From contig NBBA01000002.1 of the NCBI GenBank assembly GCA_002794785.1, positions 2,728,001-2,792,000 of the forward strand: a stretch of DNA of 64,000 nt, read 5' to 3'. This document shows, piece after piece, positions 1-64,000 of the stretch (positions are counted from its first letter, which is position 1; each line of letters begins with the position of its first letter). This stretch comes from Coniferiporia sulphurascens (taxonomy: Eukaryota; Basidiomycota; Agaricomycetes; Hymenochaetales; Hymenochaetaceae). A program made the position numbers and the translations under genes. A model generated the notes under the pieces. That model did not search any database, had not been told where the DNA came from, and was given only the letters and a program-made list of their open reading frames with translations.

Positions 1-1938
<1,938 letters not shown>

Positions 1939-3356
1939 GACCTCATTCAATCATCCCCGGACATGGAATACCCACAGTTGTATATCACTATCGTCATCCA
2001 TATCCCTCGCGCCTGTAGCAAGCCGATAGCCAGAGGCGCTTATTTGACACTCGTCCATTGACACATCTCACCACATCTTTCATTTTTTATTATCCTCACT
2101 ACTAGCAGGCTCAATAGAATTCACAAATTACGGCCCAGTCAGGCTATCCGCGGACTGACTAGCCCCTCTTTTTCTCTGGTTCTGGTCTTTAGCGAGCATC
2201 TATCTATTTTGGTCTATGGAGGGAAGAAACACTTTGGAAGGAATAATTGTTTTTTTTTCATTCTTTATATTTGCTATCGCTTCTACATTTTCACTTACAT
2301 CTGTACTACTATAAGTACAATAACGGAAGCAGCATACGAGTTCCTCATTGCACTTTTCATCGGTCATCAAGTCAGCAGACGTAAGGTACAGAGGGAGATA
2401 AGTGTTTCGGTGTTTCTCAGGGCTGTTTTGGCATTTTTCCCAGACACGGCGGGTCGACGGTCCCGAGATAAAACGCTTTTGATCCGACTTCACGCCCAAT
2501 TCATATTGATCTGCAATTTGAATGTCCACGTACGACAATTAATGCTGCCTTACGGCTCCGACGGGACGCAGCGCCTGGGAAAATGTAAGGAGGTTCGAAG
2601 AGAGTGGGAAATGAGGGGCAAGCCTGAGGGATCGTAATCTCTAGTGCTGGGAAGTCAAGGTGAAACCGGATGGCATCTTGAGGCTATTCTGGACTGGAGT
2701 TTCAATAATGGTAGGTTATTCGACTGAAATGCGCAGAACGGAACGGGCCCATTAAATAATACATATTAGCACGCTACAGGTGTACTTGAATAATATACAT
2801 ACCAGTGCATTATGCGGCCGCACAGCGCACCTGAAATGGCCGCCGACCCCTGTCATCACTGCGCGCCGGCCCCTTGTTTGACTCTGTGATGTTAATTTTA
2901 TGGCCGATTAAAAGCAGAATCAGCACTTCAGGCTCCTTCAGCTCTTCCTTCCCATCCTTGGTCTCGTGTCTTATCAGCGGAATAACAAAAGTCAGGAGCC
3001 CTGCGGGGAACCCGAGTACTCAGCGATAACTTGGAAGGGAGTAGTTTCACCCGGAAGCAACCGCATCTCGCGCTTTGTCATCAGCTTCATAGGCCGACCG
3101 CCGGTCACCGTGAGTAAGCGCAACTCCCAAGGTCAAGCTTTCTCTTTAACTCTCGTCTTTGCGCTGGCGCTCCGGGACTTGCTCTACATTCAAAGGCGTT
3201 CCTAAATTTCGTTTGACCCAATTCCATCAACAGGCTTCCGTCATCCGTCCCTCTCTATACTGAATCATCAGTCCTACGTGTTTGGTCGCACGAAGCGTCG
3301 GCCTCGCACGAATAGCTTATTGAGCGGCCAACGAGACTTTCTCCGCAACCCCCACC
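1939..3356. other. Intergenic, 3' flank of GH47 gene and promoter of copper ATPase gene
   Basis: No supported gene. A frame of about 140 codons at 2209-2637 lacks any family pattern and is very rich in Phe/Ile/Cys at its start, as expected of chance translation. The last 300 bases before the ATPase ATG are pyrimidine-rich and presumably hold its promoter and 5' UTR; no clear TATA box was seen. Confidence 0.6.
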
Positions 3357-6300
3357 ATGTCCTCCCTCTCGAATGCGTTCAGCAGTCTCTTTGCAAAGAC
3401 ACCGCTGTCTGCCGCGTTCGGGTCCAATGTCCACCTACCTGATGCGGAGGACAAGTCGCTGCTCGCTGATCAGAAAGTCCAAGGTGATGTCGAGAAGTGT
3501 GATCTCAGAATTGAAGGGATGACGTGCGGGTCGTGTGTTGAGGTTCGTACTCGTACTATCTTTGGTCGACGTATTTCTGAAGGCAGTAATCTAGTCGATA
3601 GAGGGTATGCTGCGCGGTCAGGACGGGATCCTCGACGTGAAGGTTGCTCTACTTTCCGAGCGCGGTGTCGTCGAGTACGACCCTTCAATGTGGACGGTTG
3701 AAAGGATTGTCGAGGTACGACTCTATATCAGTTAGACTGTCAAACATCGACTAAACAAGCTGTTGACAGGAGATTGGCGACATGGGTTTCGACGCGACTG
3801 TCATCCCACCGAGCCGCACCGACTCTATCACACTGAGGATATTCGGCATGACATGCTCCTCTTGCACCAATAGCATCGAATCCGGTTTGAAGTCTGTTCC
3901 CGGAATTACTAGTGTTGCCGTTTCCCTTGCGACAGAAACGGCTAAGATTGAATTCGACCGCGTACTGATCGGCCCCCGCGAAATGGTTGAACGTATCGAA
4001 GACATGGGCTTTGACGCGGTCGTCAGCGACCACGAAGATGCAACACAAGTGCGCTCGCTTACGCGTTCTAAAGAAATCCAGGAGTGGCGTAGACGCTTCT
4101 GGACGGCATTTTCTTTCGCACTACCCGTGTTCTTTTTCGGAATGGTGGCCGACCACATTCCCTTCCTGCGACCCATCGTGGAGTATAAGATTGCGACAGG
4201 CCTTTATATGGGCGATGTCGTTTCGCTTATCTTGACAACACCGGCGCAATTTTGGTTGGGTGCAAAGTTCTACAGGAACACATACAAGGCCATTAAACAT
4301 CGCACAGCAACGATGGATGTACTGGTCACAATTGGAACTACTGCCGCATATATGTACTCAGTGTTTGCTATGATTGCGGCGGCTTTCGGTAATGACCCGG
4401 ATGACCGTCCTTCTGTCTTCTTTGACACAAGCACTATGCTCATCATGTTCGTCTCCCTTGGACGCTACCTCGAAAACAAGGCGAAGGGAAAGACAAGCGC
4501 TGCTCTCACAGATCTTATGGCACTCAGTCCAAGCATGGCTATTATCTACACCGACGCACCAGCGTGCACTCAGGAGAAGAAAATTGCCACAGAACTCTTA
4601 CAGCCTGGAGATACAGTGAAACTAGTTCCCGGTGACAAGGTCCCCGCAGACGGTACGGTCATTCGCGGCTCTTCGAGCATCGATGAGAGTGCCGTGACGG
4701 GTGAGCCTATGCCAGTAGTAAAGCAAACTGGAGACACCGTAATCGGCGGCACCGTAAACGGCCTAGGGACCTTCGACATGGTGGTTACCCGTGCAGGGAA
4801 GGACACGGCACTCGCGCAGATCGTAAAACTCGTCGAGGATGCACAAACGTCAAAGGCGCCGATCCAGGCGTTTACGGACCGCATCGCGGGCTACTTCGTT
4901 CCGACCGTCATTGCACTCGCGATCATCACATTTGTCGCATGGATGTCTATCTCGTATATTGTGCCCGACGCGTCCCTTCCCATGCTCTTCCACATGCATG
5001 GTGCTTCTAAGTTTGCAGTATGTCTTAAGCTATGCATTTCTGTCGTTGTCGTTGCTTGCCCTTGTGCACTTGGTCTCAGTACGCCGACTGCAATCATGGT
5101 TGGTACAGGCGTCGGCGCACAGAACGGGATTCTAATCAAAGGCGGTCGCGCGCTCGAGGCAAGCAAGAGTATTCGTAGCGTCGTGCTTGACAAGACAGGC
5201 ACAGTTACGGACGGAAAGCTGAAAGTTGCATCATTATCGTGGGTTCCGGGACCTGGAGCCGATACTCACACAGACACGCCCAATTTATCGAAGTTTAACG
5301 AACAACCTCTTTCGGCGGTATGCGCCGACGGCATCACCTCGCGCGCCGCGGCGCTTGCAATGGTTGCAGCGACCGAGGCGCGTTCCGAGCACCCGCTCGC
5401 TAAGGCTGCAGCAGCGTACGGTAAAGACCTTGTCGCAAAGTCGATGTCGGACGTCCCGGACGTGAACATCGTAGCCTTCGAAAGCGTGACTGGCGCAGGT
5501 GTCAAGTCGACCATTACTATCGGTGGCTCCAGCACACACTACACCGTGTATGTTGGCACTGAGCGCTTCATCACTTCATCCGACGACAGCGGACACCTGC
5601 CACCGTCACTTACGGCTTTTGCTGAACGTGAAGAGGCATCTGGGTGGTCGGTCATCTACGTCGCGCTTGCAAGCTCTCTGTCAGCATCGCTCAAGTCCTC
5701 AGCCCCTCCGCGGCCGATCCTTGCAATTTCCTTATCCGATTCCCCGAAACCCTCGTCCGCACAGGCGGTCAGAGCATTACAGAATATGGGTATCGAGGTG
5801 AACATGATGACCGGCGACGGACTCACAACTGCACTGGCGATTGCGAAGGAAGTCGGCATCAACTCGGAATGTGTATGGGCAAGGATGAGTCCGAAGGGGA
5901 AGGCAAAGATAGTTTCAGAAATGATGGAGAAGAACAAAGGCGGGGTCGCAATGGTAAGAGTATACTCTTCTGGCGATTTTATACTGCATTCTAATATAAC
6001 CAAAGGTCGGGGATGGTATTAATGATGCGCCAGCACTTGTCGCCGCTGAGCTTGGTATCGCCCTTTCTTCCGGTACTTCTGTCGCCGTCGAGGCCGCCGA
6101 TATCGTTCTCATGCGCTCTGACCTCCTCGACGTCGTCGCTGCTCTTCATCTCTCGCGTAAGATTTACAGCGTCATTCGACGAAATTTGGTTTGGGCATGC
6201 ATCTACAATGTGCTTGGGGTTCCGCTTGCAATGGGTTTATTCCTGCCTCTTGGTCTGCACCTGCATCCCATGATGGCTGGTGCGATGATGGCATTCTCGA

Positions 6301-6515
6301 GTGTAAGCGTCGTATCGAGCAGCCTAACACTCAAATGGTGGCGTCGTCCAGAGGACAGCATCATGCCCGGGGAAGTGCTCCCGGGCGGCTCGATGTGGGA
6401 CAGCCTTCGTTCCGTCATTTCCGATACCTGGGAGTCAACGCGCGCACTGGTGAGAGGCCGAAGCGACAAATCTGGGTACAGCCAACTGCCTGTGGAAATG
6501 TCCGAGACCGTCTGA
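3357..6515 (+). CDS. CCC2: Copper-transporting P1B-type ATPase (Ccc2/ATP7 family)
   Basis: This is an ATP-driven Cu(I) pump that loads copper into the secretory pathway, for example for multicopper oxidases and laccases, and receives copper from the Atx1 chaperone. Four exons (3357-3542, 3595-3714, 3770-5953, 6006-6515) with 52-55 nt introns give about 999 residues, the normal length. Two N-terminal heavy-metal-associated domains carry GMTCGSC (about residue 55) and GMTCSSC (about 128). They are followed by membrane segments, the TGEP actuator loop (about 412), the copper-binding CPC in transmembrane helix 6 (about 532-534), the phosphorylated Asp of DKTGT (about 576) and the hinge GDGINDAP at the start of exon 4. 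All catalytic residues are present. Codon 1 is the first ATG in frame and lies just before a Ser-rich leader. No copper-response element was identified. Confidence 0.97.
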
Positions 6516-8877
6516 TTCGTCAAACAAGTATCATCAAATTACTTTATTTGTACTATTCGTACGTAGGAATGGAGGCTCCTCTCTCTCTTGTCTGTCTTCC
6601 GTTGGGATTAATGCACAGAATGTATACTAGTGGCATTTCTGCCTACCCTTTAGCTTTTCTGAATGCGGCTTTCTTTTCGCGCAAACATATTTATTTTGTC
6701 GTCATTGCGGTCTGCCTTTTTTGATACAGAACACTCTCCTTTTTATTTAGATTTGTTGATTTTCTGAATGCCAGATTCCTTTGGCGAGTGTAGACGTCTA
6801 TAAAGTGCGCCATGCCGACTGCCAAAGATGTTTATAGGCGTTGCAATTCTTGCACTCGAATGAGTGGGTGCCGAAATCATCCCTGCAATCTCCTTGGATT
6901 TCCACACCGGATTAATTTTCACTGTTCAACGTTCGCCCCATCTCGGTGTTTTGCGGATGGGCGCGTCCAACTTGAGGTTACTATCACGGCCGCACCGGGA
7001 GTTCGATTGCGCGGACGTAGTTGTGGGGATTTGCTGTCGTCTGTGTGGTATACAGTATGTGTCTGCTGATTTAGAGTCCTCGAATAGATACTGCGCAATA
7101 TCGTATCGGGTGGGGACGAGTAGTCCATTTCGGCGTGTTTCAGACCCTTGCCGGCGTACCCGGCGTGCCCTTTCTTCGATTACTACTATCTTTTTTTTCT
7201 CCGATGATTGAGAGAATGGAGTCCATGATGTCCATCTAGTACACTCCGACTCACGATGTCAAATTTTCAGCAGGCGCCGCTTTTGCATTGTTTTCTCCAA
7301 GCCATTCAAGTCGTGGTTTTTTTCAATTTTTTCTAACTTTCTTATTACAATATTAGACTTATTAACGTGGCGGGGACACTCAGACCTGTTGAAGTACTAC
7401 TACTACTTACCATCATAGTGCGGACGATCCCGCGGCAAATCCCAAAATAAAGTGTTAAGGTTCCTGAAAGCTGTGCAATATTATTGGCGTCGTTTTTATA
7501 TGCAGTAACTATCACTGTCTCGAATTTGAAATAACATCGCAGTCCACAACTCTAGTCTGAACTGTTCTGTATTTGCAATAACTTCTGCGTATTCTTCAAG
7601 ATGGGCTATGGTGTTACTGCTTCTATCCGGAGAACGGTTCGAGAAATCTCCGTAATAAATTTTCTAATGAAAGGAGGGTAATACTGTAAGACTACGTCAA
7701 ATCAAGTCGCTTTTTAAAGGCTACCCACAATTCCGCAACCACCTTTCATCTTCAGACTATCTCCAACTTTCGTAACCACGGCTGCAAAACTGTTTCTCAC
7801 GCAATATTAATCATCTGTTGCTACTATTCGAAGCTTAAATTCACACCCGTTTCTCATCAGATCCTGTCGAGGTTCAACAACTTGGAGGGTCGCCGTCAGT
7901 AGTGGTGATGCTGTATCTTGAACTTCATTCTTTTGGCGAGTGTTATAGTTACTTCAGGCTCATCAGATTATCACCAAGTTAACTGCTTTTTTGGTCCATC
8001 AATCTGGAACGTTGAACATGTTAACCGACATAGGATTCTTTGGTTGAGTTGAGGCATGCGTATGGGAAGAGATCAAGCTGATAGGATCTAGGCTGTGTAT
8101 ATCCGATCTCACTGCAAGATAGATCTACATTCTCCAGGGTGGAAATAACTCTTCAGACATGGGGGCAAGGACCATGTGTCCTTTGTCGCCGGAAAGAGGG
8201 AAAAGGGATTGTCATATTTCCCTCGAGAACCCTCTATTCCAGACAACAATTGAGGATGTTCACGAGCTCCTCTGTCCTAAGCCTCTTCGAAGGTAGACCT
8301 TTTGGCAACTACCAACGAGTCCTCGCGATTCCGACATGTACCCTACGAGAATGGGTGGGGTTGTTACCCCTCGATATTAGTTCCGTCTCGATCTTAAGAA
8401 CACTACTATTCGAGTAGAATCAAACCAGAACGCCGTCTCGAAAACAGAGAATCAGGATGGCCCTAGTCCTAAGGCCGGAAATACACAACTATCAGATGTA
8501 AGTAATAAGAAGTCGCGGGCGCCTTCATTGGGCGCGCTGTGTACTTATTGTTAGTGTACGCACGGAAACATGCAGTTGATGCAAGAAATGCGGATGGGGG
8601 GTGATAGTGGTAATGCAGAGGAGAGTCGTAAAAGTGATGTCAAAATAATGTTAACGGGGGTTGAACCCGAGATGCAAAAAGTCAAAGAGGGATAGACGGG
8701 GCAAGGAAAAGGATGTTAGTATACAGTGCATGATACAGCCGTAAATCCGTCGGGTAAGATTGGAACCACGTGTAACGAGGGCGTAGTGTATGTGTTGAAC
8801 AGAGTGAGACATGGTATTTGAGATCATGAAATATGTGGAGGGAGTTGTGTGTTGAACAACGAGATGAAGGAAGTACA
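6516..8877. other. Intergenic between convergent genes; AT-rich, no gene seen
   Basis: This 2.4-kb spacer lies between the converging 3' ends of the copper ATPase and MTHFR genes. It is AT-richer than its flanks, with short T- and A-runs around 7190-7400. Open frames are short and show no family pattern in either strand. Both 3' UTRs must end here. No repeat or RNA gene was recognised. Confidence 0.6.
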
Positions 8878-11070
8878 TCAATGCACGCCGTTGACTTTGA
8901 CGTCAGAGGTTGAGCTCTGCTGAGCCCTGTATGACTCGCCCGCGGCAAGGAAGGGCTTGAAGATAGCATCCGGGCTCTTGAAGTCGTTATGGACAACGTT
9001 GACGAGGAAGGCAGTCTCCGTGAGATCCGTAATCAGCTGCCGTGCTGGGGACTCGGGTTCATAGAAACGCGCCCATTGCCCGCCGAGCTCGAACGCCTCG
9101 TCCTGATCATGACATAGAAACGGGTTAGCTTTCCAGCAAAATAAACTATAGATTACTTTTCCAAACGCACCTTCCAAGCCATAAAGCTCACGGCTTCGAC
9201 GATTGTCGGCTGGATGACTTCCTTTCCGGGGAATACACCCCAAGTCACCGCGTTGGGACCCTCTGAGTGGGTGTTCGTGCGGAGATCGCCGCGCTTATTG
9301 ATCGCATAGTACGTGATGTGCGCGTCACGCTCTATGTGTGGGAGGAGTGCAGCGAGTAGGCCGGGCTGTACGAAGAACTCAAGGTACGCCTTTTGGTAGA
9401 CGTATCCGTTCGACGGACCCCAACCGTGCACCTTGTCGTCCGACCGTGCACCGTTCACTGCAGGTTGTGAGTTGATCGTGAGGAAACCAAGTCGGTTCAT
9501 CTCTGCGAGCTGCGCGCCGATGACGCCCGTCTCGGCGGAAGGCACCTGATCAGACCATGGAAGTGCGGGCAGGTCGGACAAACAGAAACGCGCGAAGAGT
9601 TCTGCAACCTCAGAGAAGGTCGTTGGGGAACCCCAGATCTTTAACGCTTCCTCTTTCTGATATAAGGAAAGAGATTGAAAAAGGGGTCAGGGGTAGTGTA
9701 GAGAATACATACAGTCTGCTTTATCCAGACACCATAGCCATCAAGTTCACCGAAAGCAGGACTGCGGGAGTCACCAAATCGGCCGTTAGGGTACTCATCC
9801 CAGTTCTCCGTGCGGGCGATGTATGACTTGGTCCTGTTCGCCCAGAATATTGGCCTAATGGTCTCAGTCCGCCGATTGGGTGTAAGGCTCTGTACGTATG
9901 TCAGCGAGCATGCTTCAATAGGGCGAACTTTAGCCTTACTTGTCGCCAGGGGAGGGGCTTGATAGTCTCAACACGAGGCACGAGGTTCAGTTCTTCAAGC
10001 AGCATCTTAGTCGCCTTCTCCAGGTTCATAGTGTAGAAATGTAAGCCACGAATGCCAAGATCCTCTTGGAGGATGCGCCTGCACATTTCCGCTACGAGCT
10101 TCGTGCCGATTGCGCGGACCCTTTCGTCATCATTCTTATACGGTTCAAGTGCGTCCATGAAGGACTTCGGGATGATGGTCTTCGCGAGGCTTGTCGCACG
10201 CATGAAGCCGTTCCAAGTCTGGAGGGGTGCAATGCCGGGAATAATAGGAATAATGATACCCGCCGCCCGTACTGCACGGACCCAAGAAATGAAGATCTCA
10301 ACGTCGTAGAACATCTGCGTGAAAATGAAGTCCACGCCAGCATCGATTTTCTCCTTCAGACACTTCATTTCGAATGCGAGTTCATCGGGCGAAAGGAGCA
10401 TGTGCTGGGGGAAACCCGCTACAGCGATGTCGAAATAGTCGCCGTACTGCTCGCGGATATGCTGTACGAGGTCGACGCCGTGCACGAAGCCGCCCTCCGT
10501 CGCTTCCCACTCATCCTTGCCCTGAGGAGGGTCTCCACGCAGTGCGAGAATGTTACGACACCCGTGTTGCTTGGCCTCCTGTAGACGATAACCGAATGGA
10601 ACCGATAACCATGTTAGTAGACCAATAGACAGAGGCCCGGTGAGCAGCGAACAGCGAGCACGCACCCTAAGCGCAATGTCAACCTTCTCCTTCGGCATGT
10701 TCGTACAAGTCAAATGCATGCAAGTCTCGATGCCGATGAGACTTTGACACGTCTTGACCATCTCAGAGGTAAGGTCGGACGTTCGCCCCCCTGCGTTCCT
10801 GAATAAATGCGCCTTTCAAGACCTCTTTCATACATCCGGCAAAGGATAAGTACCATGTAATATCAATAAACTCAGGCCCTAGCGCGCGCATGCGCTCTAT
10901 ACGGTCCAAAAGGTTTTGCAGGCCCTGCGCGACACTCGATCAGCTGACAGGCCGATGGGCTGCTTTAGCTTTGGTTGGCTCACCTGGGCAGTGCGCGGGG
11001 GGAAGTATTCGAACGACCACCATATTCTATCTTCCTTAGTCGCTAGCTCGATTTTTTGCGTGATTCTCAT
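8878..11070 (-). CDS. MET13: Methylenetetrahydrofolate reductase (MTHFR)
   Basis: MTHFR reduces 5,10-methylene-THF to 5-methyl-THF with FAD and NAD(P)H, supplying the methyl group for methionine synthesis in the cytosol. The start ATG is at 11070; the first exon ends in SFEYFPPRTAQ. Later exons carry FIDITW, ETCMHLTCTNMP, NILALRGDPP, FIFTQMFYDV and IIPIIPGIAP of the catalytic TIM barrel. The linker shows RPIFW and DEYPNGRFGDSRSPAFGELD. The C-terminal regulatory domain (S-adenosylmethionine-responsive in eukaryotes) shows TINSQPAVNG and DKVHGWGPSNGYVYQKAYLE. At least six short introns interrupt it. The ITWNAGG version of the first motif and the NSQPAVNG segment resemble yeast Met13 more than Met12. 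The C-terminus ends about 25 residues beyond the last conserved segment. It appears complete and intact. Confidence 0.96.
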
Positions 11071-11259
11071 GATGGGCGTAAGAAAGAGAGAAAATAAAAT
11101 GAAAGAGGGTACGCGACGACAAGCAGCAGGTGGCGGTTGCCCGACTTTTTGAAAGGTAAGAGTCTAAGTGTTATTTACGTATGCATTCGGGTTTTTGCCT
11201 CTCTTACTTAACACAAAAAAGGTAACATAAACTAGATTAAAACATATGTACATAGAGAA

Positions 11260-14200
11260 CTAGACTTGGGTATCGAACGATAAATCGGAAAAGAAGAAAT
11301 CATTATTTGGTGGAGGAAGGCCCGCTAGGAGTCCGCTAGGTATCTCCACCTTCTCGCCAGAAAGGTCTAAGCATTGGGTCAGCTCAAGTCCTTTATTTCA
11401 AAAGGGTGAGAAATAGCACGCACCAAGTAGTTTGATCTTCAACCCAATCTCCGTGAGGGCCTGCACGAACCCAGCCGTCTCCTGAGTTGCCACATGCCCA
11501 CCATCGCGCCGTAACATGTTGAGCCCATCCGTCCAGTCCGCCCAGCGCGATTGATCCGGCGCAATTTGATCCGCAAGCGAGCCTTCCGAAGTGAGCAGTG
11601 AGAACGAAAGCGGCGACGCCTGCAGCGGCGAGCTTGGCGGCACGTCTAGGTACTCGCGCAGCACGTTTGGCGGCGGCCCACACGTCCCGGTCGCGATCTC
11701 AGTGATCAGCGAGATGTCGAGCCGCTCCGGCAGATCCTCTAGGCCATTCCGCACCTGGAACTTCACAGCGCTATCAACGTAATGGAGGTGTTTCATTCCG
11801 TTGTCTAGCCGCATGAAGCGCCATGGCCGCGTTGGCCGGCGGCTAGCGTCTTTCGCAGATGTCGATGCAAGCGGGATGGCGTTGATAAACCACGCGCCCT
11901 GTAGAAGACATTGTACCCGCTGTTGTCGCACGAACTCATACGATTCTTTGTATAGCTTGGCACGAAGATTTCTGTGGAAAGTATATGTCAGCCGACAAAT
12001 ACAGACGGCAAGGAGTCCCAAGCCGTACCTGACAGGCACCCTACTCAACAAGTCGTCTTCGTTCTCCAATTCCTTCATCTGTCTGTCCCTCACAGCCCTA
12101 TATTCGCTTTCGAGGAAATCGCGCTCGACCTCGTGCCACGCGCGTACGTTCTCCTGTCTAAGCGCGACTTTCACTCTGGGGGGCATGTGATCAGTTATGG
12201 TCGTGTTGAAAATCAAGTACACTCACTGGCTCCGGGCTAATGCCACAACGCGCGCGAAGTCATCAACTGCCGCATTACTTTCATTCCACATCCTGTTGGC
12301 GGCATTACCATGCATAATTAGTCTATATTTGGAGAGGTGCTCGGAATCCGGGTGAAATGGTAACGAACCGCAGGATGAATTGAGTGGTAAGTACGTGAAC
12401 CTTATGGAAGTTAAGGAAGAATGGTTGGAAGGTCGTCGAAGTCGAATCTGCATAGTACGACGGAATCAGCAAAATATGTATGGAAAAAGTACTGAGTTGG
12501 ATGACTCTGGAAAAACGTACAGCCTGGGGCAAATATCTCCCAATACTCGCACAGCAACTCGACGACTTCGTTGGACGCCTTCGCCACCGGACATCGGCGC
12601 TCTTCCGATCTGTTAAGTTGCTCGAGCACGACCTTTGGTGTGTACAAATCCGGCTTAGTTCGTATTAGTGGCATCGGAGCAAAATGAGCGCACTTTAGCG
12701 AACGAATCGGGTCACTCTGTATAAAATGTTTCTGCACACCAAAGCTGGCGCGTTATACAAATTCGTTGAAGCAAAGAGTCCAAAATGGACCTACCAGACA
12801 ATCTAGCCCCAACACGCCGACATTTGCAAACTCTTGCGGGATATCCTCCGTGTCGAAGCCCAATTTACGCCACCTCCGCAGTCCACTTTCGTCGTCAGGA
12901 TCACGTTCCTCCTCGAGCTTGCTCATTTGCCACATATAGCGCAATGAATTAAAATGCTCCAGATTCCCAAGCGGGTCCACAGGCTCGTGTTTGCGGCGTA
13001 AAATAAAACGCACTTCATTCGCTTGGAAATCAAGGATGGAGGACGTCAAGTCGTCGATTACATGCGAGGACATCAAGCGCTAAAGCCCAGCTGAAGTAAG
13101 ATTTACCATGGGATAAATTGAGGTGCGAAGAACATACAACGACCGCCTTGCGAATATTCAGTCTCTCAAGTTCATGCGTGAATTCCTCCCAGTGCGTGTC
13201 CGTGGCGTGCGATAGGAGGGAGTTGATGAACATCATACTTTTAGCCCAATGTCACAATAAAACTTTCCGAATGCATTGAATTTAATTCGCGAACGTACCT
13301 ATTCAAAACCATCAAGCTATCTGCGCTCCCTAAACGGCTTACTATTATCTCCAATAAACCTCTCTCCCTCCTCATCTGCTCCCAGACTACGTCAAATCCG
13401 TATCTATACACACTACCAGGCGGCGCAGCGGGTGGCATGCGACTTGAGGAAGATACAATGGGGCCAGGCTGCGAACGCGGATCCGCCTCGACGAGTTTTT
13501 TGAGGATGGCAGTTGCAGGCCGGCAGACGTTAATGAGCGAATTGGAAGAAGAAAGAATCTGCACGACGACGTGAATGAAGGAGTGATCGAGCGTAGACCA
13601 GCCGTAGTCGAGCTCCATGAGATTTTGCATGGCATTGAGGGCATACTGAGGATTGATAAATACACAAAATTGACAGTCATATGGTGGATGCTACTCACCG
13701 CCAGAGTGTTGCCATGACTAACACCAATTACGTCGATGAGCTCTTTCAGTCCGTCTCTTTGCAAGAATTCGTTCGCAAATTGCTCTTCCTAATCGACGCT
13801 GAGATCCTAGCATTCCACGATGCAAGTTTGCACACTTACCCGGATAAACTTCTGCAGCGAGAAAAGCGTCATACGAACGTTTGTTCTCTCATCCCGAATG
13901 CTCAGCTTCTCGACGATTTCCGCTGCCTCGATGATCGGCGCGCTCACAAGCCTAACCAATTAAAAGATATTCCATGAGTTAAAAAACGACTTTCAGAAGC
14001 GCATAATCGACGCACTTGAGGTTGACCTTCCCCTTGATCTTCTTCCTCAAATTGTCGTCCGTCACTAGTTCGTCCGCCTCGTCTCGCAGAGCGTAAAGGA
14101 CCGGTGGCTCCTTTATCTTCAAATTTAGACATAATTGACGGATAACATCGTCGACAGCGAGCGTCGGCTCGATGCGAGCACGAACGACCGCGCCATCCTT

Positions 14201-14338
14201 GGTGGTGACAGAATTCGTGGGGACGAGAGCGCCCGACTTGGAGCTCGAGGGTGCCCCTGCAGCGCTTGCACCAGCGCCGCCACGGAGGGATGAGGCTGAC
14301 CTCAGACGTGATGAACCCGCGGTAGGATAAGCGTTCAT
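11260..14338 (-). CDS. ELMO/CED-12-like protein (ELMO domain plus PH-like C-terminus)
   Basis: ELMO proteins partner with DOCK-type guanine nucleotide exchange factors to activate Rac GTPases and actin remodelling. About ten exons can be joined with canonical splice sites, for example introns 13952-14015 and the last one ending just before the 38-codon final exon. The product starts with a low-complexity Ser/Ala leader and a Ras-binding-like segment. Next come armadillo-type helices (AMQNLMELDYGWSTLDHSF), the ELMO domain (FANVGVLGLDCL, SDPIRSLKCAHFAPMP) and a PH-like module ending in RWADWTDGLNML and EIGLKIKLL. The tail resembles the animal ELMO tail, with an acidic-aromatic end (PPPNNDFFFSD). 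The stop is at 11260-11262. An Agaricomycete DOCK partner is expected elsewhere. The family assignment rests on the order of these three parts; individual exon borders are less certain. Confidence 0.88.
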
Positions 14339-15669
14339 GGGCCTAGTTCACGATGTGAGTGACTGGGAAAGGACGTGAGCATACAGCCGATTTGATGAAT
14401 TTTCTTAAAAAGGGCGGTTCAGAAAAAGCGATGGATTGTCGTCTAGCATTTCTTGCGAAATTCCGACTGACGTGCAAATATATCAAGGTTCATCACAAAA
14501 GGACCATCAGGAAACGATGGAACGTTGTCCAGATAACGACCAGTGCTTATTGAAACATCATCAACTCACCTGAGCGAGGGTAGACCGTAGTCGAAGGCGG
14601 ACGATGGCGTAGACTCTGGACGCGACCGCCTGGAAAGACAGTGTCAGTAGGCATGACCGGCGTCGTTGGGCGGGACCTTCCCAAAATTGAGCGCGCCAAC
14701 ACCTGCGCTATCTGAAGAAAGACTCACAATATGCGTGAATGCGGGTTTAACAAGGTGAAAATAAGTGGAAGAGACGCGTCGGTCTCGTCAAAGTAATGTC
14801 CACAAGTATACTAGCGGAAAGCTGGAAGCCGTATGTCAAGATAGTAGGGATACGAAGTCTTTTCCCTCAGCTTTGCTCGGGTATGTCGTCGATGGAAACG
14901 GAGGTGTGGATGTTTGCCAACTGCCGTGGCGGGCGAGAGAGCCCTGGGAAATAAAGGGCTGTGTGCGGGTGCTATCCAGTACCGTTTTGTACGTACTCCG
15001 AGTCGGTCCTCCCCGTCGTCAAATTTCCGTTATACATATCCACAAGAATTGCCCAGCGTTATCTCCTCCCGAATTCCAATTCGTTTTACACTAAGACTGG
15101 GCTCTGTGGACATCCTGTAAAAGCGCCTTCATCACGGAAATTAATTAATTTCTGCAGTCAATCCCGTAAATGAAATATTATGGCGTAACACCGGCCGAAA
15201 TACATATTAACAACGTTCCATGCATACAGCCGGTCGACCTGGCGATGAGTGTCTGGAACTTGCTCCTCTCGGTTATATCTTCAGACTCTCTACTAGTACA
15301 CGCGACACAGTAAAAACTAGGGACATGCCTCTGCCGAATAGTCGTCAGGGGATTTTGGATAATACATACAAGTATCTAAGGAGGGCTATCCATAAGACTG
15401 AAAAAGTTCGCTACTTGTACACGTAGAGGATCACAGAAGGAACGATACATCAAATGTAATGAACATGCAAGAACGCGAAGAAACCATCTAATACATCGTA
15501 GGTACGTTACGTTTGAAACTACTCAGCGGCAAGACGTCAGTGAGAGCGAGGCGCGGAAGAACTTGGTGAGGCCCCTGGCTGTTCATCTACCTTGATATGC
15601 CGCTCATATACAAGGTCGCTTGTCCCTGGATAAGGAGCGGTGCGCAGCTCGGAAGTGGTCGGGCCCGGC
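14339..15669. other. Intergenic between ELMO and RBR genes; nothing recognised
   Basis: This 1.3-kb stretch holds the ELMO promoter at its left end and the 3' flank of the first RBR gene at its right. Short frames near 14765-15173 and 15220-15426 show no conserved pattern. I searched it for the missing C-terminal zinc tail of the RBR gene (Gly-Gly-Gly-Gln-Cys and Tyr-Leu-Phe patterns) and did not find it. Confidence 0.55.
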
Positions 15670-16965
15670 TTACACCGAGACCTTGGACCTTGGATGAACC
15701 ATATCAACTACACCCCGCCACGACTTCTTACAAAGCTTCGTCAGTACGCCATCGTCATGCATACCTAGGAGTTCACTCTTCACGAGGTAGTTTCCACGGA
15801 TTCGAAGCTTGCGTGCACCAATGAGACGCAGGAATCGGCTCGTCCCGCCCGTGCACCCACACGTCTTCCATTCCGCCGCGCACAAGTAGCAGAACTGCGC
15901 GCCGCAACGGCAAGACATGTGGTAGCACCCACTGTTGCGTTCAACCAACTGCCGGCAACGCGGACAGCGTTGCCATCCACACGACTGCCCGAGGATGAGG
16001 GCCTTGCGCAGTCCCTTGTCGACCTTGCAGCGGACAGATTCAGCGTGTGCTGGCGCGGTGCAGAGCTCGCATGTTTCCGCATTGCACGAGCTGCATAGTG
16101 CAGGCGTAGGATGCTGCTTGCGTGGACCCAAGAATTTCGCGCACAGCTTGTTAGAGCAGTAAAGACGAACAGGAGTCTCGTATTCGAAGATCCTTGCGCG
16201 ATAGAGTTCTGCGACGTCTCCAGACAAGTCTTTCTCGATGAGGCTCATGGGCACGACTTTCCCACAGCAGCGAGGGGGGAAGCAGTTTTCATCATCGACG
16301 TTCGAAGAAAACATATCTTTAAGGCAGTTGTCTCCATATCTGTGTCCACAGTGAAGCGTGACGCCATTCTCGAGAGCAGACTCCCCACAAACGACACAGT
16401 GCATATTCCTGCCTGGCCTGAAATACATGTCAGGGGCGACCAATGACGCAGAAATAGCCTGTGGTCCTCACTTTACAATTGGCGCGTCATATTCCAACAA
16501 GTTTCTGGGGAGTTCTAGGACTAAGTCCGTAGGTCGACGGTGTCTGTGGTGCGGCCATAGTGGTGGCGACGTTTCTGCAACAACACTTGATTCACCGGTA
16601 GGAGGATTGCACTCCTGAGACGCATTCACCACTTGGAAGCGTTTGTTAAAGAGGTCCCGGACGTCTGCGACCCGTTTGATTGGCGTTGCGGACTGATACT
16701 CCCCCAAGGCATAGCCACGATCGGCATCGTCTAACGAATCGAACTCCTGGAGGGCCGCCTCGGTGAGCAAGGACTCCTGCTTTCCCTTCCCTTTTTCCTC
16801 CGTAAGATCGGGGTACCGACCCTGCTCTCCGCTTGTTCGTACGATTTCCGGGTGGTTGGTATGATAGCCTAGTTCTGCGGACCTCGACCGCTCATCGTTG
16901 ATCCATACTGTTTGCGGCACGGAGGCACTAGAGGAACTGTACTCTGAGCCAGACCACCGACGCAT
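15670..16965 (-). CDS. RBR-type E3 ubiquitin ligase, tail missing (cluster copy 1)
   Basis: RING-between-RING ligases form a thioester with ubiquitin on a RING2 cysteine before transfer to the substrate. Two exons (16965-16472 and 16417-15670) with a 54-nt intron give about 413 residues. After a Ser/Glu-rich N-terminus comes RING1 (CVVCGESALENGVTLHCGH), the IBR (LYCSNKLCAKFLG, CSSCNAETCELC) and RING2 (CPRCRQLVERNSGCYHMSC) with the likely catalytic Cys in GCYHM. It is clearly paralogous to the ligase at 24139-25636. Just after KTCGC, near 15850, the alignment needs one extra base to keep the Asp-Glu of the paralog's PQWDE. Without it the frame runs into an unrelated 50-residue end, and the conserved His/Cys tail is absent. 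It may be a truncated but still catalytic ligase or a decaying copy. The start codon choice is the weakest part of the model. Confidence 0.85.
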
Positions 16966-18064
16966 TGCAAGTTGAGCAGTCGGGGTGCGGGGACCGAGTC
17001 CGAGAGACGAAATGCGTGGAACGGGGGAGTGACGGTAGACGCCTCGCGCTCCTTGGGCGCAGGAGTGCTATTTAAGAGGTATGATGTGATAGACGCTGTA
17101 TTAAATACACGAAGAAGCACAAAACCTATATAGGGGTAAACAACTGATCAAGGAAAGGGCGATTCGCCGTTGTCTGGCTTGAGACCACCGAGTCAAAAAG
17201 AATATAGAACAAAGCGGTACCAGTTCAGTTTCAACGGCTGAGCGTATATCTCTCATTCCACGTTGCGGAGATAGGCGCCTTAGCTTGAGTGACAGGAATA
17301 CTGATCTGTCGTAGACGTGCTGATGTTGAAGCCTAACAAAAGCGAGCGCTGGATATGCGACTTTCAGGGCACCTTCCGCCATCTCGCTTCCCTTGTTCCT
17401 CGCTGTGCACGGCTTATCGACGAGGACGGCGCTGAAATTCCATTCCTAGGACGCCTTCATTGGAGCTGTGCTTGCTAAACAGGGTCTTAATGTCTGGGAC
17501 ACCGGCATACTATTGCGCAACTCAATTGACTGTCTCCAAATCAACATCAGATTTGATGAGTTAGAAAGATATATGTACGTACAGCCTTGCTTGAGAAACT
17601 TACAGGGAATATAATTCGCGGCACCGTAAATACTTGGAGAAGTGAGCAAAGAGCGTGCAGCTGGAACTTGAAGTCACGCGTTTGTAACGTGTAATCAACG
17701 ATCACGCGATTCACGCGCGCTTTCAACGCGTCCCGCAGTCGAATCAGGGCACAACTACACGTCCTTCTCACTGCAGTCCTCCCGTTGGGGTTCAGTTCTG
17801 ATCCTTTCACAAGCCTCGCACGGTTTATTACAAGGAACCGGTCTCTGCGTATTTGGAAACAGGGCGTTTTATTTACACAACAAGACCATCACTACTAATA
17901 AACAACACTCCGGATAATCGGTCTCCTTACGTAGGTGAAGGTGAAGGGTGAATTCGCTTGATTGCCTCGTGTTTCGGACCACTTCAGTCCCTCGCTATTA
18001 ATGCCCTAAGTACCTCTATTTTATCTCACTCTCTCTCTGCACTTTCTCGCATTTCGTTGGACTC
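16966..18064. other. Divergent intergenic region between RBR copy 1 and Smr gene 1
   Basis: This 1.1-kb region probably holds the promoters of the minus-strand ligase and the plus-strand Smr gene. Open frames on the minus strand at 17101-17382 and 17547-17810 show no family pattern. The 60 bases before the Smr ATG are rich in CTCT repeats, a usual 5' UTR feature in fungi. Confidence 0.5.
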
Positions 18065-19766
18065 ATGGGCGAGGATTCAGAAACCAGGCATCTGCGCAAG
18101 GAGCTCGCTCGTCTTCAAACTCATATTGAAGACCAACGTCGTCGGCACTCTACGGAGGTAAAGACACTTCGTCAAGACCTCGACGATGAATACAGATATA
18201 GCAAGGTAAACGCTGTCGGATGAGCGTCGTAAGATGTTTGTTGACACCGTCATGCGCTGGCCCTCAGCGTCTGCGCAAAGAGCTCGATGAGGAGTACGAG
18301 CATTGCGCGCGCTTAAGAAAAGAGCTAGATGACAAGCGTAGACTTATGGACGACATGCGCGACGACCTTGATGACGAGCGTCACTACTCAGAGCAGCTTG
18401 AGCGAAAACTAGACAAGAGAACACGACAGATTAAGAAGCTTGAAGCAGAGCTGATAGCCCTCGAAGACGATTATGCGCTGGCTTATAAGGAACTCAAACG
18501 AATGAACGCGCTTAGAAAGGAGCTAGAGAACGCTAGTGAGTACAATACTCATATATTTGTTGACTTGTTTTAACCTCACGCTCTTCTTAATAGAGCTTCT
18601 TCGTCTATATGAGAAGCAAAAGGTCTCGAAACTTCAGGAAGAGGTCCTGTCCCTACGTGGTCACAGCCGTTCGCCCACGCCTCCCGGTGCACATGCGCCC
18701 GCCTACGCTTCGAGTCCGTCATACGCTCCGACCCCATCATATGCCCCGACTCCATCATATGCTCCGACTCCATCATATGCCTCGACCCCATCATACGCCC
18801 CGAACCCATCGACGCGAGCAACCACGCCCCGTACAGCTACCCCCGAACTGGAACCGGACTATCCTAAAGAGGGCGAAGACGAAGATGAAGACGAGGGAGT
18901 TTCGGCGGAACGGGAGAATGAAGAGGAGGAGGAGGAGGAGGAGGAGGAAGGTTCAGACAGTGAAGTCGATGATGAACACTCCGTTTCGGGCGAGGGGGAA
19001 CCTGAGGCCGAGGAAGTCGACGATGCTCCAGGGCAGAAATTACGTAGCATGGCGACTCGCGAAGGACGTCTTGCAGATCGTGAATACCAGCGAGCAAGGG
19101 ATGCATACGCCTCCGGCGACAAAGCCTTTGCGAAACAGGTTAGGAACTCACTCAAGTCTTTACACACTTATTGATAATCGTCCTGTGTAGCTCAAAGAGA
19201 GAGGCATGAAACATCGCGACGAGATGAAGAACTACCTCCGGATGGCCGCTGCTGAGATTTTCAATCATCATAACCCGGAATACCATTCAAACCCGAGCAC
19301 TCGTGACAAGATGGATTTACATCATCTGTACGTGAGCGAGGCTAAGGAGTTCGTCGAAAACCATATTGCGATTTGTCGTACGGGTGGAATTCGGCGCACG
19401 GAGATCATTTGTGGGCGTGGAAACCACAGTGCGGGCGGTGTCGCGAGACTGCGGCCGGCGATTCTCGAATACCTTGCGACGCAACGAGACGTCTCTGTTG
19501 ACTCCCACGATACGAACCCAGGCCGCATAGTAGTGCTTTTCTCGGACTCATGGACGCCCGAAGACGATGACATCCAGCTGAAGAGCAGGTCACGCCCACA
19601 GCACGCGGAGATCGATGACGTCTTTGAACAAGGACGGTCACGTCTGAGAGCTGCGACGAAGACTGCATTCGAGATCAGGCAGGGCCTGGAAGAGATAGAG
19701 CAAGGGGTCAGTGCGATGAGAATTAAGTCCGAAGGGAGGAGAGGCTCTAGCAAGACCGCAAACTGA
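18065..19766 (+). CDS. Coiled-coil, acidic, DUF1771-Smr protein (Smr gene 1)
   Basis: Four exons (18065-18205, 18268-18535, 18594-19138, 19191-19766) join in frame to 509 residues. Residues 1-160 form a long charged coiled coil with repeated LRKELD-type units. Next come five SYAPTP-like hexapeptides (about 178-207), an acidic stretch with a run of Glu (about 215-270), DUF1771 (about 286-352) and an Smr domain (about 358-430). The Smr motifs are intact: MDLHHL near 359 and CGRGNHSAGG near 393. Smr domains of the Cue2/N4BP2 type cleave RNA, and the DLH and GxGxHS residues are the active-site signatures. The tail after residue 430 is charged and disordered. The gene is the first of three tandem relatives and the only one with the coiled coil, which suggests oligomerisation. 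The substrate is unknown. Confidence 0.9.
18719..18808 (+). repeat. Coding minisatellite, five 18-bp units
   Basis: Five back-to-back 18-bp units encode SYAPTP, SYAPTP, SYAPTP, SYASTP and SYAPNP. They sit in the disordered linker of Smr gene 1 between the coiled coil and the acidic stretch. Unit-to-unit differences are mostly third-position changes, so the array is likely to vary in copy number between strains. Confidence 0.93.
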
Positions 19767-20055
19767 AACTAGAAAGCCGATGAAAATTTACCGTACACTC
19801 TTAAGCTTCCACTCATATGCTTCCTATGCGCTCCCGCTTACTCTTAACCGGAAGAGATGTACAGCTATTGATATATGTTGCTACTAATATGCATTATGAC
19901 TCTGATTATAATTTGGAATTATGGTAATTATGTATTTATAAATGAATTCGCACAGTGAAAAGATGAATGTTGGATTTTTAGTCGTTGGTGCGGTCGGCAG
20001 TAACAGATCCATTTTACTTGTGAACCCGTTCAGAGTGCGCACTAAATTAGTCCGA

Positions 20056-20273
20056 TACTATCGTATGACCCCTATTACAAAGTCACATTTTCAGACAAAA
20101 ATTGGGTTTCCAGCCTCCACATCATGGGTATAGGATCGAAAAAGTCCTTCTGAACTGTTGTACAGTATATAGATCTTTCTTGCCACTTTTTTCAACGAAA
20201 TTTAGATATGTTTCCTATTCAAGGCCGATTTTTGTTTTGGAAGTGACTTTGTAAAAGGGGTCATACGATAGTA
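20056..20273. repeat. Inverted-repeat (hairpin or MITE-like) element
   Basis: The 31-bp arm at 20056-20086 (TACTATCGTATGACCCC...) is the reverse complement of 20243-20273 with a single mismatch. The similarity continues inward for about 20 bp at lower identity. The 156-bp interior is AT-rich and has no open frame. Size, terminal inverted repeats and position in an intergenic space fit a miniature inverted-repeat transposable element, but no target-site duplication could be fixed by eye. Confidence 0.75.
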
Positions 20274-20537
20274 CGTGTAAGCCACGAAAAGTTTATAAAA
20301 CATGACGAATGCTGACTAACAAAGATCGACATATCGAGCTCGCCAAATAAGGAAACTTCCCATAGCTTTACGGCGGAGTTCGCATACACTTGAATTCCGA
20401 TTATTGTCGAGGCTCAAGAAAAATCATTTATGGATGACTCGAAGTGAATATTCTTGATGAATACTACTCAGTGGAGTCATAAATAATAATATATATAATA
20501 ATAACGGCCTTCCCATCACGTGACACCGCCTTCTAGG

Positions 20538-20544
20538 TATAAAA
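20538..20544 (+). promoter_or_regulatory. TATA box of Smr gene 2
   Basis: A perfect TATAAAA lies 136 bp upstream of the ATG at 20680, inside GGTATAAAAGG. It is the clearest TATA element in the window, and a TATA-driven promoter fits an inducible rather than housekeeping gene. Confidence 0.65.
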
Positions 20545-20679
20545 GGCCCACGTTTGCGTGGTTCACTGGTTACACACTAACCACCACCATCTACTTGCTA
20601 GTACCTATCGGATCTGCCAAATACGGGCTACTTTTTGTTTCCAATAGTTATATTTCTGATCTTGCTTATCTACATACAC

Positions 20680-21468
20680 ATGTCTAACTCTAAAATCATC
20701 AATGGAGGAGAGTCTTGCGTGCACAATGATGGCCCCACGGACACTGACCGTGAGAATGTCGCCGCGCAACAACAACAAGGAATAGGGGTGATGGTGCTGG
20801 ACACTTTCGATGAGCCGGAAACTGGATCTGAGGTCGCTGATCAATCGGAGGCCGAGTCTGACGGACTGTCTGGACCTCATTTGCGCTGTCTTGCGCGTGA
20901 GGCTGAAAACAGAGTAAGGACCCATCGCAGGTGCCTTCGACAGGCTGTGGATGACAAGAGCGACGCCGGACAAATTAAAATGGTGCGTATATGCTGATAC
21001 TTTGTTCCCTGCTGACTGCAGTTTTCTTTTCAGATAAGTAAGCGAATCGCTCGCGCTCGCGCGGCTGGTAGACGCTATCACCATTTGGCCGCGCTCAAGA
21101 TATTTCGTCAATACAATCCACGGTACTATGACCTCGCAACTGATAGTGGTAAATTCGCTACTATAGACCTGCACCGTCTATATGCACCAGAGGCCATGGA
21201 GCGTCTTGAAAGACACATATTTCATTGTAAGAGCTCTGGTTGCAGGACCACAAAGGTTATATGTGGTCAAGGGAAACACAGTGTGGGTAGGGTGCCACGC
21301 ATAAAACCGGCAGTTGAAGTATATCTTGCCGGCCAAGAGGGCATAGAGTATGTTGTGAACGAAAACAACCCCGGAAGCATCGCCGTCCGCTTCATTGAAG
21401 ACGAATTAGTCCTCAGGACAGCGCATGAAGGTAGGTGTCAGGCATCGCTGTACAATCTTATTCATTAG
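20680..21468 (+). CDS. DUF1771-Smr protein (Smr gene 2)
   Basis: Two exons (20680-20982, 21034-21468) encode about 245 residues. The N-terminal 80 residues are polar and acidic with a Gln run. A DUF1771-like helical segment follows and is split by the intron. The Smr domain carries IDLHRLY (Asp about residue 146) and CGQGKHSVG (about 178-186), so both active-site signatures are kept. Compared with Smr gene 1 it lacks the coiled coil and acidic insert. The intron sits at the same place relative to the Smr motifs as in Smr gene 3: the DLH Asp is 45 codons into exon 2 in both. The start is the first ATG downstream of the TATA box. RNA cleavage or binding is inferred from the domain only. Confidence 0.87.
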
Positions 21469-22555
21469 TTTGGGCATTGTACAAAGAAGTGCCAGCCATG
21501 GAAGGTGACCCAGAACAAAACTTATAAAGCCAACAAGATACGGCGATGGGAGCAACTAGAAACCCAGGACTTCGCAGGCTCATGCTAATAATGCAACGTA
21601 TGTGACCATTTATAACTCTCGAAGTCCAGCAGCTCTGCCAATGATACCCAGACACCTGCACTAAACTATGGGAAGTATTTTATGCAACTGCCATGGAATT
21701 CTTTTACATGGCAGACTCCAACAGCTGCCAGATAGCTAGTAATCATTCATGATATAGCTCCCTTTGGTGATGGCACAAATGTACATCTATGATGTGCAAG
21801 AGTTTCTATGCAATGTCCGTGTCCAGACAATAGTTGGCTCACATATATGGCGGAATCCGTGGGCTAAGCCAGATTCTGGAACCTTACCATGCAGAGTGCT
21901 AGCGAACGCTATGACTTATCCGGGACCATGGCATTCTCTCCAATTAATGGATGTGTCTGACGAACGAGGAAGATACAGGACGATCTGGCGTCGATCGGTA
22001 AATCACCGTCACCGTTGGCGTAGGATCTGCGGATCAGCGTTTGCGATGAACAGTAGTACTGTACATGTAGCCCGCGTGCCTGACTTGAAGGTAATTTTCG
22101 ATGATTCGAGGAGTCGTAGTACTATGTTATGTTTCCAAACCATTTACCCCTAGCCTGCTACCATAACACCCCAATCCTATCAGCCCACGTCATGTCAGCA
22201 CCTTCACACGCGTATATAAATGCACATACGCACACACAAGTACAAACAACCATGTATCTGCTCGGAGGATCCGATTCCCATGTTACCACTTCCTACACTA
22301 GTTCTAAATCTGCTCAGTTTTTATTTATTAAAGCTGCCTATCGGCACGATGTCTTACATCCACTCCAAACGGTATTGCTGACCAGTGACGTAACGAGCTT
22401 ACGATGGCATTTGCCGCGGCTGGTATCTGCGTGGTCGGTGCACACTGCAGCAACGTGCTAATTATACCCGAACACCCATCAGTCGCGGACATCCCCCGGG
22501 TCTTTTTTCTTTCCTACCAGGTCTCATTGCTGCTCACTCTGCTAAGAGAACACAG
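21469..22555. other. Intergenic between Smr genes 2 and 3, with TATA box and upstream ATG
   Basis: TATATAAA at 22213-22220 lies within a likely promoter for Smr gene 3, 336 bp before its ATG. An upstream ATG at 22252 opens a 69-codon frame ending at 22461 with no family pattern. It may be an upstream open reading frame in a long leader, or the leader may contain an intron ending near CCTACCAG at 22520 or CACAG at 22555. No other gene is supported between 21469 and 22200. Confidence 0.5.
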
Positions 22556-23348
22556 ATGTCCAGCATTACGCTCGTCGTCGATGGGGGCTCCTACCTGTGC
22601 GAGGGTAGTCGGAAGCGGAAACGGTTCATGGACGCAGATGAAACGGCATATGAAAAATCTGAGGCCGCATCGAGGTTCAACGTATTACGGGACAACAGGC
22701 TGAAGATTTACGCCTCTGACGACCTACTCGGGTCCCGCTTACGCCGATTCGCACAAGATGCCGAGGGAATCGCGGAGGATCTCGCAGAGCAGTCTTACCA
22801 GGCTAAGACCTCTGGCGATATGGAACAGTCAGATTGGGTACGCCCACCTCATACTATCTCTTATTCACTCCACTATGCGTTCTGCTGACTGCAAAGATCC
22901 TTCTCAGCTCTATGACCTCAGACTCAGCGCTTCCAAGATTGGCAAATGCTATCACCAGCTTGCCGCCCGAGAGATCTTCCGTCGGCGTAATCGTAATTAC
23001 TTTGGTAATACGCTCGACGGAAGTAACCTCGGCATTATGGATTTACACCACCTGCGTATACGCGAGGCAGAGACGTATGTCAAGGACCATATTTTATCCT
23101 GCAAGGATGCTGGCATCAAGACCACCAGGATTATATGCGGTAGAGGGATCCATAGCGTGGGCGGAATACCGCACATGCGGCGTGCGGTAATGAGATATCT
23201 TGATGGAGAAGAGGACATCGCAAATTTTGTGGACAGGGACAATCCAGGGCAAGTCGTGGTCCACTTCCTGGAAAACATAGAAATCCAAAACAGGAAGGCC
23301 ATAAGAGCCGCGTACGAAGGCACCGACGAAAGGGCCAGAAGATACTGA
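22556..23348 (+). CDS. DUF1771-Smr protein (Smr gene 3)
   Basis: Two exons (22556-22837, 22908-23348) join in frame to 240 residues. The short N-terminus contains a basic KRKR patch, a possible nuclear signal. A DUF1771-like segment spans the intron (LAARE, IFRRRNRNY), and the Smr domain has MDLHHLRIREAE (Asp about 139) and CGRGIHSVGG (about 171-180). Spacing between the two Smr signatures is 33 codons, as in the other two copies, so the core is under constraint while the flanks are free to change. It is the third plus-strand copy in a row and faces the second RBR ligase gene across 790 bp (convergent). Confidence 0.87.
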
Positions 23349-24138
23349 GACCAGTCGATTTTTGTCATCGTCGCGATACATCTACAACCGTTTATCGGCA
23401 CACGGAACCTCGTCAAATCATTCCAGACTCAACTACGGAGCACGCAACTATTCAAGAATATTATAGCCCCCATTAAATTAGCAAGTTTTAGGTTCGAAAC
23501 CGGAAGATCACCCGTCTAGCACGCACACGTTTATTTTTAAAGCCAAGGAGCGTTATATCATGGTACAGCAGAACCTTATCCCATACAAATGGTAGTTTCC
23601 CTTCTCTCATATCATCCTGCACTTTTTCAATTCCATCACATCCCGTACACACATATACAGACGTTTGTTTCCTAAATATACGATAGCATCGAATTTATTC
23701 CCGTTTGTATCCAAGTCTGAATGCGCATATACTTGCGGCCCCACTTTTGAAGATGAGCCTGCCTGAACTTCAGTGATTATTGTAGAAGTTCGAGCTCGAG
23801 GTCGGCTGTCGGAGCTAGAAAAAGCTTCTCATTATTCTTTCTTGTTGTATGCGCGCTCGAGTTCTCCCGCTCGATTATCTGCTGGTTCAACGAAATGCTT
23901 AGTAAAGAAGCGCACTCGTCAACGCCGCGAGTTGCTGAAAACCAACAATTATGTCCGAATTACCTCGGGGCCAACAAAAAGACTGTAAGCCATCGTTCGC
24001 CCAGAATGGGTTGGATGAGACCGATTTGAGTGGTAGAATCCTAAGCCTACAAGAAGGGTTACCGAAGTCACCCAAATACTCCAGTGTATTGTCCCTACAG
24101 GCTTATTCTAAACAATGTACGTAGTAATGCTATTCATA
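23349..24138. other. Convergent intergenic space between Smr gene 3 and RBR copy 2
   Basis: 3' flanks of both genes. A GGTTCGAAACC at 23491-23501 resembles a pol III B box but has no partner A box. No gene recognised. Confidence 0.5.
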
Positions 24139-25636
24139 TCATATCCTGTTCAATTTGCAACGATTACAAAGCATTAGCCGACAGCCTATGCAACTCTGCA
24201 GGAGAAAAATGAACAACGACATCCATCGCAGATTTCAGTAATTGAATTAAACTTACAAACAGGTACGCAGGGGGGTTGTGATGGCAGAAATCACACTGTC
24301 CACCGCCACGCCTGAACACAAAGTTCTGGTGCGCACAATCGTGATTCGTGCGGAGGTTCGCCACCTCTCTATTAACAAGATCGAAGAAGTTCCTCTCGTT
24401 TCCACCTGCATTCTCCGGCATCCTTTGTACGCGCTGTTCTGCGGCGAAAATTAGCCTTCCCTCATCCCACTGGGGGCAGGTACAGGTTTTCCAGGTTGCT
24501 GCACACAAATAGCAGAACTGGGTCCTGCAGCGACAAGTCATGTGATAACAGCCGATATTTAATTCCACGAGCTGTCTGCACCCAGGACATCGCTGCCATC
24601 TGTTTTCCCGTCCCAGAGCAAGGACCGCCTGTACTGCATCATCGCTCTTACATGGTGCTTCCTTCGGATGACCTAGCTCAGAACACAGAGCGCAGGTCGA
24701 ACTGTAACATGCTGGACAAACAACATTGGACGCGGCATCGCCCCTCGGGCCCAAGAAACGACTGCATGCCTTCTTCGAACAATACAGGCGGACCTGTGTA
24801 GAAAATTCAAGGGATTTTTCCTCGAAGAGCTTGAGCGTGGATGCCTTTAGATACGCTTTTACCTCATCCAATGGTATTTCTTGCCTGCAACAGCGAGGAG
24901 GGAATAGCGACTCGTCCAAAGTCGTCGCCGTGAATAATTCGATTATACAACCCTCGTCGTAATGATGTCCACAAGGCACTTTGATAGTTGGGCCGCGGAT
25001 AGGTTCCATGCATACTATGCAATTGTGTCTCTCCCTAGTATCATCATTTGAGCAACAATACACACGTATACCTCTTAAACATTGCTCTTACCTAGCATAA
25101 ACATCAAGTCGTGTAGATTCAACAGGGCCTAACAAACTTGAAGAGCTTGTCACTTGTGCAAGCAGTTTCCAGAGTCGCGCAAATGTTGGAGAGAGTCCCG
25201 TCGAGGATTCCGCATGTTTAGGGTTGGTACGCGGGTCAGATGTAATAGACAAAGTAGATGGATTGGTTGGGTGGACTCCTGTCGGTGATTCAGGTCTCGA
25301 TGCTAAATCACGGTCCTCCCGCTCCCGGCATTCGACTTCCGTATGCTCCTCCGGAAGGGAATCGTCCGATTCTATTGCAGCCTGTATGCTGCGAGCAAAC
25401 TCCGCGTCACTGATACTTGTCAGAACGGCCGCTGCATCTTCAGCGAAAAGGTCGAGGGCGTATTCCGCATCCGTCTTGCTCGTTCCCTTTCCCTTGCTGT
25501 TGCGTCTGAGCTCTCTTATGTCTTCGAGGCCTAGACGGTAATAGCTACCAACGACGCGAGGATCATTTTCGGTGTCGTGGTGGTTATCGGGAGGCTCAGA
25601 GGTGAGCCTGAGCGATTCCAGGTCAAGGGGATCCAT
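24139..25636 (-). CDS. RBR-type E3 ubiquitin ligase, full length (cluster copy 2)
   Basis: Three exons (25636-25092, 25034-24257, 24195-24139) with 57- and 61-nt introns give 459 residues. The N-terminal 180 residues are acidic, Ser/Thr-rich and contain DAEYALDLFAED- and DAEFARSIQAA-type segments seen in many basidiomycete RBR proteins. RING1 begins CIVCMEP (about 187). The IBR shows LYCSKKACSRFLG and CPACYSSTCALC. RING2 shows CPGCRQLVELNIGCYHMTC, with the catalytic Cys expected in GCYHM. A conserved tail has HDCAH, GGGQCDFC and, after the last intron, a CxxC pair (CIGC, CNRC). Without that small last exon the tail would end wrongly. Substrate and partner E2 are unknown. A TATAAG on the minus strand at 25703-25708 may serve as its TATA element. 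Confidence 0.93.
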
Positions 25637-26306
25637 GCAGCGGTGCCCTTGTGTGCGAAACTGGGGATCAGGTCTCTACACTTAATGCGTCTCCCCGGGG
25701 ATCTTATACCTGTTCTAAGCTTTCGGCATCACTACATCCATCCACTGAGAATCATATCAGGAAGACGGAGCTTCGACTGTACTAGGGTTTAACAAAACGA
25801 GGCGATTCAACGTCGTGCGGCCATGCCGTGCAAAACCTAATATCAAAGAGCAAGGAGACGGATAGCATAGTGGGTATTCTGTGGAGATCAACCAGCCGAT
25901 ATCACAAAAATCAGCAGCTCGAGTGTCTTTATGAGAAACGAATGATTGAAATATTACCGAACGCGCGACACGATGCAATAGGCGACGGCCAAATACGCAC
26001 ACACACATATAAACAGTTCATACTGCGGTAAACGGCATTATATCTGTATTTTTATGAACATTAAGTATCCGGTGAAAAACAGTCCGATGACATAAAAGGC
26101 AGAGGTGCGATGTGATGCGATGTGAAAAACAACTGTAAGGTAATCGTATGACGGAAGCATGTCCGATGATCGATGTGAAGAACAATTGTAGGTTGTATTA
26201 ATGATCAAGTATTTATAAGAAGACGCCTGATAGTGAGTAGATCAGCTGCTGGGACGGGAAGGAAAACATCTAAGCTATTATTGCGAAATAGAACTCCAAG
26301 GGTAAA
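25637..26306. other. Intergenic with an imperfect direct repeat
   Basis: Two related units are seen: 26118-26140 (GATGTGAAAAACAACTGTAAGG) and 26171-26193 (GATGTGAAGAACAATTGTAGG), each near a GTCCGATGA copy (26081 and 26161). They differ by a few substitutions and look like an old tandem duplication of about 55-80 bp. No gene is supported here. Confidence 0.6.
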
Positions 26307-27412
26307 TCAATTTGAGGTCGTGACTCGAGTCGAGTCGTCGTCCCTCGATAACCTAATATCCTGGCCCTCTCTGACTATAGTTGTTCCCCTCTGTGCAGAC
26401 TCGTCTTCCGAAATCTCCCTCCACGCATTCGTCCAAAGGACCCTCTCCAATTTAGGGAGTCCTTGTGCCAGGATGCGCGTGGCGGAATCTTCTCTACAAG
26501 CGACCGCATTGTGGTCGTACGTTTTTGTGCAGGTCACACAGTTGAAATACTCTCGGTCGTGCGGCACAGTGACAGTGTTCTGCATTGTAGCAGCACGGTG
26601 CACGTTAAGTTCGTGGAGAGCAATAAGTGTTCGCAAGTCGCGCTCATCGTCGAGTGCCATGTGGATGGAAATAACGCGGAGATTCCGCGAGCCAGACAGA
26701 CAGCTGGCGAGGTTGGTCTGAATGCATGTCATGTTAATTACCACATGAACTCAGGATACAAAGAAAACCACATACAGCAAAATCATCGGGACTTGAGATG
26801 CGAAATGAGCAGAGGTCCAGAACACTCCTCGTGCCAGTCAGTGACCACTCTTTCGGGCCCTTGAGAAATTCTCGCGCGCCTAGGCGTAGCTCTACGAGGT
26901 TGGGAAAACTAATGGGAACGTTGAGTAAAAAGCGCCCGTCCGGATAGATCCTGAAATCCAGACGCCGAAGGGTGTTCGCAAAGGACAAAGATTGTAAATC
27001 CAAGATGGTAAGCGAAGGTTCAGGAGAACATATTGACAAGGATTTCAGTTGTGAATAATCCGAGAGGTTTTCGTGAAACGTTTTCGTGGACAATAGCCGT
27101 TTTGGTAAAGGTTCTAGTATTTCTAGATACCTGTCAATGATTCCAGACCATTCGTTAGATATGAAAGCAGGAACTAGCAGGGTGTAAAACGTACTGCACC
27201 ATCCGACAAGGGTTACTGAGAAATACAAAATGATCTGTGCTGCCCACGATATTTTCGCATCGTACGGCGTCTACCACAGCTCTGAAATGGGAAGACGATT
27301 TTGCGAATCCTTCAACGCAGTCAAGGTTGTCGCTGTGGGGATTAAAACTCGAATCCGGCCATGAAGTGACCGCAATTCTGATAATCTGGATCCAGACCTC
27401 GGTTGGAAACAT
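26307..27412 (-). CDS. F-box-like / leucine-rich protein, frame broken near 27227
   Basis: The product starts MFPTEVWIQIIRIAV, a short F-box-like helix, followed by SFNPHSDNLDCVEGFAKSS, which matches the second such gene at 63440. A region with leucine-rich-repeat character follows (SFANTLRRLDFRI, SFPNLVELRLGA), then a 58-nt intron (26718-26775) and a last exon ending at 26307. Between the first exon and the LRR part the frame changes. The shift coincides with an A4 run on the plus strand at 27227-27230, and one base less there would make the protein continuous. A very short intron was considered, but no pair of canonical sites keeps the frame. F-box proteins recruit substrates to SCF ubiquitin ligases; the target is unknown. 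Confidence 0.7.
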
Positions 27413-27997
27413 GGAAGTCGTCTATAGTGTATGGCGGCTCGATGTTACTTTGTTTCGAGGGTTAGGACGGATACAGGATAAGAGTTGAACGATGGAGAAC
27501 CGGAGTGAGGAGGGCGAAGGGTGTGCGGAAACGTTCATAAGTACTGCAAAAGCGTAAAGCCATTATAATCTACGTAGGGAAACCGACTACCTCGGCGAGT
27601 GCGGTGGTAGAACGCACACAAGTTGTCGCCGAGGGCGAGTGAACGTTAAGTAGTATTATCTAATCTGGACTAATGAAGTTCGGAACCGCGTCGCTCCGTT
27701 GCCGGTACTTGCTTCAAGTTGCTTGCGAACGACACACTCTCAACTACATATACAGGTACAAGCGTCTTTGACAAAGCTTTTTCCGTCGATACGTGCCGGA
27801 GCCTTCGCCAGATAATTAATTCTAAAGTTGGACGTAAGTGGCTGGCTGAAAGGTATACTGAATCATCAATTGCCAGCCTTTCAGCTGCACTCTGCCAGCC
27901 TCAATCCCATCGCTCCTCAAAATGGGACATCACACTTATCTTTTCCTTAGTTTCTCTATATCTGCTTTCACTTTGCTAAACCTCCGCACGCTCCTTT
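27413..27997. other. Divergent intergenic region
   Basis: This 585-bp region separates the minus-strand F-box-like gene from the plus-strand KEN-motif gene and presumably holds both promoters. Nothing else recognised. Confidence 0.5.
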
Positions 27998-30331
27998 ATG
28001 TCTCAACTTTGTTCTCTGCCACAGCCGATCCGCGACCCAGTGTCCGGAAAGACCTATATTGCCATCCCCGCGCCGCCTTTCATCCTCACTCACAATGGTA
28101 CCGGGACATCCCAATATTCGGGTATAAACAGTGCACCTGGATTTGTTTATGTCGAACATAAAGCGGCACCACCGCTGCAGAGAATGTTTACGCCGGAGCG
28201 GAGCGAGCTGCCCAAGCGTAAACTGTCCATTAACGAATGGATGGTACGTCTGATGTGTCTATCTCCCTCTCATCGTTGGATTTTACTTATGCCAATGAAC
28301 CAGGTAAAGCACCGCCCAGCCCAGCCTCCGCCCGGCCATATTCCATGGACAGGTCAGGTTCCGACACTGTCGGTGGATGGCTCTCTCGGCGACATTACTT
28401 CGGCCACTCCTACGCGGGGCGCTCGTCCTAGCTTGTTTTCTATCGCACTTGACTCCACTTCGACACTCGAGATTTCTTCAATGAGTAGTGGAGATAGCCT
28501 CCTTAATGGTTCTCTCCCTTCGACACGCTCATCAATCTGGTCCGCGGGAGTATCTCCACCGTTCATAGCCTATGCAAAAACTGTAAAGCCATTATCGTCT
28601 TCCCCACCAACCGCCTGTGCCTCTAGGCTTCGCTCGGCTCCAAAGAGTAAGCGTTACACAACCTTCTTACCTGCATCTGGCCATCGCGAAGCCCTAGTTC
28701 TAGAAGGTTGCTCTGCCCCCAAGAAGGCAGAGAATGTCGAACCACTAAATACGAAAGCCGGATCGTCTGGAGTAAGTTATGCTCCGAAGGGGACTCAGTT
28801 GCTATCCCAGATTGAAAATCTTGACGCCTTTTTCTCCAATGGTCTTAAGAAGATGGCCTCTTCGATGCGGCATCTTGACGAGGAGAAGGAGAGGCTCGAA
28901 ACCCCATCTTTAGTCGTGTCTACATCCACAGCTGTTCTTCCCGTCTCTTTGGAGTCCTTTGCAGACATAAAAAATGTAACGCCTCCCCTTGCTATGCGTC
29001 GCGGAAAGAAGGTCCCCATTGCACTTAAGATTGACAATACCCTCACTGCAAATACGCTTGATTATCCTGAAGTCCCAACGGCGTTCCGAGGATCCCCTGG
29101 TTCTTGTCTCGAGATTTTTCCAGATGCTCCCAGCTATCCGACCCTCGTACTGGACACGAAGATGACTGCTGAGCAAATGATCTCTAGCCTCCGCTCCCAG
29201 GTAGACAACTTCTACCCTAGGCAGCCCCTTATCTCCGCCACTTTTGCAGATCAGTGTACAGACGCCGAGAAGTGGCTCGAGGATGAACTTGCATGGGACT
29301 CGGATAAAGACAACTCCTCTGTAGAGTGTTCACTTGCTCAACGTAGCATTGAGACGGAGGTAAACTCAGTCGACGCTAGCGAACTTTCGGCATCTTCACT
29401 GCCAGTCCCATCGGCCCTAGGTCTTAGGAAATCCTCCATTGCTAGTCTTCGTGCTCAGAGTCTTCGCCCTGTTTGGGCCACAATGCCCGATCGCACAAAT
29501 ACGCTCAGCTGTAGCGAGGTCAAATTCCCTTCGGAAAACCTGAAGGACTGGAACGCGCTGGCCTGGCCTCGTGGGTCCATTCTTTCCGACGACACACGAC
29601 CAGTGTTGAAAGAAAGTGTGGAGAAGAAGGTGCGCTTCTCAGCCTCCCCACCGTTGACTATCCCACACAACATTCTTGAGATGGGCGAGTGGAAGGGTGT
29701 CCGCGCAGCTCCACGTCCGAAGACGGCTGCGCCCAACGTGATTGTGTCACCTACAAAAAGGAAACCGCCCCCGTCAGTTTGCAGCGTCAAGCCACCTATC
29801 GCGAAAATTCCTCTCCAGTCGACACCTAAGAAGATAGCACCAGTGACTCACAAGTCGCTACAAACTAAGCCTGCTTGCATTACGACGCCTCGGACTGTAT
29901 CATCCACTTCCCCCGCTTTGGGGAAAGCAACTGCTTCAGGAAAGATGCGCAGTCTGTCAACCGGCTCGACGCTTACCGACTCGCCGCTGAGAGTCTCACC
30001 GTCCATCCGACGGCGCGCGTCAGAGATTGGCCCGTTTTCACGCATCTCATCCCCCAAACCCGCTACCGATGTGAAGATAGGTCTCCCTGAGCTAGCAGCG
30101 CGTCCGTTCAGCTTCAGTACGAGAGACAGTCGTTCGCTCAAAGTTTCCGTAGCAGGGATAAGTTTTGGAAAGCGGCGGAGCTTTGATTCGGATAAAGAGA
30201 ATCAGGACCGCCGCGACCCGATGTCCGTGGGCCCTACCACGCAGAAGATGGAACAAACCCAGAAAAAACTCAAAACCAATCGAACACGTAGCCTGCCATT
30301 TCAAAATGTGTTGAGTCGCTTGAGAGGGTAA
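27998..30331 (+). CDS. Unknown protein, 757-777 aa, Ser/Pro-rich, with KEN motif
   Basis: A single long open frame starts at an ATG followed by SQLCSLPQPIRDPVSGKTYI. A 60-nt segment at 28244-28303 begins GTACGT and ends CAG. It is therefore a probable in-frame intron, so the protein is 757 residues if spliced and 777 if retained. No known domain was recognised. The N-terminal 80 residues look ordered; the rest is Ser/Pro/Thr-rich and basic at the end. A KEN box (SDKENQ) lies near residue 732, with several SP/TP sites around it. That combination is typical of cell-cycle proteins degraded by APC/C, but KEN occurs by chance too. It may be a basidiomycete-specific regulatory or cytoskeletal protein; no function can be claimed. 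Confidence 0.85.
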   Translation: MSQLCSLPQPIRDPVSGKTYIAIPAPPFILTHNGTGTSQYSGINSAPGFVYVEHKAAPPLQRMFTPERSELPKRKLSINEWMVRLMCLSPSHRWILLMPMNQVKHRPAQPPPGHIPWTGQVPTLSVDGSLGDITSATPTRGARPSLFSIALDSTSTLEISSMSSGDSLLNGSLPSTRSSIWSAGVSPPFIAYAKTVKPLSSSPPTACASRLRSAPKSKRYTTFLPASGHREALVLEGCSAPKKAENVEPLNTKAGSSGVSYAPKGTQLLSQIENLDAFFSNGLKKMASSMRHLDEEKERLETPSLVVSTSTAVLPVSLESFADIKNVTPPLAMRRGKKVPIALKIDNTLTANTLDYPEVPTAFRGSPGSCLEIFPDAPSYPTLVLDTKMTAEQMISSLRSQVDNFYPRQPLISATFADQCTDAEKWLEDELAWDSDKDNSSVECSLAQRSIETEVNSVDASELSASSLPVPSALGLRKSSIASLRAQSLRPVWATMPDRTNTLSCSEVKFPSENLKDWNALAWPRGSILSDDTRPVLKESVEKKVRFSASPPLTIPHNILEMGEWKGVRAAPRPKTAAPNVIVSPTKRKPPPSVCSVKPPIAKIPLQSTPKKIAPVTHKSLQTKPACITTPRTVSSTSPALGKATASGKMRSLSTGSTLTDSPLRVSPSIRRRASEIGPFSRISSPKPATDVKIGLPELAARPFSFSTRDSRSLKVSVAGISFGKRRSFDSDKENQDRRDPMSVGPTTQKMEQTQKKLKTNRTRSLPFQNVLSRLRG

Positions 30332-30719
30332 ATGATGGAGTGCGCTATCAGCTGCTGTGCAACCTTCATAGCAAATGTGAGCCCAGGCCTGGGGGCGTGT
30401 GTAGGGTTTTTTTTGTCTGTTCTAGCACTCTATCTTTGCTGTATGCGTATGCACCCAATTGCTTTTCGCTGTAATATGTTTTCCATTACTTTTTCGTTAA
30501 AATGTACACGCGACTAAACCTTACATTCAAGTTGCTAGATTATGAGAGGTCGGAATCACCGACGAGACCCGTTTTCGGCACACAGACTGCCAAAGTAACC
30601 TACATACTTACCACTGAGTCTTGCAAACATCAGTCGGATTGCATCCATCTCCTGCTCACATTATCGTGTCTTTTCCAACCCGACTCCGAACAGTATCATA
30701 ACATTAAGGTCTTTAAAAA
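30332..30719. other. Short intergenic region before ARP8
   Basis: 3' flank of the KEN-motif gene and promoter of ARP8; no element recognised except pyrimidine-rich DNA near 30640-30680. Confidence 0.5.
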
Positions 30720-33700
30720 ATGCCCAGAGGCATTCCAAACGCGAAGAAGGATGACCTAGGCATGCGATATACGACGTTCCATGTTCCCGTCCAGTCCGTG
30801 GCCCATCAGCTCTCCGACGCTTTCTTTTAGCTAACCTAAGCACTGTACACACGTAGAGCGAACCCCAAACTTACCGCTTCGAGTTATCTGAAGTACGACA
30901 CTCAGAGTGTATGGGCGCGCAATGCCGCTCGGGCAGGCAAGAGTCGGCTTGTCGAGGAACTCGCCCCTGGCGTGCCCGAGGTGCGTACATCCTCTCCTGA
31001 GTACAGATGACGCCAAACTCAGCTCACGCAGCACCGTTCCTTCTCTACCTTTGCCTTGTAATGCTTTAGGGACGCCGCGGCGGGAAGGTGCTTGTCGTGC
31101 ACCCGGGTTCTCGCTGGTTGCGCATAGGGCGCGCTGCAGATGTCGTTCCAGTTACAGTCCCGCACGTTTTAGCCCGCCGTGTCCGCACACCACCAGCCGC
31201 CCCACCTGTGTTCAGACGAAACATATCGCGTCCCCTCGCTCGCGGCGCTGTCTCCGAGCCCGGACCCGCGGATGCGCGCAAAGATGATGAATATGCGGTG
31301 ACGGTGACGTCGGACGACCCGGTAAGTGGTGTGTTCCTCTTCTCCCGATCTATAACGAGCCCGGGACTAATGCGAAGTTGTCTACAAACAGGTTGAAGCC
31401 AAGATCGCCGCAATTACGACGTCGCTGCGAGACCGCATGCGCTTCTATAAGCTGCGTGTTGTCCCAAACGCGTCGAGAGTGGCGACGATGTTCAACGAGC
31501 AGATGAAAGAGGAGGAAACTACGACACCAGGTGCGCCCCATCGCCAAGCTCCGCAAGACGAAGTGCTAGTCGGAGAAAGGGTAAGCGAGATATCCCTTAC
31601 TTATCGTCCACACGCTTAACTGCCTAGATGTATAGGTATACGAGCTCTCTCACCCTCCACATCTCGAGGGTTATATTGTCAAATGGCCTTTTTACGGAAG
31701 TCATTTTAATACACGCGATTACACCTCCCACCAGAACTTGCTCAATGACATAGAGGAGATTTGGAAAACGGTGATTAGGGAGACATTAAATATTGACGAC
31801 AAGTCGTTTAAGGTGAGGCATATTTCATGGCAGGATTATGAATCAACTCAATCTTTATGCATTTTAGGAGTACTCGGTCGTCTTAGTTATTCCCGACCTC
31901 TGGGAACGGTTTTATGTACAGGAACTCGTCAACATGTTACTGTTGAGTATGGGTTTCAAGCAGGTTGTCTGTCAACAGGTGTGTGAAGACTTCCTAAATA
32001 TTGCTGTCCCTAATCCACAAAGCCAGGAATCCCTTGCAGCGACATACGGTGCGGGAATATCGAACGCATGTGTGATAGATTTGGGCGCCGTCAAGACTAG
32101 TGTTGCTTGTGTAGATGATGGCCTTGTCTTGTCAGACACTAGGTGGGTATTTTAGTTCTTTTCCAACGCCGAATCGCTAATCACAATTATCTAGGATGTC
32201 GTTGTCGATCGGTGGGGACGATGTGACAGAATTCCTTGCCATTTTATTGGATAGAATAAGTTTCCCATATAAAGAGGTAGACCTTGCACGCCTGCATGAT
32301 TGGGCAGTTATGGAGGACATCAAATGCAGGGTTTGCACGCTGAACGAGGTAAGCTACTTATCTTCCCTGAAGCTGCAGAAATAAGGGCTCACATTGGGCA
32401 CCAAGAGCGATGTGGCTCTCAACTTATACGATTTCTGGGTACGTCACCCTCGCAAGAACCCTGTGAAGTATGGATTACGGGCATATGATGAAGTTATCTT
32501 AGCGCCTATGGTATGCAGTTTTCCTCTAAGGCTTTAGGATCTTTTAACCTCTTCAATGGAATAGGTCACTTTCGAACCGCGAGTCGTTGAATTTGACAAA
32601 AAGCGTGAAAGCCTGAGGCTGGCATCGCGGCCTGACATCACGGACGAGCTCATTGAGTTCGTTCAGGATCACCTGGTTTGTCAAATATTTCAACTCCCAT
32701 GTGTATGGGGTTTGGCTGATGGAATATAACATAGACGAGTGCGATGTTAATTTCCACACAACATCTTATGCCCCAAGCCCCGCCTCCTCCTATTGCCTCT
32801 TCGTCTGTTCCCGCCTCGGGTGCTGTCACTCCTCAACCTGCAGAATGTAACTAGAATTCCGCACAACGGAAAGTGAATGTTTTACTGACACTTGTTATTA
32901 GCTGGTGGTTCAAATTCTAAAGTCGAAGAAAAGACGACGGCAGCTATGAACGGCATATTGAAAAAATCAGGATCTCAGTCGGAGGTGAACGAAGCCGACT
33001 CTGCTGACATCGAAACGGCGAGAAACACGGATGCCCAGCCTTCTACTCAGGGCTCGACGACGCCAGCATTGAGCCAGTCAGCACCCTCGGATGCCGCGAC
33101 ACCTACACAGCAAACACAAAGTCAAAATCAAACACCCACACCGACCCCGATGGTAAATGGTCCTGGCTCTGGCACAGTTGCATCGGGAGGTGCTCTGGAG
33201 TCCTCCGCTTCATCAATGGCTTCTCCTACGCACGACCAACAGACATACATTGGAGGATATTCAATCGACGTCCCATTTGAAGCGAGCAAACTCCCGTTGG
33301 ATGTTGCAATCTTCAACAGCGCACGAGCAGCCGGCGGAGACGACCGCATCCGCAAGTATCTGCAAGCAGTCCTCATTGTGGGCGGTGGTGCTCTCACACC
33401 AGGTATGGCGCATGCGCTAGAAAGCAGGTCCGTATGCATCTCTGAATAATGCATATCCTATTTTGGTGAAAGCCGCTAACAATTTTTACTTGAACAGACT
33501 CCAGGCAATTGCGACGCCACTTGTGCACAACATGGAGAAGGTTCAAATTATTCCGCCGCCGAAGGACGTGGACCCGCGCATGCTAGTATGGAAGGGAGCT
33601 GCTGTACTCGGAAAAATGGACGGCGTGTCGGACCTGTGGGTCACCACTGCCGACTGGGTAAGTCCTGCAGCTCCTTCTCCGCCTTCCCCTCGTGTACATG

Positions 33701-33792
33701 CTAACGACTTGCATAATTTCTCTTCTTGTCTTCTCGCTTGATAGAAACTATTCGGCATGCGTGCGCTAAAAGAGCGTTGCTTCTATTTGTAA
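30720..33792 (+). CDS. ARP8: Actin-related protein 8, INO80 chromatin-remodelling subunit
   Basis: Arp8 sits in the nuclear INO80 complex, binds extranucleosomal DNA and histones, and helps nucleosome sliding. The start is ATG 30720 (MPRGIPNAKKDD). A first intron (about 30776-30856, with a CTAAC branch site at 30832) leads to SSYLKYDTQSVWARNAARA. Then come VLVVHPGSRWLRIGRA, MRFYKLRVVPNAS, GYIVKWPFYGSHFNTRDY, SVVLVIPDLWERFYVQEL, ESLAATYGAGISNACVIDLG, SIGGDDVTEFLAILLDRI and FEPRVVEFD. A Gln/Ser/Thr-rich insert of about 100 residues separates the two halves of the actin fold. The C-terminus has AVLIVGGGALTPGMAHAL, MLVWKGAAVLGKMD and WVTTADW. About eleven short introns are needed. No frameshift was seen. 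It appears complete. Confidence 0.96.
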
Positions 33793-34978
33793 TTTTGGAG
33801 TTTGAAGGACCAAAGGGAACGTTCCGTGTATTCTTACTTTGCTGTACGTGTGTATTTTTGTTCCTGATCGTGAATTGAGGGAAAACGTGGGAGAAGCTTG
33901 TTGCTTCCCTTTGCAAGAAATCTGTTGATTCTCTGTCATGCATCGCCTCCGCACGCCAGGGCATTTTAAAATTCACGAGTCTACCCGCTTAATGTCCAGT
34001 GGTCTTTTGTCTTCTAGTCAGGATGGTGATCAACAGCATGCCTTGAAATTGATAATCGGATTGAGATTATATAGCTTCCATGGGAATTCAAAAATAAATA
34101 AATAAACGGATTCGAACCTGCGCGTTAGAAGGTGATGACACCTTTTCTCGAAGCATACGAGCGTCCATAGCCTACGACCTTCCCACTCGAGCTCATCAGG
34201 AAGTGTGAGCGTAGATATTTATCATACAGTCCCAAGCAGTGGATCTGCTTATAATACAAGAGATGCTAGTGGAAAGTTCGCTATCGACAGATATGTGGCC
34301 TGCACCAAGCACCCAGTGTTGGGTGTGGATGCTATGAAGGATAGAGACCATAACACAGGGCAACGAGACAATCGCTGGACTGGAGGAAGTACAATGCATG
34401 AACAAATTACGTGTAGAGAACAAATGATACATTGCGGATGCATTTGGCTTAGAACCATAGACACGAGGTTGGAACGAGGCAGGCAGCGGATGGTGGGGCT
34501 GGTAAGAAGCACTCGTGCAATGGTCAAAACTATTTTTTCTTTAAATGTTACCTGTAGAAAAGAATATCATAACAAGCCCAGCCGGAAAAAATGCGGACAA
34601 GATCAGGAAAAGGGATAAACCGAGCCGACAAGATTGGAACGTTGATGGATACAAGCGAGTGAACGTTGAACCGCGTTGTCGGCGAAGCGACGTGGAAAAA
34701 CCCGAATGACGTGTAATTCCCAGAATATCACGTTGGTTGGCCTTTCCGGACTGATCGCCCTCACACCGGCGAGGCGAAACCTGCGAGAACGATCAGGACA
34801 TTGATGAATTTAAATAAATAGAAGTCTGTGCCGAGAGAAAGAGAGGCGTGCCATATTACGAAGACGGGGTACGGTGACGGTGGGGATGTACATTTCCTGG
34901 GTTGTGAGAAAGGCGTCCGGTGACGGGCAAATGAAGATGAAATCCTATGCGGTGCGCGTAAATTATATAAGTGCCTTT
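33793..34978. other. Convergent intergenic region between ARP8 and RING-finger gene
   Basis: This 1.2-kb spacer contains the tRNA-like element at 34091-34195. The remaining sequence shows no coding pattern; a 137-codon frame at 34205-34618 has no family similarity. Confidence 0.5.
34091..34195 (-). repeat. tRNA-Ser-like pol III relic (SINE or tRNA pseudogene)
   Basis: On the minus strand a consensus B box (GGTTCGAATCC, 34108-34118) follows CGCGCA as in tRNA-Ser genes. A long-variable-arm-like hairpin (AAGGTG-TCAT-CACCTT) precedes it, and an A-box-like CTCGAGTGGG lies at 34182-34191. The T stem keeps only two pairs and the acceptor ends do not pair. The 3' end runs into (TTTA)3 then T5 instead of an acceptor stem. 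This head plus simple tail suits a tRNA-derived SINE or a decayed tRNA gene. Confidence 0.5.
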
Positions 34979-36281
34979 TCAGAGGCCGAGGCGACTCTTT
35001 ATGTCAACGAAGTCGTTTCCCTTTAAATCCGTCCACCGACCGATAAGATCATCCATCTCGAAGCGGCCGTTTCTATTAGAAAGATCAATACAACCATGCT
35101 CAAGATAAACGGGTTCTATTCGTCTGCACTCACCGGTCACGCTCAAGCCAGTCCTTCCGCAGCGCACCTCCTTCTGCCCAGGCTTCAACCCCCGTTTCGC
35201 TGGTCTGACCTGATGAAACTTCCTCAACTTTGACTTTTGCCTTATCCCTGCAAAATATTCGGGGGCCCTGCTTTCGTCTTGTCTTTGGCCGTGAACAAAT
35301 GGTGGCCAAACGCCCCATCAGACCCTTAAGACTGTTCTCTGCGATACGATTAGGTGCGAACGGAATGGTAACAGCCGACCGGGGTAGGTTCTCTGGCGTA
35401 ATTATTAAAAGCGCTCGGCAGAGGGGGCAGGCAACCGATTCATGCCATGTCCCACAACCCCGGTGCAAACGAGTGAAGAACCACTTTAAGGTACAAATTG
35501 CACAGAATGTATGCCCGCATTCAGCTGGTGAGAGTATGTATGGACAAGCACTGTCGAAAGTACATTAATAAAACAGTGGTCAACCGAAGTTCGCAAAAAG
35601 GCTCACACGATGTCATAACATCTGTAGTCCACAAACGGGATGCTTAACCAAAGCCGCTTCGCGTGGGATATGAGTGGGACTCACAAAGGACACTGGAAAT
35701 GCTCTTCGAGGTGGTCCAGAATGGTTTGTGCCTCACGCCTCCTCAAACACTCGTCTAGTTCAAGTTCTCGCGCATCTAGCTTGAGTTTCCGCTCCTTAAG
35801 TTCACTCTCTTCTGACTGTAGTGTTAGCTCGCGTTGGGTGAGCTCCTCCGCCGTCATGGATTCGGTTTTGACGGTACGCATCGGAGTGACATCGGAGTTC
35901 AGGCGTAGTACCCGATCATTACTGACAATACAGCTGCTTTCTCGTACTCTCGACTTTATAGACTTCAAAGCTCTCCCTCTTGAATTCAACGTCTCGATCG
36001 CGCCCGCAGCTTAGGGGACGACTATTAGCGAAGACTCGGAATGTGTGTGTTCTTTAGACAAGAACGGATCACCTTTGTTTAGACGCGCCGAGCGTCGTGG
36101 TTTGGCCAAGCTCGACACTGCGGTATTTCTGGCCATATTGCAATTTCAAATTCAACCCCTCGTATGCCTTTCGTACGCGGAATGAGATGGTGGTTATGGG
36201 CGATTGGGCCACGCCCGCGCGCGACGACCAGGACACCTGTGACCATGGTTTGTGACGAGCTACATCACCCAATTTGGACAT
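34979..36281 (-). CDS. RING-finger protein with coiled coil
   Basis: Five exons (36281-36073, 35978-35685, 35621-35607, 35550-35134, 35072-34979) sum to 343 codons in one frame, giving 342 residues. A basic N-terminus is followed by a charged coiled coil (about residues 105-160) and a C3HC4 RING. The first zinc pair CPLC is completed by the 15-nt third exon (CYDIV). The core is AECGHTFCAICTLKWFFTRL and the last pair is CPLC after WHESVA. A C-terminal segment (FEMDDLIGRWTDLKGNDF) is conserved in style with other basidiomycete RING proteins. It is probably an E3 ubiquitin ligase; the substrate is unknown. The border of intron 1 (35979-36072) is the least certain; the microexon is strongly supported because skipping it destroys the RING. 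Confidence 0.85.
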
Positions 36282-39200
36282 ATCTCCGTCTCGGCTTCAA
36301 GTTGTAGTCGAGTTACGCATGTCGGGGAGACCTGCACTTTGTCACGAACCAAACGCCTGCGCACGAACCTGAATCTGAAGTCTTGCTTTTTTTGTGATAG
36401 TCTTGTCGAGTTTCGAGATTACCGTTTAAAAAATTGCTAATGTCAGTGCAATAACACCACTTGTATCATCAAGACTCTTCACAGGTGACCGGCTCTTAAA
36501 CCGCCGTCAGTCTGACACATCTACCAACTTGAATGCTGTGACGCGACCGTTGGCCTTCGGTTTGGTTTATAGGTCAATGATCAGATGATATCTTCAATTA
36601 CACTTCCTGCTCTGATATGTGGTTTGGTTGCGAACGGCTTGACCGCTGAAGCAAAAAAATTATCTGGAGGGAGAAGTTAACAATACTAGTGACTCACCTT
36701 TCTTAAACCTCCCCCTTTCCCCGGAATCTTCCACGATTCATCTTGACACGCAGTGCCAGAAACCGGCCGAAGGGGAGAACATCCGCTGTGTCCCCTCTTT
36801 GTGCTGGAAACGGGCAAGTTGGCGTCTACGTAGCGAACGATACGCAAGCCTAAATCCCACATAGAGTCGGCAATCTTTCCCGGATCGGAAAGGTTTGTCC
36901 GTTCCCGCGACTATTCGTGTGCTCTTATTTTTATTTCGAGCTCGTACCTTTCCTATCTTGAGGTCCTGAGGTCCTTGTATTTGTATCCCCAGACTCTAGA
37001 GTCATCTTGGCGCTGTGACTTCACCAACTTGCATCTTGGTTCTGAATAGCGCTAGGTTCCGACTCCGTCCCCCGATCTAGCACGTCATCTGAAATTCCCG
37101 CGATTTTGACCGACGTCCCTACCATCAATTGCTCTTCGACTAATCTGTATTCCCGTTTCCAGGGCTTCGTTTCTTAAAACACTTGGAAGTGCCAGTGTGT
37201 GCCTTGCATGTTTTCACCTTTTCTGGTCTAATAATGATTTTTGTTTCAAACTCGATCGGGAGATTATCAGGCAAGCCAGAAAGTAAAAGAGGCACCTCAC
37301 AATCCCGTCCCCGTGTTCTTTTGTTCCCGTGTATACGGTGCCTCATCGACTGTCGGTTGACAGGTCGACCTTGTCTGCTATCTGTGTATGTATCTATTTC
37401 AGACACGGATACCGTGATCAAAGGCTGCAATGGAGCCAAACTCCGGAATATGCCTCGGTGCCTTGGTCGTGACCACTCCACCTGTACCTATTCGTACTAC
37501 CTTTAATACTTCGGGTGGTCATTTATGTAATATTTCGGGAGCTTGCCTTGTATTCTCTAGGTGCTTCCAAGGTCCTTTACACAGAAGCAAACTGGTCTCC
37601 GCGTTTGCCTTACTGTCCGTTACGACACAAAGTACGACAATCAGGGGCTTATAGAAGGGCAGAGCTGAATAAGGTTACAATTCCGAGCGCGGGAAGACCA
37701 CGAGGCCATGAGAAGACGGGACAGTCGCCCGCTCAATTGATGCCTAAAGGCGCTCAATTAACACCATTAACTTGAAGCGGACTGTAATGGCAGTCATGTG
37801 TAACATTACCGGAACATTCCAGGATGCATATATGTACATATGTATGCACTTGCTTGTATAGAGCGCATCATTCTGCTGGGCGGGTCTGGCCTTGCCGCTA
37901 TCCTCCGGCCTCACCCTGTTACACGTTCGTGCGTGGCCCGCCAAAGGAACTCGAGTCGCCCCTTTTGTCGTTCTCCATAGCCCATTGCCTTGGGGTGCTG
38001 GGTGGAGGGTTGAGAGGAGGAGCGGGTACCTTGCGAAGGCACGCACGCAGGCACCCGATCCCAATCGTGCTTCAATCATCTCCTTATTGCGGCAGCCTCT
38101 TGCACACGTACAGGATACAGTGATTTATCATACTGTTCAATTCGGAAAATTCGCGTCCGTTACGATACAACTGAGGCACCGCTACTACGTCGCAGGGGGG
38201 GGCCTTTCATAGTTGTTTATCCTGTGGGGAAATTGCTTCCGGACGTGGCTTCAGAGTCAGTTGCTCTGGGTGCGCGCGCGATCATTAATCAGATGACGCG
38301 TATCGGATCCCATGAATGAATGGACAAGGACAGTTAGAGAGCATCACCTCGGCCGAGTTTTGGGCATGGATCCCGGCTTGCGGTCCAAAGTTGTCAGTTA
38401 CTTTGTGTATTCGGGTAGTTTATCCGACCATATAATAAGTGGCCTTCAGTATATCAGTCATGGTTAACAGTAGTCAATTGTATAAAGAACCTCAAGTGGC
38501 AAGTGTAGGCAAATGGGGTGTGGCCTTGGTGCAAGTTTCAAGCGGTGACGCCAAGGTCCCATCAATCCGCTCCATCGCGATTGAAGGTGTCGCGTCACTG
38601 GCAGGAGGAACCAATCTGCACGATAGCGCTTACTGAGAAACCAACTCGATAGCTGACAATGTTGCAAGCAAACTTAAGCCAGTGCAAAATAGGATTGAGG
38701 GCGATCGGGATTTCTTCAAATGGCTATATTGTCGAGCATCCATAACGCGTTGCATAAGCATGTCTAACAGGACAAAAGTGGATGGAAGAAGGTGTGTTAA
38801 ACGGCTCCCTCCATTCGGGCCCGAGTTCCCGGTTTGCTGCCCGGCAGCGCGGCAGGTATTGCGATTCTTTCGTCGATGGATTGTATGCCATGTATTGGAT
38901 AATTCTGAGAATGGAAGCAGAAGGGCGCCTCCGCCGGTGGAGGAAGCGGCTAAAGAACGGTGTTCTCCTAGTTAGGTCGACCGGAAGCTGGAGAAATGCA
39001 GATTCGATGGTCCTCCAGAAAAGACAATAACCACAGAAGGAGGAGGTTGTGAAATTCCGAGCTCGGAAAGGAGCGGTAGCATACACCAACCCCCAACTTT
39101 CATTCAGTCAAGCTCAACTGCTAAGCACCTCAGAGACACCCGACAGAGATGAATCCCCGCTGGCCGCAGACCCGTGAAAGCCGCAGACTGGATGCAGGGC

Positions 39201-42200
39201 GACTCTTGCTTATTCACAGTGTGGGGGGGGGACAAACCAGATTAGCCCGCTGGGCCGGAAGACCCGAGTTTCTACGACAGGAAGGTGTTTTAAACTTTGA
39301 TATCCACAGCGGGGGCTTCATCACTAGGGGCGTCAAAGAAAGTGGTGCCGCAGACACGGGGCAGCTGTCGAGACATACGTATGATGAGCAAACATATTCT
39401 GGATGAGGAAAGGTTGCGGGGACCGGTATCCGACGTGTCGTCCCCGAAACATTGCGTCGCCGCCCCAACATTCAACACAAAAAAAACAGACAACTGCGCT
39501 AAACCAGGCGTGGTTAGAGTCTATGATATTCTACACCTTTCCCGGCGGGGAGTGCAGAGGCCGAGACGCCCCCAAAGTATAGGGGCCCAGGTTGCTTCGG
39601 TGTATCGAACTCGGCGTGAAAATTTTCTTCCGACAGGATCAACTGTCCGACGGCCGTCTTCCAGCATCCACGCGGCCGTCTTAGGTAGCTACAATAGTTG
39701 TGGAAGGGCTTCTCCGTAAGGCGACGTTGCAATTTGCGATCGTGAATGTGGTCAACAGCTGATAGGATGGAAGAGACGTTTCATCCAAGCAGAATCCGTC
39801 GTTTAGACTCGAGAGTCATGCGGCGCAGGTGAATAGAGGCACACCGCAATAAGCGGCCGTTTTAATTGCTTAGTGGCGAAGGTAAAATATGCGAACAGAT
39901 TTGACTGCGGCATTCTTTTATGTTGAACATTCACGTAAGTCCTCGTATACAGTCAGAGACACATTTTCCGGGGCTGGTGCGGGCTCAAAAAACACCAATG
40001 TTCAGTGATATTACGCACCCTAGTTTTACCGACATAAAGTCCCTGAGCATGTACCCGAGGACGTTTTTCACTGTTCGGCTGCAAGCAAGTGTTCAAACGG
40101 TTAAGCCTTTCTGGACTCATGATAGCAGATCCAAAATCGGCCGCCGGACCAGTAAAACACAAACAACAGAAGCGGTACAAAGGTGTCCCCCGAAATGTCG
40201 CCTCTAGTTATATTTATGAAGCTTTAGCCCAGGGGGAAAAGCAAAGAGGTACGATGCTGTGTTTGAGTACTGCATCTGCGACCCGACAAACATAAAGCGA
40301 GAGGACACGGACGAATCAGAGGCCGCTGGGAGCCGAAACGGGATGTGTCACATAGAACGACTGTCACGCCGATATTGTCTTCCCGATTTAGGATCCTTAA
40401 AGCTTAACATCCATCTCTCAGGTTCGGGCTTCGATTCATATACCTGCCGATCAAAGAATTAATAATTAATTGCCGCAACGGCGCTCGAGGTATGGATTTG
40501 TGATGCTTTCTCACATCAGAGGTCTTACTGGAAGGAATCGTTTGCCGATTCATCACGTAAGTGGCTGATGAATTTATCCGTTTACGGAATAAAGAGATAG
40601 ACGGGTGGGCTGATGACTGCCGAATGATAAAAGCGGCCGTGCTTCCGCAGGCCGAGTTGGTGGAAGTGATCCCGAGCGAAATCTGCCTCCGGGACACATG
40701 CGCTGTGCAATATGCAATATGCCTACTCTGTTCGAGTTAGTTGATGGGTAGGCTAATGGGCTTTGTATCGGCAGCGATCCTTTTAGTGTCAGCGGGCCCT
40801 TTCCTAGATCGTCGTCGTTCCCCACCGGGTCTTTCCAGATACGCTGCGGTCGGAGTCGGCTTCGCCGGCCTTCTTCGCAAACACTAGTACTCTGACATCC
40901 ATGAATACCTTGTTCGCTCAGATCCATGGCATATGGACGGAAGCTTCGCCACGGTAAAATGGCCGAAGATTTCAGAAGTTCAAAGCTTGCCAGCATACCC
41001 GCCTTTGTGGACATGGTCTGGACGCAGTAATATCCGAGTAACGAAGTCAAGATTATGGCACCGCTCTCAGTACTTGTCGTACTCGAGCGCACTTTCTTCT
41101 GTGCGAAATGTCGCACTCTCTTCAGGAACACAGGAACCTTCAAGGCGGCCGTTCCGCGAGCAATTCAATTAATCAGTGAATGCGCAGCCAGGTCTAAGGG
41201 TTACCGGTCAGTCGCAAGGGCTGAGTGAATTGGAGTGGGAGGCGCATGACCACTTCGTGGGCACTTCATTTGTATTGATGTCGGGGAGGTTCCGGGCGTC
41301 GAGAGGCGGTCTCGGGTGTACGTTGCTCTGTGATAGATTTCAGGAAAAAAGTATGTTTCGTTATCCGACATATATCGTCAGATCCGGCGAGCAGATGGTT
41401 GCGAACATATGTGCGTCGTATAATACAGTCGTGTGCAATTCGGTACTGACGGTACTTATTAGCATTGTGACTCTTTCGTAACCTTCTGCAATTTAATCCT
41501 GTAGCCTCCTGTCCTCATCGCTGTGCAGGCATTTATCGGATGACCGCATCAGTGGCTCTGTTCAGGCTTGCAAGAGGCGCTGCGGGGGTTTGATAGCCGC
41601 GCAATCCGGAACAGCACCGAACCCGAATCTCAGCTTATCTCTGCAATCAAGAATTCGCGCTATTCCATTCTACGAACTCAAGCTTCGTGATACGGAAGCC
41701 GTAGCTCTGGAGTAGCCGCGGGGACTTTCCGAGGCCCGAATTGGATCTGACCAATTCAGATCTGTTGGACAGCTCAGTTTCCTTTCGGCTCCTGACTCCC
41801 GTTTTCGTTTGTCTTCTTATCTTACTGACTCGGCACGCTCGCGCGAGGCAAACGTTGTTGTCCGTCAGAACGGCATGGCCGGACCCAGGGAGGATGTCAT
41901 CCATGAGCTGACACACCCACCCGGCTACGGTAAGTAAGTATAACAGACACAGGAGTATGTGTCTACCAACGACTTTCGCCATGCGAGTGCTCCGGCTGTT
42001 GCTGCTTTTCGCGGGAGCACGAAGCGAAGGAAGCCTCTATGGGAATAGAGTCGGTACTCAAAGGACTTCCCGAAAGCGGCGACAGAAGCGCTGGTGCTCG
42101 GAGAGAGTTTGACGAGGCGTGATGGGGATGCGCCAACGCACCGTATCGGACCATAAAGATGGTCTTTTGAAGTCTTGTCGACGTGTCGACGGTCGAGGAG

Positions 42201-44119
42201 CGTATGGGAGCCCACTTCGAAGTCTCAAGTGGATTCGTACAACACAGTCTGCCATCGCCGACGCTCAAACGATACATGTGCTCTCATGCTCGTGCGTCCT
42301 ACGATGCTCGCGTCCGTGTACGCCCACTGGCTCGATGAGCGGAAGCAAATCTTATCCCCGACCTCGGACGACAAGCGTCATCAGCGCGCGGGGCCATCGA
42401 CTCGGGGATGGATTTTTCGCTAATTTCCTGGATTTTCTTGTTTTCTCTCCTCCTGTCATTCAGGGATGCACGGGATGCCGGCCAGCGCTGCAAGCCGAGC
42501 TAGGCGTGCTGTAAATTCCGAGGGCAATCGAGGCTTTCTTATTCGTCGGTAGTCGGTGCACGGGAAGGGCCAGCCGCATTACGTTATTCATAGCCTTGAC
42601 GGGAGATCCCAGTCGCGTCGGAGGAGCGATGCTGGCAAAAGACTGGAATGCCGTCGGACGTCGTTTCTGCAAAACTTTGCATTCAGCCTCGATCAGCGTG
42701 CGGAACAGAGTTGAGGGAAAGGACAGTTGATAAACTGATAGCATCCTTCCGCTCTCATTTCCTTTCCGGGACATGGTTTCCCCGGCATGGGATCAATTGT
42801 CGGCACGACCCGGTCTATGAGGGCATACCGGATTCCAAGTCAGCTGAGTGCTGAGACACGAGTTCCACGGCCGTGTGCGTGTCTTCTCTTCTCCTCCGCG
42901 CCTTCCCCTCGTTTCGCAGCGGACGATTATTTCTCGTCGATGGCGTAGACGAGTAGATACACATGACTCTGATGCGTAAACTGATGCGCAGTCAAGCAAA
43001 GGCCAAACTGCCGGACCTAGTCGCACGCGTTCATCGTGTGTTTTTATTGTCCCTTTTCCATCGGATTAATGCGTATGTAAAGTAAAATGGTGGTAGGGAC
43101 CAGGGGACAGCGGCTGCAAGTGGGCGCTTGGCAGCGTGGACTGGGGAAACATCTAGCATGCAAAGTGTTTCAAGAACATATGCAGCGTTCATAAATACAC
43201 GGTACTTCTTTGCTGCAATTAACGTTTCCGTCCCAGGCATAGACGAAACAAAACAGCCATCGGCGGCATCCGTCTCATCTTCCCTTCCATCTTCTGTAAA
43301 AATGGGCGCATCGAGTTCGAAAAGGGTGGAGAAGACTGACAGATTTACCTATGGATGGAAATTCTGACGGCGGGCGTGCCGTTAACGTGTGTCATATGCG
43401 GATATAGACCCAACGGGCAAGAGGAGGGGCGGCAGATAAGATACTCGAGCACCCGGCTCGCGCGGGCGGAACGCCAGCCGGGAGCTGACAGAGCCAAGCC
43501 GGATAAGCCGGCTGAAAGAGGGTTCCAAGAACGGAATGCACGTGACCCGCATCACATGTCACGGGTGCAGGAGACAGGCGGTGATGTGCGGGCAAGAATC
43601 GGACTCGGTGAATGACTGGTGACGTTCTGGGGAGAAGGCTCAGGCGGGTCGCCGGATATGGTGATATTTCGTCACGGCTGCGGGTGCCCCCTGCCTGCGA
43701 GTCGTGTTCACCTGGGGCGAAAACAGAGCGCCGAATATACTGCGAGGGAGAGGACGCCCACACGCGGTGACAGGATATGTCGTGGGGAACTTGGGTGGAC
43801 TCGGGAGTCGGGAGACGGTGGCGCCCGCTGAAGGGAAGCGGAGAAGCCACGCTAGGCAGTCGCGATTAGAGTTCTGTGCTGCCGAAAAGCGAATATCCGG
43901 AAAGGAAATCGGACTTCTCGAAAAGAACTCGGATTTGTTTGTCTGTTTGTGAACAGATCATCATCGGGTGTCGATCGCGCTTCGGCGATTAAATTCGATT
44001 CATTTTAAATTTAATGTATTTATGTAAGTATATGTCACAACGTCTATATATATTTGCTAATACTAATATAATCCCCCCGCCCTCTCGAACGCGCCTCTGC
44101 TCGCTGCGAAGCCCCTGCT
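36282..44119. other. 7.8-kb region without recognisable genes
   Basis: Both strands were read for family motifs, and none of the open frames (up to about 190 codons, for example minus 40574-41143) shows one. No long terminal repeats, reverse transcriptase, transposase or tandem array was recognised. The octamer GCGGCCGT recurs at 39672-39679, 39853-39860, 40633-40640 and 41145-41152. G-runs occur at about 38197 and 39223. An E-box CACGTG lies near 43540, upstream of the zinc-finger gene. It could be decayed mobile-element DNA, an extended promoter, or non-coding RNA genes; the sequence alone does not decide. Confidence 0.5.
44045..44053 (+). promoter_or_regulatory. TATA box of C2H2 transcription-factor gene
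   Basis: TATATATAT lies 67-75 bp upstream of the ATG at 44120, within an AT-rich island (43985-44070) that contrasts with the GC-rich flanks. Confidence 0.5.
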
Positions 44120-46671
44120 ATGCACGACGTCGACGGTGTCCTCCCCGCCGTTCCTGCTGTATTCCAAAACCCGCTCGCAACCCCCCCGCCAGACGACGCC
44201 GAGCATATCCTCCCCGACTTTCCCTCAGCGCGCCCCCGTCTCTCTCTATCCCTCCTCGGGCTCCGTATCGACCCGGACGCCCACCGCTCAGCCCTGGCCT
44301 ACGACACGCAGCACACGTCGGGCCTCTCTGCCGCCTCTCCGCATGCACAGACGTTCCGCTACTCGCGCATCCCAATAGGCTCCTCTTCTGTATCCGCTGC
44401 GCCCGGTGGCGACAATAGCATATATAACTCTGCGTCCGCTTTCGAGCACTCCGACGCAGCCACGTCCGCCACGAGCGTGTCTGGTAAGTCCTTGCCACAA
44501 CCTCCACTATTCGCCACTCACGTCCGTCCCGTTCTTCAGGGTATCCGTCCTCGCCTCCCCCTTCTAGGCAGCACTCCGACAATGGTCGCAATCGCGAGAA
44601 ATTATCCGGCACTAACCAATTTCCCCCAAAGTCACCGGTAGCCTCCCCAATCGAACAGCCCGCCACAAGCTTTTCAGAAAGGCTTAATATGCCTTTCCCG
44701 ACACTACTAAACGAGCAAAGGCTGCAGGATCACTACCCACCTCTCAGCCACACACAGCACTCAGATCACAACGGGTCCCAACGGTCACTCGTCCAGCATC
44801 AACAACATCCCCACTCATACTCACACTCTCAGTCGTCCTCTCTGCATTCCCCCTCGGATCGCTTCCCCCCGTTGGCCTCGATGCTCGCTCAAGATCGTTA
44901 TTCGCGGCTCGACCGCTACCCGCCCCCACAGACGGAGCATGATCGCAGAGGATCAGACTCATCTGACCACTACTCGAAGCACTATACGCCTCAATCGCTG
45001 GCTCTCGGTTCAAGTTACCCAGCGTCTTCTTACACGCTTCATCGTGTTAACCGAAGTGAGTCGCTCTCGGACTTTGGACCAGAACCGGAATTGAGTCGAA
45101 CGGATTGGCAAGATGAAGACAGGAGCAGACTTTCTCGCGAAGGACGATCGGGTGCCGACCCCTATTCCCCGATTCATTCGTCCTTCTCCTCGTCGAATTC
45201 ATCATCCCTCCCCACGCCAGGACTTCCCTCTCCCCACGCTCCTTTCCTCCATTCGCAAGGTTCCCGGAGCTATGGGGGAGCCCCCAACGGTGGATATGCT
45301 CTTTATGGCTCGCCGGAAGATTTATCATACGACAACAGACCTCAGTCAAGCTCGGGTGACTCCAATTCCCCCTCTTACGCATATGCGCTTCCCTCCGACC
45401 CGGCGGTCTCGCCAGGCTCGGTCCATCAACAAGCCGCTTATTCAAACCCCAATGACCCGGCCTCTAAGACATATTCGTTCGTCTCGCTGCCGGGTAACAC
45501 TGTCCGCAAGCGGCCGCGGAGGCGTTACGATGAGATTGAGCGACTATATTCGTGCAGCTACTCCGGCTGCACAAAAGCTTATGGAACACTTAATCATTTG
45601 AACGCCCATGTCAACATGCAAAAGCACGGCGCAAAAAGACACCCTAATGGTAAGTTTCACCGCTCAAGTTTTCTACTTCCGTCCTTTTCCATGTCATTCT
45701 CGGTGTATACCCGATCCCCATTATTCTTTTATAATAATGGGGTTCATAGTATGACATCGCAGAACAGGGGGAAGGTGTAGGTAGACTTCATCTCATGAAA
45801 AGCTACCAATGAAAGTCTACCCCCCCCCCCCTCCCCCCCCCTTCTCTCTCCTTTCTTTATTATCATGTGAATGCAATGTTCCCATTTCTGACTCCATTTC
45901 CTTCCCCCCCCTTTACGCAACGCAGAATTCAAAGAAATGCGAAAGCAGTGGCGCAAGATGAAGAAAGAGCAGGAGCAGGAGCGTGAACGCAGTTCACTAA
46001 CACATGGAGAGGGCTACAGTTCTGGAGTCGCTCAGTCTGTTGGCATTCCTGGAAACGGAGCCCTTACAGAGGTTATGCGTCGCCGCCGCGTTACAGACCC
46101 TAACGCCTATGGACTCCATTCGGTGGATGGCGGTGCAAATGGGATTTCTCTAGGTTCTGGCTCGATCTCTGATCCTCTAGGTATCCATTCACTGGACCCT
46201 TCGTCATACGGACTAAGCTCAGGATTGAGTATGAATGTTAATATGGACTCGGTAGGCGGAATGGGTGTTGTTGGTGGTTACGGCCACCACCATTACGTGC
46301 AAAACCCATCGTACCACAATCAGCAGCGACCAGGCCTATCACCTGTGTCACCCACTTCGCCCACCGACCCTTATGGTAGTCGATATTCATCGAACAGCAC
46401 GCTGCCCGCGCCGCTCTCGCTTACCGCCAATGCTCCAGGCTCGTCCGGTGCTTACTATGATGGGATCTCTCACGAGCAGCGAGGGGAATACGACCACGAT
46501 CGCGGGCGCACTCCGCCGCCGCGGAACCAGCTTCCGCCTGACGCCACGCTTTACTCTGCATATTCGCACCACTCTCAGCAGTCCGAACTAAGTGGAGACG
46601 GGTGCGGTCTACCGAGCTTATCGACCATTGCTCGCATGGACCACCACAATCACCATAGCAGCCCCCATTGA
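44120..46671 (+). CDS. Single C2H2 zinc-finger transcription factor
   Basis: Three exons (44120-44483, 44540-45649, 45926-46671) join in frame to 739 residues. The core is KRPRRRYDEIERLYSC followed by CSYSGCTKAYGTLNHLNAHV, one C2H2 finger, then a basic helix EFKEMRKQWRKMKKEQ across the second intron. This finger plus basic extension is highly conserved in fungal nuclear regulators. The long flanks are Ser/His/Pro/Tyr-rich and disordered (His-Gln runs, PPSDR, SSPH end), as expected for activation regions. The second intron is 276 nt, about five times the local norm, and contains a C12-T-C9 tract. The long gene-free DNA on both sides suggests complex regulation. I recognise the family but cannot assign an orthologue. 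Confidence 0.9.
45820..45841 (+). repeat. Poly-C tract in intron 2 of the zinc-finger gene
   Basis: Twelve C, one T, then nine C, followed by a CT-rich run up to the acceptor region. The tract could form an i-motif, and its complement a G-quadruplex. Its length is likely to be polymorphic and error-prone in sequencing. Confidence 0.9.
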
Positions 46672-49600
46672 ACACTCTGTCCGCCGAACCCCTTATGACG
46701 TTGGCTGGCGAGTCACGCCGTCGCTACTGCCTTATCTCTGTCTTTGTTTGCCACGACAATTATCAGGGATCTAGGTCATCTTCGTCCTACCATCTCGACT
46801 ACTTAAAGCCTACCTTCTTTTCTTGTCGGCGCCACACGTCGCATTCTGAAACTGTCTTTATGTTCACCTTTGGAACCATTCCGGGATATAGCAAATTGTT
46901 TCTACTCGTACGCAACTTATAAGTCCTTTACACCAATGCTTACTTTCCAACTCCCTCCTCGCTTCCGTGTCTAAGTCCGATCGGGGCTATGTCTCTGCTT
47001 TTATTGACCATGGCCATAGTGTTTGTAATTCTAGCTGGACGACACGCTTCCCTTCTTTATCCTTACTTCCATGCATTGTATTCCCCATCGGCTTTGGTCT
47101 TCCGATCGTTCTCGGATCCCTCTGCATCTTCTTCCCAATTGTCCTTGTCTCTTTTGCACCTTAATTTTGAACATGTAATGCCCGGCATTTGGCGACACAC
47201 CTCACGCACGCGCGGGCGATCCGATGTTACACCTTAGTAAATACTGTACACCAACTCGATGCAGGACTTTGACTCTGCAACGATGTTTTTTTTTATGAAA
47301 AGATTCCGGAGCAAGCCAAAAAATTATTTTTTCTGAGCCACAATCTTGGTTTGTGTACGTTCTAGGCAAGCAATATGCGAGCGGAGCGGGAGCGGATCTC
47401 CGAGAAAGTTTAGAAGGTTTAAGGACACGTGTTTAGCATGATTGAGTTCGAACTCGGGAAATACTTTCCGACGCTTTCACATCTCAATTCTCGATGTGAC
47501 TCCTGGTGGGAGCTTGCGGGCGGAGGCGTGCTGGATTAATATCTCGCTCAATTTTCTCCCCTTTCATTCATTTCCTCTGGCGCTGACATCTTTTCTCTTG
47601 ATTTTCTTTTACTTATTTCACTATTATCCACGCACAACGGCCGTATAGCATTATCATTTCACTATCTGGGCTTCCACGTTAATAGGGGGTGGCATGCAAC
47701 CTGCACCCTGCTCGATCTTGAAGGCATCATCACACCATCGGGGGATGTCTGCGAATGCTCAGATAGGACTGAACCTCTGTTGACGGCATGCCGATCTACA
47801 TACTCGTAAAAGCGACGTAAGTCGGTCTTGCATGCGCTGCCGAGTGCCAGCGCGCGGGATCGGGCAGCCAGGGTGTTGACGTGTACACGGACTGATGTGC
47901 GTAATAGGACTCCAAGCGTGGTCGTAAGAGTCCGCTGCAGCCGCTGTGGGGGGGGAGGGAGAGGCCAAATGCCGCCCGGCGCTCGGTTCTGAATGATGTC
48001 TGGATCGCACACCCCCGAACCGTCGCCGTAACGCCTCATTAACGCCTAATAGTACGCCGGGCGATTGGCGGGCGCGTCAATGCTTGCACCCGTGGCTGGC
48101 GGCGTGATGAAGCGTGTGGGAACCTAATGGACGTCGATGTGGCCTCTATGGGGAACGGAAGAGAAAAATGAGAGAAAGCCCGCACGCATTAAACGCCACG
48201 CATACCGCGCGGGTGCCCGGACTCTGGCAAAGATGTCGGTATAGTGCCTCCGGGCGCTTTCCACTCGGGAGAAGCGGAGGAGTAATAGAGTCTCCCCCGG
48301 CCCGCAGTGTCTCCATCCATTCATAAGCGCAAACCCTCTTCTTCCAATATGTTCGGATCTGCATTTCCAAATGACGATTTTTTTCATGTTTGAATCGCAC
48401 TCGCACATACACAATGAAGGCGCCGCCCGAGAGATGCGGATTGATCCTGCCTCGTATTGATCCCGTCTTGCCCGGTGGCGGCGTTTCACTGTGCCACAGA
48501 GGAGACTCCCAACTCCCATCTCGAAGCCTGGGAGGAGAGAGTCGACACGGTTTTAGGGATCTCGTGCTCTGCTTCTATCTTGAATCCGGCGTGAATTAGA
48601 ACGAATACCTCCCGTGGTTCTCTGTGAGGTAACCCAGAACACCGGTCTTCTTGCTTCCTTGGAGCCTGGAGACTTGTAATATCAGCCTCCGTGGCACCGC
48701 CATCGCAAGAGACGCGCACATCATTGGGTCCGGCGTGCGTGTGTAAAACGCGTTGCGATTATATATCCTCGTGTCCGTAAGGTGCTGTGAGCATATACCC
48801 CAGATTCTATTAAAGAGATGTTAATAACTTCTGCGTCTGTATGGGGATCCAATAGCATCACAGATTCCTGCGTATTAATCAGATAACCCTACGAAAAGGA
48901 AAAACATCAGAACGTCTGGAAAATGCGAAAGTGAACAGAAATACGGGAAGCCGAGCCGCCCAAGCTTCTTCTCGAACTCTGTACATCCACCGCTACGATA
49001 AGACTTCGTGCTCTACATAGCGGGAAATAGACACATTCTCTGTTCCCACCCTTCCCACACTCAGGCTGCTGTGTTCTATGCCTTCGAATTCTTGTTTCAC
49101 AAATCTTGCCCCGCAATCTGCCTGTCCAATCACAGTATTCAGATTTATTCCGCGAAATCAGACCGGATGATGTTCCGAATTCGTGTCTGGACTGGAAAGC
49201 TGAATGGGAGAATTCATCGGGAGAAGCTTTGCCGAGGAGTTCTACAAATCACGATCGGTATATAGATCTCGCGTTTCGAGCGAAGCGTCGTTGACTGTTC
49301 AGCAGAAAAATGGCACAAGTCTTTTCGAAACCGCGTTAATAATGCCCCCATCATGCGGTAGACGTCAACATGAGCCGATCGCGTCCACCAGCTGGGATGC
49401 CGACTATCTCCGCGGCCGCTGCAGTCAATACAGGACGCAAATAATAAAACGTAGTCTCTGAGGAAAGAAAGTTTGACCTAGCGATATCCCCGCATTACTC
49501 TTAATCCAGCTAGTGCGAGTCGATGTGACAACATACGTTGTTCGTCGATTTCCTGCGAAATTGGTCGGCTTACTGTTATTTGCTATTTGTCAGACAAGTC

Positions 49601-52600
49601 AAATCGAAGGTTATGCGGTGTAATAGGGGGAAGGCAGACTGGAGCTGAGCTCGACCATGGAGCGCCGTGCCCACCCAGTGCTAATCGAAGTCTTTTCGGT
49701 CGGTGATCCATCATTGCAGGTGATAATCACATCTTGCGTTCCCAGATATAGACCAGGTTAGACGCCAGAAGCTACGCATGCTATGAAGGGATGCGCAGCC
49801 ATACGGGATTAGCACACGTGCGTCTGTAATCTGGTCCCAGCGCTTCTGCGTACCGCCAGAATTTTAAGCGTCAGGCAGCGCGGCGCGAGCTTCGCCGCCT
49901 GAGACCAAAGCGCTTTCTACGCAATGCCCATTCATCGCCGTTACCGCGGCCGCAAGCCCGCCAGTATCACCGCCTTAGCTGAGCTCGACACGATCGATCG
50001 AAAGCACTCGAAACAGGCAACCGCGATCTTCGGGAAGAATGCGGTATGCGGCTTTTGATCGCGCGCCGCAACGTTTACTATTGTCCATGCTCTTTCAGGG
50101 TTCGCGCTGTTTTGCTAAATTTGCCAGGATGTCTCGAATATCTATCGTGATGCACCGAGTACGAGGGTGACACCATCTAGCTATGTTGATGTTCCGACCT
50201 CATCAGGTGCTCGTGCTTCCCCGCTCTTTGGACGTCGGCGTGGGCGCATGTGTAGTCCGGTAGTAAGCAATTTCTGGAAGCATTTTGATCACCAACTCGG
50301 GAGCGCTCCAGGGCTCAGAAGCGGGCCACAGACCACAAGTAAGCAACGCCTCCGGCGGTCCGCCGCAGATGAAAATAGGTAGATGCACAATAAAGGAGGT
50401 CTAAAAAAATCGATATTAATCATTCTGATGCGATTTGGTCACTGTCCGCATCTCTTCACTTCCTTGTTTCGTGTGTAATTCTCCTGTTAATTAGACGTAC
50501 CTAGGCCTGACTATTTTTTCCTCCTCTAGTCGACCCACTCCTGGTGCCTTTATCTTTCAATAAATGTCATTAATATAGGTGCAGCCGGCCCTTTAATGAA
50601 TATTTTTTTATTTCATTCACTATTAGGTACCGAACGCACGTCTGACAACCATTATGAAAGGGCGCTGCTCCTTTAATCTGCAGATTAAGTGCTCACATTG
50701 ACATGACCTTTCCTCTCGAGTAACGTTCTGGTTTTTTGTAATTAACATTGAGGCGCCGCAATCTGCCACAGAATTGAATTCTCCCCAGGAAGAGTTGCAT
50801 GTATTGCTGGCTCCAGCCCATATGGCACATGTCGATGGAGTGGCTCCTCGGTCCTTTCGGTCCTTCCATTTTCTAAGATGAACCGAAGGTGTCCGAACAT
50901 TAACACCATCGTTGACACTCTGACCGTGTGGCGAACATCCACTGTATGTATTTCCATTTAAACCCGGGCGCGAATATGAAGCAAATGTCAGCATTTTCGT
51001 AAAACGTGTTTTGCGGGATTAGCGGATACCATATAGATACACAGCCGTTGATCTCGTGTGAGTAAGCTTTCAAAATAAAACAATAAAACAATCAATTCAA
51101 ATCCATTCAGAAGAGGTTTTCGGCAAATAAAGCTTACCTCACGCTCGTATCACATCATGGGATGGGATCTGCGCAGCCATTGGCCCGTTTGCGCATGAGA
51201 ATAACGCAAGCATGATGGCGACCCAGCCCCGGATATTTTAAGGGTGAGAAAGGCAGGAGATGGCGTCCGACTGACATGAGAAAAAAGTCAACACAATGGA
51301 AGTCGTCAGATAGGATCTCGATAGCCATACGCGAGATAGTGTATCTCGGAATTTGTACAACTTTGAGAGGGCTTTGGGATGAAACGGTTATTTTCCGGGT
51401 TTTGTGGAAAATATAAAGGTCCAGGAATGATAAAATAGTAGGCTTCATAAACGTCGGAGATGCTAGCGCCCCTCATACAGCACTAAGCCAAGTATCCGGA
51501 GACCGATGGTGAAGGTACGCCCGGGCTAGAGACGGAAGCGAGCTTTGTTATATAGGTCTCAGACGTGAACAAAACTGTCAGCCGCTGATCATGAGGTCGT
51601 CCTAATAAGTCGGTATACATGTCAGCTTCTGGGCGCCGGGGATAAATACAAGGAAAGGGAGAAAGTCAGGCCCACTGCATCGGTGAATGTAGTCAGCAAA
51701 AAACTATCTTCCCTTTTGGAAGTCATGGTTTTCCCTCACAGTTTCGCCGTCCGCCGAAATGATGCGAGGGGAGGTGATTGGAGGATAGGTAGGACTGATG
51801 ACAGGACGCGAGGAGTGCATGTGACGGTCCGTACTCCATTGGACAAGCAAGCGACCACTATCCCAGCCAATCAACCTCTTCGCTTCGGCTTCAGGAAAGA
51901 GAGGCGCAATTGAGTCCGTTGGCCACTTCAGCGCCACTCGCCTCGCCCATTCAGCGAGTCCCGGGAACGCGCGGCCGGATACGCAAACGGTCACATCGTG
52001 ATCGATAAACCGCAGTTCTGAGATGCCGGCAAGACAATTCTGTGAACGTAACTCTCTCCTCGTAGCATACAGCGAAGTCTTCCCCAGCCGGACTCCAAGC
52101 CGATGAAGGCCCAACTGACGCAGAAAGAGACAAAAATTTGCTTTATATATTGCTTCATATCAATAAAGTTCTATATGTCGCGTGTTCATCCTGGAGTGAA
52201 CTTTTCGTCAAATCCCGGTTTCAGTGAGAATAAGGAAACCAGTTACATGTCGCCGCGCCGACGGATCTCTCCTAACCCTCAATGATAAATTATAGTTTTG
52301 GCCCATATCTGGAAGCCCCCAGATAGGGGCAAAAACAGTGCAGGCGCCAATAGACAATTATTCGGCGCAGACTCTTGTGGGAGCTTATGTACAAACTTGG
52401 ATTTTGACGCCGGTACAGTGTACCTGCTGCTTGAATGCGAGACACTCCTTTGGATAGGCCATTCTGTAGGCTTAAGCATCAGAGTTTCTGCGGGAGTCAT
52501 GACCTGTACGAGGCAAGAAGGGACCAATGAGTGGATTATGAAGTGAAACAAAACGGGCCCGGGTCATGCGCAAGGCGAAGGATGAACAACAGTGGCGCAA

Positions 52601-53373
52601 GAAGCCGTAGCAGCGAGGAAGGTTTTTAACTGTCGAATCTCATGATACTGATCGGCTACGGGCGAGTTTAGTGCTTGTTTCTGCAGGAGATGATAAAGTT
52701 CGGAGTACTCAGCACTGTGGCTTTCAAGTTCTCGCCAGCATTTACTATGACCGAAAACAAACTACGAGACGGGTTTCTTTCTTAGCATCGTGGGGTAGAT
52801 TCCTGGACGTCGCGAGCTACAGAAATGGGCGCAGCAAGGTTCTGGGTTAAAAGGCCTTAAGTTAAATATACACCCGGGCTCTCTGAACACGTCACTTCGT
52901 TCGGAGTAGTATCTGCCACGAAGGTTAGGGCGCGTATGACGGCTCGCTGTCTTTTGAGTGTTGTGTAGTAGACGAGGTCTCTAGCATCTATTCGTTTAGA
53001 TACGACTTCGAACTTCAAGAGAATCCCGATTCTAAAGCCTAGCCTTGCCAGTGCATAAGAGCAGAGTCAAAAGCAAACTTTACAAAGGCGGAATCGGTCG
53101 GTGGGCGGTCCCCGACGCTTTCTATATTTAGTATCTCATCTCTTGCAGTCCTTATATGGAAACGGTTGCGTCAGATACACCAGACTGCGGCGCAGCCGCA
53201 GCTCCGAATGCTCTTACTAGTAGATTAAGACTCTTGTGGACTTGATTCAACCATCTCCGCCTTTTCTTTCGAGGACAAATATTCACGAACTCAAATTCTC
53301 GGATTCCGGATTTCACTGACATCGCTTTCAAGAGATAACCTTCATCTGGACTTGTCGAAATACAAGAACTTGA
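46672..53373. other. 6.7-kb region without recognisable genes
   Basis: The left end holds the 3' UTR of the zinc-finger gene. Beyond about 47.3 kb no coding pattern, mobile-element domain or structured RNA was recognised on either strand. The longest frames (about 130 codons at 48124-48519 and 51704-52114, minus) have no conserved motifs. Two NotI-like GCGGCCGC sites lie near 49421 and 49948. The right end, from about 53220, must hold the promoter of the F-box/RCC1 gene. Confidence 0.5.
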
Positions 53374-55645
53374 ATGTCGTCACTGTCCGATTTACCAGTC
53401 GAGTTGTTGCTGGACCATCTCCTGCCTAACCTCCCGGTTAGGTCTTTGTTGGCACTAGGCGCCACAAATCACCGCTTCGCGAATCTATGCTACGACGACA
53501 CGTTTTGGAAATTGAAGTGCAAACAGGACTTCAATTTCTCAGGTTCAAAGACGGCTCGAACGACAGGATGGAAGTTCATCTATAAAGGCCTTAGCAATCC
53601 TAAAGTTTACGCTTGGGGGTACGCTACCCGATTGCTGCCTTTACTATGTTTGTGTGTTTTGACTTCCGACATCAGGAGTTCCGGTCAGGGAAGACTAGGT
53701 CAACCGCATATACCCCAGAACAGGTTTGGAGGCGTACCGTATCCTGTGCAGCTCAAATTTCCTAGGAAGACGGCAATCGTCGATCTGATTGCAGGCGGAT
53801 GGTAAGCCCCAATTCACCGGGTTCATAAACAGTTTTCACACTATATAAAAGGTCCTTTCACGCCTTGGACTCTCAAGGGCGTGTTTTTGTTTGGGGTAAG
53901 TGCACACTCACGCGCCAAACCGGAAGTAGAATTCACATGGATATGAATCGCTATTTAGGAACGCTGGACGGCGAAATGTACTCCTTACAAAGCGATGGGT
54001 TTTCCGTTCCTCAGAAGGTTTCTGAGACCCCGCTGCAACTACAGCTTCCTGCGCCAATGGGTGCACTAAGGTAATTTCGAATCATTATCCGCGTAATTTT
54101 TGAGACCGAAATACTTTCCTGACCACAGCTGCGGACGGAAACACTCGATGGGATTCGACTCGAAAGGTCAAATTTGGACCTTCATTTCCTGGGGTAGGCC
54201 CTTCCGCCTGGTTACACCTCTACTCGACAATTCGTCCCCGGATGCAACACCTATACAGGCGGAGTGCGGGTGGATGTACAGTGCTGCTTTAACTGCGTCT
54301 GGAGATGTCTTTGTTTGGTGGCCTTTCAAAGAGTCTGTGCAGCAGGCATTCGCCGTGACGATGGCACAAATGGATGAGGCAGGCGACAAGCGAGCGCATG
54401 CGACAGCTGATGGTACGATCCCCTGCGCGACATGGGATCTGCACCATAACCCTTTCCGCCTACCTTCGTTGCCTAGTCTGCCTGCATTATTTCATTCTGG
54501 TACTCTCTATGAGGACGAGAGACAAGAGACGAAAACTGATCAAGATCGCGGCAATGGATGGCTTTTTGATAGGTTTGACCAACAAAGGACATGTTCTCAA
54601 ATTTGGGGATTTGAGTAACTTGGCGTCGCTCCAACGGGGCCACTGGGAATATGTTTGTTCTTCCCTTAATAAATTTACGGCTTGTCCGAGACCGCTTACT
54701 TGTACTTTTACTCTGACGTAGCTCCCATTCTTTAGCGAGATCGATAAGGTTCGCACGCACCCTGTTTTCGCTCAAAATGGGCAAACAGAACCTGGAAATT
54801 CGGAAACACTGAAACCCCCGACGAACCTCAAGATTACTCACGTACGTCTTGCTTTCATTTGCATTAAAAGCGATTACCCACATGCTTTCCTGTCGGACTG
54901 ACGTATTTTATACAGATCACTGCGCACTTTCAAAATTTCGTTGCGTACACGACTGAAGCAGATTCCATTGTCCTGCGGGGAAGCACGGCCACTATGGCTG
55001 GTCACGAGGCAGAGATTATTCCAGCACTACAATATAAATCAATCATATCTGTTGTTCTTGGCGATTACCACAGCGCGGCACTTGCTGCGGATGGCAAGCT
55101 CTATACATGGGGCGCGTTCTCTGCGGGCGCGCTAGGCCTTGGGGTTCCTGAAGAGCTACCCGTTGGCGCTCCGGGCGGATATACGACACATAACCAACTT
55201 GTTCGTGCTCGAGATGGACGCCGCGTGCAAGTCGGCAACGTCGAGGTGCCGTCAGAAGTGAGATTTGACCATAGGATAGGACAAAAGAGGGACCGCTTCT
55301 GCTTCGCTGCCACTGCAGCAGGGTGGCACACAGGGGCCCTGGTGATAGATCTCAAACCCGAGGTAAGCCCTAGCGTCGAATCAGCTATATTCTGGTCTTG
55401 ACTTCGCGCAGGATGAAAGGGAAGAACAGGACGTTGATGAAAGGCAAGATGACGCCGACCCGACGAGCCAGATGCCAGGCCATTTTAGTCCCATGCCGCG
55501 GTCTCCGTCTTTGCAGTACGGACCAGGAGAGCTTCCTATTTTCCCGACGGCCCGTGGTCATCTCCCGTTTAGGATCGGCTTTGCTGGGCGAGGACGCACC
55601 CTCGGCAGGGGACGCAGAGGGGGGAATAACGGTGTTCAGGAGTGA
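53374..55645 (+). CDS. SAF1: F-box protein with RCC1-type repeats (Saf1-like), frame broken near 54532
   Basis: In yeast, Saf1 is an SCF substrate receptor that targets the vacuolar adenine deaminase precursor Aah1. The protein starts with an F-box (SDLPVELLLDHLLPNLPVRS) and continues with RCC1-like blades: VYAWG, SSGQGRLG, ALDSQGRVFVWG, ALTASGDVFVWW, GLTNKGHVLKFGD and ALAADGKLYTWGAFSAGALG. The C-terminus is Arg/Gly-rich (GFAGRGRTLGRGRRGG) with stop TGA at 55643-55645. About eight exons are needed. Inside the exon around 54480-54660 the frame shifts at an A4 run (54532-54535): the upstream frame ends within unrelated codons, while the next frame carries LIKIAAMDGFLIGLTNKG. Removing one A joins them. 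The family call is firm; the yeast name is by resemblance. Confidence 0.86.
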
Positions 55646-55812
55646 CTAACAATAGTGAGGACTGTGAGTTCGAGCCAGCAAAGAATCCGTGTACATTAGT
55701 GGAAACCTGTATGGAAATGAAAGAGTATGATTATGAAGCGTCCCTTCCCTAATGCACAGAGTCGGCACGTTGCTAAGATTCACTTTATCAAACCTTCCCA
55801 CGTGAAGGGACA

Positions 55813-57136
55813 CTAGTTGATGCCGCTCGCCAGGCGAACAAGGACGTCCTTAGGCAGTGGAATCCACAGCGATTCCCCTCCGTCCGCAGAGTTCGTAGAG
55901 ACGACCATCCCGTGATCTCGAAATTCCCCAAGCAGCGCGCGCATCGCCGTGTCGTTCGTAGCGATGAATTCGTCGCGTGCTGAAGCAAAGAGCAAACTCA
56001 TAGCTCGTCGCGACTAATGCAGAAGACTGCACAGGCGCGCCCGTCTCCGCGGCGGCGGCGTCGATTGCAGCACCCTGCCGCGTGCAAAGCAATGCGAAAA
56101 GCCGCTTGGCTTTCTGCGTGACTGACGCAAGGACGTGCTGAGCAGCACTTTCCGAGATCGTCCCGCCGCCATGTACACCGGAAGCATTCGTGTGCCCTGC
56201 ACCACGCTGGTTCGCGGCAGACGCGCCAGCATAGGACGTGCGATCCGCGTACGCGAGCTCGAAGTCATATGGCCGCATCGTTGTGAGGTCGTGCCACAGC
56301 CACGAAAAGCCACCCGAAGGGAGCTTACGGTTTGTCGAAGCAGTTGTGTCGTAGGAGCCTGGATCTGTGCGTGCAAAGTTGTCCGTCGTCGACCATAACA
56401 TCGGCGCCATGGTGTTGTCTACTGAGGCCACTAGGTGGATGGAGGGGTGCGATGCTAGCGAGGCGAGGCAGTTTCTGGCCCGTTCGTTTCGAAGGGCGGG
56501 ACTGTCTATATTATGAATCACTATGAAGAGATGACGAGCAACGGGCTTTCGGACGTATTTTGTGATGATGCGACGACATTGAGCCTCTGGGCCTGACCCA
56601 GCATCAGGCAAGTCAGGAGCTTCTATAATCTGCTCGCAAGATGCCAAAAGGTCTTTGAGAGTGAAACTGGGAAAGAAACCATTCGCAATTACGACGTGCC
56701 CTTTCTTCGCGCACAACCTAGCAAACAGGTTGAGTGTCTTTCGTTTGGATCCGAAGCCATAGAACAGGAGGTTGAAGCCCGATGCCAGTTCTGTCAAGAA
56801 AGCTGGGAAATAACTGGTATGTGACTCTTCGAGGAGAGCCATTTTTTCGTCGAGCTCTGGTGGATTCCTCACCGCGTCCAGTCGCTCGTGAAACTCCTGC
56901 GGAGTCAACGGGGGCACCAGCTCTGAGAAAACATTTGCTGAGGTCCGAGAGGCGCGATTCGCTTGAATAAAGTACGCGTCAAAAGCACTCGGAAATTGAG
57001 CCGGGGAATTTAATCCGTCCAGTCCAAATTTGCTGGCCCATGTTGCGGCGATTGGATTTGGGCCAACGTCTTCAGCCTCTGAGCCAGACTCGCCACTGTA
57101 AGAGTTCGAATCACGCTCGTCGCCCGAGCCATCCAT
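55813..57136 (-). CDS. ORC2: Origin recognition complex subunit 2, frame broken near 55995
   Basis: Orc2 is part of the six-subunit complex that marks replication origins and loads MCM with Cdc6. There is no intron. The AAA+-like core shows NLLFYGFGSKRKTLNLFA, ANGFFPSFTLKDLL, IVIHNIDSPALRNERA and IHLVASVDNTMAPMLW. The winged-helix part shows AAQHVLASVTQKAKRLFALL and, in a shifted frame, FASARDEFIATNDTAM and LLGEFRDHGMVV. The two frames meet at a T3 run on the coding strand (plus-strand A3 at 55994-55996), where one base fewer keeps the ORC2 pattern continuous to the stop at 55813. The protein is about 440 residues, shorter than most ORC2 because the N-terminal disordered region is small. Orc2 is essential, so an assembly error is more likely than a dead gene. 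Confidence 0.9.
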
Positions 57137-57412
57137 CTGCGTGTTGTAGACCCGCTGCGGTATGATAGGTTAAACTGCTAACTAGTAGTGGAAAAAGTGA
57201 TGGTAAGCGTGGTAAAGCCTAAAGGCGGAAAGCAGCCTGACCACACCGGCACTGGCACGGTCACGCGTCGCCTCACTACGGTATGGCTATTGTAGTATGG
57301 TGAGTCGGTGACTCTCACTGGCATCCGACATCCACTGCACGACAAAGGCTCTCATTAATTGTCGTAATCACACCACTTTGAACGGGCTTGGGATCAACAA
57401 AGACCGTCGACG
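57137..57412. promoter_or_regulatory. Bidirectional promoter of ORC2 and SEC6
   Basis: Only 276 bp separate the divergent start codons, so the two housekeeping genes must share or abut promoter elements. No TATA box is evident. Confidence 0.6.
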
Positions 57413-59778
57413 ATGTCAATACAGGCTCCATCAGCTGCCCAGGCGATCGGAGAATACCTTCAAGCTCCCGATGACCTTATGAAAGTTGCTGCGTTTCGCA
57501 AGAAGCTAGAAAAAGAAAAAGCGTCCATTGACGCTAGGCTTAAAAGCGGCGTCAAAGAGCAGCTGGAAGCTACGCGCGACGGGCTTCGCAAGTTACTTGG
57601 GACGAGGACGAATGTACAGGCGATCAAGGATGAAATGTTTACCGTCGACGGACTCTGCCAGAATCCTCAGAATGTTATTTCAACGTTCGACCAGATAGCC
57701 CGTGTTTCCATGGTTCATCGTAATTTCGAGCAGGTGGAGGAGATGGTCAATAACCTCACAGAAATGCACGCGAAGCTAGACATACTTGAGGAGATGCTAC
57801 ACGCCGATAGGGAGGACATTACTGGTCCCGCCCGAAACCTCCTCTCTATGCACTTCATCCTCAACCAGCTCGAAAACTTCCGAAATCAAGCTATGCATCA
57901 GGCAAAGAAGGCGTCAGCTGAATCTCGTGTGACGTTGGTCCGTTGGTTCGATCGTTTAAACAAGTTTATTGAAGAATTCGAGGAATACTTCGCCACTCTC
58001 AGTAGGAACATCCTGCCTATAGTGAGGACCGGTCATCCCGAAGTCGTTGTCAAACTTGTTAAGATTGCAGAGATTGAAGGGAAGGAAGATGAGAAGGTGA
58101 GTTTTTCGTCGTGTTCTTTATATAATTTCTCATGACTTTTTCTACAGGCCATAGTCATTCGTTTGGTCAAGAAGGCAGCGAAGATGGATGCTGCATCCAA
58201 GTTTAAATCACTTCAAGCGAACGCTCGTGTCATTAAACACTATCGCTCCAAAATGACTAAGAACATATCCGAATCTATCAAGAGTTCCTTTGAAAATGCG
58301 TACAAACAGGACGAACAGGACCCAAGTGCGTTCGTGGAGAATTTGGACAAATGGATGTACAAGGACCTCATCCGCATCGAGGACGAAGTTATTCATTGTT
58401 TTCCACAAGGCTGGGATATACATTCGTTGTACATTCGTGAATATCACAGAGCCCTCGATGCGACATTGAAGAAAATAGTCGAATCGAAGCCTGCCCCGCC
58501 TGTACTCCTAGCGATGCATGCATGGCTTAAGGAACACAAGAAAAACATGAAGGAATTAGGTGTACCGCCGCAGTGGCTGGAGCCACCGCTGCTAGACGGG
58601 AAAGAGCAGGATCTCGTCGAAAAATACCTACAAACTATCATCAGCAAGCTCGACGAATGGGTTGATAACCTTATGTCTTCAGAAAAGAAGCAATTCATCG
58701 CGCGGACAGAGCCTCCAGAGCTCGATGCGGAAGGTCTCTACGGAATGCAATATGCAGTGATTCTCTTCCAGATGGCAAACCAACAAGTCGATCTCGCTAT
58801 GGAAAGCGGTCAAGGCGGTATCCTCGCGCGCGTCGTCGAAGAAAGTTCGCGCGCCATGCGCGGCACGCAGGAGCAGTGGGCGCGCCTGGTTGAAGCCGAA
58901 TACAAGAAGCAGATCGAAAAAGCCCGAGGAGGTCGCAGGCGGACTTGGCGAATACTGCATCGCACTTGCAAATGACCAGATCAAGTCCGCTGACTATGCA
59001 GAGGCATTGTCTGCGCGCCTTGAGCCGCTCGTGTCCGAGAAATACAAAGTTGTAATTTCTGAGCGACTCAATGACGCGATCGATGGTTATCTCGATGTCG
59101 CGAAGAAGTGCACGCAGACACTTATCGACATTGTATTTAACGACCTGAAGCCAGCCCTGAAGCAGCTGTTCCAGCCAGCCTGGTATGAAGGAAATATGGT
59201 GCAAATTATCGAGACAATGCGGGATTACATGAATGATTACCAGCAATATCTCAACTCCTCCCTCCTTGAAGTTTTAGTAGAAGACCTGCTTGATGCGTTC
59301 CTTGTCTCTTATCTCACCGCCCTCGCAAACGCAACCAAGCTCCGAATGCCTGCCGCAACTAACCGAATCCGTGACGATGTCACCCTTGCATTTAAGTTCT
59401 TCAGCACGCTGAAGCCTGCAAAGGAGCTCGAGTCGTACTTTGAAGTCGTCGAACTTGTTCTGGCGCTTTTAGAAGCGTCAAAGAGCTTGGCGTTTCTTTC
59501 CTTCTGGGAATTTGCAAAAGTACACGGGCCGAACGTCGCTTTTGTTGAGGGTTTAATGAAGGCGCGAGATGACCTCGACCGCGCTGCAGTCAGCGAAGTT
59601 ATGGAGAGCGTTAAACGGAAGGTGAAAGAGGAAGGTTTGACTGATCGTGAGTGGAATTTATTGTTGCGTCATTTTTTACGCTTCTAAACCGAGTCAAATA
59701 GCTCCAGAACCGACTATTATGAAGAAAATAGCCATCCAGGGAACTTTCGCGCGTCTTCTTCGCAGTGCGGCGGCATAG
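57413..59778 (+). CDS. SEC6: Exocyst complex component Sec6, frame broken near 58919
   Basis: Sec6 belongs to the eight-subunit exocyst that tethers secretory vesicles at sites of polarised growth such as hyphal tips. It starts MSIQAPSAAQAIGEYLQ; introns are 58097-58147 and 59647-59701. The helical rods typical of Sec6 are seen (FEQVEEMVNNLTEMHAKLD, DREDITGPARNLLSMHFILN, FPQGWDIHSLYIREYH, GLYGMQYAVILFQ). The C-terminal part has ALANDQIKSADYAEALS, WYEGNMVQIIETMRDYMNDY and, after the last intron, TIMKKIAIQGTFARLL, then stop TAG at 59776-59778. At an A5 run (58917-58921) the frame changes; with four A the sequence reads on as a normal Sec6 (IEK then PEEVAGGLGEY). It converges on QNS1 with a 160-bp spacer. 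Confidence 0.92.
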
Positions 59779-59938
59779 GACGGATTCGGTAGCCCCTACT
59801 TTCTTTCTTTCGAACTCCAGACCATTCCATATCTCGTTGCATCTGCTTCCTATTACATCTGTACTTCTCACGCATATGTTGTTGTTGTAGTCTTATTCAT
59901 ACAGGCCTAGTCGCTATTTAATCGGCTTCAAGGTCGCT

Positions 59939-62900
59939 TCAGTCCTTCTTGTCTTTGCGCGAATTGTCCTGCGAACGATCAGGCAGCCTCCCCGCCAGCT
60001 CGTCAATCTTCTTGAACTGGAAGGGGAACCGAGAAGGGTACAAGAATGGACGCAGATCGAATCCTGCGGGAAATACCAGCTCAGCTTCTCTTTCCTGCCT
60101 CATGAGCGCAAATTAAACCTACTGTTATCGTCCGGACTGTACGATTCCTGCATGGGTCACATCCCGCCAAACGTGTTCGTGAGTTTCCTGTCTTCGGGAA
60201 CACAGCAGAAGAGCAGAAGTTATTTACTCACGGCGTGGTACGCCGGGGTGAGCGTGGTCATCTTGTGCCGGTTTCGTGCGTACTCGAAGAAGAAAAGCTT
60301 CACTTTATCAGCGATCTTTTTGGAGCGTACTCGGTGTCAGATACGGTGTTATATCCCTGCTATGCTTGGCTTGGCTCTCACCTGCAGGGGAGACATCCAC
60401 TGTCCCCATTCGTGCACGAGTTTAGTAAATGCGCTGTACGGCCCACATTTTTCGACCTTTCTGAGCCGACCAAAGATAGATAGTTCTTCGTATGTCATTC
60501 CCATATCGGCCTGCCGGGAATATCGTAAGTGTGCTCCGTCGCGCGAAGAAAGCGTGAGAATACCTCGTCTGCTTGGACGTAAGTTTCGGTTATGGGTTCA
60601 AGTTCGGCTGTTGGGATCGCGTCCAGGAAACTGGGACCACAAAGAGAAGCATCATATAGAGCCCGTGAGTGTCGGGTCATGTCGACAGTCCATCAGTCAA
60701 AATAGGGGAGCTTACTCGGCCAATATGGGAAGGTCGAATGCGTCTTTTGCGTAGGCGATGAACTTCTTCAAGTCAGTCTTGCTTATTCCGCCGATGGGGT
60801 TAATATCAGCTGCACGGGGTTTCGGCAAAAGGGGATTGAGTTCATTAGGTTGGTGTTGGTTCTCAATACCAATTAGAAGGAATTCAAACCGGAAGAACAG
60901 TCGTATTTGGTCAGATACCCTCGCAAGCTTTGGGGGAAAGGGGAATCAGCATCTCTTTCTCCGCTCGAAAGGATATGGCACACCTTTCATCCACATTCGC
61001 ACTGCCAAGGACGAGCAGGCCACCCGAACGCCCTCTGACGAAGGGCATGAGCTGCGCAAACATATACGCAAGGACCATCCGCAACCGAGCCTAGTGCATT
61101 TCTGATTAGAAATTGGAATGGTCAGATATTAGCCTAAGTACGTACTTGTATATTCTGCAGAGCGAGATTTTCCGCCCCAGAGCCGCCGTGAACTTTGAAC
61201 TTGGGCTTGATGCCGGTTACGAAGGCAAAAAGGGAGCGTACGGCATTTACAACAGTGTCCATGTTCAGGTCAATGTGGTAGCTACCGATCGCCTCACCAA
61301 GGTCCTTTGCGCGCTTCCGTGTGTCGGGGCTAGAGTTCTCTGTTCCCATATAACACGTATGGAATATGCGGCTGCAAAACTCGCGCGGATCAGAGGGGAC
61401 ATACGAAGATGTCTCGGGCTCTCCAGCTATACGACGTGCATCGACAATGACTTGCTCATCTACAGTGAAGATATTGGCTTTATCGTACGAAGACAGCTTG
61501 CTGTATGCTCACCGCCACGACTCGCAGCCTCGGAGACGAGCCTGCACATTGAGAACACGATAACCGAGGTCGCGCAACTGTCAATCCCGCCGCTAAGTGG
61601 GACAAAGTAGCCCTGCGTGCGGGACCTGCGGAGGTAGTCCCACATCCAGCAAGCTGGGCCAAGTCTTATTCATCAATTTGGCAGTTAGTATCACCAGTGT
61701 GTCCGCTTCATTCTAAAGAGACTGACGCTATTTCTTCTTCCGGCCTGTGGTAGCGCAGCTCGAAGTCCCTCTGGCGTTCAAAATCGAACATTTTTACTGC
61801 TTGCGGATCCGATAGCGCAAACGGCACCTCGATGCGCTGGTAGCGCTGTGCCTCCGCAGCTTGCATGTTTCTACTTGCTCTAGTCCTGTGAGCGCGTACA
61901 TCTTCGATATCAATTGTCGCAGTGACGACCTCGACATCATTTAGTGAGAACTGTGAGCCCTGGGCTACTATCTGTCCATTCACGGCGATCATGGCGCATC
62001 CATCATAGTAGAGTCTATCACCATCACATCCTTGTTGATTTGCATATAAGTAGACTCCTCCAAGCTGGATCAAAGATGACGATGGTGAGTAGCATGTCAG
62101 GAAATACCTGGGTCAGTCACTGGAATTTCATTCTCACTTTCAGAGTAGCCTCCTTGATGAGCTCCACTCGCGTGTACAGCTTCCGGAGCTCATGATGACT
62201 TCCACTTGAATTGGTGAAGACTTCAACACCATCAAGGCCCATGAGAATATGAGGACTAGGTTCCGTCAATAATTTCAGCGCCTATTAAGCTGAAACCATG
62301 TCCTAACCTTGCGGGGGTGAACAGTTCCTCACACAGCTCAACACCAATGCAGGTATCTACTGTGCTAACCACTGCATCTCCGAAGGGCACCTTGAGCTGT
62401 GTATATTTTTTTTCAGTACAGAATCGTGTGTATTTTGAAGACTTTTGGATACCTGGCCGGTGATTGCTTGAATCATGCGGGGTAGGTAATGGTCTTCCAC
62501 CTGTCGATGCTTCGACCAGGGTGTAAAGTATCGCATTTCCCGGTAGTTTCCATCATTCGCAAGCCACATCTTCGGACGAATCATGAGGATCTTGCGGTTA
62601 TGGATGATTACACGACAGTTGTAGTTGACATTCTTGTGTACGACTGGCCTGTATGCGCGGGCATCAATTCCGTGGATTCTGGAATATTACTTGTTTTAAG
62701 CAAATGCATACATTCCAATGTCGCATAAAATGTCAGAGGTATCGTCGGATTGAAGAAGTTTGGCGAGGATCTCCCACGAATGGAGCACCGTATCGCCTGC
62801 ATCAAGTAAATCATCGAACTGAGTGCAGATTAGTGCGGCAGTAGCTCCTTTTCCCACCTTCCAAAAAGTGGTCAAGGCAGCCGTACCCCCTGTGTGTATA

Positions 62901-63249
62901 GTTGGTGCATCTCATCCGCAGACTGGAGGTGGACAGGACTCACGGAATCTCCAGCTCAGGGCCGACCCTCAGAGTCGCACCACGCTGTCTTGCTATACGA
63001 ATACTCTGCAGTATTCTTTCGTAGTTCCCCTTGATTTTTCAAGGGGTGAATATGATATCGAACATCAAAATCGAGCTCGACTCACCTCAAAATCGAGTGC
63101 CCACTGATTCAAAGAACTTGGCGGGGGTTCAGGGCCCGCAAAGCTTACACGGAGACCGAACTCACCATCTGCAGTTTTCTTCCCTCAGTTAGCAATTCGC
63201 GCAAGTTGAATTATGAACTCAACGTTGCAAAGGTAATGAGGTGACCCAT
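59939..63249 (-). CDS. QNS1: Glutamine-dependent NAD+ synthetase
   Basis: This enzyme makes the last step of NAD+ synthesis: nicotinic acid adenine dinucleotide, ATP and glutamine give NAD+. The start is ATG 63249 (MGHLITFAT), spliced to [12 protein letters not shown]. The N-terminal glutaminase (CN-hydrolase) domain shows its triad: Glu in PELEIP, Lys in [14 protein letters not shown] and Cys in [12 protein letters not shown]. The synthetase domain shows the ATP-pyrophosphatase loop [15 protein letters not shown], then [35 protein letters not shown] and [15 protein letters not shown]. The end is [22 protein letters not shown] and a Lys/Asp-rich tail with stop at 59939-59941. About a dozen short introns are needed. 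No broken frame was detected. The start lies 190 bp from the divergent F-box-like gene. Confidence 0.96.
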
Positions 63250-63439
63250 CTCTAAAGGAACAAGGAACCAGTGTTTGCAGGTGCACTACTATGAAATCGG
63301 TTGGAGTTAAAAGAGAAATGGTAGGCGCGTCAGGCACGTGGTTATCTTATCTTTACACATCATCGCGCCAGGCTCAGTCTATCTCCACCAGCATCATGAT
63401 GATATCGAACCCGTTGCAGACTTGAAAACACCCAAGTCA

Positions 63440-64000
63440 ATGTATCTCTCACTGCCCAACGAAATCTGGACTGTTATCGCCAAACATGCCGTTTCTCGTG
63501 GTATTCTTCCGCACTCATTCAATCCGTCGCCCGACAACTTCGAAATCGTCAAAGGCTTTTCTTTGACCTCACCTCTGTTTGCAGCAGTAGTCAATTCACT
63601 AAGTTACGAAAAGGTTTTCCTGCAAAAATGTTCCGAAATTCTGGACTGGGAGAACTCGTCCCAACGCGTCAGGTCTGTGGGCTTGTGTCCTCAAAAAGTA
63701 CTTCGAAGTGACTTCAATTTGCCGACCTACATAGACACCTGCAAGTCTTACATTTTTGTCATAACGACGATCCGAACGATCTATTTTTCAACTCACTGTC
63801 GCATTTTACACACTTAACCTCCCTTTCACTGCCTACTAAAGACGTCTTTTTGACGCTTACGAGGCTGCAAGGTTTCCCGTTTGCGCCCGTTCTTAGTCGC
63901 CTGGATCTTAGGTCTCCGTTTTCTGCGATGCCCTTGAATAATATAACGTTATGCTTCCCGCAGCTCGCTGAGCTTAGACTTGGAGCAGAAATTCTTGCGC
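63440..64000 (+). CDS. F-box-like / leucine-rich protein, 5' part; runs off the window
   Basis: ATG 63440 starts MYLSLPNEIWTVIAKHAV, followed by SFNPSPDNFEIVKGFSLTS, closely like the gene at 26307-27412. A 62-nt intron (63673-63734) is required: it joins RVR to HLQVLHFC and restores the frame into leucine-rich repeats (HFTHLTSLSLPTKD, LSRLDLRS, FPQLAELRLGA) that continue to the right edge. Proteins of this type are numerous and fast-evolving in Agaricomycetes and are presumed SCF substrate receptors. The 3' end is not in the window. Confidence 0.8.

What the first reader, a model, noticed from the sequence alone, without database searches (positions are those of the whole stretch)
15670..25636. 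RBR ligase - Smr - Smr - Smr - RBR ligase cluster
Two paralogous RBR E3 ubiquitin ligases on the minus strand bracket three tandem DUF1771-Smr genes on the plus strand. All three Smr proteins keep the DLH and GxGxHS signatures. In yeast no-go decay, the E3 Hel2 marks collided ribosomes and Cue2, an Smr endonuclease with ubiquitin-binding CUE domains, cleaves the mRNA. A locus pairing ubiquitin ligases with stand-alone Smr proteins could be a lineage-specific RNA-surveillance or defence module against viruses or mobile elements. The physical grouping is seen; the functional link is a hypothesis.
Basis: partly seen in the sequence, partly recalled or inferred. Interest (0 to 1): 0.85.

Follow-up and report, generated by a model that had tools for sequence, protein, structure and literature searches.

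The report
Clustered Smr nucleases and ubiquitin ligases
In a wood-rot fungus, two ubiquitin-ligase genes really do flank three RNA-cutting-type (Smr) genes, and the site belongs to a larger local expansion of nine Smr genes; this looks like lineage-specific gene duplication, and a shared function of the two kinds of gene is possible but not shown.

Summary
Observation confirmed. Five intact genes lie at 15670-25636: RBR1(-), Smr-A, B, C(+), RBR2(-). DUF1771 passes Pfam's cut-off only in Smr-A. The genome fits Coniferiporia sulphurascens. New: the trio is part of a nine-gene Smr array, all on the + strand, over 89 kb (9 of the genome's 12 Smr matches). Six more lie 66-85 kb downstream; at least four (D, F, G, H) begin with a membrane-anchor-like helix, shared by the three C. 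weirii orthologues found. The nine group with Hymenochaetales and environmental homologues, apart from ordinary fungal Smr proteins. RBR1 is a fast-diverging relative of RBR2 that keeps the core zinc and catalytic residues. Linkage evidence is mixed: RBR2 and Smr-A orthologues share one 1.24-Mb scaffold in Phellopilus (chance about 2%), but two relatives show Smr-A with no RBR2-like hit listed. Best reading: a real cluster made by local duplication of neighbours, with Ypl199c-like Smr endonucleases; coupling to the RBR ligases is possible but unproven. The Hel2-Cue2 analogy fails at family level: the ligases are not Hel2-type and the trio lacks CUE domains.

The parts
15670..16965 (-). RBR1, 413 aa, exons 16965-16472 and 16417-15670; RING1-IBR-Rcat with catalytic Cys; lacks the C-terminal Cys-rich tail of RBR2
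   Evidence: gene model; Pfam IBR; Cys/His comparison; long branch in tree
18065..19766 (+). Smr-A, 509 aa, 4 exons (18065-18205, 18268-18535, 18594-19138, 19191-19766): coiled-coil-like N-part (by eye), PSYAPTPS repeats, acidic stretch, DUF1771, Smr
   Evidence: Pfam; repeats; orthologues in Phellinidium, Phellopilus, Fomitiporia
20680..21468 (+). Smr-B, 245 aa, exons 20680-20982 and 21034-21468; Smr domain, no DUF1771 hit, no hydrophobic N-terminus
22556..23348 (+). Smr-C, 240 aa, exons 22556-22837 and 22908-23348; Smr domain, no DUF1771 hit, no hydrophobic N-terminus; exon 2 model matches solved Smr domains
24139..25636 (-). RBR2, 459 aa, exons 25636-25092, 25034-24257, 24195-24139; RING1-IBR-Rcat plus C-terminal Cys-rich tail; short branch in the tree
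   Evidence: Pfam; homologues; tree; model and fold search
16966..18064 (.). 1.1-kb interval between the divergent RBR1 and Smr-A start codons (possible shared promoter region, inferred)
   Evidence: gene models; no second copy of 17068-18064 found in the genome; no expression data
20056..20273 (.). MITE-like element with 31-nt terminal inverted repeats between Smr-A and Smr-B
26307..27421 (-). Gene next to RBR2, F-box-like by eye only (Pfam found no family at E<=0.01 in two of its frames); its only other match in the genome is at C2:2791452-2792512

Best explanation
The five genes are a real local cluster made by duplication of neighbours. An RBR2-type E3 ligase and a Smr-A-type nuclease-like protein were probably already linked in an ancestor of Coniferiporia and Phellopilus (inferred). 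In the Coniferiporia line the Smr gene gave B and C beside A and, 66-85 kb away, an array of mostly membrane-anchored copies; the RBR gene gave RBR1 (inferred). Conserved A and RBR2 keep the ancestral role; B, C and RBR1 diverged fast while keeping their catalytic motifs. Mechanism: the Smr proteins most likely cut mRNA at stalled ribosomes as Ypl199c does (inferred from family and motifs), the coiled-coil, soluble and membrane-anchored forms placing this activity in different parts of the cell (inferred). RBR1 and RBR2 are probably active RING-HECT-hybrid ligases passing ubiquitin through the Rcat cysteine (inferred from residues). The neighbourhood needs no functional coupling of the two families.
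For: 9 of 12 Smr matches of the genome lie within C2:2747314-2836696, all on one strand. The nine local Smr proteins plus Hymenochaetales and environmental homologues form one group (22 rows, 99/99; tree unrooted, drawn at the midpoint) apart from the other 87 rows, with D-H (93/88) and an A-type part (99/97) within it. An intron at the aligned place, phase 0, is in A, B, C, D, F, G, H. C. weirii has D, F and G orthologues as M0805_004608, 004606, 004605 on contigs of equal length (75,963 b), in matching (reversed) order if tags follow position. RBR1 and RBR2 are the only two matches to RBR1 in the genome at E<=0.001 and fall in one six-row group with C. weirii, Phellopilus and two environmental proteins, 100/98. 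RBR1 keeps the core RING1-IBR-Rcat Cys/His. Another family next to RBR2 also has exactly two places, both in this region, so local duplication is general here. The Smr-C exon 2 model (pLDDT 90.2) matches N4BP2 Smr 2vkc best (E 1.5e-5).
Against: RBR2 and Smr-A orthologues share one 1,238,035-b scaffold in Phellopilus, which leaves room for selected linkage. Kept catalytic motifs in fast-diverging B, C and RBR1 are also what a diversifying functional module would show. The Smr tree rests on 126 columns with long branches meeting (B, C, I), and RBR1's branch is 1.91, so the order of duplications is unsure. No DNA of a second species could be read. Endonuclease and ligase activity are untested.
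Confidence: 0.58

Rival explanations
1. A functional RBR-Smr module: the ligases mark ribosomes, stalled nascent chains or foreign translation complexes with ubiquitin, and the neighbouring Smr proteins cut the mRNA; copies diversify because the targets (viruses, mobile elements) change.
For: RBR2 and Smr-A orthologues on the same 1.24-Mb scaffold of Phellopilus (1.238 of 56.7 Mb, about 2% by chance; genome size from Table 1 of PMC10410303, passages). Own-genome adjacency 1-2% by chance. Fast divergence of B, C, RBR1 with catalytic motifs kept. RBR1 and Smr-A are divergently oriented with 1.1 kb between. The ligase RNF14 acts at stalled ribosomes (passage of PMC12868832).
Against: No CUE or other ubiquitin-binding domain among the Pfam hits of A, B, C at E<=1. 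RBR1/RBR2 are not Hel2-like and show no RWD. Smr-A is present in Phellinidium pouzarii and Fomitiporia mediterranea with no protein of theirs among the 120 listed of 350 RBR hits (gene-model, assembly and length limits leave room for misses). Of 4 named species with listed hits in both families, 1 has them on contigs of equal length. The second, larger Smr cluster has no IBR or RBR1-like match beside it.
Confidence: 0.2
2. Mostly decaying copies: A and RBR2 are the working genes, while B, C and RBR1 are duplicates under relaxed constraint on their way to being lost.
For: B, C, I and RBR1 sit on long branches (0.80, 0.98, 2.14, 1.91); DUF1771 is not recognised in B and C; RBR1 has lost the C-terminal Cys-rich tail; my model of Smr-G meets an in-frame stop, and a MITE-like element and an integrase fragment sit in the arrays.
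Against: B, C and RBR1 have intact frames, canonical introns and the core catalytic or zinc residues; random decay would have broken some.
Confidence: 0.15
3. Chance neighbours: the RBR and Smr families each expanded locally and merely happen to lie side by side; the shared Phellopilus scaffold is a coincidence.
For: Local duplicates of three unrelated families in one region; 2% events are not rare after the fact; the stretch between the two Smr clusters holds unrelated genes (for example ORC2 and SEC6).
Against: Two separate observations of about 1-2% each.
Confidence: 0.2

Closest known systems
Yeast Ypl199c (DUF1771-Smr), family 2 Smr
   Same: Smr domain with DxH and GxGxHS, no CUE hit; Smr-A has DUF1771 in front; Ypl199c is described as an endonuclease of nonstop decay, found near Rps3 (passages of PMC8583833)
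   Different: Smr-A adds a coiled-coil-like part and repeats; B and C give no DUF1771 hit; D, F, G, H have an N-terminal hydrophobic helix; the nine fall outside the group of other fungal Smr proteins
Cue2 / NONU-1 (CUE-Smr no-go decay endonuclease); also SppC, a septal-pore protein with CUE, SMR and DUF1771 (passage of PMC10023807)
   Same: Smr domain; Cue2's D348 and H350 (passages of PMC6598757) correspond by motif to the DxH kept here
   Different: no CUE hit here; a CUE-Smr gene of this genome is at C2:2078909-2080992 (by eye)
N4BP2 (B3BP) Smr domain, PDB 2vkc
   Same: best sequence match of the Smr profile (1.9e-18) and best fold match of Smr-C exon 2, including part of the stretch before the Smr domain
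   Different: N4BP2 is a much larger protein with other domains (recalled)
RBR ligases ARIH2, ARIH1, RNF216
   Same: RING1-IBR-Rcat order and catalytic Cys line up; the profile matches ARIH2 at 3.7e-16; folds match RNF216, ARIH1, ARIH2
   Different: the alignment weakens past Rcat and the C-terminal Cys-rich tail has low model confidence; the listed relatives are mostly Agaricomycete proteins named hypothetical or RBR-type

Membership tests
RBR E3 ligases | RING1-IBR-Rcat in order | tested here: met
   IBR above cut-off, two stretches, in both; RING models below their cut-offs, but the profile aligns to ARIH2 over positions 12-263
RBR E3 ligases | catalytic Cys in Rcat and zinc-binding Cys/His | tested here: met
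   Cys at position 162 and the other conserved Cys/His of positions 5-186 are the same in RBR1 and RBR2; position 162 lines up with the Cys of ARIH2's 'GGCNHM' (that this Cys is catalytic is recalled)
RBR E3 ligases | ubiquitin ligase activity | not testable with these tools
   needs an assay
Hel2/ZNF598 | RING ligase without IBR/Rcat (recalled; Hel2 called a RING ligase in a passage of PMC8583833) | tested here: not met
   both proteins carry IBR and Rcat
RNF14/Itt1 RBR | N-terminal RWD domain (recalled) | tested here: not met
   no RWD hit in RBR2 at E<=1 or RBR1 at E<=0.01
Ariadne RBR | C-terminal Ariadne domain | tested here: inconclusive
   alignment past Rcat is weak; the last 30 residues of the model have pLDDT 55-59
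Ypl199c-type DUF1771-Smr | Smr domain above Pfam cut-off with DxH and GxGxHS | tested here: met
   3 of 3
Ypl199c-type DUF1771-Smr | DUF1771 in front of Smr | tested here: inconclusive
   met in A (47.2 bits); no hit in B and C, where the aligned region and intron position remain
Ypl199c-type DUF1771-Smr | endonuclease activity at ribosomes | not testable with these tools
   inferred from family only
Cue2/NONU-1 | N-terminal CUE domains | tested here: not met
   no CUE hit in A, B, C at E<=1
conserved RBR-Smr gene module | co-localisation beyond chance in related genomes | tested here: inconclusive
   1 of 4 named species with listed hits in both families has them on contigs of equal length (Phellopilus)

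The most novel reading that the evidence does not exclude
RBR ligases and Smr nucleases duplicated together as a diversifying ubiquitin-tag-and-cut system of Hymenochaetales, in which soluble (A-C) and membrane-anchored (D-I) Smr endonucleases destroy stalled or foreign mRNAs in the cytosol and at an organelle surface, with RBR1/RBR2 supplying the mark.
Probability: 0.1. Interest if true: 0.8.

Novelty: new variant of a known kind. Interest (0 to 1): 0.4.

Why it matters
Stand-alone Smr proteins are usually one or two per fungal genome (recalled). A nine-gene array with coiled-coil, soluble and membrane-anchored forms gives natural variants for asking what recruits such nucleases to ribosomes without CUE domains and whether they work at membranes. 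If the RBR-Smr linkage proves conserved at gene level, it would point to a second ubiquitin-to-mRNA-cleavage route.

Tried and rejected
Hel2-Cue2 analogy: rejected at family level (no CUE hit, not a Hel2-type ligase). RNF14-type RBR: not met (no RWD hit). A shared repeat or duplicated promoter within 14500-28000: at 24 nt or longer only the 18-nt-period coding repeat of Smr-A, one 26-nt CA-rich pair and a MITE-like inverted repeat were found; no second copy of 17068-18064 was found. Bacterial promoter scan of the RBR1/Smr-A interval: nothing, and not meaningful in a fungus. Orthologues of Smr-B and Smr-C: of the 12 hits, 10 are in the tree and none groups with B or C. Smr-A in C. weirii: not among the hits, but candidates over about 521 aa are not considered, so absence is not shown. 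Papers: 'Smr domain'+'RBR' and 'Smr domain'+'Agaricomycetes' listed 0 papers; 'Smr domain'+fungi+transmembrane listed 5, unrelated by title; RNF14+ribosome+RBR+RNF25 listed 0; RBR+'ubiquitin ligase'+Basidiomycota+expansion listed 2, not read. Any 'not in print' claim rests on these searches of open-licence papers only. The second structural look covers model residues 1-189, so the C-terminal tail is untested.
Full report
WHERE IT IS. The window is C2:2728001-2792000 of a 39,347,566-base genome in 31 contigs. Table 1 of PMC10410303 (passages seen) lists Coniferiporia sulphurascens FP133613 at 39.4 Mb, 31 scaffolds, GC 50.45%; the 139.5 kb that I joined has GC 50.8%, and RBR2 is 82.7% identical (364 of 440) to a Coniferiporia weirii protein. 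The name is therefore inferred, not given. Coniferiporia belongs to the Hymenochaetaceae.

THE OBSERVATION. Gene models: RBR1 (-) 16965-16472, 16417-15670, 413 aa; Smr-A (+) four exons in 18065-19766, 509 aa; Smr-B (+) 20680-20982, 21034-21468, 245 aa; Smr-C (+) 22556-22837, 22908-23348, 240 aa; RBR2 (-) 25636-25092, 25034-24257, 24195-24139, 459 aa. The last exon of RBR2 was placed by comparison with the C. weirii protein. Pfam gives Smr in 3 of 3 and IBR in 2 of 2; DUF1771 only in Smr-A.

A LARGER ARRAY. The genome has 12 Smr matches. Nine lie in C2:2747314-2836696, all on the + strand: A, B, C in the window and six (D-I) at 2818-2837 kb. A search with Smr-C finds the same nine first, then two weaker ones elsewhere. 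Outside are a CUE-Smr gene, an ordinary Ypl199c-like gene, and a large Smr protein (labels by eye). A DUF1771 gene at C2:2405648 carries a DLHGL motif but, by eye, an altered second motif. In D, F, G and H the protein starts with a hydrophobic helix (mean hydropathy over 17 residues 1.92-2.60), as does a possible start of I (1.96); A, B and C have none. No start exon of E was modelled. The three C. weirii orthologues found have the helix too (2.13-2.58), with tags M0805_004605, 004606, 004608 matching G, F, D in reversed order on contigs of one length, 75,963 b. In H the basic residues follow the helix, which by the positive-inside rule (recalled) would place the Smr domain in the cytosol. Among the 92 hits, 13 have a hydrophobic N-terminus by the same measure, several of the form M-GL-D-LLALVKVLCG; the ordinary Ypl199c-like protein of this genome scores lower, 1.36. 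So membrane association may be older than this array.

ORIGIN. In a tree of 109 Smr rows (12 own, 97 of 104 hits) the nine local genes with Hymenochaetales and environmental homologues form a group (99/99) apart from other fungal Smr proteins. D-H with the C. weirii proteins are one part (93/88); A with Phellinidium, Phellopilus, Fomitiporia and environmental proteins another (99/97), to which B, C and I attach on long branches. The program warns of few columns and of long branches meeting, so the place of B, C and I is unsure. An intron at the aligned place and phase is in A-D and F-H. Smr-A is 72.1% identical to the Phellinidium, 69.0% to the Phellopilus and 57.7% to the Fomitiporia protein over the aligned residues, while B and C are 36-38% identical to A. 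In a tree of 83 RBR rows (both RBR proteins and 81 of 120 listed hits), RBR1 (branch 1.91) and RBR2 (0.07) fall in one group with C. weirii, Phellopilus and two environmental proteins (100/98). RBR1 and RBR2 are 34.4% identical (135 of 392). At the 25 conserved Cys/His of positions 5 to 186 RBR1 has the same residue; in the tail it has lost His 235 and Cys 247 and 250.

IS THE LINKAGE OLD? I used contig length as a fingerprint of a contig. The Phellopilus orthologues of RBR2 (DFH11DRAFT_1214153) and Smr-A (DFH11DRAFT_1725250) are both on a contig of 1,238,035 bases. In a genome of 56.7 Mb and 696 scaffolds a random gene falls on that scaffold in about 2% of cases. In C. weirii RBR2 (186,279 b) and the anchored Smr genes (75,963 b) are on different contigs, which says little because in the window's genome RBR2 and D-G are 64-76 kb apart. 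Paxillus rubicundulus (25,210 and 51,744 b) and Ceratobasidium sp. 395 (3,643 and 16,398 b) have the two families on different contigs; their Smr proteins are of the ordinary type. So 1 of 4 named species with listed hits in both families shares a contig. Phellinidium and Fomitiporia have Smr-A, but none of their proteins is among the 120 shown of 350 RBR hits; their assemblies and the length limits of the search leave room for misses. Within the genome, adjacency of the kind seen arises in 1-2% of random placements, with the family pair chosen after the fact.

VERDICT. A true and lineage-specific cluster, larger than reported, best explained by local duplication of linked genes. The proposed ubiquitin-to-nuclease coupling is open, with weak support from one other genus and no direct evidence. 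Papers were seen as listings or passages only; none was read whole.

Noticed in passing
C2:2817738-2836759 of the same genome (loci L023-L025), outside the window: Second Smr cluster (D-I); at least D, F, G and H start with a membrane-anchor-like helix, shared by the three C. weirii orthologues found. My model of Smr-G meets an in-frame stop: broken gene or wrong exon, not settled.
   Followed up: partly
window 20056-20273: MITE-like element with 31-nt terminal inverted repeats; 40 scored places across the genome, this one included, most near full length, a lower bound.
   Followed up: partly
window 26307-27421 and C2:2791452-2792512: Gene beside RBR2 (F-box-like by eye, no Pfam family found) with one other match in the genome, 42-43% identical over the pieces.
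   Followed up: partly
proteins P0131, P0136, P0148, P0166, P0170-P0172, P0179, P0197 (one search list): Several Ypl199c-like Smr proteins, some from named basidiomycetes, begin with a hydrophobic helix, often followed by CG; perhaps a general membrane attachment.
   Followed up: partly
window 20602-20679: The frame just upstream of the Smr-B start codon encodes a hydrophobic stretch (FLFPIVIFLILLIYIH) without its own ATG, perhaps a relic of the anchor found in D-H.
   Followed up: no
C3:186607-189372 (L029): Another Smr gene with a long N-terminal part (810-aa open frame), grouping with an Irpex lacteus protein (P0208).
   Followed up: no
C2:2819580-2820128 (L024): Integrase-core (rve) fragment between Smr-D and the later copies; Pfam hit below cut-off.
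   Followed up: no
window 11401-13690 (-): Exons with PH_12 and ELMO armadillo domains, an ELMO-like gene next to the cluster.
   Followed up: no
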